Of a DNA stretch of 64,000 nucleotides, positions 1 to 64,000 are shown piece by piece. Below the pieces are notes generated by a model. It was not told the origin of the DNA, did no database searches, and saw only the letters and a list, made by a program, of their open reading frames with translations. The first letter of the stretch is position 1; each line of letters begins with the position of its first letter. The position numbers were made by a program, and so were the translations under genes. Origin of the DNA: Deltaproteobacteria bacterium (GTDB lineage: Bacteria > Myxococcota_A > UBA9160 > UBA4427); contig JAJDAO010000050.1 in NCBI GenBank assembly GCA_029261835.1, forward strand, positions 1 to 64,000, given 5' to 3'.

Positions 1-165
1 AGGTGAGGTGCGCCCTGTGATCGATCGACTGCGACCAAGTCACTTTCAAACGCCCAGTCAGGGCGGGGCAAGCCCCTTCATCCCCGAACCCCTCTCTGCC
101 AACGGCCGCTGTAAGGCCGCCTGTGCAGAGGTTCCCTAGGCGGCTCGTTCTTGCTCGAGCGGGGG

Positions 166-843
166 CTATTGGGTCTTCGCGCGGCAGACCCTCTCGATGG
201 CCTGTGTGAGTTCGTGCATCTCGATCGTATCGAATTCCGGCATCTCGATTGCCTCGCCCGATGCGCCGCCGCCATCGGCGATCTTGTTGATCTGGCGCGT
301 GATGCTCTTGATCGGCCCGAGTAGGGCGCGCCGGGCCAGCAAGAAGATCACCGCTGAGAACAGCAGCGATCCCAGCGCAACAGTCAGCACGAGATCGACG
401 ATGAGGCGAATCGATCGCTGCTTCATCGGTGACAAATCGAAGTACATGCTGGCCAGCCAGGTTCGTCCCCGGCTGTCGATGATGGGTGGCGAGACATAGG
501 TGAGGTCCGTATCGCGTCGCGTGCTGGATCCCCGCCCCGATGTAGCGGCCGGGTGCAGTTCGCCGTCCTCGAGCTGTCGCAGGCGGATCTGCAGGCCCGC
601 AATCCCCTGGAAGCGGTTCACCAGATCCGTGATCATCTCCGGGCTACTGCTCTCTTCGATGAGCGCATGGCTGAGCGCGGTGTGGACGATGCTGGAGAGT
701 CGGTGGGCGTCGGTACTCGCCTGACCGATGTCGCGGCTATAGAGCCGGTACGGCAGGATCGCCAGGACACCCGCCACCGCGACAAACGCAATCGCCGCCA
801 GCACCACGATGAGCTGTCGCTCGACGCCTCGTCGCTCTGCCAA
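166..843 (-). CDS. HAMP-linked membrane sensor protein without an output domain
   Basis: Inner-membrane protein of about 225 aa. It has a hydrophobic segment near residues 11-32, an extracytoplasmic region of about 115 residues, a second membrane segment near residues 147-170 and a HAMP-like stretch starting at the 'GPI' motif. It ends soon after HAMP, with no kinase, GGDEF or MCP output. It lies 107 bp downstream of the chemoreceptor gene on the same strand and is probably co-transcribed, so it may partner that receptor (inference). A TTG at 843 is chosen because AGGAGG sits 6 nt upstream; a GTG at 876 with no evident ribosome site is the alternative and would add 11 residues. Exact family not recognised. 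Confidence 0.7.
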   Translation of the reverse strand: MAERRGVERQLIVVLAAIAFVAVAGVLAILPYRLYSRDIGQASTDAHRLSSIVHTALSHALIEESSSPEMITDLVNRFQGIAGLQIRLRQLEDGELHPAATSGRGSSTRRDTDLTYVSPPIIDSRGRTWLASMYFDLSPMKQRSIRLIVDLVLTVALGSLLFSAVIFLLARRALLGPIKSITRQINKIADGGGASGEAIEMPEFDTIEMHELTQAIERVCRAKTQ

Positions 844-950
844 GCTGTCCTCCTCCACCGTCCGGTGGTGATCCACACACGAGGGACCACACTCTGCTGC
901 GGGAGAGATTACCTCGCTCTCGGCGCTTCGCAGCGGGAGGCGGACACGGC

Positions 951-2999
951 TCAGAGTTGGAAGCGGCCGATTTCCTCTTCGAGGATGCGAGAGCGCTCGC
1001 TCAGCTCTTCGAGCCCGGTGCGTATCTCCTCGCCCCGACGCTTGCTCTGATGCGTGACCTCTCGGAAGACCTGGAGAGCCTGGAGGATCTGTGCACCCTG
1101 CGCGCTCTGCTCGTTCGTGGCCTCGAGGATCTGGTTGATGCGGGCGGCGACTACTTCGGCAGACTGGCTGATCAGTCTACTCTCTTTGCTCTGCTCTTGA
1201 GTGGATTGCTTGACCTGTTGTCCGAGGTCGCGCATGCGCTCGACCGAGCGCGTGATGTCGGCTCCGGCGCTGTCCTGCTCGTGCGTGCCGCTATTGAGCT
1301 GGGCTGCGATGGTCTTCGCCTGAGACATGGCACCAGCGACCTTGCCGATGTCCAGTGTCTGGTGTTCCGCAGCCTCCACGATTTCATGAATACGCTGACT
1401 CGACTCGCGGGCGCTCTCGCCGATGACGCGCAGGATCTCTCCAGCACCGCGTGAGAGGGACACACCATCTTCGACTCGCTTGCCACTCTGACTCATGGCC
1501 TCCACCGCGCCGCCCACACTCGTCTGGACCGCTGCGATCAGCTCCGAGATCTCCCGAGTGGAGCCGGCCGTTCGCTCTGCCAGGCTCTTCACCTCTTCGG
1601 CAACCACGGCAAACGCACGACCGTGCTCGCCGGCCTGCGACGAGATGATGGCCGCATTGAGCGCGAGCAGATTCGTCTGCTCCACGACCGATTCGATCAC
1701 CTTGACGACCTCGCCGATCGACTCAGACTTCTCGCTCAGGTCGGAGATGATCCTCTCGAGATCACTGAAGCTCAGCTGAATGCCGTGCATGCCCTCGACA
1801 GTCTTCTGGACGCTGCGCATCCCCAGCTCCGCCTGCTCCGCAGTCTTCTCCGACAGAGCGTGGCTTTCCTGGGCATTGCCTTCGACCTGCTTCACCGCGC
1901 TGCTCAGCAGATCGAGGGCAGCTGCTGTCGATTCCGTGGAGCTATTGAGTTGGTCGGCGTTGCGGGCGATCTCACGGATGGCGCCCGTCATCGCCACCAC
2001 TGCCGACGCCGTATCCTCCATTGACTCCGAAAGGCCGTCGATGTGTCCGGCGGTTTCTCCGATCGATGCATCCATTTGAGTGACGGCGGCAGAGGTCGAC
2101 GTAGCGGTATGAGAGAGCGTCTCGATGTTGCCGTTGACTTCTCCAATCGACACGTTGATTCGCTCGATCGACTCGGCCGTCCCCTCGACGGCAAGCTCCT
2201 GACGGGCCATTTCTGAGCTCAGCGAATCACTGGCGTCGCGAAGCGTGCCACTCACGTCGGCGACGGACCTGGTATTCCGGATCGCCTGGGAGACGAGCCC
2301 GCGCAGGCTCTTCACCATACCATTGAATGTCGTAGCCAGAGTTCCCAGCTCGTCACGCGCGACAACCTCGACCTCGACGGAGAGGTCTCCCTCAGCCATA
2401 CGTGAGGAACCGTGCACCAGCGCACCGAGTGGAGTCGTGATCTGACGGCAGATCATGGCAGCACCCAGATAGCAGACTGCCAGTGATCCGAGTGTCACCA
2501 CGACGAAGATCAACAGAAAGGTCATGAACAACTCGCGGAGCTCACCCGTGTCCGAGCGAATGAACACCGTTCCAAGGCGATCGCCTTCGAGGGTGACGGG
2601 CTGGAAGATGTCCAGCACGCCGTCGCGGAAGACGTGGCCGGAATCAAGCCTCGAGGGCTCTGGGAGGTCGTTGACGTCGGAGCGTAGGTAGCTGGCAAAG
2701 ACCTCTCCCCGGTCGTCGTAGAGGATCGAAGCCATCACATGCTCGTGAACTTCCAGAGTCACTATGGTTTTGTCGGCATCCGCCATGTTGGCGAACAAGA
2801 GTGAGGTGGCGATGTTCTCACCGATCACGCTTGCCATTACGGTGATGTGGTTCACCATCCCCGCTCGAACCTTATAGAGTTCGGTCAGGAAGTACGCTGT
2901 CGAGGCGAGCGTCAGGGCGAGCCCAGTCGTGACCAGGAAGCCGAGCATGAGCCGGCGCTTCATGGACGTCGCACCGAGGCTGCGCTGTTCGGTCACCAT
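951..2999 (-). CDS. methyl-accepting chemotaxis protein with CHASE8-like sensor
   Basis: Transmembrane chemoreceptor of about 682 aa that would signal to CheA/CheW. Order: membrane segment near residues 17-40; extracytoplasmic domain (about 45-155) with the 'ATSLLFANMADA...ILYDDRGEVFASY' pattern of CHASE8; second membrane segment (158-183); HAMP (about 185-235); long coiled coil; signalling tip near 441-478 (EQTNLLALNAAI ... GRAFAVVAEEVKSLAERT). The tip carries 'IISSQAGE' where the common form is 'IEAARAGE', a variant known in deltaproteobacterial receptors. No CheA, CheW, CheR or CheB gene is nearby. ATG 2999 is used; GTG 3002 and ATG 2963 are alternatives and none has a clear ribosome site. 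Confidence 0.93.
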   Translation of the reverse strand: MVTEQRSLGATSMKRRLMLGFLVTTGLALTLASTAYFLTELYKVRAGMVNHITVMASVIGENIATSLLFANMADADKTIVTLEVHEHVMASILYDDRGEVFASYLRSDVNDLPEPSRLDSGHVFRDGVLDIFQPVTLEGDRLGTVFIRSDTGELRELFMTFLLIFVVVTLGSLAVCYLGAAMICRQITTPLGALVHGSSRMAEGDLSVEVEVVARDELGTLATTFNGMVKSLRGLVSQAIRNTRSVADVSGTLRDASDSLSSEMARQELAVEGTAESIERINVSIGEVNGNIETLSHTATSTSAAVTQMDASIGETAGHIDGLSESMEDTASAVVAMTGAIREIARNADQLNSSTESTAAALDLLSSAVKQVEGNAQESHALSEKTAEQAELGMRSVQKTVEGMHGIQLSFSDLERIISDLSEKSESIGEVVKVIESVVEQTNLLALNAAIISSQAGEHGRAFAVVAEEVKSLAERTAGSTREISELIAAVQTSVGGAVEAMSQSGKRVEDGVSLSRGAGEILRVIGESARESSQRIHEIVEAAEHQTLDIGKVAGAMSQAKTIAAQLNSGTHEQDSAGADITRSVERMRDLGQQVKQSTQEQSKESRLISQSAEVVAARINQILEATNEQSAQGAQILQALQVFREVTHQSKRRGEEIRTGLEELSERSRILEEEIGRFQL

Positions 3000-3002
3000 C
3001 AC

Positions 3003-3340
3003 AAGAGCCCGAGCCGGCAGCTGTCGAGGCCCCTCGGACCTCGGCGCTCATCGCCAGTGCAGTCACGACCGCGCATTTCCCCTCCGCACATACACCCAGC
3101 CGGCGCACGGCGCGAAGCGGTGCGCGGCTTTCTCCATACGGCTGGCTGATCGGCATGGCGGGCTGAAAACAGAAGGTCGCTGGGCCCGCTTCTGCGCCAA
3201 GTAGGGCAGCTTGTCGAGCAGTATCGAAGGTTTCCGTTGGAGCTGAAGCCCAGACTGCGGCTCGCCTCCGCTCTTCACCCCATTCTCGCCGGGGCGGCGG
3301 CAGCGACAGCAGTCGGATGAACCATCGAGCCGCGGCAGCC
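3003..3340. other. 338-bp intergenic region upstream of the chemoreceptor
   Basis: No credible gene. It must hold the promoter and leader of the chemoreceptor operon. The only clear structure is the inverted repeat described separately at 3098-3128. No convincing -35/-10 pair or sigma-54 element was found. Confidence 0.6.
3098..3128 (-). repeat. inverted repeat (hairpin) in the chemoreceptor leader
   Basis: Read on the minus strand, GCCG-CGCAC and GTGCG-C-CGGC form a 9-bp stem with one bulged C around an 11-nt loop, about 100 nt upstream of the start codon. It is preceded by AAAGCC and followed by GGGT, faintly like part of a c-di-GMP-I riboswitch, but the rest of that consensus is missing. 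Confidence 0.4.
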
Positions 3341-4996
3341 TCAGTGGCTCTCCTTCCAGGCATCCCAGTCTTCCCGCAACGGGGGCAGCGCGTCACGGTC
3401 TCCGATCACGTTGCCCGCCAGCACTTCACTCAGCAGGTTTCGATCGAGTACCGACCCCGCCGCGACAACACCGCTGCGTATCACGCTGGCGACGCCGGGG
3501 CCCGATGGTGTGCTCGCACCGCAGAGGTACAAGCCCGATATCTCGGTCTTCGGGCCCATACGCAGCGGACCTGCTTGGTCGAGGCTGAGCTCGATTCCGT
3601 ACGCGGTGCCACCCGTGGAGCGCGTGAAGCGCTCCTGGCTCACCGGCGTTGCCGCCTCCTGCCAGTCGATGTGGTCGGCGATGCCGGGGATGGCCCGGTC
3701 CGCGACCTCGATTAGCTTCTCCATCAGTTCGTTCTTTCGCGCCCGGTAGTCGGGGTCCCGGTGGTAACGGCCGCCCTCGGCGGGTCCCCGCTCGACGTTC
3801 CACACCGAGTATTCTCGCGGCACCACGGCCATGATCTGCAAGTTGGTATGCCCGGCCGGAGCCACGTGCGGACTCGTGGGGTCCTTCGTGCTCGCCAGCG
3901 TGACGTAAGTGCCGGGGTGTTGGGGCAGCTCACCGCGCTCCATGCAGTCGTAGTTCCCCTCGATGTCGTAGGTTCCCCAGATCCAGTAGTTGGTGTTGGG
4001 CAGCTCGGAGGCGAGGTCGCTGTCGAGTCCGATGTAGACGCAGTAGAGCGGAAGCGACATGCGGTAGGCGCGTACACGCTCGACCGTCTCCGGTGCGAAA
4101 TGTTCCTCACCCACCAACTCGAGAACGGTTCGCTTGAGATCCGCGTTGGAGACGACGATCGGGGCGTCGATCTCTTCCCCCGTCTTTGCCATCACCACGC
4201 CCTTCGCCTTTCCGCCTTCGACGCGAATGCGCTCCACGCGTGAGCGGGTTCTCACCTCGCCCCCATAGGAGCGAATCGCTTCGATCAGCCGCCCGGCGAT
4301 CACCTGTCCGCCACCTTCCGGATAGAAAGCACCGTGCAAGAAGTGATCGTTTACACCCGCAGCGACGGCGACCGGGGTCTTCGACGGCCGCACCGCGTAG
4401 TCACCCTGCTCGCCGAGCAGCACCGCACTCGCCTGCGCCGACAGGCCGTGCTTCTCGAACAGACTCGTAACCGGTGCCAGACCCCACTGCGCGAATGTGG
4501 GCGCGTCCGTGGCGAGGTTGGCCAGCTCGATTTCGCCCCGCGTCATGCCTCGCCCGGCAGTCGCGACCTCGCGCAGGATATCGACCACCCGGCCGAGTGG
4601 CTCCGCTTCGTCCGGGAAGGTTTCGAGCAGCCGCGCTCGGTAGCGGTCCCAGCCCACCGGCACCCGGAACGTGAAGTCCGGAAAGACCAACGTGGAGTAG
4701 CCGTCGGTGTCCATCGGCCGGAAGATCACGCGCTCCGCCAGCCCGACTCCGTTCAGCGCGCTCGTAATCACCCCGCCCCGCCCGCACTCGCCGATGTAGT
4801 GGACGCCGACATCGAACTCGTAACGCCGCCCGTGGACATCGCGGCGGAAGACCTGAGAGTTTCCGCCCGCGATGTAATGCCCCTCCAACACCAGCGTCCG
4901 CTTGCCCGCCGCGCAGAGATAGGCGGCGGTGCTGAGTCCACCTAGGCCTGAGCCTACGACGATAGCGTCCCAACGCTCGGGCCCGGATTCGCTCAT
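3341..4996 (-). CDS. NAD(P)/FAD-dependent oxidoreductase, phytoene desaturase/retinol saturase-like
   Basis: Flavoprotein of 551 aa in the CrtI/amine-oxidase superfamily. Near the N-terminus (residues 11-28) it has the Rossmann dinucleotide motif (VVGSGLGG), and near the C-terminus the FAD-binding 'GLYLCGASTPSGPGV' signature. This family desaturates, saturates or isomerises isoprenoid chains and related lipids. No carotenoid synthase or other crt gene is nearby, so the substrate is unknown. The start at 4996 is chosen because GGGGAGG lies just upstream; an upstream in-frame start at 5065 would add 23 poorly plausible residues. Transcribed alone. Confidence 0.85.
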   Translation of the reverse strand: MSESGPERWDAIVVGSGLGGLSTAAYLCAAGKRTLVLEGHYIAGGNSQVFRRDVHGRRYEFDVGVHYIGECGRGGVITSALNGVGLAERVIFRPMDTDGYSTLVFPDFTFRVPVGWDRYRARLLETFPDEAEPLGRVVDILREVATAGRGMTRGEIELANLATDAPTFAQWGLAPVTSLFEKHGLSAQASAVLLGEQGDYAVRPSKTPVAVAAGVNDHFLHGAFYPEGGGQVIAGRLIEAIRSYGGEVRTRSRVERIRVEGGKAKGVVMAKTGEEIDAPIVVSNADLKRTVLELVGEEHFAPETVERVRAYRMSLPLYCVYIGLDSDLASELPNTNYWIWGTYDIEGNYDCMERGELPQHPGTYVTLASTKDPTSPHVAPAGHTNLQIMAVVPREYSVWNVERGPAEGGRYHRDPDYRARKNELMEKLIEVADRAIPGIADHIDWQEAATPVSQERFTRSTGGTAYGIELSLDQAGPLRMGPKTEISGLYLCGASTPSGPGVASVIRSGVVAAGSVLDRNLLSEVLAGNVIGDRDALPPLREDWDAWKESH

Positions 4997-5451
4997 TGCA
5001 TGCCTCCCCTGGTCTCTCGAATTGCCCGATTCATCCGGATGCGGTTCTACGCACTCTGCGATCATCCGGAGGCGGTGCTGAGCCGAGCAGCGAATCTAAC
5101 ACCCGACAGGACTGAATGGAATTGGCATCCCCGCACCCTGTTCGATGCTTGCTGCGCTCGGTGGTGCGGGGCGCAGAGTGACGGTGAGCGGTTCGCTCTC
5201 GAGGTCACGAACAGACGCGGTTGGCGTGGAGGGCGAGCGGGATGGCACGCTGCAAGTCGCATCGGTCCGGAGTGAATTCCACCGTGTTGGTACGCGGTCC
5301 GCCTCGCCGGCAAGTCCACGCAACTTGGCCTCCTTCCGCCGGTCTGCTCAGCCCTGGGGGAGCCCTGTGTTCTCGGTTTCCCGTCAGGATCGCCGGGCGT
5401 TCTCCCGATGATAGATGCCTCGAGTGCGACGAGACCGGCGGGGATCGAAAT
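4997..5451. other. 455-bp divergent intergenic region
   Basis: No supported gene. It separates the flavoprotein (minus) from the small membrane protein (plus). The one clear structure is a 9-bp perfect inverted repeat, CCCCGCACC (5129-5137) and GGTGCGGGG (5163-5171), with a 25-nt loop. It would fall in the leader of the flavoprotein gene. Its function is unknown. Confidence 0.5.
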
Positions 5452-5724
5452 ATGCGTGACAGCACGGAACACGGGCGGCCGCGCAGGTCCCGGCGTCGGT
5501 CACGCCGCGGGCGGGTCGAGCGCCTGCTGCTCGTTCTCGGGATGCCGTTGCTCTTCGCGTTGCTCGCGCTTGCGGTCGAGCTGATCGAGTACCGGCCGGG
5601 GCATGCCAACTTCGGCGAGCCGTCCGAACGCCACAGCCGCGAGTTGTCCGTACCGCCGCTGGACGAGTCCTTCCCCTCTCTTGACGCTCCCGATCCCGCG
5701 CCGTACGTGCCCGTGGCCGAGTGA
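5452..5724 (+). CDS. small single-pass membrane protein, hypothetical
   Basis: Protein of 90 aa. A very basic N-terminus (about 8 Arg in the first 26 residues) is followed by one hydrophobic helix (LLLVLGMPLLFALLALAVEL) and a Pro/Asp-rich tail, which predicts a single membrane anchor with the C-terminal half outside. It is supported by position: it ends 2 bp before the stop of the convergent downstream gene, leaving no wasted DNA. ATG 5452 starts just before the basic segment; the frame stays open upstream but looks non-coding there. No family recognised. Confidence 0.5.
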   Translation: MRDSTEHGRPRRSRRRSRRGRVERLLLVLGMPLLFALLALAVELIEYRPGHANFGEPSERHSRELSVPPLDESFPSLDAPDPAPYVPVAE

Positions 5725-5726
5725 GA

Positions 5727-6203
5727 TCAGATTTCGAGCTCTTCGGCCTCGTCGCGAGGGTCCTGGCTCAGCGGTGAGCGGCCGAATAGCAGCGCGATAG
5801 GACGCTCGACGGCTCCCAGCGCAACGCGTACCAAACCCCAGCCGAGGCCAACAGGGCTGCACAAACTCTCGCCGCGGCGGCTGAGGTCTCCCAGTGAGCG
5901 CTTGAATGTGTGACGGGCCGGCGCCGCGATACATCGCTCGACCACCAGGTCCGCACGGTCGCTAGCGAGCGCGAGCGGGTAGGCGATGCTGGCGATTCCG
6001 ATCCCGACCGCGGTCTCCGCCAGCCCGATTGGCCGATCGACCGCGGCGTCGTAGAGGATCTCTGGAAGGCTGGGCGGCTCGCCGCTCCCGGCGTAGGCCG
6101 CTGAGGCGAGAAGCGGGAGAAGAAGAGAGAGACAGAGTGCCCGGTGTCGGATCAGACCCGTCGCCGTGTTTTCGCGCTGTCGCGTCGACCCAAAACTCAC
6201 CAT
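5727..6203 (-). CDS. exported hypothetical protein
   Basis: Protein of 158 aa with a signal peptide (basic start, then LCLSLLLPLLASAAYAG, cleavage after AYA). The mature part has alternating hydrophobic helices (AETAVGIGIASIAYPLALA; GLGWGLVRVALGAVERPIALLF) and a short acidic tail. ATG 6203 is preferred because GGAG lies 6 nt upstream; 6215 and 6242 are alternatives. It sits 82 bp downstream of the LPP20-like gene on the same strand and may belong to that operon. No family recognised. Confidence 0.6.
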   Translation of the reverse strand: MVSFGSTRQRENTATGLIRHRALCLSLLLPLLASAAYAGSGEPPSLPEILYDAAVDRPIGLAETAVGIGIASIAYPLALASDRADLVVERCIAAPARHTFKRSLGDLSRRGESLCSPVGLGWGLVRVALGAVERPIALLFGRSPLSQDPRDEAEELEI

Positions 6204-6285
6204 CGCCCGCTCCATCTTCTGCGGTTGTTCAGAACATAACATGTCGCCGGAAGGCCGCGTGCCAGGCGACGGCGCTAGCGGCCAG

Positions 6286-7356
6286 TCAATCGGGGCTTGC
6301 TCGGCCCGGCTGCGAGTCGCCCGTCAAGAACTTCCGCAGTCCTTCGCGAAGCTCTGGCACCACGCGCTTCTGCGCCTGCTCGAGCGCCATGGCGCGGGCA
6401 AGCGCGGGCTCCGGGTGGCTCGCACTGCCCGAGTCTTCGTGGACGAAGAGCGCGGGAGCGCCCGGGCGATTGTCGGAGAACGCCACGGAGGCCTCCCAGA
6501 GGTAGTGGGTCCAGCCGCTCTTGCCGCGCTCGAAGGGTGGCGAGAGCTTGACGAGGCAGCTGACGTGCGCGTTTGCTCCGGCCGCGGGATCGACCCGGAA
6601 GCCCGCGTCGCTGATGCTCGCGGCAAGCGCGGTCTGCAGGCTCGGCAATACGCTGGGCCGGCTGGTATTGCCTTCCAGTAGCTGGGCCTCGACCGCGAAC
6701 AGGACATCGGCCAACGCCCGCCGGGCTCTCGCTTCCAGCTCGGCAGTGCTGAGGCTGGGCCGCCAGTCGTCGCCGCTCACCACTCGGTAGCGCGCCGCCA
6801 GTAGCTCGCGATCGCGCGCAGTGCCGGCGGCGCGGGTCAGCTCCTGCGCGCGCTCGAGCGCCGTCGCGGCAGAGCTCGAGCGCCTGACCGCGCGTTCGAT
6901 GGCCTGCTCGACGCCGCGCAGGCGCCCGGCCAACCGCTCGCTGGCCGCCGCCCGATCGAGCACTGCCAGCGCGTAGTGGAGCCCCGACTGGTCTCGCCAG
7001 CTCTCGGCGACCCTCACGCCTTCGACGGCCCCCTCGGTCGATAGCCGGGTCTCCACTCGAATGCTCTGATGTTCCCGAGACTCTTGGCCGTCGCTTTCGC
7101 TCGCCTGCCGGTCGGTGATGATCTGCTCGACCCGGCTGTGAAGAGTCTGCGAAATCGCCGCGACGGCGTTGGCCGAGGCGCTCTCCAGACTCTGTCCACC
7201 CCCGAGACCGCTGATGTAGCGGCTCTGCGGGTAGAGGGACTCCGGACGCTCGATCCACGCGGGTCGCGCAGTCATGCCCGCACAGGCGCAGACCAGCAGC
7301 AGGATACTTCCCCCCGCCTGGAAGCCCCGTAAGCTCTTTGCTCGATTGTCTCTCAT
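6286..7356 (-). CDS. LPP20-family lipoprotein
   Basis: Predicted lipoprotein of 356 aa. The signal peptide ends LLLVCAC, with the second Cys as the probable lipidation site. It is followed by 'PAWIERPESLYPQSRYISGLGGGQSLESASANA', the signature start of LPP20/LPP20-like proteins, and a long helical region (about 100-250) rich in Ala, Arg and Glu. The start at 7356 overlaps the stop of the COG3014 gene (ATGA), so translation is coupled. Third gene of the LpoB-COG3014-LPP20 operon; role in envelope or peptidoglycan homeostasis is inferred from LpoB only. Confidence 0.8.
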   Translation of the reverse strand: MRDNRAKSLRGFQAGGSILLLVCACAGMTARPAWIERPESLYPQSRYISGLGGGQSLESASANAVAAISQTLHSRVEQIITDRQASESDGQESREHQSIRVETRLSTEGAVEGVRVAESWRDQSGLHYALAVLDRAAASERLAGRLRGVEQAIERAVRRSSSAATALERAQELTRAAGTARDRELLAARYRVVSGDDWRPSLSTAELEARARRALADVLFAVEAQLLEGNTSRPSVLPSLQTALAASISDAGFRVDPAAGANAHVSCLVKLSPPFERGKSGWTHYLWEASVAFSDNRPGAPALFVHEDSGSASHPEPALARAMALEQAQKRVVPELREGLRKFLTGDSQPGRASPD

Positions 7357-8762
7357 TGCACCGTCCTCACGATCATGAACGTACGCCGGCCCTCTCTCAC
7401 GCGAACATCGGACAGCACCTCGCTCTTGATTACTCCTCGGATGCCTGCATAGTCGATCCGAACCGAGTGGCTGCCCGCCGGCAGCACAACATTGGCGAGC
7501 TGGATTTCGTCCGGCAGGCTCTTCCACTGCCGCGTGTCGGCATGCTCGATCGCCCAATCGGCAACGGCAGCCGCCAGGTTGAACCACGTCCTGGCCGTCC
7601 GGTCTTCGTCCTCATCCAGCCGGTGTTCAACGGCCTTCTTGGCTGCGAAGCGCACGGCGGCCCGGGCGACCGTTCGCGCGAAGATCCGGTTGATGCGGTC
7701 CTTCAAATCCTTCTTGGCGATCGCTCCAATGTCTTCGACCACGACCGGACCCTGGAGCGAGATCGCTTCTTCACAGCGAATTCTCATGCGCCGGACCGCA
7801 TAGGGGCGAGCGACGAGCTTGGGCAGTGCGATGTGAAAGGTGTCGTCCGCCGCGATGCTCGCCGCGACGCCCCAGGCTCGTCTCACGTCTGCATCATTGC
7901 GATCGGTCCTGAAGTGGGTCACGTAGGGCCAGCCATCGTTCCATGAGATCGCGAAGTGCTCCTCTACCTTCTCAGGGATCCAGCCGTTGAAGTGGAGGAT
8001 CACGAGCTCGCCCGCTCCGCTTGGCAGGCTCCTGGGCTCGACCTCGCCGTAGCGTCTCACCTCTTCGATTGCGCGCTGGCTGTGGCGCTGCGCGATCCCC
8101 ATCGCGCTCGAGAAGAGCGCTCGAGGCGCTCTCACGCCGTAGGCCTCACTGTAGTGGCTGTAGGCTTCCAGCGCCTTCAAGTAGGAGACGCGGGCGTTGT
8201 CGACATCGCCCGCCTCCTCGTAGAGCATCCCGGTGAGGTAACGCCCGAAGGCGTCCTCGGCATAGACGTTCTTACCACCCTGCTGCATGTTGAGCTGCGT
8301 CAACATCGAGTCGACCTGCCTCGCCTCGACGAGGGCCTCCTCCTCGTCTTGCTGGATGGCGTAGTTGATGGCATTCAGGATACGGATGAGCGCACGCTCG
8401 AAGTTCTCGCCCGCATAGGGACGAAAGTAGTCGTTGAGCATGAAGCTCACCGCTTCGTCCCGGATGCTCCTCGTGTAGAGATCGTCCGCGACTCGTTTGG
8501 CAGTTTCGAAGCTAACGATGCTCTCATCATGTAGTCCCGCGAGCTGCTCGAATGTGCCGAGTCGCAGGTAGTAGAGGAGCTCCCGTTTGCGCTGGTTCTT
8601 CTCGGGGTCCCGTCTGGCAGATTCGGCGGCCTCCTCGAAACGGCCGGCCGCGATGAGGGGCTCGTAGCTCCGCCGCTGTGCGCAGCCACCCAGCAGGGCG
8701 GCCGAGGCTGCCAGGCAGAGCGCGCCCGCCGCTCGCAAGCGACGGGCGCGAGTACTGATCAT
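7353..8762 (-). CDS. COG3014-family TPR lipoprotein
   Basis: Predicted lipoprotein of 469 aa: basic N-terminus, hydrophobic segment and lipobox ending LLGGC near residue 27. TPR-like helical repeats follow (about 35-240; for example 'AEDAFGRYLTGMLYEEAGDVDNARVSYLKALEAY'), then a C-terminal domain of beta and helical character typical of COG3014 proteins. COG3014 genes commonly travel with LpoB and LPP20 homologues, as here. The start overlaps the lpoB-like stop as TGATG, and its own stop overlaps the next start as ATGA. Molecular function of the family is not established. Confidence 0.85.
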   Translation of the reverse strand: MISTRARRLRAAGALCLAASAALLGGCAQRRSYEPLIAAGRFEEAAESARRDPEKNQRKRELLYYLRLGTFEQLAGLHDESIVSFETAKRVADDLYTRSIRDEAVSFMLNDYFRPYAGENFERALIRILNAINYAIQQDEEEALVEARQVDSMLTQLNMQQGGKNVYAEDAFGRYLTGMLYEEAGDVDNARVSYLKALEAYSHYSEAYGVRAPRALFSSAMGIAQRHSQRAIEEVRRYGEVEPRSLPSGAGELVILHFNGWIPEKVEEHFAISWNDGWPYVTHFRTDRNDADVRRAWGVAASIAADDTFHIALPKLVARPYAVRRMRIRCEEAISLQGPVVVEDIGAIAKKDLKDRINRIFARTVARAAVRFAAKKAVEHRLDEDEDRTARTWFNLAAAVADWAIEHADTRQWKSLPDEIQLANVVLPAGSHSVRIDYAGIRGVIKSEVLSDVRVREGRRTFMIVRTVQ

Positions 8763-9397
8763 CAGAACTTGAATCCCCGCTGCTTGACGAGCTTCTTCAG
8801 CTTCTTCTGCCCGATCCAAACCTTTTCGTTCGTCTCGAGATTGACCATCTCGAGCTCGATCTGGTAGTAACGGACCTGCTTGCCCTTGACGGAGTCATTG
8901 ATCTGATCGATCTGCCCGATCAACATGAAGTCGGCTCCCAGCTCCTTGCCCATGCTCTTGACCGTATCGAGACGCGCGTGGTCCGCCTGTTCCCGGCGTT
9001 CCGCGCGCAGCTCGCCTCGCTGCTCTCGAGAGGCGACGAAACCCACCTGGCCGGCGTTGACCAGCTCGCGCTCGAGATCTTTGACGAATGTGGACGTGTT
9101 GAGGTGCTCCATGCTGAGGTTGCGGATCGTGCCGACGATCACCTGAGCCTTCTTCCCGCGCTCTGCACGCCAGTCGGCGGGCCAGCCTCTGGATAGGCAG
9201 TCGCGGATCATTTCTTCGGAGACCAGACGCGAGTCGGTGTCGTTCCAGAAGCCGCTCAGGTCGATCTCCTCCTCGATCTCGCGGCGATCGACGGAGCGTG
9301 TCGCACAGCCCATCGGAGCGAGCAGCAGCCCAGAGATGGCGAGCAGCGCACAAGAAGCAAGGATTCGGGGATGTCGGCGCGTGGTGGTTGCACTCAT
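8762..9397 (-). CDS. lpoB: LpoB-like penicillin-binding protein activator lipoprotein
   Basis: Protein of 211 aa matching the LpoB/COG3417 family. The signal peptide ends LLLAPMGC (lipobox near residue 29), followed by 'DLSGFWNDTDSRLVSEEMI', a central 'KELGADFMLIGQI' strand-helix and a C-terminal 'YYQIELEMVNLETNEKVWIGQKKLKK', all characteristic. In E. coli LpoB is an outer-membrane lipoprotein that stimulates PBP1b. Length is normal for the family. GAGGAG precedes the ATG. First gene of a three-gene lipoprotein operon; no PBP gene is in the window, so the partner is unknown. Confidence 0.87.
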   Translation of the reverse strand: MSATTTRRHPRILASCALLAISGLLLAPMGCATRSVDRREIEEEIDLSGFWNDTDSRLVSEEMIRDCLSRGWPADWRAERGKKAQVIVGTIRNLSMEHLNTSTFVKDLERELVNAGQVGFVASREQRGELRAERREQADHARLDTVKSMGKELGADFMLIGQIDQINDSVKGKQVRYYQIELEMVNLETNEKVWIGQKKLKKLVKQRGFKF

Positions 9398-9573
9398 GGA
9401 ACTGGCTCTCTCCTCGGCGCTGCGCTTCAAAGGGCGAGTCTCGCCGCCGGTGCCCTCGAGCGGCTCTGGTGTGTACCCCGGGACCTCCCGTGGGTTCCGG
9501 AGAAGAACGCAGACCAGGGCGCGAAATGCAATTGCCCAGCAGAATCTGCCCTGGTGTGGCGAAATTCCTCCGC

Positions 9574-11295
9574 TCAGAGCCTGCGCCGCAGCATGGCGCC
9601 GTCGGGGAACTGCGTGGCCGTCAGATGCCAGTCCACCAGGACACCCTCGGTGACAGGGGGACGCGGCGGCTGCCACGCCGCCAGGCGCTCGTCCAGCACG
9701 CCCGGCTCGACATCGACGTCGAGTCGCTTGCCCCCGCAGTCGATGGTGATCGGATCACCGTCTTGAACCACCGCGAGCGGCCCGCCAATCTGGGCCTCCG
9801 GCGAGATGTAGCCGACGCAAAGCGCTCCCTCCGTGGCGCCGCTGAAGCGGGAGTCGGTCACGACTGCCACGTCGGAGAGTCCCAGCGAGCCGAGGATGAG
9901 CGGGACGCGGAAGTTCTCGCTGAAGCCGGGGCCGCCGCGCGGGCCCTGATAGTGGATCACCACCACATCGCCCGAATGGATGCCACCACTCAGGATCGCG
10001 ATCATCGCCGCCTGCTGGCTGCTGAAGACGCGGGCCGGCCCGCGGAAGACTTGATCCTGCCCGCCGCTGATGGTGTAGCGGCAGAGCGAGCCGTCGGGTG
10101 CCAGGTTGCCGCGCAGCACCTTGATGCCGCCGGTCGGGTAGATGGGCCGCTCCGCCGGTAGGATGACTTCCTCCCGCGCCACGTGCGTGTTCTCGAGCAG
10201 CTGCCCCATGCTGGCACCCGAGACGGTGGGTCGATCGCAGTTCAGCTTTGCTTCGATGCGCTTCAAGATCGCCATCACACCGCCCGCCTCGTGGATGTCC
10301 ACGACCGTGAAGGGGCCGCTCGGGCGGACGGGACAGTAGTAGGGCGTGTCGTCGCTCAGCTCGTCGAAGGTGTCGATGTCGATGTCGAGTTGCATCGAGA
10401 CCGCCAACGAGAGGAGGTGGAGAATGCCGTTGGTGCCTGCCGAGAGCGCCATCACCAGACGGGCGGCATCGCGGATCGATTCCCGTGTGACGAGATCGCT
10501 GAAGCGCAGGTTCTGCTCGACGAGCTTCACGATGCGATAGCCGGTCTCCTTGGCCTGCCGGAGCTTCTCCATGTCGTTGCCCGGCGTGGTGGAGGCCATC
10601 GGGAGACAGAGTCCCATGACCTCGCTCGCCATCTGCACCGTATTCGCGGTGGTGAGCTCCGGGCACGCACCGCATCCCGTCACCCAGCGTCCTTCCATCT
10701 CCTTGAGCTGGCTGCGCATCTCGTCGGCGCTGATCTTCTCGGCCAGGTACTCGTTCACGAGTGTGAGGGCGACATCGGTGGGAAAGGCGGTCGCCTGGCC
10801 GCGGAAGCTGCCCGGTCTTGCCGGGCCGCCCGGCAGGAAGATGGTGGGCAGATCGAGCCGCGCCGCCCCGAGCCAATGGCCCGGCACGATCTTGTCGCAT
10901 GTGCCGATGCACACGAGCCCGCTCGCGTTGTAATTGCGCATCTGAATCTCGACGCTGTCCGCGATGGCATCGCGTTGGGGGAGATCGTAGAGAAGCACCT
11001 CGTCTTGCATTCCGATGTCGCGGCAGTGACCGGCGCAGGGCGCGATGGTGGAGAACTCGATCGGAACCCCACCGGCGAGCAGGACTCCCTGCTTGACCGC
11101 ATCGCCGAGCTGACGCAGGTGCATGTGGCCGAGCCCCACGTCCTGCGGGCTGTTCGCGATCGCGATGGCGGGTCGCTCCAGCTCGGTGTCGGTATAGCCG
11201 CTCGCCTTCCAGAAGAAGCGATCGACCTTGAGCTCGGCGAAGACCTGCAGCGATTTCTGGATCTGCTCGGGTGTCAGCTTCTGGTGCTTCTTCAT
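9574..11295 (-). CDS. IlvD/Edd family dehydratase
   Basis: Iron-sulfur dehydratase of 573 aa related to dihydroxy-acid, 6-phosphogluconate and sugar-acid dehydratases. It has the CDK-x-x-PG motif (C133-D134-K135), a C-G-A-C...TANT block (C208, C211; canonical 'CGGMYTANTM') and a C-terminal beta domain with 'SGATEGALCVGYISPEA'. The N-terminal Cys of the 'PCN' type is absent, and a C87-x3-C91 pair ('APCAGHC') lies where E. coli IlvD has no Cys. It overlaps the methyltransferase stop (ATGA) and sits in an operon with a GMC oxidoreductase and no Ilv genes, so a catabolic substrate is likelier than branched-chain synthesis. Confidence 0.87.
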   Translation of the reverse strand: MKKHQKLTPEQIQKSLQVFAELKVDRFFWKASGYTDTELERPAIAIANSPQDVGLGHMHLRQLGDAVKQGVLLAGGVPIEFSTIAPCAGHCRDIGMQDEVLLYDLPQRDAIADSVEIQMRNYNASGLVCIGTCDKIVPGHWLGAARLDLPTIFLPGGPARPGSFRGQATAFPTDVALTLVNEYLAEKISADEMRSQLKEMEGRWVTGCGACPELTTANTVQMASEVMGLCLPMASTTPGNDMEKLRQAKETGYRIVKLVEQNLRFSDLVTRESIRDAARLVMALSAGTNGILHLLSLAVSMQLDIDIDTFDELSDDTPYYCPVRPSGPFTVVDIHEAGGVMAILKRIEAKLNCDRPTVSGASMGQLLENTHVAREEVILPAERPIYPTGGIKVLRGNLAPDGSLCRYTISGGQDQVFRGPARVFSSQQAAMIAILSGGIHSGDVVVIHYQGPRGGPGFSENFRVPLILGSLGLSDVAVVTDSRFSGATEGALCVGYISPEAQIGGPLAVVQDGDPITIDCGGKRLDVDVEPGVLDERLAAWQPPRPPVTEGVLVDWHLTATQFPDGAMLRRRL

Positions 11296-12083
11296 TTCTC
11301 GGCTTCCTCGTACTGCGGTGGCTCCGCGATAAGGGCGAATACCCGGTGGGGGACCTCGATTACGTCGCCGGGGAAGTGCGCCTCGAGGAGCTGGCGCAGC
11401 GCCTCGTCGAACTGCGCGACTCGCTCCCCGGTCATGCTCCCCCCGACACCGGCGCTCGCGCGCACGCGTCCGCGCCACGCCTGAGGCGTGTAGGGCACGT
11501 CGAGGTCATAGGAAAAAGTCTCCAGCCGGCGGAAGCGTGCTTCGCCGAGATCGCGAAGCCACCACGGGTGGATCCCGAGGCCTCCGCCCAGCTTCCATTC
11601 CGGATTGTGAGCTTCGATCAGCTTCTCCGTGGCATGCACGACATTGGTCCCGAGCGGAATCCAGTCGAAGTGCGCGATCACGAGCCGGCCACCGGGGCGA
11701 AGGATCCGTGCGATCTCGGCCGCCGCACGCGGTCGGTCGAACCAGTGCCAGCACTGGCCGGCAGTGACGACATCGGCGGACCGACTCGAAACGCCGGTGT
11801 CTTCCGCCCGCCCGACCCTGTAATCGATCTCGACACCCGCCTCGGCGTCGAGCCGGCGTGCTGCCGCGAGCAGGGGCTCCGCTGGATCGATCCCCAGCAC
11901 CTTGCAGCCGCGCCGCGCGAACCCTCTCGCCAGGCTGCCCGTGCCGGTGCCGAGGTCGACGATCGACTGGCCCGGCAGCCCGATTTCCAAGCCGCGCAGA
12001 CGGTCGAAGAGCGAGTCGGGAAAACCTGCGCGGTGGCGGCAGTAGTCGTCAGCCGTCGCCCCGAAGTCGGCCTTGGTGATCAC
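11292..12083 (-). CDS. class I SAM-dependent methyltransferase
   Basis: Protein of 263 aa with the Rossmann methyltransferase fold: motif I 'VDLGTGTGSLARGFA', an acidic post-I residue ('GIDPAEPLL'), 'AGQCWHWFD' and post-motif 'ILRPGGRLVIAHFDW'. The COG2226/UbiE-like fold does not reveal the substrate. A GTG start at 12083 is preferred because GGGAGG lies 5 nt upstream and the start overlaps the preceding stop as GTGA; a GTG at 12107 would add 8 residues. Middle gene of the GMC oxidoreductase - methyltransferase - IlvD operon. Confidence 0.85.
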   Translation of the reverse strand: MITKADFGATADDYCRHRAGFPDSLFDRLRGLEIGLPGQSIVDLGTGTGSLARGFARRGCKVLGIDPAEPLLAAARRLDAEAGVEIDYRVGRAEDTGVSSRSADVVTAGQCWHWFDRPRAAAEIARILRPGGRLVIAHFDWIPLGTNVVHATEKLIEAHNPEWKLGGGLGIHPWWLRDLGEARFRRLETFSYDLDVPYTPQAWRGRVRASAGVGGSMTGERVAQFDEALRQLLEAHFPGDVIEVPHRVFALIAEPPQYEEAEK

Positions 12084-14035
12084 TGACGCCTCCCGCTGCC
12101 CGGCCACTCGTCGAGAAACCGCTGAGCGATGTTGAGGCAGAGCGCCATCAGCGTGTACTGGGGATTTACATGAGTCGAGCCGGGAAACAAGCTCGTGTCG
12201 GCGACGTAGAGGTTCTCGGTCCCGTGTACGCGGCCGGTAGGCCCACAGACGGAGTCGCCGGGCTCGCGTCCCATGCGCGCGGTCCCCAACGGGTGGTAGG
12301 CCGACAGCTTGAGGTCGGTAGCGCGCCAGCGGTGATACTCCAGGGCGTCGACCTCGGCGAGCGAGCGCACTACCGGCATGGCGGGCAGGCCCGGGTAGAC
12401 CTCCTTGGCCCCGGCGGCGAAGAGCACCCGAGCTGCCAGGGCGGTGGCGCGGACGGTACGCCCGACATCCTCGGCGTTCATCGCATAGAGCATGCTGGCC
12501 CCGAGGCCGGGCAGCCTGCGCACCCGACCCGTGCTGGTGTCGGATATGATGGAGCCGAGGCTCGCCATGCGGGGATACTCGGCCAGCAGACGGGCGTGCC
12601 GCTCACCGACACCCGGCAGGGCCGCCGCGCTATACGCCATGCCGAGGGGCGGGAAGGTCGCTTCGAGCAGGATGCCCTCGTCGAGCTTCTCGTCGATCGC
12701 ATAGGATTGCATCACACCCTGCCAGCCGTTGATCACCTCGTCGAAGCGACCCGTAATGCCGTTACCCGGATGGATGCGCAGATGTCGGCCGAGTGGGCCA
12801 CCCGCCTTCGCAACACGGCTGCTCGCGAGCAGGACCGGCGTCATCAGCGCCCCTGCGCAGCAGAAGATCGCCCGCGCGCTGACGCTCAGATGGTGGCCTG
12901 TGGCGTGTCCGGATGAATCGAGAATGGCCGCACGCAAGCCCTCGGCGCGCCGCCCGCGCATTTGCAGCTCTTCGACGCGGCAGCGCGCATAGATACGCGC
13001 TCCGTGGGCGACGGCGGCGGGCAGGCTGGTCAGGTGCATCGCGCGCTTGGCATCGCGCGGGCAGCCGAACGCGCACTGGCCCGTGCCCGCACAGCCGTTC
13101 GTGGGTCGCGGGATCGGATGGGAGGAGAGGCCGAGCTCCTGGGCGCCCCTCTTCACCACCTGTCCGTTTCTGCCCATGATGTCGTCGCGCACGGGCTGGA
13201 TCTCGAGTTGTTTGGCCAGCGCGTCGTATCGAGGCTCCATCAGCGCAGGGGCCGCGAGCTCGGCGCCGTGCTCTTCGGCCCATGCGGCGAGCACGGATTC
13301 CGGTGCTCGCAGACAGGTGCCCGAGTTCATGACCGTCGTACCGCCGACCACGCACCCCATCGGTACCGGTATCACCGATCTGCCGATCGTCGTGCTGAGG
13401 CCGCTGGCCCGGCAGTACTTCGCCACGCGATCGAGCGCCTTGCCGGAGAAATCCTCACGCGAGACCGGCCCACCTTCCTCGACGACCACGACATCGAGAC
13501 CGCCCGCCGCCAGCTCCTGCGCGACGCAGGCGCCGCCCGCACCGCTGCCGATGATGACCACGTCGCAGTCGATCTGTCTGCTGCGGTCGAGCTCCGGGTG
13601 CTGGATCGTCGGCAGCGGCGTCTCAGGCGGGATCGCCAGGCCCTTCTTGAACGGCTCGTTCCCGTCTCCGAGCTGCGCACGGAAGCGGCTGTCGCCCGCC
13701 AGCACCATCAGGCACAGCGCCCGCATTGACACCGCTACAGTGTGATCGGGTCCGGAGCCCGCCAGCCGCTTCTCGAGATAGCGCTCCCTCTCGTCGAGTG
13801 GGAGCGAGGCGAAGGTGCGTAGCCGCCCGCGGGCCAGCGGTGCGAGCTGCAGTGCTGAAGTGAGCAGCTTGACCGTGCGGCGGCTCGAGGGATCGAAGCG
13901 GGCCAAGAGCTTGTCGAGCTCGTCTGCCACACCCACGCGATTCGCGTCGATGGATAGATGTTCACACGGCGGCGCGATTGCCTCCGCCAACGCGGCGATG
14001 GTTCGATGCTGGCTCGCTGAGAGCCGCTCCGGCAT
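12080..14035 (-). CDS. GMC oxidoreductase, long-chain alcohol oxidase-like
   Basis: FAD enzyme of 651 aa. An N-terminal helical region (about 1-130), like the gluconate-dehydrogenase subunit-3/alcohol-oxidase extension, precedes the FAD Rossmann motif 'VVIIGSGAGGACVAQEL' (about 159-175). Next comes the Cys-rich 'NGCAGTGQCAFGCPRDAK' segment typical of long-chain alcohol oxidase-like members, and last the GMC_C block 'AYHPLGTARMGR ... DTSLFPGSTHVNPQYTLMA' with the catalytic His-Asn region. It probably oxidises a hydrophobic alcohol or sterol-like substrate (inference). First gene of its operon, divergent from a second flavoprotein at 14193 with a shared 157-bp control region. Confidence 0.88.
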   Translation of the reverse strand: MPERLSASQHRTIAALAEAIAPPCEHLSIDANRVGVADELDKLLARFDPSSRRTVKLLTSALQLAPLARGRLRTFASLPLDERERYLEKRLAGSGPDHTVAVSMRALCLMVLAGDSRFRAQLGDGNEPFKKGLAIPPETPLPTIQHPELDRSRQIDCDVVIIGSGAGGACVAQELAAGGLDVVVVEEGGPVSREDFSGKALDRVAKYCRASGLSTTIGRSVIPVPMGCVVGGTTVMNSGTCLRAPESVLAAWAEEHGAELAAPALMEPRYDALAKQLEIQPVRDDIMGRNGQVVKRGAQELGLSSHPIPRPTNGCAGTGQCAFGCPRDAKRAMHLTSLPAAVAHGARIYARCRVEELQMRGRRAEGLRAAILDSSGHATGHHLSVSARAIFCCAGALMTPVLLASSRVAKAGGPLGRHLRIHPGNGITGRFDEVINGWQGVMQSYAIDEKLDEGILLEATFPPLGMAYSAAALPGVGERHARLLAEYPRMASLGSIISDTSTGRVRRLPGLGASMLYAMNAEDVGRTVRATALAARVLFAAGAKEVYPGLPAMPVVRSLAEVDALEYHRWRATDLKLSAYHPLGTARMGREPGDSVCGPTGRVHGTENLYVADTSLFPGSTHVNPQYTLMALCLNIAQRFLDEWPGSGRRQ

Positions 14036-14097
14036 GGCTTCTCCGTGTGGGCTCCGAGACGACTGCGGCGCGATGATGGCCGCCGCAGCGGGCAGAG

Positions 14098-14118
14098 TGT
14101 AAAGTCGACAACCTTACA
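14098..14118. promoter_or_regulatory. dyad TGTAA-N11-TTACA in divergent promoter region
   Basis: A 21-bp partial palindrome with TGTAA/TTACA half-sites lies between the divergently transcribed GMC oxidoreductase and FAD oxidoreductase genes, 63 bp from the former and 75 bp from the latter. It is AT-richer than its surroundings and is placed where a shared repressor could act. No regulator gene adjoins it. Confidence 0.3.
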
Positions 14119-14192
14119 AGAGACACGCACTTCTTGCTCACCCCGAAGACACGGGCCCACATGAACGGGCCCGCCAGGCCAGGAAACGTCCC

Positions 14193-15500
14193 ATGAGCCG
14201 GATCGGCATTCCGTCCCGCGAGTTTGAATTCAGTGAGGAGCTCGACCTGCTGGTCGTCGGCGGTGGTGTCGCGGGCACGGTGGCCGCGGTCACCGGGGCT
14301 CGCCTTGGGCTCCGGACCGGGCTCGTCGAGGAGATGCCGTTCCTCGGCGGTATGAGCACCGGCGGCTGCGTCGGTACCTTCTGCGGCTTCTACATGAAGG
14401 AGACCGGCGGCGAGCTCACGCCACTGGTCGGTGGACTGCCTCTGGAGATTGCTCGCGTGCTTGCTGAGCGGGGCGATGTCATCGGCCCGATCCCCTTCAA
14501 GGACACGGCTGTGCTGCCCTATGTGCCGTGGGGCGTGAAGCGGCTCTTCGAGGAGCTCGTACGGGCGGAGTCCAGTCTGCGCCTGCGACTCCACACGAAG
14601 CTTACCGATGCCGTGGTGGCGGGAGGCGAACTGCGAGGCGTCGTGGCACACACACGCGGCGGCCCCATCGTGCTGCGTGCGCGAGCCTATCTGGATGCCA
14701 CGGGCGACGCCGCACTCTCGCGTCTTGCCGGTGTCGAGACCTTGCAGGGCGAAACGCTGCAGTACCCCTCGATGATGTTCACGATGCACAACGTCGATGT
14801 GGGGCAGGCGCTGACAGCGATTGGCGAGCTGCCCAAGATCCTCGAGAAGCACTACGAGAGCGACAATCTTCCGCGCAAGAGCGGCAACCTGATTCCGACC
14901 GGGCGACACGGAGAGATCATCGTCGCGCTTTCTCGTATCGAGTTCGAGGGACGGCCGGTCGACGCGTGCGAGGAGCAGGAGCTCACATGGGCGGAGCTCG
15001 AGGGAAGGGCGCAGGCCCTGCGCCTGAGCGAGTTCCTGCGGCGCGAGGTGCCGGGCTTTGCCGACGCCTACCTCTCTGACAGTGCTCCACGCCTCGGCGT
15101 GCGTGAGACACGCAAAGTTGTTGGCGAGTACGTGCTGCGCGAAGAGGACGTGCTCGGGCTGCGCAAGTTCAAAGATGGTATCGGGCGCGCCGCTTGGCCG
15201 ATCGAGCGACACCTGGCGGGTGGTGAGACCTCGTGGAAGTTTCTCGACCCGGGGACTTGGTACACGATCCCGTACGGTGCCCTCGTGCCCAGAGGCCTGT
15301 CCAATCTCCTCGTGGCCGGACGATGCGTCTCCGCCGAGTCGGCCGCCTTCGCATCGGTCCGCGTCATCGGCCCCTGTATGCTCGAGGGACAGGCCGCAGC
15401 ATTTGCGGCCCGGCGCATGCGAGACGACGACGTTGCGTCCGCTGATGTGGACGTGGACCGGCTGCGAAGCGAGTTGACGGCGGCCGGAGTGCCCCTCTGA
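14193..15500 (+). CDS. FAD-dependent oxidoreductase (FAD_oxidored/PF12831 type)
   Basis: Flavoprotein of 435 aa. The N-terminal dinucleotide-binding motif 'LDLLVVGGGVAGTVAAVTGARLG' (about 18-40) is followed by 'MPFLGGMSTGG', the characteristic second loop of PF12831 proteins. The C-terminal 'IPYGALVPRGLSNLLVAGRCVSAESAAFASVRVIGPCMLEGQAA' block closes the FAD site. Substrates in this family are mostly unknown. AGGA lies upstream of the ATG. It starts a plus-strand operon with an acyl-CoA dehydrogenase 27 bp downstream and a crotonase, suggesting a role in lipid or aliphatic acid catabolism (inference). Confidence 0.87.
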   Translation: MSRIGIPSREFEFSEELDLLVVGGGVAGTVAAVTGARLGLRTGLVEEMPFLGGMSTGGCVGTFCGFYMKETGGELTPLVGGLPLEIARVLAERGDVIGPIPFKDTAVLPYVPWGVKRLFEELVRAESSLRLRLHTKLTDAVVAGGELRGVVAHTRGGPIVLRARAYLDATGDAALSRLAGVETLQGETLQYPSMMFTMHNVDVGQALTAIGELPKILEKHYESDNLPRKSGNLIPTGRHGEIIVALSRIEFEGRPVDACEEQELTWAELEGRAQALRLSEFLRREVPGFADAYLSDSAPRLGVRETRKVVGEYVLREEDVLGLRKFKDGIGRAAWPIERHLAGGETSWKFLDPGTWYTIPYGALVPRGLSNLLVAGRCVSAESAAFASVRVIGPCMLEGQAAAFAARRMRDDDVASADVDVDRLRSELTAAGVPL

Positions 15501-15527
15501 CACTTCCGAATGGGCCAGGAGTCTGCA

Positions 15528-16754
15528 ATGTTCGAACTCGACGAGACCCAGCAACTCATGCAGGACGCCGTTCGCGCCTGGTGCGAGCGCGAGCTGGTGC
15601 CGGCGGTGCCCGCCCTGGAGACGGGCAAGCAGCTTCCCTACGAGCTGTTGCGCGCCCTCATGACCGATCTCGGCCTCGCGGAGGCACTGGTGGGACCGGC
15701 GGAGCGGCGCGCCATCAAGCTCGAGGGTGGCGTTGAGAACGAGCCGGATAGCGGCGAGTCGTCGGACTCGGGCCCGGGGCTCGGCGGCGATCCCATGTTG
15801 GCCAGCGTGCTTCTCAAGGAGATCTGTCGCGTCTCTCCGGGCCTCGGGATGGTGCTCATCGCCAGCGTGGGCTGCGGCACGGCGATTCAGGCGGCCGGCG
15901 GCGCGAAGGCGATTCGCGACTATGCGATTCCGATCTTTCGTGCCGAGAAGATCGGCGCCTGGGCGCTGACCGAGCCGGGGGCAGGCAGCGATGCCTTCGG
16001 CTCGATGCGCACGGCAGCGAAACCGGACGGAGACGGATTCGTACTGAACGGTCAGAAGACGTTCATCAGCAACGCTCCCTATGCCGACATCTTTGCCATC
16101 TATGCGCGAGTCGCTTCCGGTGACGGCGCGGGTGCCGTTCGAGCATTCGTAGCCGAGCGCGGGATGTCCGGACTCGAGACCGGCCCGCCGATGCGCAAGA
16201 TGGGCCTGCACGACTCGCCTACGGGTGAGATCTTTTTGAACGACTGCCGCGTGCCGGCGGAAAACCTGATCGGGCGTCTCGAAGCGAAGAGAGCGGCAGA
16301 CAGTAGCTCGACTCTCGATACGCTGAATCTCGAGCGCACCGTGATGCCGGCCATGTGCCTCGGCATCATCGAGCGCTGTGTCGAGGAGTCAGTGCGATAC
16401 GCGGTGGAGCGTGAGCAGTTCGGCCGCCCCATCGCCGACTTTCAGGGCATCGCATTCAAGCTTGCCCGTATGGAGCTAGCTCTCGAGAACGCACGCAATC
16501 TCGTGTTCAAGCTGGCGTGGGCGCAGCAGCGCGGCAAGCTCGATGCTCGCCTGGCATCGCTCGCCAAGCTCTACTGTGCCGAGCAGGCGGTCGCGGTTTC
16601 GCTCGATGCCATTCAGATCCATGGTGGGGCAGGCTACACGGCGGACCTCCCGCTGGAAAAGCTGATGCGGGACGCGAAGGTCTTCGAGATCGGCGGAGGC
16701 ACCAATGAGATCCAGCTCCAGACCATCGCACGGGCGATTACGTCGAGACGCTGA
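15528..16754 (+). CDS. acyl-CoA dehydrogenase
   Basis: Flavoenzyme of 408 aa catalysing alpha,beta-dehydrogenation of an acyl-CoA. Signatures: 'GAWALTEPGAGSDA', 'LNGQKTFISNAPYAD', 'YAVEREQFGRPIADFQGIAFKLA' and 'HGGAGYTADLPLEKLMRDAKVFEIGGGTNEIQ'. The usual C-terminal catalytic Glu position reads Gly (IGGGT). A Glu in 'LNLER' (about E269) occupies the alternative helix-G site used by isovaleryl-CoA dehydrogenase, so the enzyme is probably active on branched or long acyl chains. ATG 15528 is preferred over 15510 because AGGAG precedes it by about 7 nt. A Ser/Glu-rich insert lies near residues 68-86. Confidence 0.9.
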   Translation: MFELDETQQLMQDAVRAWCERELVPAVPALETGKQLPYELLRALMTDLGLAEALVGPAERRAIKLEGGVENEPDSGESSDSGPGLGGDPMLASVLLKEICRVSPGLGMVLIASVGCGTAIQAAGGAKAIRDYAIPIFRAEKIGAWALTEPGAGSDAFGSMRTAAKPDGDGFVLNGQKTFISNAPYADIFAIYARVASGDGAGAVRAFVAERGMSGLETGPPMRKMGLHDSPTGEIFLNDCRVPAENLIGRLEAKRAADSSSTLDTLNLERTVMPAMCLGIIERCVEESVRYAVEREQFGRPIADFQGIAFKLARMELALENARNLVFKLAWAQQRGKLDARLASLAKLYCAEQAVAVSLDAIQIHGGAGYTADLPLEKLMRDAKVFEIGGGTNEIQLQTIARAITSRR

Positions 16755-16776
16755 TCGATTCTGGTAGACTGGCGCA

Positions 16777-17559
16777 ATGGGCGGCAAGGTAGAGAGCGAG
16801 ATCGAGGGGCGGATCGGCTGGATCGTCTTCGATCATCCCGAGAAGCGCAACGCGCTCTCGGCCCACATGTGGGGCGAGCTGGGTGAGACCGTGAAGCGCC
16901 TGGCCGAGGACCCGCAGGTTCGAGTGGTGGTCATGCGGGGAGCTGGGGATACCGCTTTCATCTCAGGGGCGGACATTTCCCAATTCGAGGGCATGCAGGG
17001 CAGAGATACCTCACGCGGGCTCACGAGGGATGGCGGCAACGCCTTCCAGCAGCTCCGCCAGCTCGAGAAGCCCCTGATCGCAATGGTTCACGGCTTCTGC
17101 TACGGGGGCGGCGTGGCGGTCTCGCTGTCAGCTGACATGCGCTATGCCGCCGCCGATGCCAGCTTCTGCATCCCGGCGGCTCGACTGGGGGTCGGCTACG
17201 ACATCGGAGGCGTCGAAGAGCTGGCCGATCTCGTCGGGTCTTCGAGGGCAAAGGAAATCCTGTTCAGCTCGCGCCGCTACAGCGCCGACGAGGCGCTTCA
17301 GATGGGCCTCGTCAACCGCGTTCTTCCAAAAGCGGAGCTGGAGGGCTTCGTTCGCGAAATGGCCGAGTGCATCGCGGACAACGCACCGCTGACGCTGCGC
17401 AGCGTCAAGCTCATCGCACGCGAGCTGCGCGGAGAGCACGCTGCACGCGACATGGCCGCGGTCAGGTCGTCTGTCGCCGCTTGCTTCGAGAGTGAAGACT
17501 TCTCGGAGGGCGTGCGAGCTTTTCTCGAGAAGCGCTCGCCCCGCTTCAAGGGGCGCTGA
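16777..17559 (+). CDS. enoyl-CoA hydratase/isomerase family protein
   Basis: Crotonase-fold protein of 260 aa with the oxyanion-hole segments 'TAFISGADISQFEGM' and 'HGFCYGGGVAVSLSADMRYAAADASFCIPAARLGVGYD'. In hydratases the two catalytic Glu lie in 'GGGCELA' and 'PE..LG'; here both positions are Ala (GGGVAV; PAARLG). True hydratase activity is therefore unlikely, and another crotonase reaction (isomerase, hydrolase, decarboxylase or C-C bond cleavage) is more probable. It follows the acyl-CoA dehydrogenase by 22 bp in the same operon and ends convergently with the minus-strand cluster. Confidence 0.88.
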   Translation: MGGKVESEIEGRIGWIVFDHPEKRNALSAHMWGELGETVKRLAEDPQVRVVVMRGAGDTAFISGADISQFEGMQGRDTSRGLTRDGGNAFQQLRQLEKPLIAMVHGFCYGGGVAVSLSADMRYAAADASFCIPAARLGVGYDIGGVEELADLVGSSRAKEILFSSRRYSADEALQMGLVNRVLPKAELEGFVREMAECIADNAPLTLRSVKLIARELRGEHAARDMAAVRSSVAACFESEDFSEGVRAFLEKRSPRFKGR

Positions 17560-17599
17560 GCGACCTGATTGCGCCCGTGCCACGTACAGTCTGGCTCCG

Positions 17600-18187
17600 C
17601 TACTCCTTCAGCACCATGTCGATGCAGATGACCGCCGCCATGATGAGCTGACGGACCGGGTCATCCGGCCCCACGCTCTCGCTGATCTGGAGCATGTAGT
17701 TGTCGGCGCTCGTGAACAACTCCTTGGCAGCGCCGGCCCATTTCTTGGTCACATGTGCGAGCTCGTGCTCGCCGGCAAGAAAGCGAAAGTCCCAGCCAGT
17801 CCACTTGCCCTGCAGTGAGCACCGGACATTACCGGCCGCGTCGAGGACGTTGAACGCGCCGCCGATGCTGAAGAGCTTCTGTTTGAAACCGCCGATGACG
17901 CGGTCACTGTCGTCGCGTACCGTGACATCGGAGATGATCAGACTGATGCCACGTGTCACACGAACGACCTGCTCGCCTCCCGGCGTACGCACCTGCACGT
18001 CGAAAGGCGTGTTTCGCTTGTAGTCAGAAAAGCGCAGCAGCTTCGTGAAGAAGCCCAGTTGATCCTCGCGGCACTCCATGACGATGTGTCCCGTCGTCGC
18101 GTCGAGAATGTCGAAGTTGTTCGCCGCCTTGAGCAGGCCCGTGTGCTCTTTGACGAGGAAGAGATTGTTGCGAAGCGCCGCGTGCAT
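17600..18187 (-). CDS. LURP-one/phospholipid scramblase-like protein
   Basis: Protein of 195 aa with the repeated beta-strand pattern of the tubby-like LURP-one/scramblase superfamily: 'FLVKEHTGLLKAANNFDILDATTGHIVMECRE', 'VIGGFKQKLFSIGGAFNVLDAAGNVRCSLQGKWTGWDFRF', ending in a hydrophobic helix (QLIMAAVICIDMVL). No enzyme motif is visible; the family is linked to membrane association but its bacterial role is unclear. ATG 18187 follows a G-rich ribosome site. It is the last gene of the minus-strand cluster, 28 bp downstream of queD. Confidence 0.75.
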   Translation of the reverse strand: MHAALRNNLFLVKEHTGLLKAANNFDILDATTGHIVMECREDQLGFFTKLLRFSDYKRNTPFDVQVRTPGGEQVVRVTRGISLIISDVTVRDDSDRVIGGFKQKLFSIGGAFNVLDAAGNVRCSLQGKWTGWDFRFLAGEHELAHVTKKWAGAAKELFTSADNYMLQISESVGPDDPVRQLIMAAVICIDMVLKE

Positions 18188-18215
18188 GATGATCCCCCCG
18201 GAGACAAGAAGTGAG

Positions 18216-18611
18216 TCAGAGAGCTTCGCCGTCCTTGAGAGAGGGCAGCGGGGAATGACCGCGATAGACACAGGCTGTGCTGCAGGTTTCGCGGACAGTG
18301 ATCTTGCTGAGGCCGGGGAGCTTCGATACGAGGCGCTGCCAGATCCAGCGGGCGAGGTTCTCGCTGGTGGGATTCTCGAGGCCCTCGACCTCGTTCAGGT
18401 AGTGGTGATCCAGACATTCGAAGAGCGGCTGGAAGACTCGATCGACATCGAAGAAGTCCATCACCCAGCCACGCTCAGGCTCCGGCTCGCCCTCCAGGCA
18501 GATCTCGATGCGAAACGAGTGGCCGTGGAGACGCGCACACTTGTGCCCTTCCGGTACGTTGGGTAGCCGGTGGGCCGCCTCGATAGTGAACTCTCTGACG
18601 ATTTCCATCAT
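18216..18611 (-). CDS. queD: 6-carboxytetrahydropterin synthase (QueD/PTPS family)
   Basis: Protein of 131 aa. Zinc ligands are visible as H14 ('EAAHRLPN') and H29/H31 ('LHGHSF'), with the catalytic Cys at C25 ('HKCARLHGH') and the C-terminal 'VRETCSTACVY' Glu segment that binds the pterin. The enzyme converts 7,8-dihydroneopterin triphosphate to 6-carboxytetrahydropterin in queuosine/7-deazaguanine synthesis. No queC, queE or folE is adjacent. It lies between a crotonase and a LURP-one-like gene, so the position is probably incidental. A second ATG (18608) is an equally possible start. Confidence 0.9.
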   Translation of the reverse strand: MMEIVREFTIEAAHRLPNVPEGHKCARLHGHSFRIEICLEGEPEPERGWVMDFFDVDRVFQPLFECLDHHYLNEVEGLENPTSENLARWIWQRLVSKLPGLSKITVRETCSTACVYRGHSPLPSLKDGEAL

Positions 18612-18682
18612 CTCACCCCGCCCGTTCGCTCAGGCGCCGTCGCCGAGCGCCGCTCTTCAGCTCGGCGAAACGGTCGCGTGTA

Positions 18683-19510
18683 TCAGTCGCTTCGCAGATC
18701 GCTCCGCGGCAGGTCGGTATAGACCGGCTCGCGGTTCTCCCGGCGGGCCGCGATGCACTCGATGAGATTCTCGGTATTCCCGAGCAGGAGCTGGTTGCGA
18801 TCCTCTAGATCGATGGCAGCCCGCAGGCTGTTGGTCTCGAGGTTCGCCCAGCAGACCGTCTTCGTCATCTGAAGGCCGAATGCGCTGAGCTCACACATCT
18901 TCTCCGCGACATCGATCGCGTGTTCGACCACATCACCTTCCGGCAGCACGCGCGAGACCAGCCCGATACGCTCTGCCTCCACGGCGTCGATCTTGCATCC
19001 TGTCAGCAGCATGTCGTTCGAGCGTGATACGCCGATCAGCCGCGGTAGCAGGAAGCTCGCCCCGAGCTCGGTGCTCGTCAGTCCGTTGATGATTCCGGTG
19101 GCGTTGAAGACCGCCGATTCGGAGCAGAAGCGCATGTCGGCTCCCAGTGACAGGCACAGACCGCCGCCGTACGCGCAGCCGTTTACCGCGGCGATTACCG
19201 GCTGCGGCAGGTCGCGCAGTGCCGGGACCGCTCGCGAGAAGTGCGACATTGCCAGCATTCCCACGCGCGAGAGCGCCATGTCCTCGATGCCGGGAATCGC
19301 GCCGGGATCCTCGAGGTCGAGCCCCGAGCAAAAGCCACGCCCCTCGCCGGTGAGCACCACGACCCAACAGGTGTTGTCGGCCGCCACCTCCCGCAGTACA
19401 TCGTAGAACTCGCTCATCAGCTCGAACGACATTGCGTTGAGACGCTCGGGCCGGTTGAGCTTGATCACACTGACGTGCTCGCGCGGCTTCTCGACGATGA
19501 CCAGTGACAT
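18683..19510 (-). CDS. enoyl-CoA hydratase/isomerase family protein
   Basis: Crotonase-fold protein of 275 aa: 'VIKLNRPERLNAMS', oxyanion loop 'GRGFCSGLDLED' and 'NGCAYGGGLCLSLGADMRF'. The first catalytic Glu site of hydratases is Cys (GGGLCL), and the 'PE..LG' segment is rewritten to 'GIINGLTSTELG', so ordinary hydratase chemistry is doubtful. ATG 19510 is preferred over an upstream frame extension because GAGGCGAG precedes it. It lies 61 bp downstream of the thiolase-like gene in the acyl-CoA cluster. Confidence 0.87.
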   Translation of the reverse strand: MSLVIVEKPREHVSVIKLNRPERLNAMSFELMSEFYDVLREVAADNTCWVVVLTGEGRGFCSGLDLEDPGAIPGIEDMALSRVGMLAMSHFSRAVPALRDLPQPVIAAVNGCAYGGGLCLSLGADMRFCSESAVFNATGIINGLTSTELGASFLLPRLIGVSRSNDMLLTGCKIDAVEAERIGLVSRVLPEGDVVEHAIDVAEKMCELSAFGLQMTKTVCWANLETNSLRAAIDLEDRNQLLLGNTENLIECIAARRENREPVYTDLPRSDLRSD

Positions 19511-19571
19511 CCGCTCGCCTCCCGGAGCCGGCCGCTGTCTCGCTGGGGCCGGCTCCACTCTCGCGATGAGT

Positions 19572-21041
19572 TCAGCCGACCCGTAGGCTCCCCTCGCCAT
19601 CCATGCTGGCGGCCCGGCCGCAGAACTCCTCGCGCGTCATGGCCGTGGCCAGCTCGCGATCATCGCTATTTGCCCAGCTTCGCCTGCCGTCGTCGAGCAG
19701 GCAAGCGGCGTGGGCCCGCGCCGGGCCCTCGCCGTCGTACATCACGCTGTAGGACTCGATGCTGACCGGCCCGGCGTAGTCGTCAGCCGCCTCGCGTCGC
19801 GGCAGGATGTCGACACGATCCTGCGGGTTCTCGTGCCGGAAAGGTGTACGGGGGGGAGCGCTGGAGTAGACACCGAAGGCGTGCTTGGTCAGGTATCCCC
19901 CATTCGCGGTGACCAGCCCCTTGCTACCCGGGTCCTCTCGCAGCAGCTCGGCCATTCTCGCGATGGCGTGCATGACGTAGTTGTTGAGTGGCCCGCCGGC
20001 GAAGGTAAGTCCGCCGGTCACTGTCAGCGGGCGTTTCTGTGAGAGTCCGATCTCATCGGCCGCTACCTGGACTGCCGAGGGGAAGCAGCTGTAGACATCG
20101 ACATATGTCAGATCGCTGGCGTCGACCTCCGCCAGCTCGAGCGCGCGCCGACCGGCAATGCGAATGGCGGGTGAGGAGTGGAGATCGGCACGGTTGGATA
20201 CCAGATAATGATCGTGGGCATCGGTGCCCGCATGTGGAAAAACGAAACGATCGGGGTCGACGCCAAGCCTCTCGGCTGTCTCGAGCGAGCAGAGGATCAG
20301 CGCGGCCGCCTGGTCGACGGCGCTATTGGAGTTCATCAGCTTGGGATACGGGAAGCTCACGACACGGTTGTTCGCCGACGGTGTTCGAATCTCCTGCGCG
20401 GTGATGGGCTTGCGGATCCAGGCGTGCGGGTTTTCTACCGCCACCGCATTGAAGCCGGCCCACAGCTCGGAGATGCGAACGATGTGCTCTTCCAGTGATT
20501 CGCCGCGTGCGTAGCGGATGGCATTCTCGAAGATGGGATAGACCTGGATGGGTTGCATGATGCCACGGGCCCGCTCGAGCGGGTGGACCATCGGCTCCAT
20601 GCTTCCCAGCAGTAGATCGGGCTCGCCGGGCGCGTCGCTGTAGCTCAGCTCGATGCCGGACCTGCGCGCCTTCGCCTGACTATTGCCGTTCTCCGCACCG
20701 GTGATCACCACGACATCGAGTTCGCCGCGCTGGATCGCCAGGGCGGTGTGATTCAGCACGGACTGCACCATGTTTCCACCGTAGGGTGTTGCCGCGGTCT
20801 CGGCTCCGATTGCACCGATTCGCTCCGCCACCGCACGGCCGGGATCGCCGTAGCGCCAGACGCCCTTGATGACCCGCACCGAACTCGTCTCGCCCAGTAG
20901 CTCCGTCCTGCCTGAATCTTCGGCCGCTCGCTCGACGGCACGCATCATCATCTCGAGCGGCTCGGCTGCCTGGCTCGGGTCTTCGACCCGCTGCTCGAGT
21001 TGCGCAACCCCGACGAGAACGGGGATTCTGCTCTTCTGCAT
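19572..21041 (-). CDS. thiolase-like acetyl-CoA acetyltransferase family protein
   Basis: Thiolase-superfamily protein of 489 aa ('GGNMVQSVLNHTALAIQRGELDVVVITGAENG', 'YVDVYSCFPSAVQVAADEIGL', 'VTGGLTFAGGPLNNYVMHAIARM', 'LVTANGGYLTKHAFGVYS'). Canonical catalytic residues are missing: the N-terminal nucleophilic Cys position reads Gln (near Q93), the 'GHP' His reads 'GGP', and the C-terminal 'CxGGG' Cys is absent. Similar proteins in actinobacteria carry the same changes, so this is a distinct subfamily rather than a damaged gene. It sits between acyl-CoA dehydrogenases and a crotonase, implying a role in CoA-ester catabolism or an SCP-thiolase-like function. Confidence 0.85.
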   Translation of the reverse strand: MQKSRIPVLVGVAQLEQRVEDPSQAAEPLEMMMRAVERAAEDSGRTELLGETSSVRVIKGVWRYGDPGRAVAERIGAIGAETAATPYGGNMVQSVLNHTALAIQRGELDVVVITGAENGNSQAKARRSGIELSYSDAPGEPDLLLGSMEPMVHPLERARGIMQPIQVYPIFENAIRYARGESLEEHIVRISELWAGFNAVAVENPHAWIRKPITAQEIRTPSANNRVVSFPYPKLMNSNSAVDQAAALILCSLETAERLGVDPDRFVFPHAGTDAHDHYLVSNRADLHSSPAIRIAGRRALELAEVDASDLTYVDVYSCFPSAVQVAADEIGLSQKRPLTVTGGLTFAGGPLNNYVMHAIARMAELLREDPGSKGLVTANGGYLTKHAFGVYSSAPPRTPFRHENPQDRVDILPRREAADDYAGPVSIESYSVMYDGEGPARAHAACLLDDGRRSWANSDDRELATAMTREEFCGRAASMDGEGSLRVG

Positions 21042-21088
21042 TGGCTCTGACTCTCCTGTTCGATCGCTCGAGACGTTTCGCTTCCAGC

Positions 21089-22192
21089 TCAGGCGGTGTT
21101 CCAGCCCTGCAGAAGAGCCGCCTGCTCTCGCAGCTGATCGGGACCGCCGAGCAGCTGACGGTCGAGACCGACGCGCTTGAACCAATAGTGGAGGTTCTGC
21201 TCGTCCGTGAAGCCAACCCCACCGTGGACCTCGGTGGCCGTGCGGACGATCTCGCGACCAATCTCGGAGAGGTGAGCTTTGGCATGGGCGACCATCAGAG
21301 CAGCGTCTTCCTGTTGCCCGTCCAGCGCGTGGGCCGCGTACCAGAGGAGCGCGCGCGCAGGTTCGAGTTCGGCAACCATCTCGGCGCACATATGTTTGAC
21401 GGCCTGGAAGGACCCGATGACGCGCCCGAACTGCTCGCGCTGGCCCGCGTAGGCCACGGCCAGCTCGATCGCGCGCTCACTGGCACCGAGAATGTCGGCC
21501 GCCAGAGCGATGCGTCCCGCATTCAGCATGTGACAGACGGCGGTCTCCGCGCCGCCGCGCTCACCCAGCCAGTCTGCTACCTCCGCGTCGTCGAAGACGA
21601 GCTCCGCGAAGCCGCGCGTGCGATCAATGGTACGCAGGCGTTCGCAAGTGAGCCCTCGCGCCCCCGCGTCGACCAGCGCCAGACTCTCACCCGTCTGGCC
21701 CACCGGGACCAGGAAGTGGTCGGCTCCGGTGGCGTCGAGCACCATGAGCGATTTGCCATTCAGGCGTCCTGCGCGCTCGCTCACACCGGCATCTTCGCGC
21801 CGCGACGTGAGCTCGGTGGCGGCGACGCCGATACGACACTCGCCAGTGGCAATGCGCGGCAGCCAGCGCGCCTGTTGCGCCGAGCTGCCGGCGGTCGTGA
21901 GAGCGACGCTGGCCATCACCGCACTGCCGAGAAAGGGTGTCGGGGCCACGTTCCAGGCGAGTGACTCCGCCGCCACGGCGGCATCGAGAATCGAGAGACC
22001 GCTGCCCCCGTGCTCCTCCGGCACCAGGATGCCGGCCACGCCCAACTCTGCCAGGTCCTTCCAGTGGCCGCCATCATTGCCTGGCTCTTCGGCGACGAGC
22101 TCCCGCACACGTGTTATTGGCAACTCCTCGTCGAGGTAGCGGCGCAGAGTCTGCTCCAACAGCTTCTGTTCGTCCGAGAGACCGAAATCCAT
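21089..22192 (-). CDS. acyl-CoA dehydrogenase, probable non-catalytic partner subunit
   Basis: Protein of 367 aa with the acyl-CoA dehydrogenase fold ('LAELGVAGILVPEEHGGSGLS', 'YAGQREQFGRVIGSFQAVKHMCAEM', 'EVHGGVGFTDEQNLHYWFKRV'). It is shorter than usual. It lacks a Glu at both known catalytic sites: 'LNAGRIAL' where a helix-G Glu would be, and 'GGPDQL' at the C-terminal loop. It begins 4 bp after the next acyl-CoA dehydrogenase stops. This arrangement matches the heterotetrameric ChsE1/ChsE2-type enzymes of steroid side-chain degradation, in which one subunit lacks the catalytic base (inference by analogy). Confidence 0.87.
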   Translation of the reverse strand: MDFGLSDEQKLLEQTLRRYLDEELPITRVRELVAEEPGNDGGHWKDLAELGVAGILVPEEHGGSGLSILDAAVAAESLAWNVAPTPFLGSAVMASVALTTAGSSAQQARWLPRIATGECRIGVAATELTSRREDAGVSERAGRLNGKSLMVLDATGADHFLVPVGQTGESLALVDAGARGLTCERLRTIDRTRGFAELVFDDAEVADWLGERGGAETAVCHMLNAGRIALAADILGASERAIELAVAYAGQREQFGRVIGSFQAVKHMCAEMVAELEPARALLWYAAHALDGQQEDAALMVAHAKAHLSEIGREIVRTATEVHGGVGFTDEQNLHYWFKRVGLDRQLLGGPDQLREQAALLQGWNTA

Positions 22193-22196
22193 CGTA

Positions 22197-23402
22197 TTAC
22201 CTCCGCGTCTGGCTCTGCGGCTCGCGGGGCATACCTAGGCCACGCTCGCTGATGATGTTCTTCTGGATCTGCGCGGTGCCTCCGCCAATGATCAGACCGA
22301 GCGAGAACATGTAGAGAAACTGCCAGCGACCGTCGGCACGCTGGTAGCGGGAGCCCTCGTATAGGACCCCCAACTCGCCCATGACGTCGATTGCCAGCGC
22401 GGCGATCTGATGGCTGACCTCGCAGCCTGCCAGCTTACTGACAAGGCTCGCGGCGCCTCCGCGCTCTCCCTTGATCCGCGCAGTCAGCATTCGCATGTCG
22501 TGATATCGCAGTGCCAGCACGCGGGCCTGGAGCCGGAGCAGTCGGTCTCGCAGGAGCGGTGAGTCGATGGCGCGCACACCGTTGCACTGCTCCCGTTGCA
22601 TCAGAGCGATCAGACCGAGCAGCGACCCTTCGAGTTGGGCGCTCGAGGCCAGCATGTTGCGTTCATGACGCAATGTGGTGTTTGCGATCTTCCAGCCCTC
22701 ACCGCGTTGCCCAACGACGTTCGCCTGTGGAACCCGCACGTCGGTGAGGAACACCTCGTTGAACTCCGCGGCTCCGGTCATGGTGTTCAGTGGTCGCACA
22801 TCGATGCCGGCCGTCTTCATCGGGATCAGGATGTAGCTGAGTCCCGCGTGCTTCGAGGCCTCGGGCTCCGTCCGAACCAGAGCGAACATCATGTCGGAAT
22901 GGTGGGCGGTCGTGGTCCAGATCTTCTGGCCGTTGATCACGAAGTCGTCGCCGTCTTCTACCGCGCGAGTCTGCACATTGGCCAGATCGCTGCCCGCACC
23001 GGGTTCCGAGTAGCCCTGACACCAGACCGTCTCACCTCGAATGCTCGGCCGTATCCAGCCCTTCTTCTGCTCCTCGCTGCCATGCTCGAGCAGAGTGGGG
23101 ACCAACATGTCGGGTCCTTGGCCCGCCATACCGCGCGACATCCCGGCGCGGTTGAACTCCTCGTCGATGATGACACGCTTGAGGAGATCTGGTGCGGCTC
23201 CGTAGCCGCCGTACTCGCGCGGGATGTTGCGTGCGGCGTAGCCGTTCTCGATCAGCAGATCCTGCCAGGCGAGCAGGTCCTGGCTCGGCTTTCCCACGCT
23301 CATCAGCAGGCCCACCTTGGGAGCCCGATCCGCGTTCTTCTCGAGGAAGCTCCGCACCTCCTCCCGAAAGCTCTCGTACTCTGCGCTGTAGCTGAGGTCC
23401 AT
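22197..23402 (-). CDS. acyl-CoA dehydrogenase, probable catalytic subunit
   Basis: Protein of 401 aa: 'WCQGYSEPGAGSDLANVQTRA', 'INGQKIWTTTAHHSDMM', 'TLRHERNMLA' with a Glu (about E247) at the helix-G catalytic site, and 'LGLIIGGGTAQIQKNIISERGLGMPR' at the C-terminus. With the adjacent Glu-less 367-aa paralogue it may form an alpha2-beta2 dehydrogenase acting on bulky acyl-CoAs. ATG 23402 is preceded by AGGAG. It is the first gene of the minus-strand cluster running to 17600, and the 207-bp upstream gap holds a 12-bp palindrome (23528-23539). Confidence 0.9.
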   Translation of the reverse strand: MDLSYSAEYESFREEVRSFLEKNADRAPKVGLLMSVGKPSQDLLAWQDLLIENGYAARNIPREYGGYGAAPDLLKRVIIDEEFNRAGMSRGMAGQGPDMLVPTLLEHGSEEQKKGWIRPSIRGETVWCQGYSEPGAGSDLANVQTRAVEDGDDFVINGQKIWTTTAHHSDMMFALVRTEPEASKHAGLSYILIPMKTAGIDVRPLNTMTGAAEFNEVFLTDVRVPQANVVGQRGEGWKIANTTLRHERNMLASSAQLEGSLLGLIALMQREQCNGVRAIDSPLLRDRLLRLQARVLALRYHDMRMLTARIKGERGGAASLVSKLAGCEVSHQIAALAIDVMGELGVLYEGSRYQRADGRWQFLYMFSLGLIIGGGTAQIQKNIISERGLGMPREPQSQTRR

Positions 23403-23527
23403 GTCGGTTTCTCCTGTCTCGTCCGCAGCTCCATCGGCGAGGAGCTTGGATTCGGGCAAGGCGCTGCCGCCGCGACCGGCGGCGCTGCCTTCCCGGATCC
23501 ACCGGGATGTAACGATAGGAAGGAAGA

Positions 23528-23539
23528 ACGATCGATCGT
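23528..23539. promoter_or_regulatory. 12-bp perfect palindrome ACGATCGATCGT upstream of the acyl-CoA cluster
   Basis: Located 126 bp upstream of the first acyl-CoA dehydrogenase start, inside the 207-bp gap to the retropepsin-like gene. Nearby on the minus strand are two TTTGCC copies 11 bp apart. It could be a repressor operator, but the core GATCGATC is common in GC-rich genomes, so this is weak. Confidence 0.2.
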
Positions 23540-23609
23540 AGAAAATCCGGCAAACGCTGGCAAAGGCGGTTTGCTCGCATTTCGGTGGCTATCTCTGCCC
23601 GGCTCCAGA

Positions 23610-24860
23610 TCAGAAGCGGTCCAGCACCCAGCTTCCCCGCGAGAGACTCACGAAATGTCGGCTGCAGTCCGTGCCATGGGGGATAGGGAGCTCGGTGCTC
23701 GCTTCTCCGTGGGGCGGGATGTGGTCGAGTTGGATTGCAAAGCTCTGTTCCCCGCAGCGAAGCTCGATGACCGTGCTCTCGATCTCCCGCTGCGACCGGT
23801 TTTGCCCCGTGAGTTCGAGCCGGATGCTTCCGTCCGGCGCACGCCTGGCGCCCGAATGGATCTCGAGCCACTGACTGACGTCGAGCTGGCGGTTGCTTCG
23901 GTGTCGACGCGGGCGCAGCTCAATGCTGCGACGGTCGTGGTTCAGAGTGACGCGGAACTGACGCGACACGTTGAGGCCGAGCAGGCCGACTGCCGGTCGG
24001 TTCGAACAGCCGTCACAGACAGCGACTGTCACCCACTCCACGACGGCCTCGCCGAGCCAGATGGCGTCGATCAGCACGAGCCGTGCCTGGATCTCGCCGT
24101 TGGCCGTGTGCAGCGTTACCGACGGTGCGTCGCTGGGGATCGATACGTCGAGCCTCTGCAGCGCTTGATGGCTCAGTGTCGTGTAGGTCGCTCCGGTGTC
24201 GAAGATCATCTCGAACTGTTCGCCGATCCGCGGGCCGTCGATATCGACGGAGACACGTAGACTGCGCTCGTCTCCCTGATAGGGGAGCAGGATGACGCGG
24301 TCCTGCACCTCAGGGCTCGAGCCATCGGACCGGAGGCCGCCGCTTCGCTCGAGTGCCGCGCCGTTCGGCATTCTCTCGCCTCGTTCCGGGGCCGGCCCCT
24401 CTCCGCCCGACAGGATCGTCTCGGGGGGGGATGCGCCGTCGCGCCCCAGCCGAGATACCAGCGCCCCGGCGAGCGCCCCCAGCGTGTCAGCGGCCTCGGC
24501 TCCGAGCGGACTCGCGAGCAGCCGGCCGCCGGCCGCCGTGGCGGCGCGGCGCTCGCCCGGGAAGTAGAACGGTAGGGCCGTGAGTAGCAGCAGCGACCAG
24601 AGCCAGGCGCTGGCCAGCAGCGAGGCACGCCAGCGTCTGGTCAGACTACTGAGTCCGAGGATCGGAAGCAGAGTCAGGCAGACGCCAGAGGAGATGGCCA
24701 GCGTGGCTGACAGCTGTCTCGAGAGGCCGATTCCACTGATGGCGGCAGTCGCGAGCAGGGCCGGTGGCGAGCCCAGCAGCAGCGCGGCGAGTGGGGCGCG
24801 CAGCCGCGAATACGACGTGCCCGAGCGACGACGCTCGGATTCGCCCAGCGGCTGGCTCAT
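23610..24860 (-). CDS. membrane-anchored retropepsin-like aspartic protease
   Basis: Protein of 416 aa. Two or three hydrophobic helices (about 22-100) are followed by a low-complexity linker and a clan AA aspartic protease domain (about 195-320). Its catalytic motif is 'MIFDTGATYTTLSHQAL' (D221), and 'VGLLGLNVSRQFRVTLNHDRRSIEL' resembles the C-terminal part of bacterial gag-asp/TIGR02281-type domains; these proteases act as homodimers. A C-terminal beta domain (about 335-416) is unassigned. The start codon lies at the edge of a 29-bp inverted repeat that would fold over the initiation region. Confidence 0.8.
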   Translation of the reverse strand: MSQPLGESERRRSGTSYSRLRAPLAALLLGSPPALLATAAISGIGLSRQLSATLAISSGVCLTLLPILGLSSLTRRWRASLLASAWLWSLLLLTALPFYFPGERRAATAAGGRLLASPLGAEAADTLGALAGALVSRLGRDGASPPETILSGGEGPAPERGERMPNGAALERSGGLRSDGSSPEVQDRVILLPYQGDERSLRVSVDIDGPRIGEQFEMIFDTGATYTTLSHQALQRLDVSIPSDAPSVTLHTANGEIQARLVLIDAIWLGEAVVEWVTVAVCDGCSNRPAVGLLGLNVSRQFRVTLNHDRRSIELRPRRHRSNRQLDVSQWLEIHSGARRAPDGSIRLELTGQNRSQREIESTVIELRCGEQSFAIQLDHIPPHGEASTELPIPHGTDCSRHFVSLSRGSWVLDRF

Positions 24861-24888
24861 CGCTCGGGCACGTCGTATTCGCCGCTGC
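24800..24888. repeat. 29-bp near-perfect inverted repeat around the retropepsin start codon
   Basis: Arms at 24800-24828 and 24860-24888 are complementary with one mismatch. The core arm is GAATACGACGTGCCCGAGCG plus one A; the loop is 31 nt. One arm is inside the first codons (about residues 12-21) and the other forms the leader, with the start codon at 24858-24860 at the loop edge. In mRNA it would make a very stable hairpin occluding initiation. The loop contains only the first dozen codons. Confidence 0.85.
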
Positions 24889-25128
24889 CGTCACGCTCGA
24901 GCGTCGATGGGCACGCGGGCGCGACTCCGCTCGGGCGGTCCGATTCGTGTGCGGGCTCCAAGAAGCGCCTCCTCTCCCGGCGGAGCGTCCATTTCACTCG
25001 CGCTGGAGAGTAGCTGCGACGACTCGCTTTCGCGGCTCCGAGTCGCCGCGCGTGAGAGCCAGACGAATCACTTCTTGGCCGCTGCCATGCCACCGCTCCG
25101 GGCAAGTGCTGCTACTATCCGGCCCGCC

Positions 25129-25986
25129 ATGCGATTAAGGGACGTTGCACTCCTGGTCCTGGTGGTCTCGCTGCCTTCGTTCGGGTGTCAGATGTTGGCC
25201 AGTACCGCCACAACTCGGCTGGCCGAGGACGTGTCTGCGGCGGTTCTCGATCAAGAGGATCCGGTGCTCGTCCGCGACGGCGGCCCCGCATATCTGATCG
25301 CGATCGACGGTCTAATCGAGGGGGATCCCCGCAACCAGACCCTGTTGCTGGCCGGAGCTCGGCTCTACGCCGCCTACGCTTCAGCGTTCGTCAACGACCC
25401 GAATCGGGCCGAGCGCCTCACGCTGCGTGCTCGCGGCTACGGCCAGCGCGCCCTCTGTGTTCGCAAGGAGTTGCTGTGCGCCGCAGCGCAGGGCTCGTTC
25501 GATGAGTTCGAGTTTGCACTGATCGACACCGATGAGAGTGACCTGCCCGCGCTCTACGGCCTGGGCAGCGCCTGGGCGAGCTGGGTGCAGGCCAACTCGG
25601 GCGACTGGAACGCGATCGCGGATCTGCCCAAGGTGCAGGCTCTGATGGAGCGCGTGGTCGCCCTCGACGAGGCATACGAGGCGGGCGGGGCGCACCTCTA
25701 CCTGGGTGTTCTCTACACGCTGCGTCCAGCGAGTCTGGGGGGCAGACCCGAGGTCGGCCGCGGGCACTTCGAGCGCGCCATCGAGCTGTCAGAGGGGCGC
25801 AATCTGACAGCCAAGGTTCTCTTCGCCAGTCAATACGCTCGCTTGGTGTTCGACCGCGCGCTTCACGACCGGCTGCTGCAAGAAACGCTGGAGGCGGATG
25901 CCCGGGCGCGCGGCTTCACGCTCAGCAACACATTGGCTCAGGAGCGTGCCAGAGAGCTGCTCGCCGGCGCCGATGATTACTTCTGA
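25129..25986 (+). CDS. TRAP transporter TatT component family lipoprotein
   Basis: Protein of 285 aa with a lipoprotein signal peptide ending VSLPSFGC (Cys about residue 20), followed by an all-helical TPR-like body ('NDPNRAERLTLRARGYGQRALC', 'GGAHLYLGVLYTLRPASLGGRPEVGRGHFERAIELSEGRNL', 'VFDRALHDRLLQETLEADA'), which is the signature of the periplasmic T component of TRAP transporters (PF16811). T components form trimers with DctP-type receptors in Treponema. First gene of the TRAP operon, 46 bp upstream of the receptor gene. ATG 25129 starts just before the basic signal-peptide end. Confidence 0.9.
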   Translation: MRLRDVALLVLVVSLPSFGCQMLASTATTRLAEDVSAAVLDQEDPVLVRDGGPAYLIAIDGLIEGDPRNQTLLLAGARLYAAYASAFVNDPNRAERLTLRARGYGQRALCVRKELLCAAAQGSFDEFEFALIDTDESDLPALYGLGSAWASWVQANSGDWNAIADLPKVQALMERVVALDEAYEAGGAHLYLGVLYTLRPASLGGRPEVGRGHFERAIELSEGRNLTAKVLFASQYARLVFDRALHDRLLQETLEADARARGFTLSNTLAQERARELLAGADDYF

Positions 25987-26032
25987 GGCGGCCGCCGAAG
26001 CCAGCCGGAAGAAAGTGAGATCAGGAGCCGCC

Positions 26033-27052
26033 ATGTCGCTTCGCCCGTACCGCTTCCCGTTTGTTGCAAGTGTCCTGCTGCTGCTCGCCTTCTCCGCCGA
26101 CGCAAGGACGCTCAAGATCGCCACCATCGTCCCGGATGGCAGTAGCTGGCTGACTGAGATGCGGAAGGCCGGAGACGAAATCAAGCAAGTGACCGGTGGG
26201 CGGGTCAAGCTCAAGTTCTATCCCGGTGGCGTCATGGGCAACGACAAGACCGTCTTGCGCAAGGTGCGTGCCGGTCAGCTTCACGGCGGCGCGTTCACGA
26301 GTGGAGCGCTGGCGGCGATCTTTCCCGATATCGAGCTCTACAGCCTGCCCCTCCTCTTCCGCGACTACGACGAGGTGGACTACGTCCGGCAGCGCATGGA
26401 CGCGAAGCTTCGCCGTGGTCTCGAGAAGTCGGGATTCGTCGCCCTCTCGATCAGCGATGGCGGGTTTGCCTACGTGCTTTCTCGCAAGCCGCTTCGCCGC
26501 GTAGAGGACATGAGCGGGGCCAAAGTCTGGCTCGTGGAAGACGATCTCATGAGTCAGGTCGCCTTCGAAATCGCCGGTGTCTCTCCGGTTCCGCTCCCGA
26601 TCGCGGATGTCTACACGGCGCTGCAGACGGGTCTGGTCGATACTGTCGCCGCACCACCGATGGGCGCCATCGCCTTTCAGTGGCATACGAAGATCCGCTA
26701 CCTGACGGACGTTCCGCTGATGTATCTCGTTGGCGTACTCGCAGTCGAGCGCGGGGCCTTCGAAAAGCTCTCAGCGCAGGATCAGGCCGTGGTCAAGCGC
26801 GCGATCAGGCAAGCCTCGGAGCGGTTGGATGCGCAGAATCGCTCGGGTGAAGAGAATGCGCGGCAAGCCCTGCGCAATCAGGGAATCGAGTTCGTGATGG
26901 CCTCATCCGACGACGAAGTCGCCCGTTGGCATCGCATCAGTCAGCAGGCGATCGTCAAGCTTCGTGCCATGAATCGCTACTCGGAGGTGACCATCCAGGA
27001 GATGCTCGACCACCTAGAGGAATTTCGCGCTCAGCAGTCGGCGGCGCCATGA
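26033..27052 (+). CDS. TRAP transporter substrate-binding protein (DctP family)
   Basis: Periplasmic receptor of 339 aa. The Sec signal peptide ends 'LLLLAFSADA', and the mature part begins 'RTLKIATIVPDGSSW'. Family features include 'RVKLKFYPGGVMGNDKTVLRKVRAGQLHGG', 'SLPLLFRDYDEVDYV' and 'GAKVWLVEDDLMSQVAFEIAGVSPVPLPIADVYTALQTGLVDTVAAPP'. The receptor's conserved Arg that pairs with a ligand carboxylate is usually near 'R/K-VED..G.K.R'; here that site reads W-L ('KVWL'), so the ligand may not be a simple dicarboxylate. AGGAG precedes the ATG; the stop overlaps dctQ (ATGA). Confidence 0.92.
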   Translation: MSLRPYRFPFVASVLLLLAFSADARTLKIATIVPDGSSWLTEMRKAGDEIKQVTGGRVKLKFYPGGVMGNDKTVLRKVRAGQLHGGAFTSGALAAIFPDIELYSLPLLFRDYDEVDYVRQRMDAKLRRGLEKSGFVALSISDGGFAYVLSRKPLRRVEDMSGAKVWLVEDDLMSQVAFEIAGVSPVPLPIADVYTALQTGLVDTVAAPPMGAIAFQWHTKIRYLTDVPLMYLVGVLAVERGAFEKLSAQDQAVVKRAIRQASERLDAQNRSGEENARQALRNQGIEFVMASSDDEVARWHRISQQAIVKLRAMNRYSEVTIQEMLDHLEEFRAQQSAAP

Positions 27053-27567
27053 TCACCGGCTTGGGCGGAGGCTTTGCGGCGCGCGCCCTCGCAGTTCTTC
27101 ACCGGATCGAGGATGGCGCACTCACGCTGCTACTTGGTGCGATGATTCTGCTCGCTCCGCTTCAGCTCTTTCTGCGCAACTTCTTCGACACCGGCATTAC
27201 CTGGGCGGATCCGCTCCTGCGTGTGCTGGTGCTATGGGTGGGCCTGGTGGGTGCGGTGGCGGCCAGTCGCGGCCATCGTCACATCAGTATCGATGCGATG
27301 TCCCGGATTCTCTCCGAGCGAGCACAAGCGGCGGTTGGCGTCGTGACGGGTCTCTTCACAGCTGTTGTCTCGGGGCTCGTGGCCTATCACGCGGGTCGCT
27401 TTGTCGCGACTGAGCGCGAATTCGAGAGTATCGCCTTCTCCGGCATTGATGCCTGGCTCTGCGAGATCGTCATACCGGCCGCATTTGCAGTGATGGCGTT
27501 GCGCTACTTACTCTACAGCGTGTCGAATCTCACTGTGCTGATTGGCCAGCGAGAAGACGCGCGATGA
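27049..27567 (+). CDS. TRAP transporter small permease (DctQ family)
   Basis: Inner-membrane protein of 172 aa with four hydrophobic helices. The family motif 'LQLFLRNFFDTGITWADPLLRVLVLWVGLVGAVAASRGHRHISIDAM' spans helices 1-2. It forms the membrane unit with DctM for sodium-driven solute uptake. The start at 27049 overlaps the receptor stop (ATGA), and its stop overlaps the dctM start (ATGA). Confidence 0.93.
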   Translation: MITGLGGGFAARALAVLHRIEDGALTLLLGAMILLAPLQLFLRNFFDTGITWADPLLRVLVLWVGLVGAVAASRGHRHISIDAMSRILSERAQAAVGVVTGLFTAVVSGLVAYHAGRFVATEREFESIAFSGIDAWLCEIVIPAAFAVMALRYLLYSVSNLTVLIGQREDAR

Positions 27568-28841
27568 TCCTCAGCCTTCTGCTGCTCGTGCTCGCGCTGG
27601 CGGGTGCTCCGCTCTTCGCGATCATCGCCGCGAGCGCGATGCTGGGCTTCCAGAGCGAAGAGGTCGATCTCTCGGTCATGGGGATCGAAATCTATCGCCT
27701 GGCTGAGACACCGGTGCTGCTGGCGATTCCACTCTTCACCTTTGCCGGCTATTTGCTCGGTGAGAGTCAGGCGCCCCAGCGATTGGTTCGCGTTACGAAC
27801 GCACTATTGGGCTGGCTTCGGGGTGGGCTGGCGATCGTATCGCTCTCGGCCTGTGCGCTCTTCACCGCCTTCACCGGTGCTTCCGGGGTCACGATCGTAG
27901 CGCTCGGGGCGCTGCTCTATCCCGCTCTGCGGCAGGCCAACTACCCGGCTCGCTTCAGCCTGGGGCTGGTGACTACTTCGGGCAGCCTGGGGCTGCTCTT
28001 CGCCCCCGCACTGCCTCTGATTCTGTACGGGGTAGTCGCCCAACAGATGAACCTCGAAGAGCCGGTCAAGATCGATGATCTCTTCGCGGCCGGTCTGCTG
28101 CCCGGTCTGCTGATGATCGTGTTGCTCTCGCTCTACAGCATGTGGCGAACCCGGGGTGAGGCGATGGCCTGCGAGCCCTTTTCTTGGAGCACGGCTCTCG
28201 CCGCCCTGCGCGAGAGCGCGTGGGAGATCCCGCTTCCGATCGTCGTGCTGGGTGGCATCTATGGCGGCGTGTTCGCTCTATCGGAGGCGGCTGCCGTGAC
28301 GGCGCTCTACGTGCTGGTCGTGGAAGTGGGAATCAGGCGGGAGATTCCCCTGAGAAAGCTCCCGGCAATCATGCGTGAATCGATGGTGCTCGTGGGCGCC
28401 ATCTTGGTGATTCTCGGCGTTGCCCTTGCTTCGACCAACTATCTGATCGATACCGAGGTGCCGACACGGCTCTTCGAGGTGATCCGATCCGAGATCGACA
28501 GCAAGCTCACCTTCCTGATTCTGCTCAACCTCTTTTTGCTCGTGTTGGGAATGATGCTCGACATCTTCTCCGCACTGGTGCTCGTGGTTCCCATCATTCT
28601 GCCAATCGCGGTCGGCTACGGCATTCACCCCGTGCATCTCGGCATCATCTTCCTCGCGAACATGCAGATCGGGTACATCACGCCTCCGGTTGGAATGAAC
28701 CTCTTCATCGCGAGCTATCGCTTCGAGCGTCCCGTGCTCGACGTGTACCGTGCGACCGTGCCCTTCTTCGTCATCCTGCTCATCACCGTACTGGTAATCA
28801 CCTACTGGCCGGCACTCAGCATGGTCTTGGTGGAGCGCTGA
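27564..28841 (+). CDS. TRAP transporter large permease (DctM family)
   Basis: Polytopic protein of 425 aa with about 11-12 membrane helices. Characteristic segments: 'YRLAETPVLLAIPLFTFAGYLLGESQAPQRLVRV', 'ALFTAFTGASGVTIVALGALLYPAL', 'GLLFAPALPLILYG' and 'ANMQIGYITPPVGMNLFIASYRF'. It is the sodium-coupled transport subunit; length is normal. Last gene of the TatT-DctP-DctQ-DctM operon. The hybrid kinase gene follows 105 bp later on the same strand. Confidence 0.94.
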   Translation: MILSLLLLVLALAGAPLFAIIAASAMLGFQSEEVDLSVMGIEIYRLAETPVLLAIPLFTFAGYLLGESQAPQRLVRVTNALLGWLRGGLAIVSLSACALFTAFTGASGVTIVALGALLYPALRQANYPARFSLGLVTTSGSLGLLFAPALPLILYGVVAQQMNLEEPVKIDDLFAAGLLPGLLMIVLLSLYSMWRTRGEAMACEPFSWSTALAALRESAWEIPLPIVVLGGIYGGVFALSEAAAVTALYVLVVEVGIRREIPLRKLPAIMRESMVLVGAILVILGVALASTNYLIDTEVPTRLFEVIRSEIDSKLTFLILLNLFLLVLGMMLDIFSALVLVVPIILPIAVGYGIHPVHLGIIFLANMQIGYITPPVGMNLFIASYRFERPVLDVYRATVPFFVILLITVLVITYWPALSMVLVER

Positions 28842-28946
28842 CTCGGCCCCAGCCCGACTGACCTCGGATCTGTCGTTGATCCCGGACTGGACTGGAGCGA
28901 GGGCGGTGAAGCGGGTGAAGATCCGCCCTACCATTGCCGTGTTGCC

Positions 28947-31265
28947 ATGTCCGATCGAGAGAACGAAAAGGCGGAGCCGTCACCAGTGGCGAGCGTCCCC
29001 GACCTGGCGGAGGCGGTGAGCGACCTCGTCTTCGAGCTCGATGGGGACGGGAAGTATCGTGCTGCCAACCGACGGCACAGTGAACTGCTGGGACTCTCTC
29101 CTCAGGCGCTGATTGGCACTTCCTTCTTCGATCGAGTCCACCGTCGCGATCTGGCCGCGGTGCGGGAGAGCATTCTGCGAGCCGATGCCGCGCCTGTTCG
29201 GCTCAGGCTTCACAAGAACGATGGTTCTTGGATGTATCTCGAGGCCACAGTGCTGCCGCAAAGGACCGACAGCCGGCAGCACGTGGTGCTGGTGGCACGG
29301 CCCGTCGAGCGGCTGGCCGCTCCGCATGCACTGCGTGATAGCGAAGATCTCTTCAGAGGAGTGCTGGAGCGGCTCGAACAATCGGTCGTCATCTTCGATG
29401 TCGAGAGACGTATGCCCGTGTACCACAACCCGGGCTATCACCACATCTTTCACATGCCGCGTGATGCTTCTCGCAGGCGGGCGAAAGAGTTCTTGGCGCA
29501 CGTGCATGCCGACGACCGTGAGAACGTAGCCCGCTGGATGGATGAGCAATTCGAGCGTCCGACAATCCAGTCCTACCGTTTTCTGAGAGATGACGGGTCG
29601 CTGCGTTGGATTCGTGGCGGCACTTCGCTGATCCGTGCGGAAGACGGGCGGGTCATTCGTATGGTCAGCATCGTGGAGGATGTCACCGAGGAGCGTGAGG
29701 CGGCGATGGCGCTGCGCGACCGCGAGGAGCGCTTCCGCTCGGTTGCGGAGAATATCCCGGGCGCCGTCTATCTGCTCGCGTTGCAGGATGGGCCCGAACT
29801 CATCTACCTGAGCGACGCGATCGAAGATCTGACGGACGTGCCGGCCGACGCGTTTCGCAGTGGGCAGCAGCCTCTGCTCGAGCTGCTCCATCCCGGAGAC
29901 AAGGACAGCTACCTGGCAGAGATCGGCTCGGCACTGATGGAGCGCCGGCCGATACTGGTCCTGTTCCGCGTTCGAACCAACGATGGAGGTTGGCGTTGGC
30001 TCGAGCAGCGCGGGCGCGGCGTGTGGAATTCTGACGGGGAGCTCCGTCTCCTGGGCGGCGCCATCTTCGACGTCAGTGAGCGGATGCGCGGTGACGAGGA
30101 GCGGCGAGATCTTCAACTTCAGCTCTTTCAGGCGCAGAAGCTCGAGAGTCTGGGTGTCTTGGCCGGCGGTGTCGCGCATGACTTCAACAACATGATGGGG
30201 ATCGTGACGGCGGGGGTCGAACTCGCCTTGCTGCGGCTGGGTTCTGATCACCCTTCCCGCGCATTGTTCGAGGAGTCGCTCGAGGCGACGCGCAAGGCGG
30301 CCATGCTGACGAAGCAGCTCCTCGCGTACGCGGGGCACGGCATCGCGGAAGTGCAGCGCGTCGATCTCAGCGAGCCCGTTCTGGCGACTTGCCGGATGCT
30401 GGAGCGCTCCATCGGGTCCAAGATTCGACTCGATCTGGATCTCCCAGACGATCTTCCGCTGGTTGAGATCGATCTGGCACAGATGCAGCAGGTCATCATG
30501 AACCTCGTCATCAATGCTTCGGAGGCCATTGGGCAAGCGGAGGGGGTGATTCGAGTTCGCTGTGGCGAATCACAACTCTCTCCGGAGCGAGCCCGGCTCA
30601 TCCTCGGAGCAGAGCAGCGGGAAGGCGATGTCCTCGTCTTCCTGGAGGTCGAGGACGATGGCGCGGGCATGAGCCCGGGCGTTCGCGCGCGCATCTTCGA
30701 CCCATTCTATACCACGAAGGCGGAGGGGCACGGGCTCGGATTGGCCGCCGTGCTGGGGATCGTGCACGCTCACCGCGGCGGGATCACGGTCGAGAGCGAG
30801 AGGGGCATCGGGACGAAGTTCTCCGTTCTGATTCCCGTCGCCGAGCGATTGTCCGAAGCAGAGGAGCTGCCCGCAGAGGATCTGCGAGGCGAGGGTCGGG
30901 TCCTGGTCGTCGATGACGAACGCGTGATGCGCGAGACTGCTTGCAAGGTCCTTTCACACTACGGCTACACCACTCTCGAGGCGAGCAACGGTCGCGAGGC
31001 GCTCGACCTCGTGATCCAACAGGCATCACAGATCGCCCTCGTACTGCTCGATCTCAACATGCCCGGTCTGACGGGCTACGAGGTATTCCCCCTCATCCGC
31101 AAGATCCGCGGCGATCTCCCCGTCATCCTGTGCAGTGCCTTTGGAGAGCTGGATGCGGTGGGGCGCCTCACGCGTGAGCCCGCGACGGCATTTCTTGCCA
31201 AGCCCTACGGAGCCCGGGATCTGGCGCTCGGCATACGCGCTCTGCTGAGGGACTGCGGTTCATAG
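28947..31265 (+). CDS. PAS-containing hybrid histidine kinase with receiver domain
   Basis: Soluble protein of 772 aa. Three PAS/PAC modules (about 15-120, 130-250, 260-378) precede a HisKA-type box 'LAGGVAHDFNNMMGIV' (H411), the HATPase N, G1 and G2 boxes ('NLVINASEAIG', 'EDDGAGMS', 'GHGLGLAAVLGIVHAHRGG') and a C-terminal receiver ('VLVVDDERVM', phospho-acceptor about D702, K752). There are no membrane segments, so the signal is cytoplasmic. The location after the TRAP operon suggests, but does not show, a link with that transporter. No ribosome site is obvious before the ATG. The stop codon overlaps a 20-bp inverted repeat. Confidence 0.93.
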   Translation: MSDRENEKAEPSPVASVPDLAEAVSDLVFELDGDGKYRAANRRHSELLGLSPQALIGTSFFDRVHRRDLAAVRESILRADAAPVRLRLHKNDGSWMYLEATVLPQRTDSRQHVVLVARPVERLAAPHALRDSEDLFRGVLERLEQSVVIFDVERRMPVYHNPGYHHIFHMPRDASRRRAKEFLAHVHADDRENVARWMDEQFERPTIQSYRFLRDDGSLRWIRGGTSLIRAEDGRVIRMVSIVEDVTEEREAAMALRDREERFRSVAENIPGAVYLLALQDGPELIYLSDAIEDLTDVPADAFRSGQQPLLELLHPGDKDSYLAEIGSALMERRPILVLFRVRTNDGGWRWLEQRGRGVWNSDGELRLLGGAIFDVSERMRGDEERRDLQLQLFQAQKLESLGVLAGGVAHDFNNMMGIVTAGVELALLRLGSDHPSRALFEESLEATRKAAMLTKQLLAYAGHGIAEVQRVDLSEPVLATCRMLERSIGSKIRLDLDLPDDLPLVEIDLAQMQQVIMNLVINASEAIGQAEGVIRVRCGESQLSPERARLILGAEQREGDVLVFLEVEDDGAGMSPGVRARIFDPFYTTKAEGHGLGLAAVLGIVHAHRGGITVESERGIGTKFSVLIPVAERLSEAEELPAEDLRGEGRVLVVDDERVMRETACKVLSHYGYTTLEASNGREALDLVIQQASQIALVLLDLNMPGLTGYEVFPLIRKIRGDLPVILCSAFGELDAVGRLTREPATAFLAKPYGARDLALGIRALLRDCGS

Positions 31266-31315
31266 AAGCTGTCTCATAGACCCCTGCTCGGTCCCGGGTC
31301 TATGAGACAGCTTCT
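31264..31315. terminator. 20-bp perfect inverted repeat between the kinase and ppk
   Basis: Left arm AGAAGCTGTCTCATAGACCC (31264-31283) is exactly repeated in reverse complement at 31296-31315, with a 12-nt loop. It begins inside the stop codon of the hybrid kinase. No T-tract follows on either strand, so it is not a classical intrinsic terminator; it may end or stabilise the kinase mRNA. Its GC content (50%) is below the window average. Confidence 0.45.
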
Positions 31316-31378
31316 CGCCTCGTGGCGGCCCGGCTCGCGTCTCTAAAGCGGCGAGATCGCATCTCCGAATAGGGAGGA

Positions 31379-33583
31379 ATGGAGAAGACGGGCAAGACTC
31401 GGGTGGCGGCGTTGAAGCACGCCTCGACGGACTTGCAGCAGGTCGTTGCCCCGACCGAGGAGCACGATCTCTCGTCACCGGAGCTCTATCTCAACCGCGA
31501 GCTCACGTGGCTCGAGTTCAACAGGCGCGTCTTGCACGAGGCGCAGGACGAGCGCACGCCGCTACTGGAGCGCGTCAAATTCCTGTCGATTGTCGCGTCG
31601 AATTTCGACGAGTTCTTCATGAAGCGAATCGGCGGCCTGAAGCAGCAGGTCGGAGCGGCCGTTCACCAGCTCACGATCGACGGGCGATCTCCACAGCAGC
31701 AGATCGCTGAGTGCTACGAAGTTGTTCGAGAAATCGAATCGCAGCAACAGCACATCGTATCGGATCTGGTCCGCCGGCTCGTAGAGCAGAAGATCGTTCT
31801 TGCCAGGCACGACGAGCTCGATTCGGATCAGCGCCTGGCGCTGCGAGAAGATTATCTGGCCAACATCTACCCTCTCGTCACACCGCAGGCGATGGATCCA
31901 GCACATCCATTCCCGTTCGTCTCGAATCTGTCGCTCAACCTCCTCGTCACGCTGCATCACCGCAAAGAGAAGATTCCCCATCTGGCCCGCGTGAAGGTAC
32001 CGGTGGGATTAGGGATCCCTCGCTGGCTTCGCGTAGCAGACACGGATGTCTTCATTCGCCTCGAGGAAGTCATGGCGAAGAACCTCGATCTGCTCTTCCC
32101 CGGTATGGAAGTCGAGGCTTGCGAGCTCTTCCGTGTCACGAGGAACGTCTATACACAGCAGGATGAAGAAGAGGCAGATGATCTACTGGCGATGATCGAG
32201 AGCGAGCTGAGAGATCGCAGATTCGCTCCCATCGTGCGATTGGAAGTCGAGAAGGGCATGTCGCCCGAGCGCTTCGCCATGCTGGCGGCCGAATTCGGTC
32301 TCGACCCACGAGCCGATGTCTTCGAGCCGGGCGGCATGCTCGCAACGCGGGACTTACTGGAGATCGCACAGCTCGAGCGCCCCGAGCTGTGCGATCCAGA
32401 TCATCACCCCGTCGAGCACCCGGCCTTGATCGGTGAGCGAAACATCTTCAATGTGATTCGAGATGCCGGTTCATTGCTGCTTCGGCACCCATACCAGTCG
32501 TTCTCGCGGTCAGTCGAGCGATTCCTGCGAGAGGCCAGCCGCGATCCCAAGGTGCGAGCCATCAAGGTGACGCTGTATCGCACGTCAGCGGACTCGCGAG
32601 TCATGGACTATCTGATGGAGGCCGCTCGCAACGGCAAACAGGTGGCTGTGGTGGTCGAACTGAAGGCTCGCTTCGACGAAGAGGCGAATATCCGTTGGGC
32701 AGCGCGGCTGGAAGAGGCGGGGATTCACGTCACCTACGGTGTCGTCGGCGTGAAGACGCACTGTAAGGTCATCCTCGTAGTGCGACAAGACTACAATGGC
32801 TTGCGTCGCTACGCCCACATCGGAACCGGCAACTACCACGCACAGACGGCCCGCCTGTACTCCGACTTGGGGCTGTTTACCTGTGACGATCAAATCGGTG
32901 CCGATCTCACAGAGCTGTTCAACTATCTCACCACCGGCTACAAGCCCCGGCGCAAGTACCGCAAGCTGCTGCTGGCCCCAACGACCCTCAAGCGGGCACT
33001 GCTGGACAAGATTCAGAGAGAGATCTCACTGCACGGCCCGGCTTCTCCAGGCCGTATTCAGATCAAGATGAACGCTCTCGAGGACGCCGACATCACGCAG
33101 GCGCTCTACTGCGCCGCGCGAGCGGGTGTGGAGGTCGATCTGATCGTGCGCGACACCTGTCGTCTGCGGCCAGCCATCCCAGGGCTCTCCGAGCGCGTGC
33201 GAGTCGTCAGCATCGTGGGCCGATTCCTGGAACACACGCGGATCGTCTACTTTCGGAACGGCGGCGACGAGGAATACTACGTCGGCTCGGCCGACTGTAT
33301 GAAGCGCAATCTCGAGAGCCGAGTCGAGGCGATGGTGCCCATCGAAGACGCAGGGCACCGGAGGGAGCTGCGCGCCATCATCGACAGCCAGCTCTCAGAT
33401 CGACGAAGTGCCTGGGAGATGGATGAAGCCGGTCGTTACGCCCAGCTGACACCGCTCGACGGCGAGGAGCAGCGAGGCTGCCAGGAGCTGTTCATCGCCG
33501 CCGCCGAGCGACAGTACCGGGACGCGACGCGCCTCAGGAGGCGAAGGCCTCGAGGCGTCGGTGGGGGCAGGAATCTTCGCTGA
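31379..33583 (+). CDS. ppk1: polyphosphate kinase 1
   Basis: Enzyme of 734 aa that reversibly makes polyphosphate from ATP. N domain: 'LYLNRELTWLEFNRRVLHEA', 'LLERVKFLSIVASNFDEFFMKRIGGL'. Head domain: 'TPQAMDPAHPFPFVSNLSLNL'. Catalytic C domains: 'VKVTLYRTSADSRVMDYLMEAA', 'RYAHIGTGNYHAQTARLYSDLGLFT' (phospho-His about H480) and 'GRFLEHTRIVYFRNGG'. Length fits the family. The start is uncertain: AGGGAGG lies only 1 nt before the ATG, too close to serve it well, and no better in-frame start follows immediately. Possibly transcribed from its own promoter downstream of the inverted repeat. Confidence 0.95.
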   Translation: MEKTGKTRVAALKHASTDLQQVVAPTEEHDLSSPELYLNRELTWLEFNRRVLHEAQDERTPLLERVKFLSIVASNFDEFFMKRIGGLKQQVGAAVHQLTIDGRSPQQQIAECYEVVREIESQQQHIVSDLVRRLVEQKIVLARHDELDSDQRLALREDYLANIYPLVTPQAMDPAHPFPFVSNLSLNLLVTLHHRKEKIPHLARVKVPVGLGIPRWLRVADTDVFIRLEEVMAKNLDLLFPGMEVEACELFRVTRNVYTQQDEEEADDLLAMIESELRDRRFAPIVRLEVEKGMSPERFAMLAAEFGLDPRADVFEPGGMLATRDLLEIAQLERPELCDPDHHPVEHPALIGERNIFNVIRDAGSLLLRHPYQSFSRSVERFLREASRDPKVRAIKVTLYRTSADSRVMDYLMEAARNGKQVAVVVELKARFDEEANIRWAARLEEAGIHVTYGVVGVKTHCKVILVVRQDYNGLRRYAHIGTGNYHAQTARLYSDLGLFTCDDQIGADLTELFNYLTTGYKPRRKYRKLLLAPTTLKRALLDKIQREISLHGPASPGRIQIKMNALEDADITQALYCAARAGVEVDLIVRDTCRLRPAIPGLSERVRVVSIVGRFLEHTRIVYFRNGGDEEYYVGSADCMKRNLESRVEAMVPIEDAGHRRELRAIIDSQLSDRRSAWEMDEAGRYAQLTPLDGEEQRGCQELFIAAAERQYRDATRLRRRRPRGVGGGRNLR

Positions 33584-33808
33584 TCCGGCGGATTCGAGAT
33601 GGCATTGAGGCTCTGCCCGGTACGGCACGCTGTGGCGGAACAGCGGACCGGGTGTTGGCTGTGATCGACCGCATCCCCTGGCGGTGCGCGAGTCCCGGGC
33701 GTAGCCTGGCAGTCGACTGCGAGTGGTGAGTGGTGCGAGACCGAGGTCCGATACCGCGCAGCTCGGGCTTTCGCTCGCGTACCCGGGCTCCGCAGACGGG
33801 AGAGGCTG

Positions 33809-34720
33809 TTGGAGAAGATCATTGACGCCCATGGGCATCTCGGAGACATCCTGTATCCGGGAGGCGGGCGATTGATCGACCAGCTCGGTGTCGTGAGACA
33901 GCGGGGATTCGATCTCGTAGCGCCCGCCGAGGCCAGGCTGCATCGGGATCCACTCGGCCTGGCCGGGCTCGGCTACCGGCTCTTCCGCGGGGCGGTGACC
34001 CGCACCGAGCGAGCGCGCAATGCCACCGCGACTCTCGAGCATTTTCGTGCTTCGCTGGACGAGGCGGAGATCAGTCACGCCGTCTGTCTCCCGGTTCCGC
34101 CCAACCTGACGTTCGGCGACCTCGAGTCGGCCGCACGCAAGGACCCGAGAGTCGTGCCGTTCACCGGCTTCGACTATACGGGCGACGCGAGCCCCGATCC
34201 CGTATTCGCGGCCGATGTGCGTGCCGGCGCACGCGGGCTCAAGCTTCATCCCATCATTCAGAAGGTTCCGCTCAACAGCCCGCGGACGCACGCGGTGGTC
34301 GAGTCCTTTGCGCCATTCAACCTGCCGATTCTCTTTCACTGCGGAATCTCCTCTTACTATCTTGGAAAGGAGAGGAGGCGGGAGGAGCCGCGCTACGGTG
34401 CCATCCCAGACGCCTTGGAGCTCGTGCGGCGTTTTCCCGGCGTATCCTTCATCGCCGGGCATGCCGGGCTCTATCAGGTCAAGCAGCTGATGGCCCAGCT
34501 CGGTGGGTTGTCGAACGTCTGGGTCGACACCTCCTTTCAGAATCCGAAGCGGGTGCGGGAGCTGATCGACACATTCGGTGCCGAGCGCGTTCTCTTCGCT
34601 TCTGACTGGCCCTACGGCAACCGCTCGCCCGCCCTGGCGATCGTGCGGGAGGTATGTCGGGGCGACCGCGGGCTGGAGCGTCGAATCCTCTTTGAGAACG
34701 CCGCAGAGCTGCTCTTCTGA
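33809..34720 (+). CDS. amidohydrolase family protein (metal-dependent TIM-barrel hydrolase)
   Basis: Protein of 303 aa in the amidohydrolase-2 group. Metal-site motifs in order: 'DAHGHLG' (H8, H10), 'GLKLHPII', 'LFHCGIS', 'FIAGHAGLYQ' and 'VLFASDWPYGN' (the C-terminal Asp). The group includes decarboxylases, lactonases and amidases, so the reaction cannot be named. A TTG start at 33809 with GGGAGAGG just upstream is the best candidate; an in-frame GTG/ATG is not available nearby. It ends convergently with the SDR gene 34 bp later. Confidence 0.85.
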   Translation: MEKIIDAHGHLGDILYPGGGRLIDQLGVVRQRGFDLVAPAEARLHRDPLGLAGLGYRLFRGAVTRTERARNATATLEHFRASLDEAEISHAVCLPVPPNLTFGDLESAARKDPRVVPFTGFDYTGDASPDPVFAADVRAGARGLKLHPIIQKVPLNSPRTHAVVESFAPFNLPILFHCGISSYYLGKERRREEPRYGAIPDALELVRRFPGVSFIAGHAGLYQVKQLMAQLGGLSNVWVDTSFQNPKRVRELIDTFGAERVLFASDWPYGNRSPALAIVREVCRGDRGLERRILFENAAELLF

Positions 34721-34754
34721 AGCGGCATACTCTGCCCCGCTGTTCGCCGCGTTC

Positions 34755-35513
34755 TCAGCGCGAAGAAGAGCCGCCCGCCGTCGCCCGGTTGACGAGGCCG
34801 AAGATCCAGCCCGGCGCCACGCGGTCGAGGATTCGGACCCACTTGCCTTCACCGATCCAGATCTCGTCCTTGCCACTCGCCAGGTGCACCATCAGCCCCT
34901 CAGTGAAGCTCTCCACCGATCGCATTTCGAGCGGCACCTCGCTCATCATCGCTGTGTCGACCGACGGTGGATAGACCTCGATGACATGAACTCGACCCGC
35001 GAGCTGGTAGCGGAGGGAGCGCGTGAAAGAACGCAGCGCGGCCTTCGAGGCGCAGTACACGGGTACGTTGGCAACCGGGACGACACCACCGGGTGACGAG
35101 ACATTCACGATCACGCCTCCAGCTCGCTCGAGCAAGCTCGGGAGAAACAGACTCGTGAGCTCGATCGGCGCGAGCAGGTTGGTCTCGACGTCGCCCCGTA
35201 CGTCTTCGAGTGCGTCGCTATCCAGGTCGGTGAGATCGTAGGGGCGCATGCGGGCTGCGTTGTTGACGAGGACGTTCGGAAGCAGGTCGTCCCTGCATAG
35301 AGCTTCGAACAGCGCGCGACGCTGATCTGCGTTTCGCACATCGCAGCGGTAGGTTCTCAGCCCGGGCAGGCTGCTCGCGGCCTGCTCGAGAACGTCCTGC
35401 CGCCGTCCGCAGACCGCCACCCGATTGCCGCGTTCGAGAAAGGCGCTCGCCATTCCCAGGCCGATTCCCGTGGCGCCGCCCGTGATGAGAAGTGTGTTCC
35501 CGGTCAGCTTCAT
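34755..35513 (-). CDS. short-chain dehydrogenase/reductase (DltE-like)
   Basis: NAD(P)-dependent oxidoreductase of 252 aa: cofactor motif 'LITGGATGIGLGMA', 'NNAARM', catalytic Ser in 'NVSSPGG' and 'YCASKAAL' (Tyr-x3-Lys), then 'VIEVYPPSVDT'. The pattern matches classical SDRs such as DltE/YdfG relatives. The start at 35513 is preferred over an upstream extension at 35597 because the cofactor-binding strand then begins at the usual position. Substrate unknown. Confidence 0.9.
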   Translation of the reverse strand: MKLTGNTLLITGGATGIGLGMASAFLERGNRVAVCGRRQDVLEQAASSLPGLRTYRCDVRNADQRRALFEALCRDDLLPNVLVNNAARMRPYDLTDLDSDALEDVRGDVETNLLAPIELTSLFLPSLLERAGGVIVNVSSPGGVVPVANVPVYCASKAALRSFTRSLRYQLAGRVHVIEVYPPSVDTAMMSEVPLEMRSVESFTEGLMVHLASGKDEIWIGEGKWVRILDRVAPGWIFGLVNRATAGGSSSR

Positions 35514-35652
35514 GATCTGCTCCCGGCAGCGAGCATACGGGCGACAGGGCGCACCCGCCGGACCGGTGAGGCCAAGGTCCAGCAGCGCGGAACACATGCT
35601 GCGTTCCCGAGGGGTAGTCCGATTGCGAGGCGATTCGCGCTCTACGTCGGGG

Positions 35653-36207
35653 CTAGAACTCGCTCTGCCCGAAGATCGGCCCGCAGGGGCCGACCGTGCT
35701 GATCAGGCTGGGGGTGCCGGTGTTGACATCCCAGACACCCGGGCAGCCGAGCACGCCGGCCACGCTCGCGCCGAGCACGTTCGTTCGCACGTAGCCCCAG
35801 AGCTGCGGCGTGCCGTTGCCGTCAATGTCGGCCGCCGCCTCGACGGTGTACGCCGTGCCCGCTGCGGAAGCCGCCACCGAATACTGGAAGAAGACGATGC
35901 CCGTCGGCCGCCAGCCCACCGTGTCGAAGTTGCTGCCGGGCGGACCCTCGTCGACGAAGACCCGCGCCGTCGTTCCTCCGTAGACCGCCGGTGACGTCTG
36001 TGCCGCCAGGTAGCGCCCGTGCTCGGCCCCGTAGCTTTCCTCTGCCGTGCGGATGGCATTCAGGTTGGTCTTCGCCTCCGCCGTTTTGGAGCGGAGCTGA
36101 ACGCGCATGAAGCCGGGAATCGCGATGGCGGCGAGCAGACCGATGATCGAGACGACCATCATCAGTTCGATCAAAGTGAATGCACCGACTTGTCGCCGCT
36201 TCTGCAC
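35653..36207 (-). CDS. type IV pilin / pseudopilin-like protein
   Basis: Protein of 184 aa beginning with a short basic leader (MQKRRQVGA) and the type III signal 'FTLIELMMVVSIIGLLAAIAIPGF'. The N-terminal Phe and Glu+5 of the mature pilin are present. The residue before the cleavage site is Ala rather than the usual Gly. The C-terminal part contains two Cys (in 'VLGCPGVW' and 'VGPCGPI') that could form the disulfide-bounded D-region of type IVa pilins. GTG start at 36207 with GGAGG 8 nt upstream. No pilus assembly genes are adjacent. Confidence 0.88.
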   Translation of the reverse strand: MQKRRQVGAFTLIELMMVVSIIGLLAAIAIPGFMRVQLRSKTAEAKTNLNAIRTAEESYGAEHGRYLAAQTSPAVYGGTTARVFVDEGPPGSNFDTVGWRPTGIVFFQYSVAASAAGTAYTVEAAADIDGNGTPQLWGYVRTNVLGASVAGVLGCPGVWDVNTGTPSLISTVGPCGPIFGQSEF

Positions 36208-36392
36208 GCGAGAAGCCTCCTGTTGCTGTGGCAGGCTCGCGCCTCCTCATCGGTTCCAGGGACAGTCGCCTAGAGGGAAAACACCTTCTTCCGATCCGGT
36301 CTTCGCCCGGTCTGAGAGGACCTGTACGGCGAGCTCCGCTTGCTACTATCGGCCTTCCCCGGGAGGAGCCCGGTATTGGCGAGGGCGGCGGC

Positions 36393-37649
36393 GTGGGAGA
36401 AATCAGAGACTTCTGCGAGCGCGCCTGGCAGGGCGATCTGGCTGAGACCAACGTTCATCCCGGCCAGGTGATCGTCGGCTTCGAAGAATTCGCGCCCGGG
36501 CTCGGCTTCATGTCCGCCTTCTCGAACGCCCTGGTGCTCGACACGGCCGACGGGCTGGTCTTCATCGACACCAGCAGCTTCTTCTACGCCGAGCAGTTCT
36601 TCGAAGGCGTGCGGGCGTGGTCTCCCAAGAGAGTTCACACCGCTGTCTACACGCACGGACACGTCGATCACGTCTTTGGGCTCATGCGCTTCGAAGCCGA
36701 GGCGCAGGAGCGGGGCTGGCCCACGACGCATGTCATCGCCCATGAGGCGTGCCCCGCCCGATTCGACCGCTATCGCCTGACCAACGGCTACAACGGCGTC
36801 ATCAACGCCCGGCAGTTCGGCTTCGAGCGCCCGGTCTTCCCCAAGCGCTATCGCTATCCCGACGAGACGGTGAGGACTGATCGGGTCCTCGACGTGGGGG
36901 GCGTGCGCGTCGAGCTGCGGCACGACCGCGGCGAGACGGACGACCACCTCTGGGCGTGGCTGCCCGAGAGGCGCGCGATCTACACGGGAGATCTCTTCAT
37001 CTGGGCGTCGCCCAATTGCGGTAATCCCCAGAAGGTGCAGCGGTATCCGCGCGAGTGGGCGGCCGGCCTGCGCAAGATGGAGGCGCTCGGCGCCGAGCTA
37101 CTCTTCCCCGGGCACGGTCCGCCCATCATCGGGCGTGAGCGTGTCTCGCGGGCGCTGCGGGACTCGGCGGAGCTGCTCGAGACGATCTGCCAGCAGACCC
37201 TCGAGATGATGAATGCGGGCGCTCGGCTGGGAGACATCCTGCACGACGTGCAGATCCCGGCGGCGTTGCTCGAGCGTCCATACCTGCGACCCGTCTACGA
37301 TGACCCCCGCTTCATCGTGCGAAACCTGTGGCGTCTCTATGGTGGTTGGTACGACGGCAACCCGGCTCATCTGCTGCCCGCGCGTGAGCGAGATCTCGCC
37401 CAGACACTGGCCGGCCTGTGCGGTGGCGCGCAAGTGCTGGCACAGCACGCCGAGTCGCTCTGTCGGCAGGGACAAGTCGAGCTGGCGTGTGAGCTCGTGG
37501 AGTTCGCCTGGCAGGCCGACGCCGATGACGGACCCGTGCGCGAAATCCGTGCTGCGATTTACCGGGAACGCGCGGCGAACGAAACCAGTCTGATGGCCAA
37601 GGCGATTTTTGCAGCGGCGGCGCGCGACTGCGAATCATCTGGAGACTGA
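36393..37649 (+). CDS. MBL-fold hydrolase related to alkyl sulfatases
   Basis: Protein of 418 aa. The metallo-beta-lactamase domain shows 'YTHGHVDHVFG' (HxHxDH), 'GETDDHLWAWLPERRAIYTGDLFIW' and 'LLFPGHGPPI'. The C-terminal 'LWRLYGGWYDGNPAHLLP' and following helices match the dimerisation domain of SdsA1/BDS1-type sec-alkyl sulfatases. The sulfatase 'ETEAPAEM'-like substrate segment is replaced by 'ETDDHLWA', and the SCP2-like third domain is cut short. Sulfatase activity is therefore uncertain. GTG 36393 with GAGGG upstream is the chosen start; the frame stays open further upstream. Confidence 0.83.
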   Translation: MGEIRDFCERAWQGDLAETNVHPGQVIVGFEEFAPGLGFMSAFSNALVLDTADGLVFIDTSSFFYAEQFFEGVRAWSPKRVHTAVYTHGHVDHVFGLMRFEAEAQERGWPTTHVIAHEACPARFDRYRLTNGYNGVINARQFGFERPVFPKRYRYPDETVRTDRVLDVGGVRVELRHDRGETDDHLWAWLPERRAIYTGDLFIWASPNCGNPQKVQRYPREWAAGLRKMEALGAELLFPGHGPPIIGRERVSRALRDSAELLETICQQTLEMMNAGARLGDILHDVQIPAALLERPYLRPVYDDPRFIVRNLWRLYGGWYDGNPAHLLPARERDLAQTLAGLCGGAQVLAQHAESLCRQGQVELACELVEFAWQADADDGPVREIRAAIYRERAANETSLMAKAIFAAAARDCESSGD

Positions 37650-37682
37650 CCGCTCGCGCGCATGTCGTCTGTGCTCGTGCGA

Positions 37683-38042
37683 TCAGTCGGTCACGCGTCG
37701 CAGCATTTCGACGAATCTGTCGAGGTCGAACGGCTTGGCGAGAAAACCGCGGAACCCCCGTTCCTCCGCCTCGGCTTCGAGCTCGGCGGACGGGTAGCCG
37801 GAAATCAAGACTACGACCAGATTCGGATCCACCTTCGACAGACGGGTGGCCAGATCGACGCCGTCACAGCCGTTCTGGAGCATCCAATCGATCACGAGGA
37901 TATCCGGCGTGAACTCGGCGGCGATCTCCATCGCCTCGCGCGCGCTGTTGGCCTGCCGGACAACGTGGCCTTCGCGCGCCGCGATCTTGCTCAAGCTCGC
38001 GCGATAACCCGGCTCGTCGTCGACGACGAGTACCTTCGCCAT
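37683..38042 (-). CDS. single-domain response regulator
   Basis: Receiver domain alone (119 aa): 'KVLVVDDEPGYRASL', phospho-acceptor Asp in 'DILVIDWMLQNG', the Thr/Ser switch position in 'VLISGYPSA' and Lys in 'FLAKPFDLDRFVEML'. There is no output domain, so it would act in a phosphorelay or by binding partners. No kinase is adjacent; the hybrid kinase at 28947 is the nearest. The start at 38042 places the first beta strand at residue 3, as usual. Confidence 0.92.
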   Translation of the reverse strand: MAKVLVVDDEPGYRASLSKIAAREGHVVRQANSAREAMEIAAEFTPDILVIDWMLQNGCDGVDLATRLSKVDPNLVVVLISGYPSAELEAEAEERGFRGFLAKPFDLDRFVEMLRRVTD

Positions 38043-38216
38043 GTCTAGCCTCGCTGCCCTACCTGCTTCCGAGGAGCTGTTACGCCTGCGTCCGAGACCG
38101 CCGCCGCGACCCACCGGCCGGTCTCCGGTTCCGCCTCTTGGCTGCGAATCATCGCGAATCGCTGCGAAGGCGAACTCCGCGACGAATATGAATACAGCCG
38201 GGCGGAGCCTCGGATC

Positions 38217-38232
38217 CGTGACACAGATCACA
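38217..38232. promoter_or_regulatory. CRP/FNR-family-like dyad site
   Basis: CGTGA-N6-TCACA: GTGA (38218-38221) and TCAC (38228-38231) separated by 6 bp, identical to the core spacing of E. coli CRP sites. It lies in an AT-rich stretch 14 bp upstream of the putative -35. No CRP-type regulator with a helix-turn-helix is encoded in this window. Confidence 0.35.
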
Positions 38233-38245
38233 TGATATCAGCAGA

Positions 38246-38273
38246 TTGTATCACGAACGAGTGTCGATATACA
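38246..38273 (+). promoter_or_regulatory. candidate sigma-70-type promoter
   Basis: TTGTAT (38246-38251), 16-bp spacer, TATACA (38268-38273); each hexamer matches consensus at four positions. It sits in the most AT-rich part of the gap and points toward the DUF3015 gene about 300 bp away. Confidence 0.3.
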
Positions 38274-38477
38274 CGTAGCCGTGAGTTCAAAACCTGCTCA
38301 ATTGCGGTCAGCGGGTCGTCAGATGTCGCGACCGTAGAGCTGCCGACTTCAACATCTCCCGCGCTGCAGATCACGCGAGTGACTCCCAACTCACCGCTCT
38401 TGCTGAAATCGCTCTCCAGCGCAAGGCGAGTGAACTGGAGGTCGCCGGCACACTTGAGCCGCGCGGTTGCCGGCCTT

Positions 38478-38507
38478 CCCCACCCGGGATTGCCACCCGG
38501 GGTGGGG
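38478..38507. terminator. G/C-rich hairpin upstream of the DUF3015 gene
   Basis: CCCCACCCGGG (38478-38488) pairs with CCCGGGGTGGGG (38496-38507) with one bulged G and a 7-nt loop. It lies 76 bp before the DUF3015 start. No T-tract follows; it may be an attenuator, the end of a small RNA, or simply leader structure. Confidence 0.35.
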
Positions 38508-38583
38508 TGGTCAGCCGCGTCCGATGTTCCCATACTCTGGTGCGGCCCGGCTTCTCGGGCCGTCAAGCGGTTTGGAGGGATTC

Positions 38584-39072
38584 ATGAGGGCAATTCTGAT
38601 GGCACTGGTTCTGGCACTGGCACCCGCCGGCATGGCGCTGGCTGACAACGACGTCGGGTGTGGTGTCGGGACGCAGATCTGGGAAGGGCAGAAGGGGCTG
38701 CCCGTCAAGCTGGCCGCTTCGTTCACGAACGGCCTCACGTTTCAGTCGATCTCGATCACGTTCGGTCTGCTCAACTGCAACGGCAAGGACACGGTTACGG
38801 CTGACGCGTCGGAGATGAGGCTTCGTCATTACGCCAGCCAGAACTTCGATCGCCTGGCAGAGGACATGGCCAGGGGCCAAGGCGAGAGCCTCGAAGCACT
38901 GGCGTATCTGCTGCGAGTTCGCGCCGAAGATCGGGCGGCTTTTCGCGCGTTCGCACAGGCGCATTTTGACGAGCTCTTCACGCACGACCACGTGACGGCG
39001 GGAGAGATGCTGGGCTCTCTCGACGCTCTGTTGGCCGAAGATCAGGAGCTCTCAGCCTATACGAGGAGCTGA
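38584..39072 (+). CDS. DUF3015 family exported protein
   Basis: Protein of 162 aa with a signal peptide (MRAILMALVLALAPAGMALA) and the family signature 'DNDVGCGVGTQIWEGQKGLPVKLAASFTNGLTFQSISITFGLLNCNG', containing two Cys that may form a disulfide. The C-terminal half is helical ('LEALAYLLRVRAEDRAAFRAFAQAHF'). DUF3015 genes are frequently followed by a DUF4105 gene, as here, so the two probably work together in the periplasm or outer membrane; their function is unknown. Confidence 0.9.
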   Translation: MRAILMALVLALAPAGMALADNDVGCGVGTQIWEGQKGLPVKLAASFTNGLTFQSISITFGLLNCNGKDTVTADASEMRLRHYASQNFDRLAEDMARGQGESLEALAYLLRVRAEDRAAFRAFAQAHFDELFTHDHVTAGEMLGSLDALLAEDQELSAYTRS

Positions 39073-39087
39073 GGCGGCTTCACTTCC

Positions 39088-39125
39088 GGGCATCCGCTCC
39101 GCGCGCGGGCGCGGAGCGGATGCCC
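39088..39125. terminator. 17-bp perfect inverted repeat between the DUF3015 and DUF4105 genes
   Basis: Arms 39088-39104 and 39109-39125 are perfectly complementary (GGGCATCCGCTCCGCGC and its complement) around a GCGG tetraloop, 15 bp after the DUF3015 stop. No T-tract follows. It could partially terminate transcription or protect the upstream mRNA, giving unequal expression of the pair. An in-frame ATG for the next gene at 39120 is buried in it. Confidence 0.5.
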
Positions 39126-39149
39126 GCTCCAGACTTCAGTCGATGCCGC

Positions 39150-41141
39150 ATGCGATTCATCCCGGCCGTCCTGCTCTCGCTCGCTCTCGTCCAAGCCACC
39201 CTGATGTCCGCCGACGCACTCGCGTCCGCGGGCGGATCTGAGCATGCCCCTGCGCGCGCAGCCGTTCAGAGCTACCTCGCAGAGCTGACCGAGCGCGCGC
39301 GTCAGGCGAGGCTCGCTGAGCACCCGGTCTGGCTCGCGCTGCTCCACTTCGAGAAAGGTCGGCTACTTCGCGGCGGGCGAAGCCACGCGACGACGGCCGC
39401 GTTCTTTCTCTCGCCGGAGGGTCGACGGGATCCGCAGGCCGAACTCGTCGCCACGCTCGCGAGCTTCGCTCTTCCCGCCGACACCCGCCTGAAGAGGGAA
39501 GAGCACCCGCAGTGCGCATTCGTCGCGCGCCGCCACTGGCTGGCGCATCAGCTCCAGATCGACACCGACCGCCTCCCCTTCTCCGAATGCCAGCACTATG
39601 AGAACTGGCGTCGCGGTCTTCGGGCCGTCGGGCTCTCGCTGATCTTTCCCGAGGGCTTCATGAACAATCCCGCCTCGATGTTCGGCCACACATTGCTGCG
39701 GATCGACGAGTCTCGTGAGCTCGGTGCCCAGGAGATGCTGGGATACGCGGTGGACTTCACGGCCAACGCGGGTGGCGACAGCGGGCTGGGCTACGTAGCG
39801 AAGGGTGTGCTCGGCCGATACCCGGGCTACTTCGGAGTTCATCCCTACTACCAGCAGCTCAAGCGCTACGCGGACTGGGAGAACCGCGACATCTGGGAGT
39901 ATCGGCTCGAGATCACCGACCAGGAGCTCGACTTCCTGCTGATGCATCTATGGGAATTGCGGGGAGTCAGTTTCCCGTACTACTTCTTCACAAAGAACTG
40001 CTCCTACCAGCTACTCAAGTTGCTGGATGTGGGCATGCCGGCACTGAGATTGAGCGAGGGATTTCCGCGGTTGGTGATTCCGGTCGATACGGTGAGGGCG
40101 GTTGTCGAGCGACCGGCCGTCGTCCGAGGCGTACGTTACAGGCCCTCGCCCGCAACGCAGTTTCGTCACGACCTGAGGCATCTCTCCCGCCGCGATCGCC
40201 GCCGGGTGCGAGAGATCGCCGAGGGTCGTCTGGAGCCGGCGGGTGAGGAGCTTGCCGGGCTGCCGGCGCCCAAGCGCGCCCTGCTTCTCGGCCTGGCGTA
40301 CGATCGCCTGCGCTACGCGTTTCTCGCGGGCCAGGTCGATGAAGAGGCGTCGCGCGGCCTCTCGCGTCGGATTCTGATTGCCCGCAGCAGAGCCGGCGTC
40401 GAGGCGGGAGGCGAGCCGATACTCGAAGGCCCCGCACGGCCCCTCGTGAGGCCCGACGAGGGGCACGCCTCCGCACGGGCGGTGTTGGCCGCGGGTTGGC
40501 GCGACGGCGAGTCGTTCGTCGACGTGGAGCTGCGTCCCGCATTTCACGGGCTGATGGACGCCGAGGGCGGCTTCGTCAAGCACATGCAGATTCGCTTTCT
40601 CGATGCGCGCGTGCGCTACTACCCGACCGTAGATCGGGTGCGCTTGCAGGAGCTGGCCGTGATCGAGGCCGTCTCGCTGAGTCCCCGAAGCAATGTCTTC
40701 CGACCGCTCGCCTGGAAGTTCGGGACTGGCGTGCGTACGCGTCGCGTCCCCGCGGCGGATAGCGGCGCGCTGCGCGACACGGCGGTCTGGACTACGGAGC
40801 TGGCGGCGGGTCTGGCCTACGATCCGCACCGACTGCTGCTCACCTATGGGCTGGCGACGATGCAGCTCGACGCCGGCCCTGGGCTCGACGACGGAGCGAG
40901 CTTTGGGCCGGGTGCCCTTCTCGGTCTCTATCTCAGCACGCCCGGCGACCGCTGGAAGCTGCACCTGTTCGGCTCGGTGACGCGGTTCGCCCTGGGAGAC
41001 CCGACGACTTCGCTGCGAGTGGGTGTCGAGCAGCGATTGTCACTGACGCGCAACACCGCCCTGACGCTCGCCGGCGGCTGGCGTCGCATCGCTCGCGAGA
41101 GCTGGTTCGAGACGAGACTCGGTGTAAATCTGCACTTCTGA
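39150..41141 (+). CDS. DUF4105 (Lnb N-terminal-like) periplasmic protein with C-terminal barrel-like region
   Basis: Protein of 663 aa with a signal peptide (RFIPAVLLSLALVQATLMSADALA). The DUF4105 core includes 'FPEGFMNNPASMFGHTLLRID' (H180) and 'FPYYFFTKNCSYQLLKLLD' (C284). The His-before-Cys order resembles circularly permuted NlpC/P60-LRAT-type papain folds, so a Cys hydrolase is possible (inference). The last about 250 residues show alternating beta strands ending in an aromatic residue ('ETRLGVNLHF'), as in outer-membrane barrels. ATG 39150 is chosen because the signal peptide begins there. Confidence 0.87.
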   Translation: MRFIPAVLLSLALVQATLMSADALASAGGSEHAPARAAVQSYLAELTERARQARLAEHPVWLALLHFEKGRLLRGGRSHATTAAFFLSPEGRRDPQAELVATLASFALPADTRLKREEHPQCAFVARRHWLAHQLQIDTDRLPFSECQHYENWRRGLRAVGLSLIFPEGFMNNPASMFGHTLLRIDESRELGAQEMLGYAVDFTANAGGDSGLGYVAKGVLGRYPGYFGVHPYYQQLKRYADWENRDIWEYRLEITDQELDFLLMHLWELRGVSFPYYFFTKNCSYQLLKLLDVGMPALRLSEGFPRLVIPVDTVRAVVERPAVVRGVRYRPSPATQFRHDLRHLSRRDRRRVREIAEGRLEPAGEELAGLPAPKRALLLGLAYDRLRYAFLAGQVDEEASRGLSRRILIARSRAGVEAGGEPILEGPARPLVRPDEGHASARAVLAAGWRDGESFVDVELRPAFHGLMDAEGGFVKHMQIRFLDARVRYYPTVDRVRLQELAVIEAVSLSPRSNVFRPLAWKFGTGVRTRRVPAADSGALRDTAVWTTELAAGLAYDPHRLLLTYGLATMQLDAGPGLDDGASFGPGALLGLYLSTPGDRWKLHLFGSVTRFALGDPTTSLRVGVEQRLSLTRNTALTLAGGWRRIARESWFETRLGVNLHF

Positions 41142-41403
41142 TTGGGGTGTCGAACCGGGGTGCTCCCGACTTGCATCGTGTTCCTGCGTTGCAGTCGAGC
41201 CCCCGTGTAGTCAGGTCGAACGCCTTCCATGGCCGGCGTCAGAGGTTGCTTGGTGCCGTTGTCGATGAAAGTTTCCGCTGTGCCTCGAGTCCGTATCTCG
41301 TTCGCCGATAAGAAGCTGCGAAGAGATCATCATCGAATTCAAGAATACACCTGATACTCAATTCGGTGACCCTAATCGCCTTAGATCAGGACGGGGACAC
41401 ATC

Positions 41404-42174
41404 GTGGAGAAACGCAGGTACTATCGCATCAATGTCGCAGATCGTGATGTGGGTGATCTGTACACGGAGATCGAGACCGCATCGGGCGAGAGATTCGAAG
41501 CGGAGTTGCTCGAGCTGAGCCTTCGCGGCTTCGGTGCGCGCTTCCAGGGCAAGTCGATCCCGGCACTCGATCTGCACGAAGAGGTGACGGTCCACATCGA
41601 CTCGTCGGATCTCGCCGGAAGACTGTCCGTCGCAGCGATCGTACGGTTCGTCTACGACGAGTCGGGATGGTGCCGCTGCGGCTTCGAGTTCGAGGATCCC
41701 GAGCGACTTGCGCGCAGCCTGAAGGGCACTCTGGCGCGTCTATTCAATCAGCGTCGATCGCGGCGCTTCAAGCCGGACCCCGCACATGCGATCGCGGCCA
41801 CGCTCCAGGCCGCTGACGGGCCGACGGTGAAGGGGCAGGTGGCGGATCTGTCGAGCGGGGGTGTCGCGGTCGTGGTGAGGCGCGACGCGTCCCCGGGCCT
41901 GGACACGAATGATCCGACGCGGGTTTCGCTGCAGCTCCCGGGTCAAGCGGCGCCGATCGAGCTGGCTGCTCGCGTGCGGCACTACCGCGAGGTGGGCGAC
42001 TCGCTCCGCTATGGGCTGGAGTTCGAAGGCCCCTTCAGCGCGGAGTTTCTCCACACCCGCCGAGCCATCATCGCCGCCATCGTCCAGGCGATCGGCCGCT
42101 CGGCGGGCGACTGGGATGACCCTTCGTCGCAGCCCAGCACCGCCCGGCCCGCACGCGGCGACGGGGCGGGCTGA
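41404..42174 (+). CDS. tandem PilZ-domain protein (c-di-GMP receptor candidate)
   Basis: Soluble protein of 256 aa with two PilZ modules. Module 1 (about 3-115): 'KRRYYRINV' (R-x3-R) and 'LELSLRGFGARF', in which the usual Asp/Asn of D/N-x-S-x-x-G is Glu. Module 2 (about 116-225): 'RRSRRFKP' and 'ADLSSGGVAVVV', a canonical D-x-S-x-x-G. So module 2 should bind c-di-GMP and module 1 may be weaker. The layout resembles a YcgR-like protein lacking the flagellar output. The 262-bp gap upstream contains no gene. Confidence 0.88.
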   Translation: MEKRRYYRINVADRDVGDLYTEIETASGERFEAELLELSLRGFGARFQGKSIPALDLHEEVTVHIDSSDLAGRLSVAAIVRFVYDESGWCRCGFEFEDPERLARSLKGTLARLFNQRRSRRFKPDPAHAIAATLQAADGPTVKGQVADLSSGGVAVVVRRDASPGLDTNDPTRVSLQLPGQAAPIELAARVRHYREVGDSLRYGLEFEGPFSAEFLHTRRAIIAAIVQAIGRSAGDWDDPSSQPSTARPARGDGAG

Positions 42175-42433
42175 ACGCGGTCCGCGAGACCAGCCGTGCC
42201 GTGCTCTGTGGGGCGCGCCACCCCAGGGGCGCAGGTGCGGTGATTCCCGGATGCGGCTCGTTGGTTTGCCCCCCCACCTGGGCCCGAGCCTGGCTCGATT
42301 CTCACATTTCGACGCCTGACCGGCCCGACCTCAGGCGTCACAGATCAAGCCGGGGACGAGAAGCGCCGACCGTGAAGAGAGGGCGCGTGGTACCTGGCAG
42401 GCGCGCGGGAGATCTTGCGGAGGCTCGCGGACG

Positions 42434-43264
42434 ATGGGCGTACGGTTCTTCGGGCAGTTTCTGATCGACGAGGGCGAGATAGACGAGATCCAGCTGGCCG
42501 CGGCGCTGGCAGAGCTCGACGAGGTCAATCTCGAAGTCGGCGGGCTGGCGGCGCAGGCCGGGTATCTCAGCGAGCAGGCGGCGGCGCACATCAACGCCCA
42601 ACAGCGCAAACGCGACCTGCCCTTCGGTGAGCTGGCGGTGGAGCTGGGTTTGCTGACGCCCGATCAGGTCGACGAACTCCTTTTTCGGCAGGCGGGTCTT
42701 CACGCCCTTCTGGGTGAGACGCTCGTCAAGCGAGGCGATCTGGACCCGACCCGGCTCGCGGGGCTCGTCGATCGATTCAAGGTCGAGCAGGCATATTACG
42801 CGGACGCGTTGCAGAGCCTGCCGATGGCGTTGCAGGACGAGCCCTTCTTCGAGGACGTGCTCGATCTGGTCTGCAACCTGGCGCAGCGTGTTGCCCGGCT
42901 GAGGGTCAAGCTGGCGCCGACACAGGAATGGCAGGGCGGGACCGTCTTCCCGATCCGCGTGCGTGTAGAGGCCGAGCTGGAGCACACGGTTCGACTCGGC
43001 ATTGCGGCGAGCAGAGGATTCGGCCGAGCGCTGGCGGCGGGAATGCTGCGATGCTCGCCCGATGCCTGCGAGATCCAGCCCGTTGAGACGGCCGTCGCGG
43101 GCTTCCTCGAACTCGTCGCAGGCAACGCGAAGGCCGGTCTGACGGATCGCGATCAGTTCAACCGGATCGGCTCGCCCGAACACGGCTGTCTGCCCTCGGC
43201 GGGCTTTGCCGCCACCCTCGTCAGCACGCACGGCGATGCGCTGCTGATCATGGAGCCCGGCTGA
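42434..43264 (+). CDS. CheX-like protein with N-terminal helical repeats
   Basis: Protein of 276 aa. The N-terminus (about 3-125) has three repeats of the type 'FGQFLIDEGEIDEIQLAAAL', 'FGELAVELGLLTPDQVDELLFRQ', 'LGETLVKRGDLDPTRLAGLV', like MshEN/GspE-N repeats. The C-terminus (about 135-275) resembles CheX phosphatases. CheX catalysis needs Glu and Asn in 'GE(F)LN'; the equivalent segment here reads 'AGFLELVAGNAKAGL', with Glu replaced by Gly and Asn by Glu, so phosphatase activity is unlikely. Proteins with this domain order occur in deltaproteobacteria. Confidence 0.75.
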   Translation: MGVRFFGQFLIDEGEIDEIQLAAALAELDEVNLEVGGLAAQAGYLSEQAAAHINAQQRKRDLPFGELAVELGLLTPDQVDELLFRQAGLHALLGETLVKRGDLDPTRLAGLVDRFKVEQAYYADALQSLPMALQDEPFFEDVLDLVCNLAQRVARLRVKLAPTQEWQGGTVFPIRVRVEAELEHTVRLGIAASRGFGRALAAGMLRCSPDACEIQPVETAVAGFLELVAGNAKAGLTDRDQFNRIGSPEHGCLPSAGFAATLVSTHGDALLIMEPG

Positions 43265-43303
43265 GAAGCGGACTCCCGCGTCACACCGTCAGATCAGTAG
43301 CTG

Positions 43304-44719
43304 CTACTCGCCCACTCCTCTCGCCATCTCATCCAGCAGCCCGGCGAGTCGCGGGTTGGCCTCGATGATGCGCCTCAGGCGCCGCTCGTCCAGCACCAAC
43401 AGCCAGCACTTGCCGCTGGCCACGACGCTGGAGCTTGCAGGGTGTTGGCCAGGCAACGGAATGCCTCCCAACAGATCCCCTGGCGCCAGCTCTCCGAGCG
43501 GCTTGTCGCGCTCGCTGTCGATCAGACGCATCTGTCCCGCCAGCAGGATGAACAATCCCTCTGCCGTCCTGCCCTGCTCGACCACACAGGTTCCGTCCCT
43601 CACCTCGAGAAGGTGGAACTCCCGCGCCAGCTCAGAGCGCTTGTCCCGCGCGAAGGCGGTGAAGAAGGGGCTCGTGCGCGTGTGCCGATCGATCAGTCGC
43701 TCTCGCAGGAAGCGGAGCATGACCTTCGACAGCTTCGGCTGGCTCTTGATCAGTGACCACATCACTCTGCGATCGATGGCGAGCAGCCGACTGTCGACCA
43801 GAGCCTCGATGGTGGCGTTGCGGGGCTGGTTGGTCACCAGACCGATCTCGCCGAAGAACTCGCCCCTCTCGAGGACGGCGAGTCGCTTGCGCGTCGGCCG
43901 CTCTGCGATCGGGACAACGGCCCCATCCACCACCACATAGAGCGTGTTGGCCGGATCGCCCTCTCTGAATAGGATCGCACCGGCCTCGAGCCGCACGATG
44001 CGTGCCTTGGCCATCAGCTCGCGCAGGGCGGCGGGATTCAGCGAGCCGAACAGGGGGGTGCTGGCGAGAGCCTCTCGCGCCGCGCGGTGCTTCTCGTCGC
44101 GTGTTGCCCGGGTGAGGGGACTCTTCTCCTGGCTCGGCGAAGCCACGGGCCCCCCTTCGAGCCCGAGATCGAGTGGTCGCGCGGGATCGAGCCCACTCTG
44201 GGTCTCGTCGAGTGGGATTTCGGTTACGCGGCCCATCTGTGCGTTGCCGAGCTGAACCGCACGGGCGCCGGGGATCGCCTCGGTCAGCTCCAACTCGAGT
44301 AGCGGCGCATCGCCATCGGGTGCAGTCGCGACCGCCGCGTGCGCTGCTGTCTCGGCCGACTGGACCAGCGGCGGCACGTTCTCGCCGGAATTCATCGAGG
44401 GCTCGGTGTAGAGCAAGTGCAGGCATTCGAGCGTGCCGGGATGCTCGGGTTCGATGTCGAGAATCAGCTTGCACGTCGCGATGGCGGCCAGCACTTGCCC
44501 CGCATCGACTTGCAGATCGAGCGCCTGCCGTAGGCAGACCAGCTCGCTGCGCTTCTCGCCCATCTCGTGGTAGATGTGGGCGCAGCGTTCGGGCCAGGCG
44601 GGGTCGGCGGGCATGCGCTTCTGGAGCTGGCGATAGATCTCGAGCGCGCGGCCGAGGTCGCCAGAGCGCAGCGCGAGCGAAGCCTCGCGACGCATCTGCT
44701 GGTCAGGAGGAAGCGTCAT
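43304..44719 (-). CDS. protein with TPR-like N-terminus and two cyclic-nucleotide-binding domains
   Basis: Protein of 471 aa. TPR-like helices (about 5-105: 'SGDLGRALEIYRQLQKRMPADPAWPERCAHIYHEMGEKRSE') and a linker rich in Pro/Glu precede two CNB domains (about 225-340 and 345-460). CNB1 has a good phosphate-binding cassette, 'GEFFGEIGLVTNQPRNATIEAL'. CNB2 is degenerate ('GDLLGGIPLPGQHPASSSVVA'). There is no HTH, kinase or channel, so it would act by protein contacts. ATG 44719 is chosen over 44782 because the TPR region begins there. Confidence 0.87.
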   Translation of the reverse strand: MTLPPDQQMRREASLALRSGDLGRALEIYRQLQKRMPADPAWPERCAHIYHEMGEKRSELVCLRQALDLQVDAGQVLAAIATCKLILDIEPEHPGTLECLHLLYTEPSMNSGENVPPLVQSAETAAHAAVATAPDGDAPLLELELTEAIPGARAVQLGNAQMGRVTEIPLDETQSGLDPARPLDLGLEGGPVASPSQEKSPLTRATRDEKHRAAREALASTPLFGSLNPAALRELMAKARIVRLEAGAILFREGDPANTLYVVVDGAVVPIAERPTRKRLAVLERGEFFGEIGLVTNQPRNATIEALVDSRLLAIDRRVMWSLIKSQPKLSKVMLRFLRERLIDRHTRTSPFFTAFARDKRSELAREFHLLEVRDGTCVVEQGRTAEGLFILLAGQMRLIDSERDKPLGELAPGDLLGGIPLPGQHPASSSVVASGKCWLLVLDERRLRRIIEANPRLAGLLDEMARGVGE

Positions 44720-44822
44720 CCCCTCTATATCGCTACATCGAGGGCTGTGCTTGAACGCGACCTCGCATGTGTCGAGGATCACGGTTTGGGTCTGCCAGCC
44801 TGCCGCGAGGGGGTTACCGCCG

Positions 44823-45413
44823 TCAGATGCCGCGTAGGTGCGCGGTCTCGTTCAGACTCTCGAGGCTGCGCTCGCCGCTGCCGGCGGCCAGGAAGCGGTT
44901 GATGCTGGTGTAGCCAGGGCCGAAGAAGAGTCGGAATTCCAGCCCCAGGACGTGTGCCGTCCAGGCGTTGATCACGCCGCCGTGGCAGACCACCGCGACT
45001 CGTTTGCCCGGGTTGACACGAATGATCTCCTCGATGCCCTCCAGCACGCCGCGATTGAACTGCTCCAGGTCGAGCCCCTCTGGGTAGCCTCGCTGGACGA
45101 AGTCCCTCCAGAGCTCGTAGTCGCATTGCTTGAGCTCTTCTAGCGGAATGTAGAGCGGATCGTCACGGTCATACTCCGCCACGCGCGGCTCGAGCTCGAT
45201 CTCCAGGCCCTTGCTCTCAGCCAGCGAGAGCGCGGTCTGGTGTGCTCGGCGCAACGGACTGGTGTAGATCCGGTCGATCTGTTCATCAGCGAGCCAGCGC
45301 GCCAGGCTGGCGGCCTGAGCGCGCCCCCGCTCTGAGAGCGGTGGATCGGCCGGGCTTCCGTCGCTGGTCTGGAGGCGAATCGGGAGGGCGTGGCGAATCA
45401 GCAGCAGCTCCAT
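44823..45413 (-). CDS. histidine phosphatase (phosphoglycerate mutase-like) family protein
   Basis: Protein of 196 aa: catalytic 'LLIRHALP' (H8), 'IYTSPLRRAHQTALSLAE' and second His in 'VAVVCHGGVINAWT'. The family comprises phosphatases and cofactor-dependent mutases; the variant 'RHA' instead of 'RHG' and the short length favour a phosphatase. It lies upstream of the CNB gene on the same strand with a 103-bp gap, and divergent from the DUF2914 gene. Confidence 0.9.
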   Translation of the reverse strand: MELLLIRHALPIRLQTSDGSPADPPLSERGRAQAASLARWLADEQIDRIYTSPLRRAHQTALSLAESKGLEIELEPRVAEYDRDDPLYIPLEELKQCDYELWRDFVQRGYPEGLDLEQFNRGVLEGIEEIIRVNPGKRVAVVCHGGVINAWTAHVLGLEFRLFFGPGYTSINRFLAAGSGERSLESLNETAHLRGI

Positions 45414-45612
45414 GGCGGCCGATTGTAGCTCGCGGCCCGCGGCCGACGGCGCCGAACGGATGGCTTGCACACGATCGGCCGGGCCGCGCGCCGCTGGCTG
45501 CGGGGACGGCTACAATCAGCGTCTCGCCGGGCGGCGCCGGGGGCTTGTGGGGAGCTTGTGGCGCGCGGCCCGCCGTTTCCTGACTTCGCCTCACGACCCA
45601 AGGAGCAAGTGC

Positions 45613-46068
45613 ATGGCCCAGACAGCTCGATTCCTGCTCGGCGGCCTGCTTGCGCTGGCTCTGCTGATCGCGCTTCCGGCCGCGGGACAGGTCGCGGGAG
45701 AGGTCGAGGGAGACGCCGAGAACCCGATCGCCGATGCGCAGCCGTCCGAGGTCGCGCTCGCGAGCTTCACCACGGCCGTGGAAGGGCGAGAGCCGGTCGA
45801 CGCCGTGAGCTTCCTGTCGACCGACCAGACGCAGATCATCTTCTTCAGCGATCTTCGCGATCTGGCGAGCCAGACGGTGACCCATCGTTGGGAGTACAAC
45901 GGCCAGGTGATGGCGGAGATCCCCTTCGAAGTGAAGGGTGATCGCTGGCGTGTCTGGTCCAGCAAGCAGCTACGGCCGATCTGGCTCGGTCAGTGGACCG
46001 CCTCGGTTGTGAAAGCCGACGGCGAGGTCATCGCGAGCGAGAGCTTTACCTATCAGAAGATCGAGTAG
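45613..46068 (+). CDS. DUF2914 domain exported protein
   Basis: Protein of 151 aa with a signal peptide (FLLGGLLALALLIALPAAG) and the DUF2914 domain: 'FLSTDQTQIIFFSDLRDLASQTVTHRWEYNGQVMAEIPFEVKGDRWRVWSSKQLRPIWLGQWTASVVKADGEVIASESF'. This small beta domain resembles a carbohydrate- or protein-binding module; function unknown. AGGAG lies 7 nt before the ATG. Convergent with the selenoprotein gene, 26 bp apart. Confidence 0.88.
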   Translation: MAQTARFLLGGLLALALLIALPAAGQVAGEVEGDAENPIADAQPSEVALASFTTAVEGREPVDAVSFLSTDQTQIIFFSDLRDLASQTVTHRWEYNGQVMAEIPFEVKGDRWRVWSSKQLRPIWLGQWTASVVKADGEVIASESFTYQKIE

Positions 46069-46094
46069 CCAGAGCGCGCTCATCGCACGCTGCT

Positions 46095-46436
46095 TCAGAG
46101 CAAGACGTCCCGGTAGCTATCCTCGCTGAATCCGACGAGCGTGGTCTTGCCCCGGCGGATCGTGGGTGCGCGCAGATTGCCGGTCGGGCCCAGCATGGCC
46201 GTCACCAGATCCTTGCCCGCTTTTCCGGCGGGCTTGAACTCGCTGATCTTCTTGCCCTTGGCCACGATCACCTTGGCGGACGCTTTGGCGATCTCGCTCG
46301 CCTCTTCTCTTCCGAGCTTGGCGCTGGCCGAGACCGTTTGCTTCGGCTCGATGTCATGGGCGTCCAGAAACTTGGACGCTCGCGTGCAGGACGTTCAGCC
46401 CTTGCGGTAGTAGTACCAGTCGATGCTCTTGGCCAT
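46095..46436 (-). CDS. ArsC/Spx-family selenoprotein (in-frame UGA read as selenocysteine)
   Basis: Reading through the TGA at 46395-46397 as Sec gives a complete 113-aa thioredoxin-fold protein: 'IDWYYYRKGUTSCTRASKFL' (U14, C17), then 'FKPAGKAGKDLVTAMLGPTGNLRAPTIRRGKTTLVGF', the ArsC/YffB/Spx C-terminal pattern. It probably acts as a thiol/selenol oxidoreductase; a reductase role for arsenate is not established. ATG 46436 has GGAG 6 nt upstream, and the frame closes with TGA at 46095. A stem-loop suited to SECIS follows the UGA. Standard gene callers would miss or truncate it. A nonsense mutation is the alternative, but the UxxC position and the hairpin argue against it. No sel genes are in the window. 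Confidence 0.86.
46360..46379 (-). promoter_or_regulatory. bacterial SECIS-like stem-loop
   Basis: In the mRNA, GCGUCCA and UGGACGC form a perfect 7-bp stem around the 6-nt loop AGUUUC. The stem starts 15 nt, and the loop 22 nt, after the UGA. Bacterial SECIS elements typically show a short stem with a G in the first two loop positions about 16-37 nt downstream of UGA; all three criteria are met. SelB would bind it. Confidence 0.75.
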
Positions 46437-46611
46437 GGATTCTCCGGCTGCCGATGTCAGTGCTGTGGTGGCTCGCGGTCAATGGAGTCATATCGCGACT
46501 CGTCGACGGGCGCAGCCCCTGCGCCCGTAGGCCGCTCGGTCCGGGGTTTCTCCGCAACCTGCTAACGTCCCGGCCTGTCGCTCAGCTCACCCGCCATTCG
46601 CGAGATTCCCC

Positions 46612-47469
46612 TTGAGTCGCCATCCCGATCCCGTATCCAGGCTCGTCGAGCACCTGCAGCTCGAGGCGCTTGATCGAGACCTCTACCTCGGCCACCCCGG
46701 TAGCGGAGAGGGTCGCCTCTTCGGGGGCCTGGTTGCCGCCCAGTCGGTGGTTGCGGCCTGCCAAACGCTGCCCTCGCCCGCGGACGAGAGCAGCCTGCAT
46801 TCGCTTCACGCCTACTTCTTGCGCCCTGGGCGCTACGGCAAGCCCATTCGCTTCGTGGTCGATCGCATTCGCGACGGCCGCACGTTCACGACACGCCGCG
46901 TGGTGGCCCATCAAAGTGGAGAGGCGATCTTCAACCTCTCCGCCAGCTTCGCGAGGCCGGAGCAGGGCCTCTCCCATCAGGCCCCGATGCCCGATGCGCC
47001 CGCACCGGAGGCCCTTGCGACCTGGTCCGAGTTGCGCGCTCGCGCACTCGGCGAGGAGCCTGAGGAGGATCGCAGCCCCGTCGACGTGCGCGTGTGCGAT
47101 CGCAACGAGTTCCGGGCCGGAGCCGAGAAGGGACCCAAACGGCTGGTTTGGATGAGGCTGCGGGGCAAGCTGCCCGACGACGCCGTGGTCCACACCGCGG
47201 CGCTGGTCTACGCCAGTGATCGCACGCTTCTCTCCAGCGCGCTGCGACCGCTCAATATCGTGCCCGGGACCGGCTACCGGGGGGCCAGTCTCGACCACGC
47301 CATGTGGTTTCACCGGCCGCCGCGCTTCGATGGTTGGATCCTCTACGCATCGGAGAGTCCCGTCGCCCACGCCGCTCGGGGGCTCATCTTCGGTGCGATG
47401 TTCACGCCGGACGGCGTGCAGATCGCATCGGCGGCCCAAGAAGGCCTGATCCGCGTGCCACGCTCCTGA
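46612..47469 (+). CDS. tesB: acyl-CoA thioesterase II (TesB-like)
   Basis: Double-hotdog thioesterase of 285 aa hydrolysing acyl-CoA. Family signs: 'GHPGSGEGRLFGGLVAAQSVVAA', 'LHSLHAYFLRPGRYGKPIRFVVDRIRDGRTFTTRRVVAHQ' and 'SLDHAMWFHRPPRFDGWILYASESPVAHAARGLIFGAMFTPDGVQIASAAQEGLIR', with the Asp of the catalytic network in 'SLDHAMWFH'. A TTG start at 46612 gives a normal-length protein. Single gene between the divergent selenoprotein gene and convergent valS. Confidence 0.92.
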   Translation: MSRHPDPVSRLVEHLQLEALDRDLYLGHPGSGEGRLFGGLVAAQSVVAACQTLPSPADESSLHSLHAYFLRPGRYGKPIRFVVDRIRDGRTFTTRRVVAHQSGEAIFNLSASFARPEQGLSHQAPMPDAPAPEALATWSELRARALGEEPEEDRSPVDVRVCDRNEFRAGAEKGPKRLVWMRLRGKLPDDAVVHTAALVYASDRTLLSSALRPLNIVPGTGYRGASLDHAMWFHRPPRFDGWILYASESPVAHAARGLIFGAMFTPDGVQIASAAQEGLIRVPRS

Positions 47470-47508
47470 CATGCCAGGGGCGGAAGGGCGCCGGAGCACC
47501 GACAAGTG

Positions 47509-50211
47509 TCAGGAGGGCTTCGGCGCGAAGACGGCCTCGCTCACCTCGAAAGCGCCGTCCTGCAGATCGGCGCTCGCCGCCACTCGATGGGAGCGGCAGC
47601 GAGCTGCACCCAGTACGTCATCGAGCACGGGCGCGAGCTTCTCCAGCGTCGCGGCGTTGGCGCCGAGTACCAGACTCTCGACCTCGCGTCCCATCGAGAC
47701 CTCGGCATCGGATTTGGCCTTGTTGATGGCCGCGTGGGCCGCCAGCGCCAGATCGAAGCTGGCTGGGCTGATGGGGGCGGCGATCGCATCGAAGTCGGCG
47801 TCGCTGGGCCAAGGCGCCGTGTGGACGCTCGCGTGGCCACTCTCCTGCGCGAAGACCCAGGACCAAACTTCCTCCGTGATGTAGGGGAGGACGGGGGCGA
47901 AGAGGCGCAGCAGAACGCTCAGCGCGAGCCGTAGCGCGGCAACTGCCGAGCCGCTGGCGGCCGCCTCCGCTCCGGTGGCGCCATCGGCGAAGCGGCGTGC
48001 TCGGGCCTTGACGAGCTCGAGGTAGTGGTCGGTAAAGGTCCAGAAGAAGCTCTCGGTCTCCTGGAGTGCGCGCGCGTAGTCGTACTCTTCGAAGTAGCCC
48101 GTGCTCGCTCGGGTCAGCTCGGCCAGCTTCGCCACGAATGCGCGGTCGAGCTCGCAGGTGATCGGATGCACCTCGCCCTGTTGCGAGAGCACGAACTTCC
48201 CGGCGTTGAAGATCTTGGTCGCCAGCTTCTTGCCGATCTTCCAGACCTTCTCGTCGAACGCGGTGTCGGAGCCCAGGCGCGCGCTGGCGGCCCAATAGCG
48301 TCCGCCGTCCGCCGTGTACTTCTCGAGCAGCGGCAGGGGCGTCATCACGTTCCCCTTGCTCTTCGACATCTTCTTGCGATCGGGATCGAGGATCCAGCCC
48401 GAGATCATGGCGTGGCGCCACGGCACGTCGTCTTCGTGCAGCAGCGCTTTGGCGATCGTGTAGAAGGCCCACGTACGGATGATGTCGTGGCCCTGCGGCC
48501 GCACGTCGGCGGGGAAGAGCTTGGCGTGCCGGTCGTCGTCGATACTCCAGTGCGAGCTGATCTGCGGCGTGAGCGAGCTGGTGAACCAGGTGTCGAAGAT
48601 GTCGGCATCTCCGCTGAAGCCACCCGGCTGTCCGCGCTGCGACTCCTCGTAGCCACGTGGCGCGCTCACGGTCGGGTCGACGGGCATCTGCTCGCCGGTG
48701 GCCACGATGGCGGCGTCGTAGTCGGGCTCACCATCCTCGCCGAGCGGATACCACACCGGGATCGGTACACCGAAGTAGCGTTGGCGGCTGAGACACCAAT
48801 CGAAGTTCAGATTCTCTGTCCAGTCGCGAAAGCGCGCGTGCATGAAGGCGGGGTGCCAGCTCACCTTCTCGCCTTTGCGCAGCAGGTCTTCCTTGTGCTC
48901 CAGCAGGCGGGCGAACCACTGGCGGCTGGGGAGGTGCTCGAGTGGCCGCTCACCCTTCTCGTAGAACTTCACCGGGTGCTCGACCGGAGTGGGCTCGCCG
49001 CGCAGCGGCGCTCCGGTGCCGGTAGCGCTGCCCTCCGGCTGGGCCAGCAGCTCGACGATACGTCGCTGAGCCTGCCTCACATTCTTTCCCGCCAGCTCCG
49101 CGTAGTAGCGGTTGGCGGCCTCGGCATCGAGACTCGGGTAGCGCTCGCTGCCGAACTCCACGGCGCCGAGCCGCCCGTCTCGGCCGATGAGCTGACGCAG
49201 TGCCAGGCCCTGCTCGCGCCACCAGAGCACGTCGGTCGCATCGCCGAAGGTGCATACCATCAAGACGCCGGTCCCCTTCTCGGGGTCGGCCAGCTCGCTG
49301 GGGAAGATCGGGACCGGCACGCGGAACAGCGGTGTGACGGCGCGCTTTCCAAAGAGATCCCGGTAGCGGTCGTCGTCGGGGTGGGCGGTGACGGCCACGC
49401 ATGCGGGCAGCAGCTCCGGTCGCGTCGTGGCGATCACGAAGCTGCGACTCTCGCCCTCGATGGCGAACTCGATGTCGTGGTAGGCGCCGGGCACGACGCG
49501 GTCTTCGACTTCAGCCTGGGCCACCGCACACTGGAAGTCGACATCCCACATCGTGGGCGCCTCGCTCGTGTAGACCAGCCCCTTCTGCCACAGATCCAGG
49601 AAGGAACGCTGGGCCACCTGCCGGCAGTGGTCGTCGATGGTCTGGTACTCCTGGCTCCAGTCCACCGAGAGCCCGAGCCGCCGCCACAGCACGCGGTAGT
49701 ACTCCTCGTCCTCGTTGATCAGGCCGTAGCAGGCCTCGATGAAGTTCGGCCGCGAGATCAGTCGCGCGGGCTTCTTGCGCTGCTTGGCGTTCGCCTCGCA
49801 CAGCTCGAGCCCCTCTTCGTAGTGCGTGCCCGGATCACAGCGAACGTGGTAGTAGTTCTGGACCCGCCGCTCGGTCGGCAGGCCGTTGTCGTCCCAGCCC
49901 ATCGGGTAGAAGATGTTCATGCCCCGCATGCGCTTGAAGCGCACCATGACGTCGGCTTGCGTGTAGGAGAAGACGTGGCCGACGTGCAGCGAGCCAGAGG
50001 CCGTCGGGGGGGGTGTGTCGACGACGAAGGTCTCCTCTCGTGGTCGGCTCGGGTCGTAGCGGTAGATCTGCGAGCGCTGCCACTCCTCATCCCAACGGGC
50101 TTCGCACGCGGGGGCATCGAAGTGCTTCGCGATTCGGGCGGGGTCGATGGAGCGCAACCGGCCAGGGGCCGGAGCGCCGCAGGGGGTGTCGCTCGGATTC
50201 TGCTCGCTCAT
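47509..50211 (-). CDS. valS: valine--tRNA ligase
   Basis: Class I synthetase of 900 aa. HIGH motif is 'TASGSLHVGHVFSYTQ', KMSKS motif 'DPDRKKMSKSKGNVM', with a CP1 editing domain between ('VIATTRPELLPACVAVTAHPDD'). 'GWDDNGLPTERRVQNYYHVRCDP' in the catalytic domain marks the archaeal/actinobacterial-like ValS type rather than the E. coli type. An anticodon-binding domain and a reduced C-terminal arm follow. ATG 50211 is chosen; the frame upstream is open but non-coding. Divergent from the ribosomal protein genes with a 309-bp gap. Confidence 0.95.
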   Translation of the reverse strand: MSEQNPSDTPCGAPAPGRLRSIDPARIAKHFDAPACEARWDEEWQRSQIYRYDPSRPREETFVVDTPPPTASGSLHVGHVFSYTQADVMVRFKRMRGMNIFYPMGWDDNGLPTERRVQNYYHVRCDPGTHYEEGLELCEANAKQRKKPARLISRPNFIEACYGLINEDEEYYRVLWRRLGLSVDWSQEYQTIDDHCRQVAQRSFLDLWQKGLVYTSEAPTMWDVDFQCAVAQAEVEDRVVPGAYHDIEFAIEGESRSFVIATTRPELLPACVAVTAHPDDDRYRDLFGKRAVTPLFRVPVPIFPSELADPEKGTGVLMVCTFGDATDVLWWREQGLALRQLIGRDGRLGAVEFGSERYPSLDAEAANRYYAELAGKNVRQAQRRIVELLAQPEGSATGTGAPLRGEPTPVEHPVKFYEKGERPLEHLPSRQWFARLLEHKEDLLRKGEKVSWHPAFMHARFRDWTENLNFDWCLSRQRYFGVPIPVWYPLGEDGEPDYDAAIVATGEQMPVDPTVSAPRGYEESQRGQPGGFSGDADIFDTWFTSSLTPQISSHWSIDDDRHAKLFPADVRPQGHDIIRTWAFYTIAKALLHEDDVPWRHAMISGWILDPDRKKMSKSKGNVMTPLPLLEKYTADGGRYWAASARLGSDTAFDEKVWKIGKKLATKIFNAGKFVLSQQGEVHPITCELDRAFVAKLAELTRASTGYFEEYDYARALQETESFFWTFTDHYLELVKARARRFADGATGAEAAASGSAVAALRLALSVLLRLFAPVLPYITEEVWSWVFAQESGHASVHTAPWPSDADFDAIAAPISPASFDLALAAHAAINKAKSDAEVSMGREVESLVLGANAATLEKLAPVLDDVLGAARCRSHRVAASADLQDGAFEVSEAVFAPKPS

Positions 50212-50520
50212 GCTGGCCTGGCTTCTCTGACTTCTCGCTGCCGTTTCGCCGCCGTTTGTCGTCGTACCCGCTGGCCAACCGCCCGAGGACAACGGGTAGA
50301 CGCCGGCTGGTATGGAGCGGGGAGGACGTAACATAGACCAGCGCGCCCTCTCCGCGACCGCTGATTCGCCCGCCTTGAGCCGCGTCTCGTGAGGCCCTGT
50401 GGGTGAGGGCCAGCCCGGGAGCGGCGTCTCGCGGCCCGGGGGCGCTTGCCAATGTCCCGCCAGGGATCTAATCTCGGCCGCTCTTCTGTCGCAGCCAGAC
50501 GCCACCGAGCGGAGCAGACC
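50212..50520. other. 309-bp divergent region between valS and rpsN
   Basis: No gene, T-box or Zur-like AT-rich palindrome was recognised. A CCCGGG/CCCGGG stem (50414-50419 with 50435-50440) lies about 80-105 bp before rpsN and could fold in its leader. Confidence 0.5.
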
Positions 50521-50826
50521 ATGGCCAAGAAGTCGCAGATCAATCGAGACGATAGGCGTAAAGCGCTGGTCGCGAAGTACGCCGAGCGCCGTCGCGAGCT
50601 GCGCAAGCAGCTCAAGGATCCCAACGTTTCCGTCGAGGAAAAGATCAGGGTCCAGGAGGCCTTTGCGAAGCTGCCGCGCAACTCGTGCTCGACGCGTGTG
50701 AACAGCCGTTGCGGCATTTCCGGGCGCTCTCGGGCCTACTATCAGAAGTTTGGCATCTCCCGCATCGCCCTGCGCGAACTCGCCTTGTCGGGTCAGCTCC
50801 CGGGCATGCGCAAGTCGAGCTGGTAG
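50521..50826 (+). CDS. rpsN: 30S ribosomal protein S14, zinc-independent long form
   Basis: Protein of 101 aa: '[31 protein letters not shown]' followed by '[51 protein letters not shown]'. It is the long form lacking the two CxxC zinc knuckles of the short S14. It is encoded away from the spc operon and next to L31 type B and L28, as in zinc-sparing ribosomal clusters of several lineages. GGAG precedes the ATG. Confidence 0.96.
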
Positions 50827-50846
50827 CCGGTGCCAAGGAGAGCAGT

Positions 50847-51095
50847 GTGAAGCCCGAAATCCATCCCGACTACCACGACGTCATCTTCGTCGACTCCGCT
50901 ACGGGCACCGAGTGGGTGACCCGCTCCACCATGACCTCGAAGGAGACCCGCGCGGTCGAGGGCGTCGACGTGCCTGTGGTGCGTCTGGAGATCTCGTCGG
51001 TGAGCCATCCCTTCTGGACGGGCAAGATGCGAGAGCTCGATGCGGACGGCAAGATCGAGCGTTTCCGCAAGCGCTACGGATTCAAGAAGAAGTAG
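50847..51095 (+). CDS. rpmE2: 50S ribosomal protein L31 type B
   Basis: Protein of 82 aa: 'KPEIHPDYHDVIFVDSATGTEWVTRSTM' and 'VRLEISSVSHPFWTGKMRELDADGKIERFRKRYG'. No Cys residues, so it is the zinc-free type B paralogue. GTG start at 50847 with AGGAG 6 nt upstream, 20 bp after rpsN; the two are co-transcribed. Confidence 0.96.
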   Translation: MKPEIHPDYHDVIFVDSATGTEWVTRSTMTSKETRAVEGVDVPVVRLEISSVSHPFWTGKMRELDADGKIERFRKRYGFKKK

Positions 51096-51176
51096 CCGCC
51101 GGTAAGAACAGCCGAGCCGAAGACACCAGAGTCCACACCAGAGTCCGCATGGCCAAGCCGCGCGGGCTCGTTCTTT

Positions 51177-51470
51177 CTAGGACTGGGTGGCGGAGAGCTT
51201 CTTCTTGATCTGGCGCTTCAGCTTGAGCGCCTCGGGCATCAGCTTGCTGTCGTCGGTCGCCAGCAGGAAGCTGTCGATTCCGCCCTTTTTCTGGACGGTG
51301 CGCAGGGTTCGGGTGGCGATGCGCAGCGGGATCGAGCGGCCGAGCGCGTCGGAGGCGAGCGTCACCTTCTGGATGTTGGGCTCGAAGCGTCGGTTGGTCG
51401 CACGCATCGAGTGCGAGACGTTGTGCCCGAACTGAACTTCTTTACCCGTGAGCGCGCAGCGGCGTGCCAT
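51177..51470 (-). CDS. rpmB: 50S ribosomal protein L28
   Basis: Protein of 97 aa: 'MARRCALTGKEVQFGHNVSHSMRATNRRFEPNIQKVTL' and 'RIATRTLRTVQKKGGIDSFL'. It contains a single Cys and no CxxC pairs, so it is the zinc-independent form. Convergent with rpmE2. The usual partner L33 (rpmG) is not adjacent. Its promoter must lie in the 243-bp gap upstream. Confidence 0.96.
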   Translation of the reverse strand: MARRCALTGKEVQFGHNVSHSMRATNRRFEPNIQKVTLASDALGRSIPLRIATRTLRTVQKKGGIDSFLLATDDSKLMPEALKLKRQIKKKLSATQS

Positions 51471-51633
51471 GGCACCACCCTTCTTCCAAGCTTGCCGACC
51501 TCAAGACCCGTCGGGATTCGCGGGGGGCCACGTGACGCTTGGCCCTACCCCAGGAGGCCGGATTGGTAGCGAGGGCGCCCAGCGCGGTCAACCACCCGGT
51601 CGCAGGAGTGCTGCGAGCGGGTGGCACCCGCGT

Positions 51634-51651
51634 CGGGAATCTCAATTCCCG
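51634..51651 (-). terminator. 7-bp hairpin downstream of the DUF362 gene
   Basis: CGGGAAT (51634-51640), loop CTCA, ATTCCCG (51645-51651), located 63 nt beyond the DUF362 stop in the minus-strand transcript and between that gene and rpmB. No T-tract follows, so termination is only a possibility. Confidence 0.3.
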
Positions 51652-51713
51652 GGGGGTGAGCCCGAGCGACGTGTGTGCCGATTCGGCGGCAGGCGCGTCG
51701 TGAGAGGCATGCT

Positions 51714-52994
51714 TCAAGCTCTTCGCTGCTCCGCCAGCCAGCGCTTGAAGATCTTCTCCTCTGCCTCGTGCCGCGCCCTGATGTCCACCGTCGCGCCCGC
51801 AGACTCGTCGTCTGACGGAGCCTTGCCGCGATCCGCGATCACCCAGGCGGGCACCGGCTCTGCCGGCGGGCAGCCGGGGATGTGGAGGCACGTTCCTCCC
51901 GCCTTATCGATGCGCTTCTTGAGCGCCATGCTGCAGTCGCCCATCAGCACGAGGTTGTCCCCGACCTCGACTCCGTCGGGGACTTTGTGATGCCGGCCCA
52001 GCACGATGTCGATGCCGCTGTTCTCGTCGTACAGCTCCAGGGCCTTGAGCTTCGACATGGTGAAGGAGAGCAGCCCCTGGCAGGTGCTGCAGGCCTTCTC
52101 GAGGTGAATGTTGTACTCGGGCCAGGCATCGAATCCCTCGAGGTAGGGCAGGTACAGCTCCTGGCGAACCTCATCGATCGAGTTGCCCCTGATCTCGATC
52201 TGGTCTTCGTCGAAGATCCCGAGACCCTTTTCGCGGGCCGCGTCGAAGTACTCCACCTTCTCGATTGGAAGGCCGGTCATCCTGCAGGCGGTGGCGTCAA
52301 TGGCCACCATATCCTGCCCCGCAACGACGCAGTCGAACTCGACCGGCGTACCCGAATGGGGCCCGAAGCCCTCCATTGGCCGGATCATGTCGACGACGGT
52401 GAAATCGGGTCGCACGACGTGTCCGAGGTCCATCATGGCGTTCGCCAGATTCGTGCAGTGCATGACGTAGTGGTGCTTGTCCTGCACTACGCCCTTGAGG
52501 TTCTTCAGGGCGCAGGTGAAGACCATACTCACATGTGACTTGAAGATCGGGACGTTGACCAGGTGATCCGCCTCGAGCAGGAAACGCGGGAGGTCCACGG
52601 TCTTGATTTGCGAGGTCGGGCTCTCGAAGGGCACCTTGACCAGGTCGTCGTCGCTCTTGATATCGCGTATCTCGTCCACACCCGCGTCTTCAGCGGCTTG
52701 CCTGATTCCGCTCGACTCCAGGCACGCGAAGGTCTCACAGCCGATGGCGGACGACTCGGCCAGGATGATCTTGCCGGGATTGGCCTGCTTGACGAGCCGA
52801 ATGACGGCGGACACGACCGCGGGGCTCGTGTTCACCGAGGTTTCCGGCCCGGCCTCGTGACCGCCATTCGGCTTGATGACGACGGTCGCGCCGGGTCGAA
52901 TCAGAGACTTCACGCCGCCCAGGTGATCGACAGCCTGCTCGACCATGCGGTCCGCGTCGGTCCCCTTGACTATGGATACGATTGATTTCTGCAT
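51714..52994 (-). CDS. DUF362 domain-containing protein
   Basis: Protein of 426 aa with the DUF362 pattern: 'IRPGATVVIKPNGGHEAGPETSVNTSPAVVSAVIRLVK', 'ADHLVNVPIFKSHVSMVFTCALKNLKGVVQDKHHYVMHC' and 'CVVAGQDMVAIDATACRMTGL'. A C-terminal 'LEKACSTCQGLLSF' CxxC could bind metal or a cluster, but there is no ferredoxin-type 4Fe-4S motif. Function of the family is unknown. ATG 52994 has AGGTGG 6 nt upstream, better than GTG 53003. Second gene of the M24-DUF362 operon. Confidence 0.88.
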   Translation of the reverse strand: MQKSIVSIVKGTDADRMVEQAVDHLGGVKSLIRPGATVVIKPNGGHEAGPETSVNTSPAVVSAVIRLVKQANPGKIILAESSAIGCETFACLESSGIRQAAEDAGVDEIRDIKSDDDLVKVPFESPTSQIKTVDLPRFLLEADHLVNVPIFKSHVSMVFTCALKNLKGVVQDKHHYVMHCTNLANAMMDLGHVVRPDFTVVDMIRPMEGFGPHSGTPVEFDCVVAGQDMVAIDATACRMTGLPIEKVEYFDAAREKGLGIFDEDQIEIRGNSIDEVRQELYLPYLEGFDAWPEYNIHLEKACSTCQGLLSFTMSKLKALELYDENSGIDIVLGRHHKVPDGVEVGDNLVLMGDCSMALKKRIDKAGGTCLHIPGCPPAEPVPAWVIADRGKAPSDDESAGATVDIRARHEAEEKIFKRWLAEQRRA

Positions 52995-53031
52995 GGCGTC
53001 CACCTGTTTGTCTGTTGACGGGTTCAGCTGA

Positions 53032-54285
53032 CTACCGGTAGGGCAGCCAGCATTCCATGAGCTCGTCCACGGGCCAGCGGGTCAGCAGCTCGTAGCCGTC
53101 CTCGGTCACCAGGACGTTCTCCTCCAGCCGCACGCCGTCGCTACCCCCCTTGTGGCCCGCGTAGGTTTCGAGGGCCAGGACCATTCCCGCGCGGAGAGTC
53201 GTCGGCTCGTATCCGGCGAGCTTCTTCATGATGCTGATGAATGGCCGGTCGTGAAGCGTGAGGCCCAGACCGTGGCCGCAAGCGTAGGGCCCGACCTCAC
53301 CCCAATTGTCGTACCCCCAGTACTGCGGTGAATCCGGCCAGGCGTCGGTGATGTCGAAGTCGCTAGACCCGTCCTTGATGGTGTCCATCCCCGCGTAGAG
53401 CATCGCTCGACACTCTTCGTAGAGGTCCTTCTGCTCCTGGGAGGCCTTCCCGCAGCAGAATGTGCGGTAGACGCACGACTTGTAGCCCTGGTACGAGGCG
53501 CCATCTACGTCGATGTAGATCAGATCGCCGGGGCGAATGGGCTTGTCCGTGAACGACCACCCATAGGGATTCGTGTTGTAGCCGGAGCAGCACACGAGAT
53601 CTTCGGTGTGGTCATCACCTTCCTCGTAGAGGGCCTTGATCCCGATCCCCACCAGATCGCACTCTCGGATGCCGGGCCGAATCGCGTCTGCGATGTCGGC
53701 GAAGGCTCGCTCGGAGTTGGCGCAGGTGATTCGCATCAGCGCAACCTCGTCCTGCGTCTTGATCATGCGAGCCTCATCCATGACCGGCTTGCCGTGCACG
53801 ACCTCGATTCCCTTCCTCTGGAATGCCTCGGCGAACAACATCGAGAGCGTCGATCCCTCGATACCGAGAGGTTCCTTCTCGACTCCGTACTTGGCCATCG
53901 TCTGAGCAATCACGTCGACAATCCGCCCGACCATGAAATCGTTCGAGTCCTGGGCCGTCACCCGCGGCATGCCCAACGCCGGGTGAACGCGCTCGCTCAT
54001 CCACGGCATGCGTCTCTCGGTTTCGCTGGGTGTGCCACCGCCGAAGAGGTGCGGCTCTCCGTTTCTCGGGCAGAAGACCACCTGCAGCTCGCTCGCCCGC
54101 ATCGGCGTGGTGACGTAGTAGGACGTGAGGTACCGGATGCTGGCCTCGTCCCAGGTGAGCAGAGCCCCCAGGCCAGCGCTGTTGATCTCGGCTTTCGCGC
54201 GCGCGGTTCGCTCGCGGCGCAGGCGGTCGTAATCCACCCGCATCTCGTAGTCGACGGCGTGTTTCCCAAAGGCTCCCGGCTTCAT
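53032..54285 (-). CDS. M24 (creatinase/Xaa-Pro peptidase) family protein
   Basis: Protein of 417 aa with a creatinase-type N domain and a pita-bread C domain. Metal-site segments: 'YIDVDGASYQGYKSCVYRTF', 'CGHGLGLTLHD', 'ALETYAG' and 'VRLEENVLVT'. The first Asp, His and two Glu ligands are present, but the second Asp ('D..RTF' position) is Cys. The D-x-D in 'IDVDG' recalls the DMSP lyase DddP, an M24 relative, although DddP keeps the second Asp. Substrate and metal dependence are unknown. A strong site (AGGAGGTGG) precedes the ATG. Divergent from the TetR gene, which probably controls it. Confidence 0.86.
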   Translation of the reverse strand: MKPGAFGKHAVDYEMRVDYDRLRRERTARAKAEINSAGLGALLTWDEASIRYLTSYYVTTPMRASELQVVFCPRNGEPHLFGGGTPSETERRMPWMSERVHPALGMPRVTAQDSNDFMVGRIVDVIAQTMAKYGVEKEPLGIEGSTLSMLFAEAFQRKGIEVVHGKPVMDEARMIKTQDEVALMRITCANSERAFADIADAIRPGIRECDLVGIGIKALYEEGDDHTEDLVCCSGYNTNPYGWSFTDKPIRPGDLIYIDVDGASYQGYKSCVYRTFCCGKASQEQKDLYEECRAMLYAGMDTIKDGSSDFDITDAWPDSPQYWGYDNWGEVGPYACGHGLGLTLHDRPFISIMKKLAGYEPTTLRAGMVLALETYAGHKGGSDGVRLEENVLVTEDGYELLTRWPVDELMECWLPYR

Positions 54286-54315
54286 GACACCACCTCCTGC
54301 CTGTAATTGCTCTCA

Positions 54316-54329
54316 ATGCAAACTTGCAT
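54316..54329. promoter_or_regulatory. inverted-repeat operator ATGCAA-AC-TTGCAT
   Basis: A perfect 6-bp inverted repeat with 2-bp spacer lies 30 bp from the M24 start and overlaps the putative -35 of the TetR gene. Related half-sites follow: TGTGCAA at 54332-54338 and ATGCAA-N4-TTCAT at 54365-54379. The clustering in the shared divergent region fits a TetR-family operator with autoregulation. Confidence 0.5.
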
Positions 54330-54351
54330 CCTGTGCAAAAACCAATACACT
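54324..54351 (+). promoter_or_regulatory. candidate promoter of the TetR-family gene
   Basis: TTGCAT (54324-54329), 16-bp spacer, TACACT (54346-54351), about 70 bp before the TetR start in the AT-rich divergent region. The -35 overlaps the inverted-repeat operator. Confidence 0.4.
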
Positions 54352-54419
54352 GATTCCGAACAGCATGCAAGAGCTTCATCTCAACTATCTGTTAACGCAG
54401 GGATTTATTGAGGACGACC

Positions 54420-55094
54420 ATGGCAGAGGCACACGCGACAGAGCTCCCGGACGCTCAGCGCCCCGGTCGGGTCGAGCGCCGGCGAGCCCGGGTCCACCAG
54501 CGAATCCTGGAAGTGACCGAGGTGCTCGCGCGTTCGCGCGGCGTGGACGGCGTGACGATCGCCGACATCACCGAGGCGGCGGACATCGCGCGCCGCACCT
54601 TCTATCACTACTTCGATTCGAAGAATGCCGTGCTGGTGCCGATCGCGCGGGCGCGCACACGCGCACTCAACCGCCGCATTGATCGCGTCGTCGCACGCAT
54701 AGACGATCCCGCCGAGGTCATCTCGGTTGCGCTGCGCCACACGCTGCGGAGTATGCCCGAAGACCCACTGTGCGCGTGGTTCATCTTCCATTCGGGGCTG
54801 CCGCAAAAGCGCCTGCGAGAGGGAATCGGCGAGAGTGGCTACCGCGACGTGATGCGCGGGATCGAGAGCGGGCGCTTTGCAATCGACAACCCCGAAGCGG
54901 TTGCCACGCTGTTCAGCGGTGCGGTGATCGGCGTGCTGAGCGGGCGGCTCGAGCACGCACTCAGCGACAGCGACCTCGACGACACCGTGGAGTACCTGCT
55001 GCGCCTGCTCGGCGTGCCTCTCGAGGAAGCTCGGGACATCGCCCATCGCCCGCTTCCCGAGCTTGGCGCCGAAGGCGCGAGCGTGCCTTCGTAA
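54420..55094 (+). CDS. TetR/AcrR family transcriptional regulator
   Basis: Regulator of 224 aa. N-terminal HTH: 'RRARVHQRILEVTEVLARSRGVDGVTIADITEAADIARRTFYHYFDSKNAVLV'. The C-terminal helical ligand domain is unassigned. Divergently transcribed from the M24-DUF362 operon with 134 bp between starts, the classical layout for local repression. ATG 54420 has GAGG 7 nt upstream; a TTG at 54408 is the alternative. Confidence 0.92.
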   Translation: MAEAHATELPDAQRPGRVERRRARVHQRILEVTEVLARSRGVDGVTIADITEAADIARRTFYHYFDSKNAVLVPIARARTRALNRRIDRVVARIDDPAEVISVALRHTLRSMPEDPLCAWFIFHSGLPQKRLREGIGESGYRDVMRGIESGRFAIDNPEAVATLFSGAVIGVLSGRLEHALSDSDLDDTVEYLLRLLGVPLEEARDIAHRPLPELGAEGASVPS

Positions 55095-55169
55095 CACCGC
55101 ATTCGGTGGCGAACCACGCGGTCCCCGCAACCGCTCTTCCCGAATCGGGTAGACCCGTAGCCGAGTACG

Positions 55170-55811
55170 CTAGGGAAGCAGCGCGGAGAAGCTGACCGGG
55201 ATCTCTTCGCGGATCGACATGGGATTCCAGCGGCTGTGGGGCTTGCCGATGCCGAAGTCGACGCGGTTGAGGACCAGGCTGCCCCGCACCCGGGTCGGCG
55301 TCGTGCTCAGCACCTCGAAGTCGCCTTCCAGCGTCTTCGTCACGTCTCGAATGGTGATGTCGAACTTCGCTCCGTAGCGGGGGTTGCCGCTCTCGCTCTC
55401 CCCCATCGCGTAGGCGTCGTGGATGCGAATCAGTGCGCTGGGGAACTGCTCGACAGAGAAGAAGTCGTCACTCCTCAAGTGCTTGTCACGGCGCCCTATC
55501 CCGGTGTCGAGGCTCGTGATCTCCACCTCGACCTCCACCACGCCGCTCTCCGGATGCTCCCGATCGATCTGGACCTGGCGAAAGCGCCAGCGGCGAAAGT
55601 GGCCGTCGGCCTTGAGCAATGCGTTTCGGCCCACGAAGCTGATCGAGCCGGGCGCCGCGCTCTGCTGCTCGTCCGCGGGCTCGGCAGCGCCGGCGTCTGG
55701 CATACGTGCGGCGCCGAGGAGAAGGGCCAGCAGCACCAGGCCCAGCGTGCGAGCGGCGCGCGTGCCAGTCGGCTCATCCGTCGCAATGTCCCTCCAGCCG
55801 CAGCCGTTCAT
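55170..55811 (-). CDS. YceI family periplasmic protein
   Basis: Protein of 213 aa. A signal peptide (TLGLVLLALLLGAARMPDAGA) and a YceI lipocalin-like domain: 'FVGRNALLKADGHFRRWRF', 'VEVEVEITSLDTGIGRRDKHLRSDDFFSVEQFPSALIRI', 'EGDFEVLSTTPTRVRGSLVLNRVDFGIGKP'. YceI folds bind isoprenoid-type lipids. The start at 55811 overlaps the M20 gene stop (ATGA), so the two are translationally coupled. Convergent with the TetR gene. Confidence 0.9.
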   Translation of the reverse strand: MNGCGWRDIATDEPTGTRAARTLGLVLLALLLGAARMPDAGAAEPADEQQSAAPGSISFVGRNALLKADGHFRRWRFRQVQIDREHPESGVVEVEVEITSLDTGIGRRDKHLRSDDFFSVEQFPSALIRIHDAYAMGESESGNPRYGAKFDITIRDVTKTLEGDFEVLSTTPTRVRGSLVLNRVDFGIGKPHSRWNPMSIREEIPVSFSALLP

Positions 55812-57013
55812 TGGGCTTCGCCGGCGTCTGACAGGAAGCGCATCGCCACGGCCGCGTGCAGCGCGACCCCGTGCGCCAAGCCGGCTTCTTCTAGCAGCAT
55901 GCGGTTGGAGTGGCACGGGGCAGGCTTCTTCACGCCCCTCGGCTTGAGGCCGAGAAAGACGAAGGTGCCCGGCCAGCGCTGGAGCAGGAAGGAGAAGTCC
56001 TCTGCACCCATGATGGGCGTCGGGAGGTCTAGGTACGCATCCTCGCCGAAGAGGTTCGTCGCGACCCCGCGCGCAAAGTCCGTAAAGTCCGGCTCGTTGA
56101 AGGTCACGGGGTAGCCCTCAATCACGTTCACAGTGGCCTCGACACCGTGTGCCTGGGCGATGCCCTGCACCACGCGGTGAATGCCCTCCTCGGCCGAGAG
56201 CCGCGCGTGCTCCGAGGTGGCGCGCAGGGTTCCCAGCAGCTTGGCGCTCTCGGGGATGATGTTGGCCGCGGTTCCCGCCTCGATCTTGGTGGTCGTGATC
56301 ACCACCGGGTCGCAGGCGCTGATACGGCGCGTCACCATGGTCTGTAGCGTGTTGACGATCTCGCAGGCGACGGGAATCGGATCCAGCGTGTCGTGGGGCA
56401 TCGAGGCGTGTCCGCCGGCTCCGACGATCTCCACCGTCCAGACATCGGCCGAGGCCATCACGGCACCCGGGCGCGAGGCCACGCAGCCTACGGGCAGGCG
56501 CGGGTCGACGTGAATTGCAAAGGCTGCCCGCGGCGCCTCGGTCCCGGCGAGCAGCTCTTCGTCGAGCATCAGCTTCGCGCCGAAATGTCCCTCCTCGCCG
56601 GGCTGGAAGAAGAACTTGACGTCTCCGGCCAGTTGCTCGCGTTTGCTCGCGAGCAGCGCTGCGGCCGATAACAGCATGGCGGTGTGGGCGTCGTGGCCGC
56701 AGGCGTGCATGCGTCCAGGCTTCGAGGAGGCGTAGTCGAGGCCCGTATCCTCGGGCATCGGGAGTGCGTCCATGTCGGCTCGCAGAAGGATACTGCGCCC
56801 GCGTTCGGCGCCGCGCAGCGTCGCGATCAGGCCACTCGTCCGCTGGCAGAGCTGGATCTCCAGGTCGAGATGCGAGAGCGCGTCGAGCACGGTCTGCCGA
56901 GTTTCCGGCAGATCGTTGCCGATTTCGGGGCTGCGGTGAATCCGTCTGCGGAGCGCCACCGTGTCCGCCAGCAGCTCGCCCGCCTCTGCCAGCAGATCCT
57001 CACTCCAACCCAT
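55808..57013 (-). CDS. M20 family amidohydrolase/carboxypeptidase
   Basis: Protein of 401 aa in the M20D group (IAA-amino-acid hydrolase, hippurate hydrolase, N-acyl-amino-acid amidohydrolase). 'LRADMDALPMPEDTGLDY', metal motif 'MHACGHDAHTAMLLSAAALL', catalytic Glu in 'FFQPGEEGHFGAKLML', dimerisation domain 'VEIVGAGGHASMPHDTLDPI' and 'MGAEDFSFLLQRWPGTFVFLG'. No signal peptide, so it is cytoplasmic; the substrate cannot be named. Upstream of and overlapping the YceI gene. Confidence 0.93.
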   Translation of the reverse strand: MGWSEDLLAEAGELLADTVALRRRIHRSPEIGNDLPETRQTVLDALSHLDLEIQLCQRTSGLIATLRGAERGRSILLRADMDALPMPEDTGLDYASSKPGRMHACGHDAHTAMLLSAAALLASKREQLAGDVKFFFQPGEEGHFGAKLMLDEELLAGTEAPRAAFAIHVDPRLPVGCVASRPGAVMASADVWTVEIVGAGGHASMPHDTLDPIPVACEIVNTLQTMVTRRISACDPVVITTTKIEAGTAANIIPESAKLLGTLRATSEHARLSAEEGIHRVVQGIAQAHGVEATVNVIEGYPVTFNEPDFTDFARGVATNLFGEDAYLDLPTPIMGAEDFSFLLQRWPGTFVFLGLKPRGVKKPAPCHSNRMLLEEAGLAHGVALHAAVAMRFLSDAGEAQ

Positions 57014-57110
57014 CGCCCCTCCTCTTCGTCGCCAGCGCAGTATAGGACGCTGGCGGGCGGGTGGTGCGACGGGCGGGCTTCCGCGATGGCTTGCCGGATG
57101 GGCTCGCCCG

Positions 57111-57890
57111 TCAGCTGGCTGCCACCGGTGCCGCTACGCCCTGCGCCGCGCCCTCCGCCACGTCATAGCGAATCGATTCCTGCGGCAGCGTGTGGCTGGT
57201 CATCTCGTTCTTGAGCTGTTCGAGCTCCGTGCGCGCGGCCTCGCGACGCGCCTCGTCGCGGAATTCACGCAGCCTGTGGCGCAGCCCGTCACCCTCGTCG
57301 CCGAGCTCCTTGCTGAGCCGCCCCTCCATGGAGACGCGCGTAATGTGCTCGCGGACACTCTCCAGGGCGTCCATCTCCGCGTCGATCGAGAGCCCCTCGA
57401 TGGCGACCTGCAGGCGTCGCCGAGCCTTCGCGTTGGCCAGTGTGGCGAGCATGCGGCCCTTCTCTCGCACGAGCGTGCGGATCTCCTCGCGAAAGCGCAC
57501 CAGGTTGGCCTTCGCCTCTTCCACCTGAACGCGCACATCACCCAGCTCCTCTTCCGCCCGTTCGAGCTCCTCGAAGAGTGCCTGCTTGCGCGCAATCAGG
57601 TCGATCGAGATCTCGTCTCGTCCGCGCCGCACCGCGCGCCGCACGTCGTCGTGCAGTCGCGCGATCTCGGCGCGTCGCTCAGTGATTTCCGATTCGAGCT
57701 TGTTGCGCATATACAGGATGCCGGCCACGGCGCTCTTCAGCTCGCGGTATTGGCGAACCCGCTCACCGATGGCCTGCTCGTAGACCACCTCGGGGCTGCC
57801 GTGCTCTCGGTCGCGAACCCACCGGCCGAATACGCCCCGGATCAGGCTCTGCAGGCGGGTGAACATCCCGGGTCTGTTTGCTCGACTCAT
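57111..57890 (-). CDS. PspA/IM30-like coiled-coil protein
   Basis: Protein of 259 aa. After a short basic start ('FTRLQSLIRGVFGRWV') it is almost wholly helical and highly charged (about 30-235: 'QYRELKSAVAGILYMRNKLESEITERRAEIARLH', 'EELERAEEELGDVRVQVEEAKANLVRFREEIRTLV'), as expected for ESCRT-III-like PspA/Vipp1 membrane-remodelling proteins. Length is slightly above PspA (about 220) because of a C-terminal Ala-rich tail. It lies 27 bp downstream of the NtrC-type regulator gene, so it is probably the effector of that signalling operon. Confidence 0.8.
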   Translation of the reverse strand: MSRANRPGMFTRLQSLIRGVFGRWVRDREHGSPEVVYEQAIGERVRQYRELKSAVAGILYMRNKLESEITERRAEIARLHDDVRRAVRRGRDEISIDLIARKQALFEELERAEEELGDVRVQVEEAKANLVRFREEIRTLVREKGRMLATLANAKARRRLQVAIEGLSIDAEMDALESVREHITRVSMEGRLSKELGDEGDGLRHRLREFRDEARREAARTELEQLKNEMTSHTLPQESIRYDVAEGAAQGVAAPVAAS

Positions 57891-57917
57891 CGCTCTTCTC
57901 CTCTCATGTCATCCGTG

Positions 57918-59309
57918 TCAGCTCCGACCCCAGTCTTCGGATCGGAGATCCAGCTCGCGTATCTTCTGCTGCAGGCTCTGGCGAACCATGCCGATCGCCT
58001 GCGCGGTGCGAGATACGTTGCCGTCGTTCTCCCGCAATGCGCGCAGTAGGTACGCGCGTTCGAATCCCTCCACGGCGCGCTTCTTCGCCTCACCGAAAGG
58101 CAGGCCCGCCGGTAGATCCAGAGCCTCTTGCCCGCGTGCTTCGTCGCTCAGGTGCAAGTCCGACTCCTCGATCACATCTGCAGCGGCCAGCACCGCGGCC
58201 TGCTCGAGCACGTTGCGCAGCTCACGCACGTTGCCCGGCCAGGTGTGGCGGGCGAGCCTGGCCAGCGCCGGGGCAGAGAGACGCTTGCGCGCGCGCCCCA
58301 GGCGCTCAGCGAGCTGCTCCAGAAAGCGATCGACCAAAGCTGGGATGTCGCCGGTGCGCGCGCGCAGGGCCGGCAGCTCCAGCGCCACGACCTTGAGGCG
58401 GTAGTAGAGGTCCTCGCGGAACTGGCCGCTGGCGACCTCTTCCTCGAGATCTCTGTGGGTGGCGGAGATCACCCGAACATTGACGTCGATCGACGTCGTG
58501 CTTCCGACGCGCTCGATTCGCCGCTGCTCGAGGACGCGCAGGACCTTGGCCTGAGTCTCGAGAGCCATGTCACCGATTTCGTCGAGGAAGATCGTGCCCC
58601 CGTCCGCGGCCTCGAAGCGCCCGACGCGCCGGTTGTCCGCACCCGTGAAGGCGCCCTTCTCGTGGCCGAAGAGCTCACTCTCCACCAGCTCTCGGTTGAT
58701 GGCCGCACAATTGACCGCCACGAAGGGCTTGTGCTTGCGGTTGCTGGTGTTGTGCAGCGCCTGGGCGACGAGCTCCTTGCCCGTGCCGCTCTCGCCCCGG
58801 ATCATCACGCTGAGATCGGTCTCCGCCACCTTCTGCATGGTTTCGAAGACGGCTCGCATGGCGTCGCCGGAGCCGATCAGGTTCTCGAAGCCGTACTCGC
58901 GCTGGATCTGCTCCAGCAGGAGCTGGTTCTCTCGCTGCAGGCGGTAACGCTCCAGCGCACGCCTCACGACGACGCGTAGCTCGTCGTTGTCGAAAGGCTT
59001 GGGGATGTAGTCCTCCGCGCCGGCCTTCATCGCCTCTACGGCGATCTTCTCCGAGCCGTGCGCGGTGATCATCACCACTGCCGTTTCGGGGCGGGTCTCC
59101 TTCGCGACCTTGAGCACGTCCATGCCACTGGCGCCGCGTCCGAGCGCGAGATCCGTCAGCACGAGGTCGAAGAGCTGGCTCGAGAGCTCCCGGATGGCGC
59201 TCTCGCCGCTATCGGCCAGCTCGACCTCGTAGCCCTCCCGCTGCAGCAGACCCTTCAGCGCCAGCCGGATGGCGTTCTCGTCTTCGACGACCAGGATGCG
59301 CGCCGTCAT
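57918..59309 (-). CDS. sigma-54-dependent NtrC-family response regulator
   Basis: Protein of 463 aa. Receiver (1-120; phospho-acceptor D53 in 'LVLTDLALGRG'), AAA+ domain with Walker A 'GESGTGKE' (172-179), the sigma-54 contact loop 'GAFTGA' (219-224), Walker B 'GTIFLDEIGDM', and a C-terminal Fis-type HTH ('GNVSRTAQAIGMVRQSLQQKIREL'). The start at 59309 overlaps the kinase stop (ATGA). Third gene of the kinase-kinase-regulator-PspA operon. Confidence 0.95.
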   Translation of the reverse strand: MTARILVVEDENAIRLALKGLLQREGYEVELADSGESAIRELSSQLFDLVLTDLALGRGASGMDVLKVAKETRPETAVVMITAHGSEKIAVEAMKAGAEDYIPKPFDNDELRVVVRRALERYRLQRENQLLLEQIQREYGFENLIGSGDAMRAVFETMQKVAETDLSVMIRGESGTGKELVAQALHNTSNRKHKPFVAVNCAAINRELVESELFGHEKGAFTGADNRRVGRFEAADGGTIFLDEIGDMALETQAKVLRVLEQRRIERVGSTTSIDVNVRVISATHRDLEEEVASGQFREDLYYRLKVVALELPALRARTGDIPALVDRFLEQLAERLGRARKRLSAPALARLARHTWPGNVRELRNVLEQAAVLAAADVIEESDLHLSDEARGQEALDLPAGLPFGEAKKRAVEGFERAYLLRALRENDGNVSRTAQAIGMVRQSLQQKIRELDLRSEDWGRS

Positions 59310-60415
59310 GATCGCTCCCCCCCCGCCGCCCGGTGCTTGGGAAATGTCAGGACGAACTCGGCCCCCTCGCCCTCGCGTGAGATGACCTCGATGGACCCAG
59401 CGTGCGCCTCGACGAGCTTCTTGGTGATCGCCAGCCCGAGCCCGGTGCCGTGTTCCTTCGACGTGAAGAACGGGTCGAATATCTTCGCGCGCGTTTCGGA
59501 GTCGATGCCGAGGCCGTTGTCGCCGATTCGCACCCAGACCTCGCTCCCCGCCAGGTTCTCGCCCAGCGAGACGGCGACGCGGGGCTTGTCGATGCCGGCA
59601 TTCACCAGCGAGTCCATGGCGTTTCCGACCAGATTGATAACGACTCGCCTCAGCTTGTCGGCGTCGCCTCGCAACGTCCCTTCGCAGTCGAACTGTCTGA
59701 CGATGTCGACGCCCTCGCGCGTGCTGCGCTCGCGAAACGTTTCGAGGGCGGAGTCGAGCACCTCTGCCATTCGGACCTCGGCGCTCTGCATCTCCTCTTC
59801 GCGGGCGAAGCGCAGCAGGTGCGAGATCGAGCGCTCGACGCGCTCGAGCTCCTGCAGCGCCACCTGGGCGTACTCGAGGTTCTCGTTGCCGGCCGGGTCC
59901 TCGCCCATCTGCTGGACCAGGCTCTTGGCCGCCGTGATGGGATTGCGGATCTCGTGCGCGATCGAGGCCGAGAGACTCTCGAGTGAGCGCGCGTGCTCGC
60001 CTTCCAGCGTGCGGCGTTCGGCGTGTACGCTGCGCTGGATCCGTTTGCTCACCTCCTCGTCGACGAAGCGCTGCCGCAGCTTGGGCTCGTAGAGCACGCG
60101 GTAGGCCCGCCTGGCGAGGTGGACGCCGCCGAAGAAGAGCACGACGAAGCCCAGCCAGGGCACGAAGATCAGCAGTGGCACGGCGACGATGGCCATGCGC
60201 CAGAACTTGCCCCAGAGCTGGACCTTCTCCTCGGCCGCTCGTTTCGCTTCCGCGTAGGCCCGCTCCTCTTCGCTCAGCAGGGACTCGTCCAGTCCTTCGA
60301 GCAGCGCGTCGTCGCGAACCCTGTCGGGCCCGCACGCGTGCGCGAGCTCGCGTCGCCGCCGTCGTGATCTGCTCCGGCGGGAAGCGGGGGGCTGCTCGTC
60401 CCGGGATCTCGGCAT
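59306..60415 (-). CDS. membrane histidine kinase (second of tandem pair)
   Basis: Protein of 369 aa: an Arg-rich N-terminus, a membrane hairpin (about 74-99, 'MAIVAVPLLIFVPWLGFVVLFFGG'), a coiled coil, HisKA box 'SASIAHEIRNPITAAKSLVQQMGEDP' (H154), N box 'NLVGNAMDSL', 'GDNGLGI' and 'GTGLGLAITKKLVEAH'. The kinase core is closely similar to the upstream kinase, so the two arose by duplication. ATG 60415 has GGAGG 8 nt upstream; an ATG at 60484 that overlaps the previous stop as ATGA is the alternative and would add 23 residues. Confidence 0.92.
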   Translation of the reverse strand: MPRSRDEQPPASRRSRSRRRRRELAHACGPDRVRDDALLEGLDESLLSEEERAYAEAKRAAEEKVQLWGKFWRMAIVAVPLLIFVPWLGFVVLFFGGVHLARRAYRVLYEPKLRQRFVDEEVSKRIQRSVHAERRTLEGEHARSLESLSASIAHEIRNPITAAKSLVQQMGEDPAGNENLEYAQVALQELERVERSISHLLRFAREEEMQSAEVRMAEVLDSALETFRERSTREGVDIVRQFDCEGTLRGDADKLRRVVINLVGNAMDSLVNAGIDKPRVAVSLGENLAGSEVWVRIGDNGLGIDSETRAKIFDPFFTSKEHGTGLGLAITKKLVEAHAGSIEVISREGEGAEFVLTFPKHRAAGGERS

Positions 60416-60480
60416 CGACACATCCTCCAGGCCGTTCCGCTCCAGGGTACCAGGGTCGCCGGACATGCAGTGCAGGCCGT

Positions 60481-61650
60481 TCATGTGGATTCTTCCCGTG
60501 CTCTCGCGTCCTTGGGGAAGCAGAGAATGAACTCGCTGCCGGTTTCCGGCGAGGAATGCAGCTCCATCGATCCGCCGTGCGCATCGACGACCTTCTTGGA
60601 GAGCGCCAGCCCCAGGCCCGTTCCGCTCTCCTTCGTCGTGTAGAAAGGATCGAAGATCTTCGCCTGAGTCTCGGGAGTGATGCCCGGCCCATTGTCACGC
60701 ACGCGCAGCCAGACTTCCGTGCCCGCCAGATTGCTGCCCGACATGATTTGGATACGCGGATCTGGCGTGGCGGCTTCCTCCATGGCATCCAGGGCATTGC
60801 TCAGCAGGTTGATGAGTACACGCCGCAGCTTGTCCGGGTCGCCCCGCATACCGCCCCGCGTGTCGAGCTGACACTCGAGCTCGACGGCGCAGCGAGCGAG
60901 TCGATCTCGGAAGGTCTCGACGGCCGATTTCACCACCTCGGCCATCTCCAGCGCGACGAAGTGCAGCTCTTCGTCGCGTGCGAAGCGCAGCAGGTGGGAG
61001 ATCGAGCGCTCCACTCGATCGAGCTCTTCGAGCGCGACGCTCGCGTACTGGATGTTGTCGCCCGAGACCGGGTCCTCACCCATTTGCTGCACGAGGCTCT
61101 TGGCCGCGGTGATGGGGTTGCGAATCTCGTGGGCGATCGAAGCCGAGAGATCCTCCAGCGAGCGCACGTGGCGATCCTCTACCCGGCGTCGCTCGTCCGA
61201 CACGTCGTCGTCGATCCGTTCCCCCACCTCGCGCTGAATCAGCCGCTCGCGCAGGCCGGGCGCCACCAGCGTCCAGAAGTAGTGGAGAAAGAGGCCGATG
61301 CCCCAGCCGAGAGCCACGATGAGGACAACGCGGAACGAGCGTGTAGTGACCGCCAGCAGCAGCAGGATGGAGGAATAGACCGCGAAGTGGGTGTAGAAGG
61401 CCAGCCGCAGATTGGCGCGGCGACGGGCCAGTCGGTAGGCGCGCTGCTCGTCGCTCATCGCGTTGCGTCGGCGGAACCGGCCGTGGCGCTCTCTGCCGCG
61501 TTCACGGTGCCGGGGTTTGACGCGCCGGCGCGGGTGTCGGGTGCGCTGCTTGGTTTCCTGCAGATCTCGCAGGGCGCTTCGCTCGTCCGGCTCGAGCTGC
61601 TCCTGGATGGCATCGAAGACGCGCTCGATCCACTGCCGGTGATGCGCCAC
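60481..61650 (-). CDS. membrane histidine kinase with 2TM domain (first of tandem pair)
   Basis: Protein of 389 aa: a basic N-terminus, a 2TM-type hairpin (about 72-125, 'RAYRLARRRANLRLAFYTHF ... LGWGIGLFLHYFWTL'), HisKA box 'SASIAHEIRNPITAAKSLVQQMGEDP' (H174), N box 'NLLSNALDAM', 'RDNGPGI' and 'GTGLGLALSKKVVDAHGG'. There is no periplasmic sensor, so it probably senses the membrane itself. GTG 61650 has AGGAGG 7 nt upstream. First gene of the operon, about 80 nt after a sigma-54-type promoter. Confidence 0.92.
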   Translation of the reverse strand: MAHHRQWIERVFDAIQEQLEPDERSALRDLQETKQRTRHPRRRVKPRHRERGRERHGRFRRRNAMSDEQRAYRLARRRANLRLAFYTHFAVYSSILLLLAVTTRSFRVVLIVALGWGIGLFLHYFWTLVAPGLRERLIQREVGERIDDDVSDERRRVEDRHVRSLEDLSASIAHEIRNPITAAKSLVQQMGEDPVSGDNIQYASVALEELDRVERSISHLLRFARDEELHFVALEMAEVVKSAVETFRDRLARCAVELECQLDTRGGMRGDPDKLRRVLINLLSNALDAMEEAATPDPRIQIMSGSNLAGTEVWLRVRDNGPGITPETQAKIFDPFYTTKESGTGLGLALSKKVVDAHGGSMELHSSPETGSEFILCFPKDARAREEST

Positions 61651-61738
61651 TGTGGGTCCTCCTAGGCTGCTGGGTGTCCCCGAGCGGTTATGGAGTTCCG
61701 GCTGTGTCATCCGCGCAGCGTTCATACCCGGGCGACAT

Positions 61739-61754
61739 AGCAAACACCGTGCCC
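61739..61754 (-). promoter_or_regulatory. sigma-54-type promoter of the kinase-regulator-PspA operon
   Basis: Minus strand GGGCACGGTGTTTGCT matches TGGCACG-N4-TTGCW at all but the first base, with GG and GC exactly 10 nt apart. Transcription would begin near 61728, giving a leader of about 78 nt. The operon encodes a sigma-54 activator, implying positive autoregulation. Confidence 0.65.
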
Positions 61755-61805
61755 ACGAATCGCGCTGCGTTGTCGCAGACTTACGCTTCCATCAAGCCTA
61801 TCGTG

Positions 61806-61827
61806 CATGCAGCGATTCGGCTGCATG
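61806..61827. promoter_or_regulatory. putative activator site (perfect 8-bp inverted repeat)
   Basis: CATGCAGC-N6-GCTGCATG lies 52-73 bp upstream of the -24 element, about 80-100 bp before the predicted transcription start, the usual distance for NtrC-type enhancer sites. The Fis-type HTH of the operon's regulator is the obvious candidate ligand. Confidence 0.5.
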
Positions 61828-62055
61828 TGCAGGTGGATCGCTGCGCCGGGGAGCGCAGAACCCAGTGCGCCGGTCTCACACTTTCGTGCTCTCGGGGTCG
61901 CTCGTGCCTTGTGGAGGAGAATGCGACAACATTCGCGTCGTTGCCCGGCTCCCTCGGGTATCGGTCCGGACGGCGTGCCGCCACTCGATCGGGGGAGGGG
62001 GCACGTCTTCACCTTCGGCCTTGCGGCGCCCCGTTCGGCTGTGGGATCGCTGGTC

Positions 62056-63864
62056 ATGAGGCAGTGGATGTCGTGGAGCGCGAGTCTGATCTGCCTCTGT
62101 GCTTGCCTCGCGGCGGCTCCGGCGGCGCACGCCGTGCCGCGCGAGACACTCGCCTTGGCGGCGTCACGAGATTCCCAGAGCGAGTCGCCTGGCGCAGCGG
62201 CGCAGGCCACGAGGCGGCCCGCCGGGCGTGAGCTGCAGCGCGGAAGTCCAAACCTCGAGACGCGGCGTTCCTTCGATCCGCGCCGAGTCGAGCGCGCGCG
62301 TGACCGGGCGCTGTCCCGCGGACTGGCGCTCGACTTCAATATCACGCTCGCCAAGTGTGGCTTCGTCATCGGAGCCCTGGCGCTGCTGGTGCTGGGCTGG
62401 CGTCTTCGTGCTCTCGGCCGTCCAGAGCGCTATCGCCGGACCCGCCAGCTCGCGCTGCTTCTTCTCGCCGTCGCGGCTTTTGCGGCCAGCTACAACTTCT
62501 TTATCTGGCGTCACTACGACGGCATCCACGCCCATGAGGTCTTCCACTACTACCTGGGCTCGAAGTACTTCCCCGAGCTCGGCTACTTCGGCCTCTACGA
62601 GTGCAGCGTCGTGGCCGCGAGCGAGGGGCGCCCCGCCGAGACCAGTCGGCGGCACGTAATACGCAACCTGCGCGACATCGACGAGCGTACTTCCGTTCTG
62701 CCCGAGCAGTGGGGCCCGCGCTGCAACGGCGCGTTTTCGGCTGAGCGCTGGCGTGAATTCCGCGAGGATGTGCGCTGGATCAAGGCACGTCTGCCCGGCG
62801 CTATCTGGCAGCGCGTGATCATCGACCAGGGCTTCAACGCATCGCCCGTCTGGGTCCTCTTCGGCCGTCCCCTCAGCGCAGTCTTCCCGACCGAAGCCGC
62901 TGCGATGCGGCTGCTGGTCCGCGTCGATCTGTTGCTCGTACTGCTGGCATTCGCAGCGGTCGCCTGGGCGTTTGGCTTCGAGGGCCTCTGTCTGGTCGTG
63001 CTCGTCTGGTCGGCGAATCCGCTGTCGCGCTATCAGTGGGTGGGCGACGCGATGCTGCGTCAGCTGTGGTTCAGCAGCAGCGTGCTGGGCCTCTGCCTGC
63101 TGGCGCGGCGCAAGACGCTGGCGGCGGGCACGCTCTTGGCGACCTCCGCCCTGCTGCGCGTCTTTCCGGTCTTCTTTGCGCTCGGCTATGTGGTGGGCCG
63201 GCTGCGCTCGAGCTGGGCGAACCGGACCTTTGATCGCGACCTCGCGCGGTTTCTGGCGGCTGCGGTCGCGACGTCGCTGCTCCTGGTCGCTGCCGCGACC
63301 TGGGTGTGCGGACGCGGGCCCGGTGTTCTTCTCGAGTTCGGCAAGAACATGGCGAGCTACTCGAGCCTGACGGCGCAAAACAGCATCGGCCTGCGCCCCC
63401 TTCTTTCCTTCAGCACCCGGCGGCCCGCGCCTTTCGTCGTCGATGGCAAGTTGCAGTTGACCGACCGAAGCTTTCAAGAGCTCTACGAGAAGACCTTCGC
63501 CTCGCGTCGGCCGATCTACTTCGCGGCCGTCGCGCTGTTTCTGCTGCTGTTCTGGCGTGCGCTCGCCAAGCTGCAGGGCTGGGAGGCCGCCGCTCTGGGC
63601 TACGTGCTGATTCTTGTCTTCACGCAGGCGGGCTCGTACTACATGACCTGTACGGTGGCGGCCGCACTGCTGGCGACGAGCCGGCCGAGAATCGCCTTCG
63701 CGACGCTGCTGGCCCTGCTGGGGTGGTGCGCATCGGCCCTCTACTATTTCGAAGATCCCAAACAGTACGCTTGGTCTTCGGCGGTTGCCCTGCTGCTCGC
63801 CTTCTTCGTGCTGCTCGAAATGCAGAGGCGGCCGCAGACGGCGCCTCCGCCCGCAGGCGCGTGA
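62056..63864 (+). CDS. polytopic membrane protein, GT-C-like, hypothetical
   Basis: Protein of 602 aa. An N-terminal signal-like segment (SASLICLCACLAAAPAAHA) and a low-complexity Arg-rich region (about 25-85) precede about ten membrane helices. The first large loop contains 'HYDGIHAHEVFHYYLGSKYFPELGYFGLYECSV', with an acidic residue soon after helix 1-2, as in GT-C polyprenyl-phosphate glycosyltransferases. A glycosyltransferase role is only an inference; no family is firmly recognised. ATG 62056 is chosen because the signal-like segment starts there. Confidence 0.7.
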   Translation: MRQWMSWSASLICLCACLAAAPAAHAVPRETLALAASRDSQSESPGAAAQATRRPAGRELQRGSPNLETRRSFDPRRVERARDRALSRGLALDFNITLAKCGFVIGALALLVLGWRLRALGRPERYRRTRQLALLLLAVAAFAASYNFFIWRHYDGIHAHEVFHYYLGSKYFPELGYFGLYECSVVAASEGRPAETSRRHVIRNLRDIDERTSVLPEQWGPRCNGAFSAERWREFREDVRWIKARLPGAIWQRVIIDQGFNASPVWVLFGRPLSAVFPTEAAAMRLLVRVDLLLVLLAFAAVAWAFGFEGLCLVVLVWSANPLSRYQWVGDAMLRQLWFSSSVLGLCLLARRKTLAAGTLLATSALLRVFPVFFALGYVVGRLRSSWANRTFDRDLARFLAAAVATSLLLVAAATWVCGRGPGVLLEFGKNMASYSSLTAQNSIGLRPLLSFSTRRPAPFVVDGKLQLTDRSFQELYEKTFASRRPIYFAAVALFLLLFWRALAKLQGWEAAALGYVLILVFTQAGSYYMTCTVAAALLATSRPRIAFATLLALLGWCASALYYFEDPKQYAWSSAVALLLAFFVLLEMQRRPQTAPPPAGA

Positions 63865-64000
63865 GATCGCCTCTCCCGAGCGTCGATTCCATTGCTGCGC
63901 TGTGATGGGGCGGGATATAGTTGTGCCCCCTGATGCGGATTTCGGCAGCGCGCCAGGCCTCATCGATACAGGTATATAGACACACAGCGACACAGCGACA

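Follow-up and report, generated by a model that had tools for sequence, protein, structure and literature searches.

Comparative evidence for selenocysteine at an in-frame TGA codon of an ArsC-related gene from a deltaproteobacterium

An in-frame TGA interrupts a short gene on the minus strand

Is the TGA triplet that interrupts a short ArsC-like reading frame a stop, an error or a codon for selenocysteine (Sec)? The question was raised by a locus at positions 46095–46436 of a 64,000-nucleotide stretch of DNA from a Deltaproteobacteria bacterium, which was analyzed as a whole and is called the window here. An earlier note had described an otherwise intact gene of 113 codons with a TGA at codon 14, but gave no strand. 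Direct reading confirmed the description and placed the gene on the minus strand (46436→46095); the plus strand has no such protein at these positions. The frame opens with ATG and comprises 13 codons, the TGA (46397–46395), 99 sense codons and a TGA stop (46097–46095). Apart from codon 14, no further in-frame stop was found inside it. The protein starts MAKSIDWYYYRKG-U-TSC…, and the full translation with TGA as U reads MAKSIDWYYYRKGUTSCTRASKFLDAHDIEPK…SYRDVLL, followed by the TGA stop. Codon 14 (46395–46397, minus strand) is thus the first position of a U-T-S-C redox motif. A Shine-Dalgarno-like GGAGA (46441–46445, minus strand), read directly, lies 4 nt upstream of the ATG, in line with the good ribosome site that had been claimed. 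Purine-rich GGAG boxes are present at the corresponding place in many relatives.

The form of the ORF by itself is weak evidence for Sec. At the stop frequency of the window, the chance of a 99-codon open run is about 0.18. In a mechanical scan, 107 TGAs of the window lay beside a redox-like motif and had 60 or more open codons behind them. These data would fit a decaying or miscalled ArsC-like gene in which the TGA is an ordinary nonsense mutation or a sequencing error, as the early stop is single, the gene is short and the assembly is a draft. Because TGAs of this form are common in the window, evidence was needed from relatives.

The TGA codon is conserved in homologous loci

Relatives were collected by a scan of GTDB species genomes, which gave 174 stretches encoding relatives (80 kept), and by a search of related genomes. 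The loci fetched from these two overlapping sets number 110. Codon 14 was not part of the scan patterns, and the query had Cys at this position; therefore, an all-TGA outcome was not built in. TGA at codon 14 together with Cys at position 17 was found in 110/110 related loci. With the window gene added and duplicates merged, these amount to 90 distinct proteins, and the relatives are 40% to 75% identical to the window protein. Records carrying the TGA are titled Deltaproteobacteria, Gammaproteobacteria, Planctomycetota and Acidobacteria, among others. The base 3' of the UGA is A in 111/111 sequences. After the TGA the protein remains conserved, with 13 invariant columns; the invariant motifs are RxGUxxC and LGPTG-x-x-R-x-P.

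With the NCBIfam model NF041106 (ArsC_rel_Se_1, 'ArsC family (seleno)protein'), for which the cut-off is 85 bits, the window protein scores 114.2 bits (E = 4e-33). The match spans profile positions 1–107 of 107 and runs across the TGA. Among 192 related genomes, 61 have a match above the cut-off, each with exactly one internal TGA. Taken together, the profile match and the shared TGA lift the case far above chance. A nonsense mutation or sequencing error is ruled out by the conserved TGA, which is identical in all related loci across several phyla and is followed by conserved sequence; we regard its probability as practically nil.

The earlier note had stated that relatives carry C-x-x-C. This holds for distant Spx-type homologues, whereas close relatives have U-x-x-C. 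Homologues with neither Cys nor Sec at the TGA position had been named as a finding that would refute the Sec reading. None were seen: all close relatives have Sec there, and the distant Spx homologues have Cys.

Cys forms are common in many selenoprotein families. No Cys form of the NF041106-type gene was found among the 90 distinct proteins from several phyla. Tentatively, this lack of any Cys-for-Sec replacement could mean that the subfamily is obligately selenium-dependent, a possibility that we do not favour but take seriously. If so, its chemistry would go beyond what Cys can support.

Two genomes showed unusual arrangements. One (G060) has two copies of the selenoprotein gene (C35:6828-7139 and C150:2281-2592), with the TGA in both. 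In another (G032:C167:32265-32577) the family gene gives two separate matches instead of one, with the TGA in the first; a frameshift, a degraded copy and an assembly error are all possible causes.

Selenocysteine machinery of the genome

The genome was searched for the Sec incorporation machinery that the earlier note had predicted, and whose absence would have spoken against Sec. SelA (508 bits), SelB (305 bits), SelD (319 bits) and tRNA-Sec (65.7 bits) were all detected above their curated cut-offs. ARAGORN likewise reported a tRNA-SeC with the anticodon UCA. SelD is itself a selenoprotein with its own in-frame TGA (LVPAGGUARKLG, Sec at residue 15; contig C98, L010:1393-2439, minus strand). 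This full machinery is a further argument against a nonsense mutation or sequencing error. The assembly consists of 104 contigs and is 95% complete with about 2% contamination. The machinery genes lie on contigs C78, C26, C98 and C21, and not on the contig of the TGA gene. Their linkage to the gene therefore depends on correct binning.

The presence of the family was compared with that of SelA in the 192 relatives. SelA was found in 60 of the 61 family-positive genomes vs 79 of the 131 others. The Fisher value of 1e-9 for this association ignores shared ancestry, and its direction alone is meaningful. The lone family-positive genome lacking SelA (G063, 85% complete) has a tRNA-Sec scoring 71.5 bits. 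The locus confirms Sec use in this lineage.

A code in which TGA is read as Trp throughout was considered and rejected. The reading frames end in TGA in 62 of 111 cases, the window gene included, and the Sec machinery is complete.

A covarying hairpin follows the UGA

A bacterial SECIS-type hairpin, GCGUCCA-AGUUUC-UGGACGC, was identified at 46360–46379 (minus strand). It has a 7 bp stem and a 6-nt loop, and the loop is located 22 nt 3' of the UGA. The folding energy in the window sequence is -10.9 kcal/mol (z = -4.9). A published bSECIS model (PMC13188914) asks for a loop of 3–9 nt, a stem of 4–16 bp, a G at loop position 1 or 2, a spacing of 16–37 nt and an MFE of at most -7.5. The hairpin agrees with the model in each of these respects, the G being at loop position 2. 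The signal lies within the 20-nt hairpin; folded as a whole, the 63 nt that follow the UGA are not unusual (z = -0.9). An Rfam scan of the window returned 0 matches.

Conservation of the hairpin was analyzed in an alignment of 88 distinct sequences, gap-free over 48 columns starting at the UGA. Of all stem cells, 95.9% are paired, and changes on both sides were seen in 4/7 pairs. Doubly changed stem cells number 13 vs 2.6 in shuffles, and sliding the pairing partners abolishes the signal. In relatives such as L114, L109 and L023 the stem is rebuilt from other bases. Ser21 and Lys22, wherever they are kept, are always encoded by TCC and AAG. These codons are fixed within the stem-loop, and selection therefore acts on both RNA and protein.

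Sec decoding at codon 14 is thus shown by comparative evidence. The proposal that the TGA encodes Sec in a U-T-S-C redox motif is borne out by the machinery, the conserved TGA and the covarying hairpin alike. As a whole, the data are best explained by a true NF041106 selenoprotein with SelB- and hairpin-dependent Sec insertion and a thioredoxin-fold product (probability about 0.97). SelB loaded with Sec-tRNA(UCA) would be recruited by the hairpin downstream of codon 14, and the ribosome would then insert selenocysteine at the UGA.

Relation to known selenoprotein families

The earlier note had called the gene hidden and its ordinary annotation wrong. This was overstated, since NCBI has a dedicated family model and reviews list the family. 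An "arsenate reductase-like" UxxC selenoprotein (COG1393 / NF041106) is included in two reviews (PMC9312934 and PMC13188914), the latter giving NF041106 as the family accession. ArsC-like selenoproteins were already in reports of 2006 and 2008. The Global Ocean Sampling survey (PMC2398784) contains the selenoproteins ArsC 1 (UxxS) and Arsenate reductase 2 (cd03032, UxxC). By its profile match, the window gene is a further member of an already catalogued selenoprotein family and not a new one.

The whole-length match to NF041106 and the common UxxC site leave no substantial difference from that family. The 'arsenate reductase-like protein' of the reviews has the Sec motif and the ArsC relationship in common with the window gene, but is represented there by another sequence. 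Both Global Ocean Sampling families are ArsC-family selenoproteins too, and Arsenate reductase 2 shares the UxxC site. As we read the last column of that survey, both have many Cys homologues, in contrast to the 90 distinct proteins collected here, where no Cys form was found. The locus is a well-supported example of the ArsC-like family, with its strongly covarying SECIS and its lack of a Cys form among the proteins collected. Its practical value lies mainly in annotation, as a gene caller that takes TGA for a stop will overlook the gene or cut it short.

Predicted fold and proposed function

The predicted structure (mean pLDDT 89.6) has an ArsC/Spx-like thioredoxin fold. In a fold search Spx and YffB were closest, with a modest match (TM about 0.55), and profile searches agree on Spx/YffB-type relatives. 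The thioredoxin-like fold is common to Spx (1z3e, 6gho), YffB (1rw1) and the window protein, and the CTSC motif of Spx aligns with UTSC. Spx and YffB differ in having Cys in place of Sec, and identity is low (19–25%). The LGPTG-x-x-R-x-P motif probably corresponds in position to the cis-Pro loop of such folds.

Based on these similarities, the product would consist of one thioredoxin-fold domain of the ArsC/Spx/YffB type, and its role is likely that of a selenol/thiol redox protein with a Spx/YffB-type fold. From the UxxC site and the fold, we infer redox chemistry of Sec14 and Cys17. Sec14 would probably act in selenol/thiol-disulfide exchange as a nucleophilic selenolate, or would attack an oxidised substrate, and Cys17 would resolve the selenenyl-sulfide formed at Sec14. 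Candidate substrates are a protein disulfide, glutathione, a peroxide or arsenate. The roles of nucleophile and resolving thiol follow established thioredoxin-fold chemistry.

The relationship to the ArsC family might also point to arsenate reduction as the physiological role of the selenoprotein. In R773 ArsC, the catalytic residues are Cys12 with Arg60, Arg94 and Arg107. Mapped by eye, these sites would correspond to Sec14, Lys60, Arg89 and Gly102, and one of three arginines would be kept. Arg89, part of the conserved R-x-P loop and close to where Arg94 would be, would fit arsenate reduction. In contrast, Lys60 and Gly102 would stand at the places of Arg60 and Arg107, and the profile alignment to R773 ArsC by hhalign was not significant. 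Spx/YffB came out of the sequence and fold searches with better E-values than true ArsC, and 0 arsenic genes were present among the annotated neighbours. We consider arsenate reduction an unlikely function.

A Spx-like transcription regulator, redox-switched by a U-S bond replacing the S-S bond, was weighed as well. Spx gave the best PDB fold matches and was among the best profile matches, and its CxxC switch sits at the equivalent place. The scores for the Spx models are nevertheless far too low (TIGR01617, 28.8 vs 75.05 bits; PRK01655, 23.5 vs 123 bits), and the organism is outside the Bacillota. Spx is not known to use selenol switches. We consider such a regulator very unlikely and prefer the selenol/thiol redox protein.

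The genomic surroundings were also analyzed. Of the 7 window neighbours tested, none was seen again at more than a few loci, and clustering of all ORFs over 89 loci revealed no general operon partner. The single large ORF cluster looks like spurious GC-rich frames. In the window, an ORF of 276 residues, for which no Pfam match exceeded the curated cut-off, adjoins a PilZ gene at 42434–43264 (plus strand).
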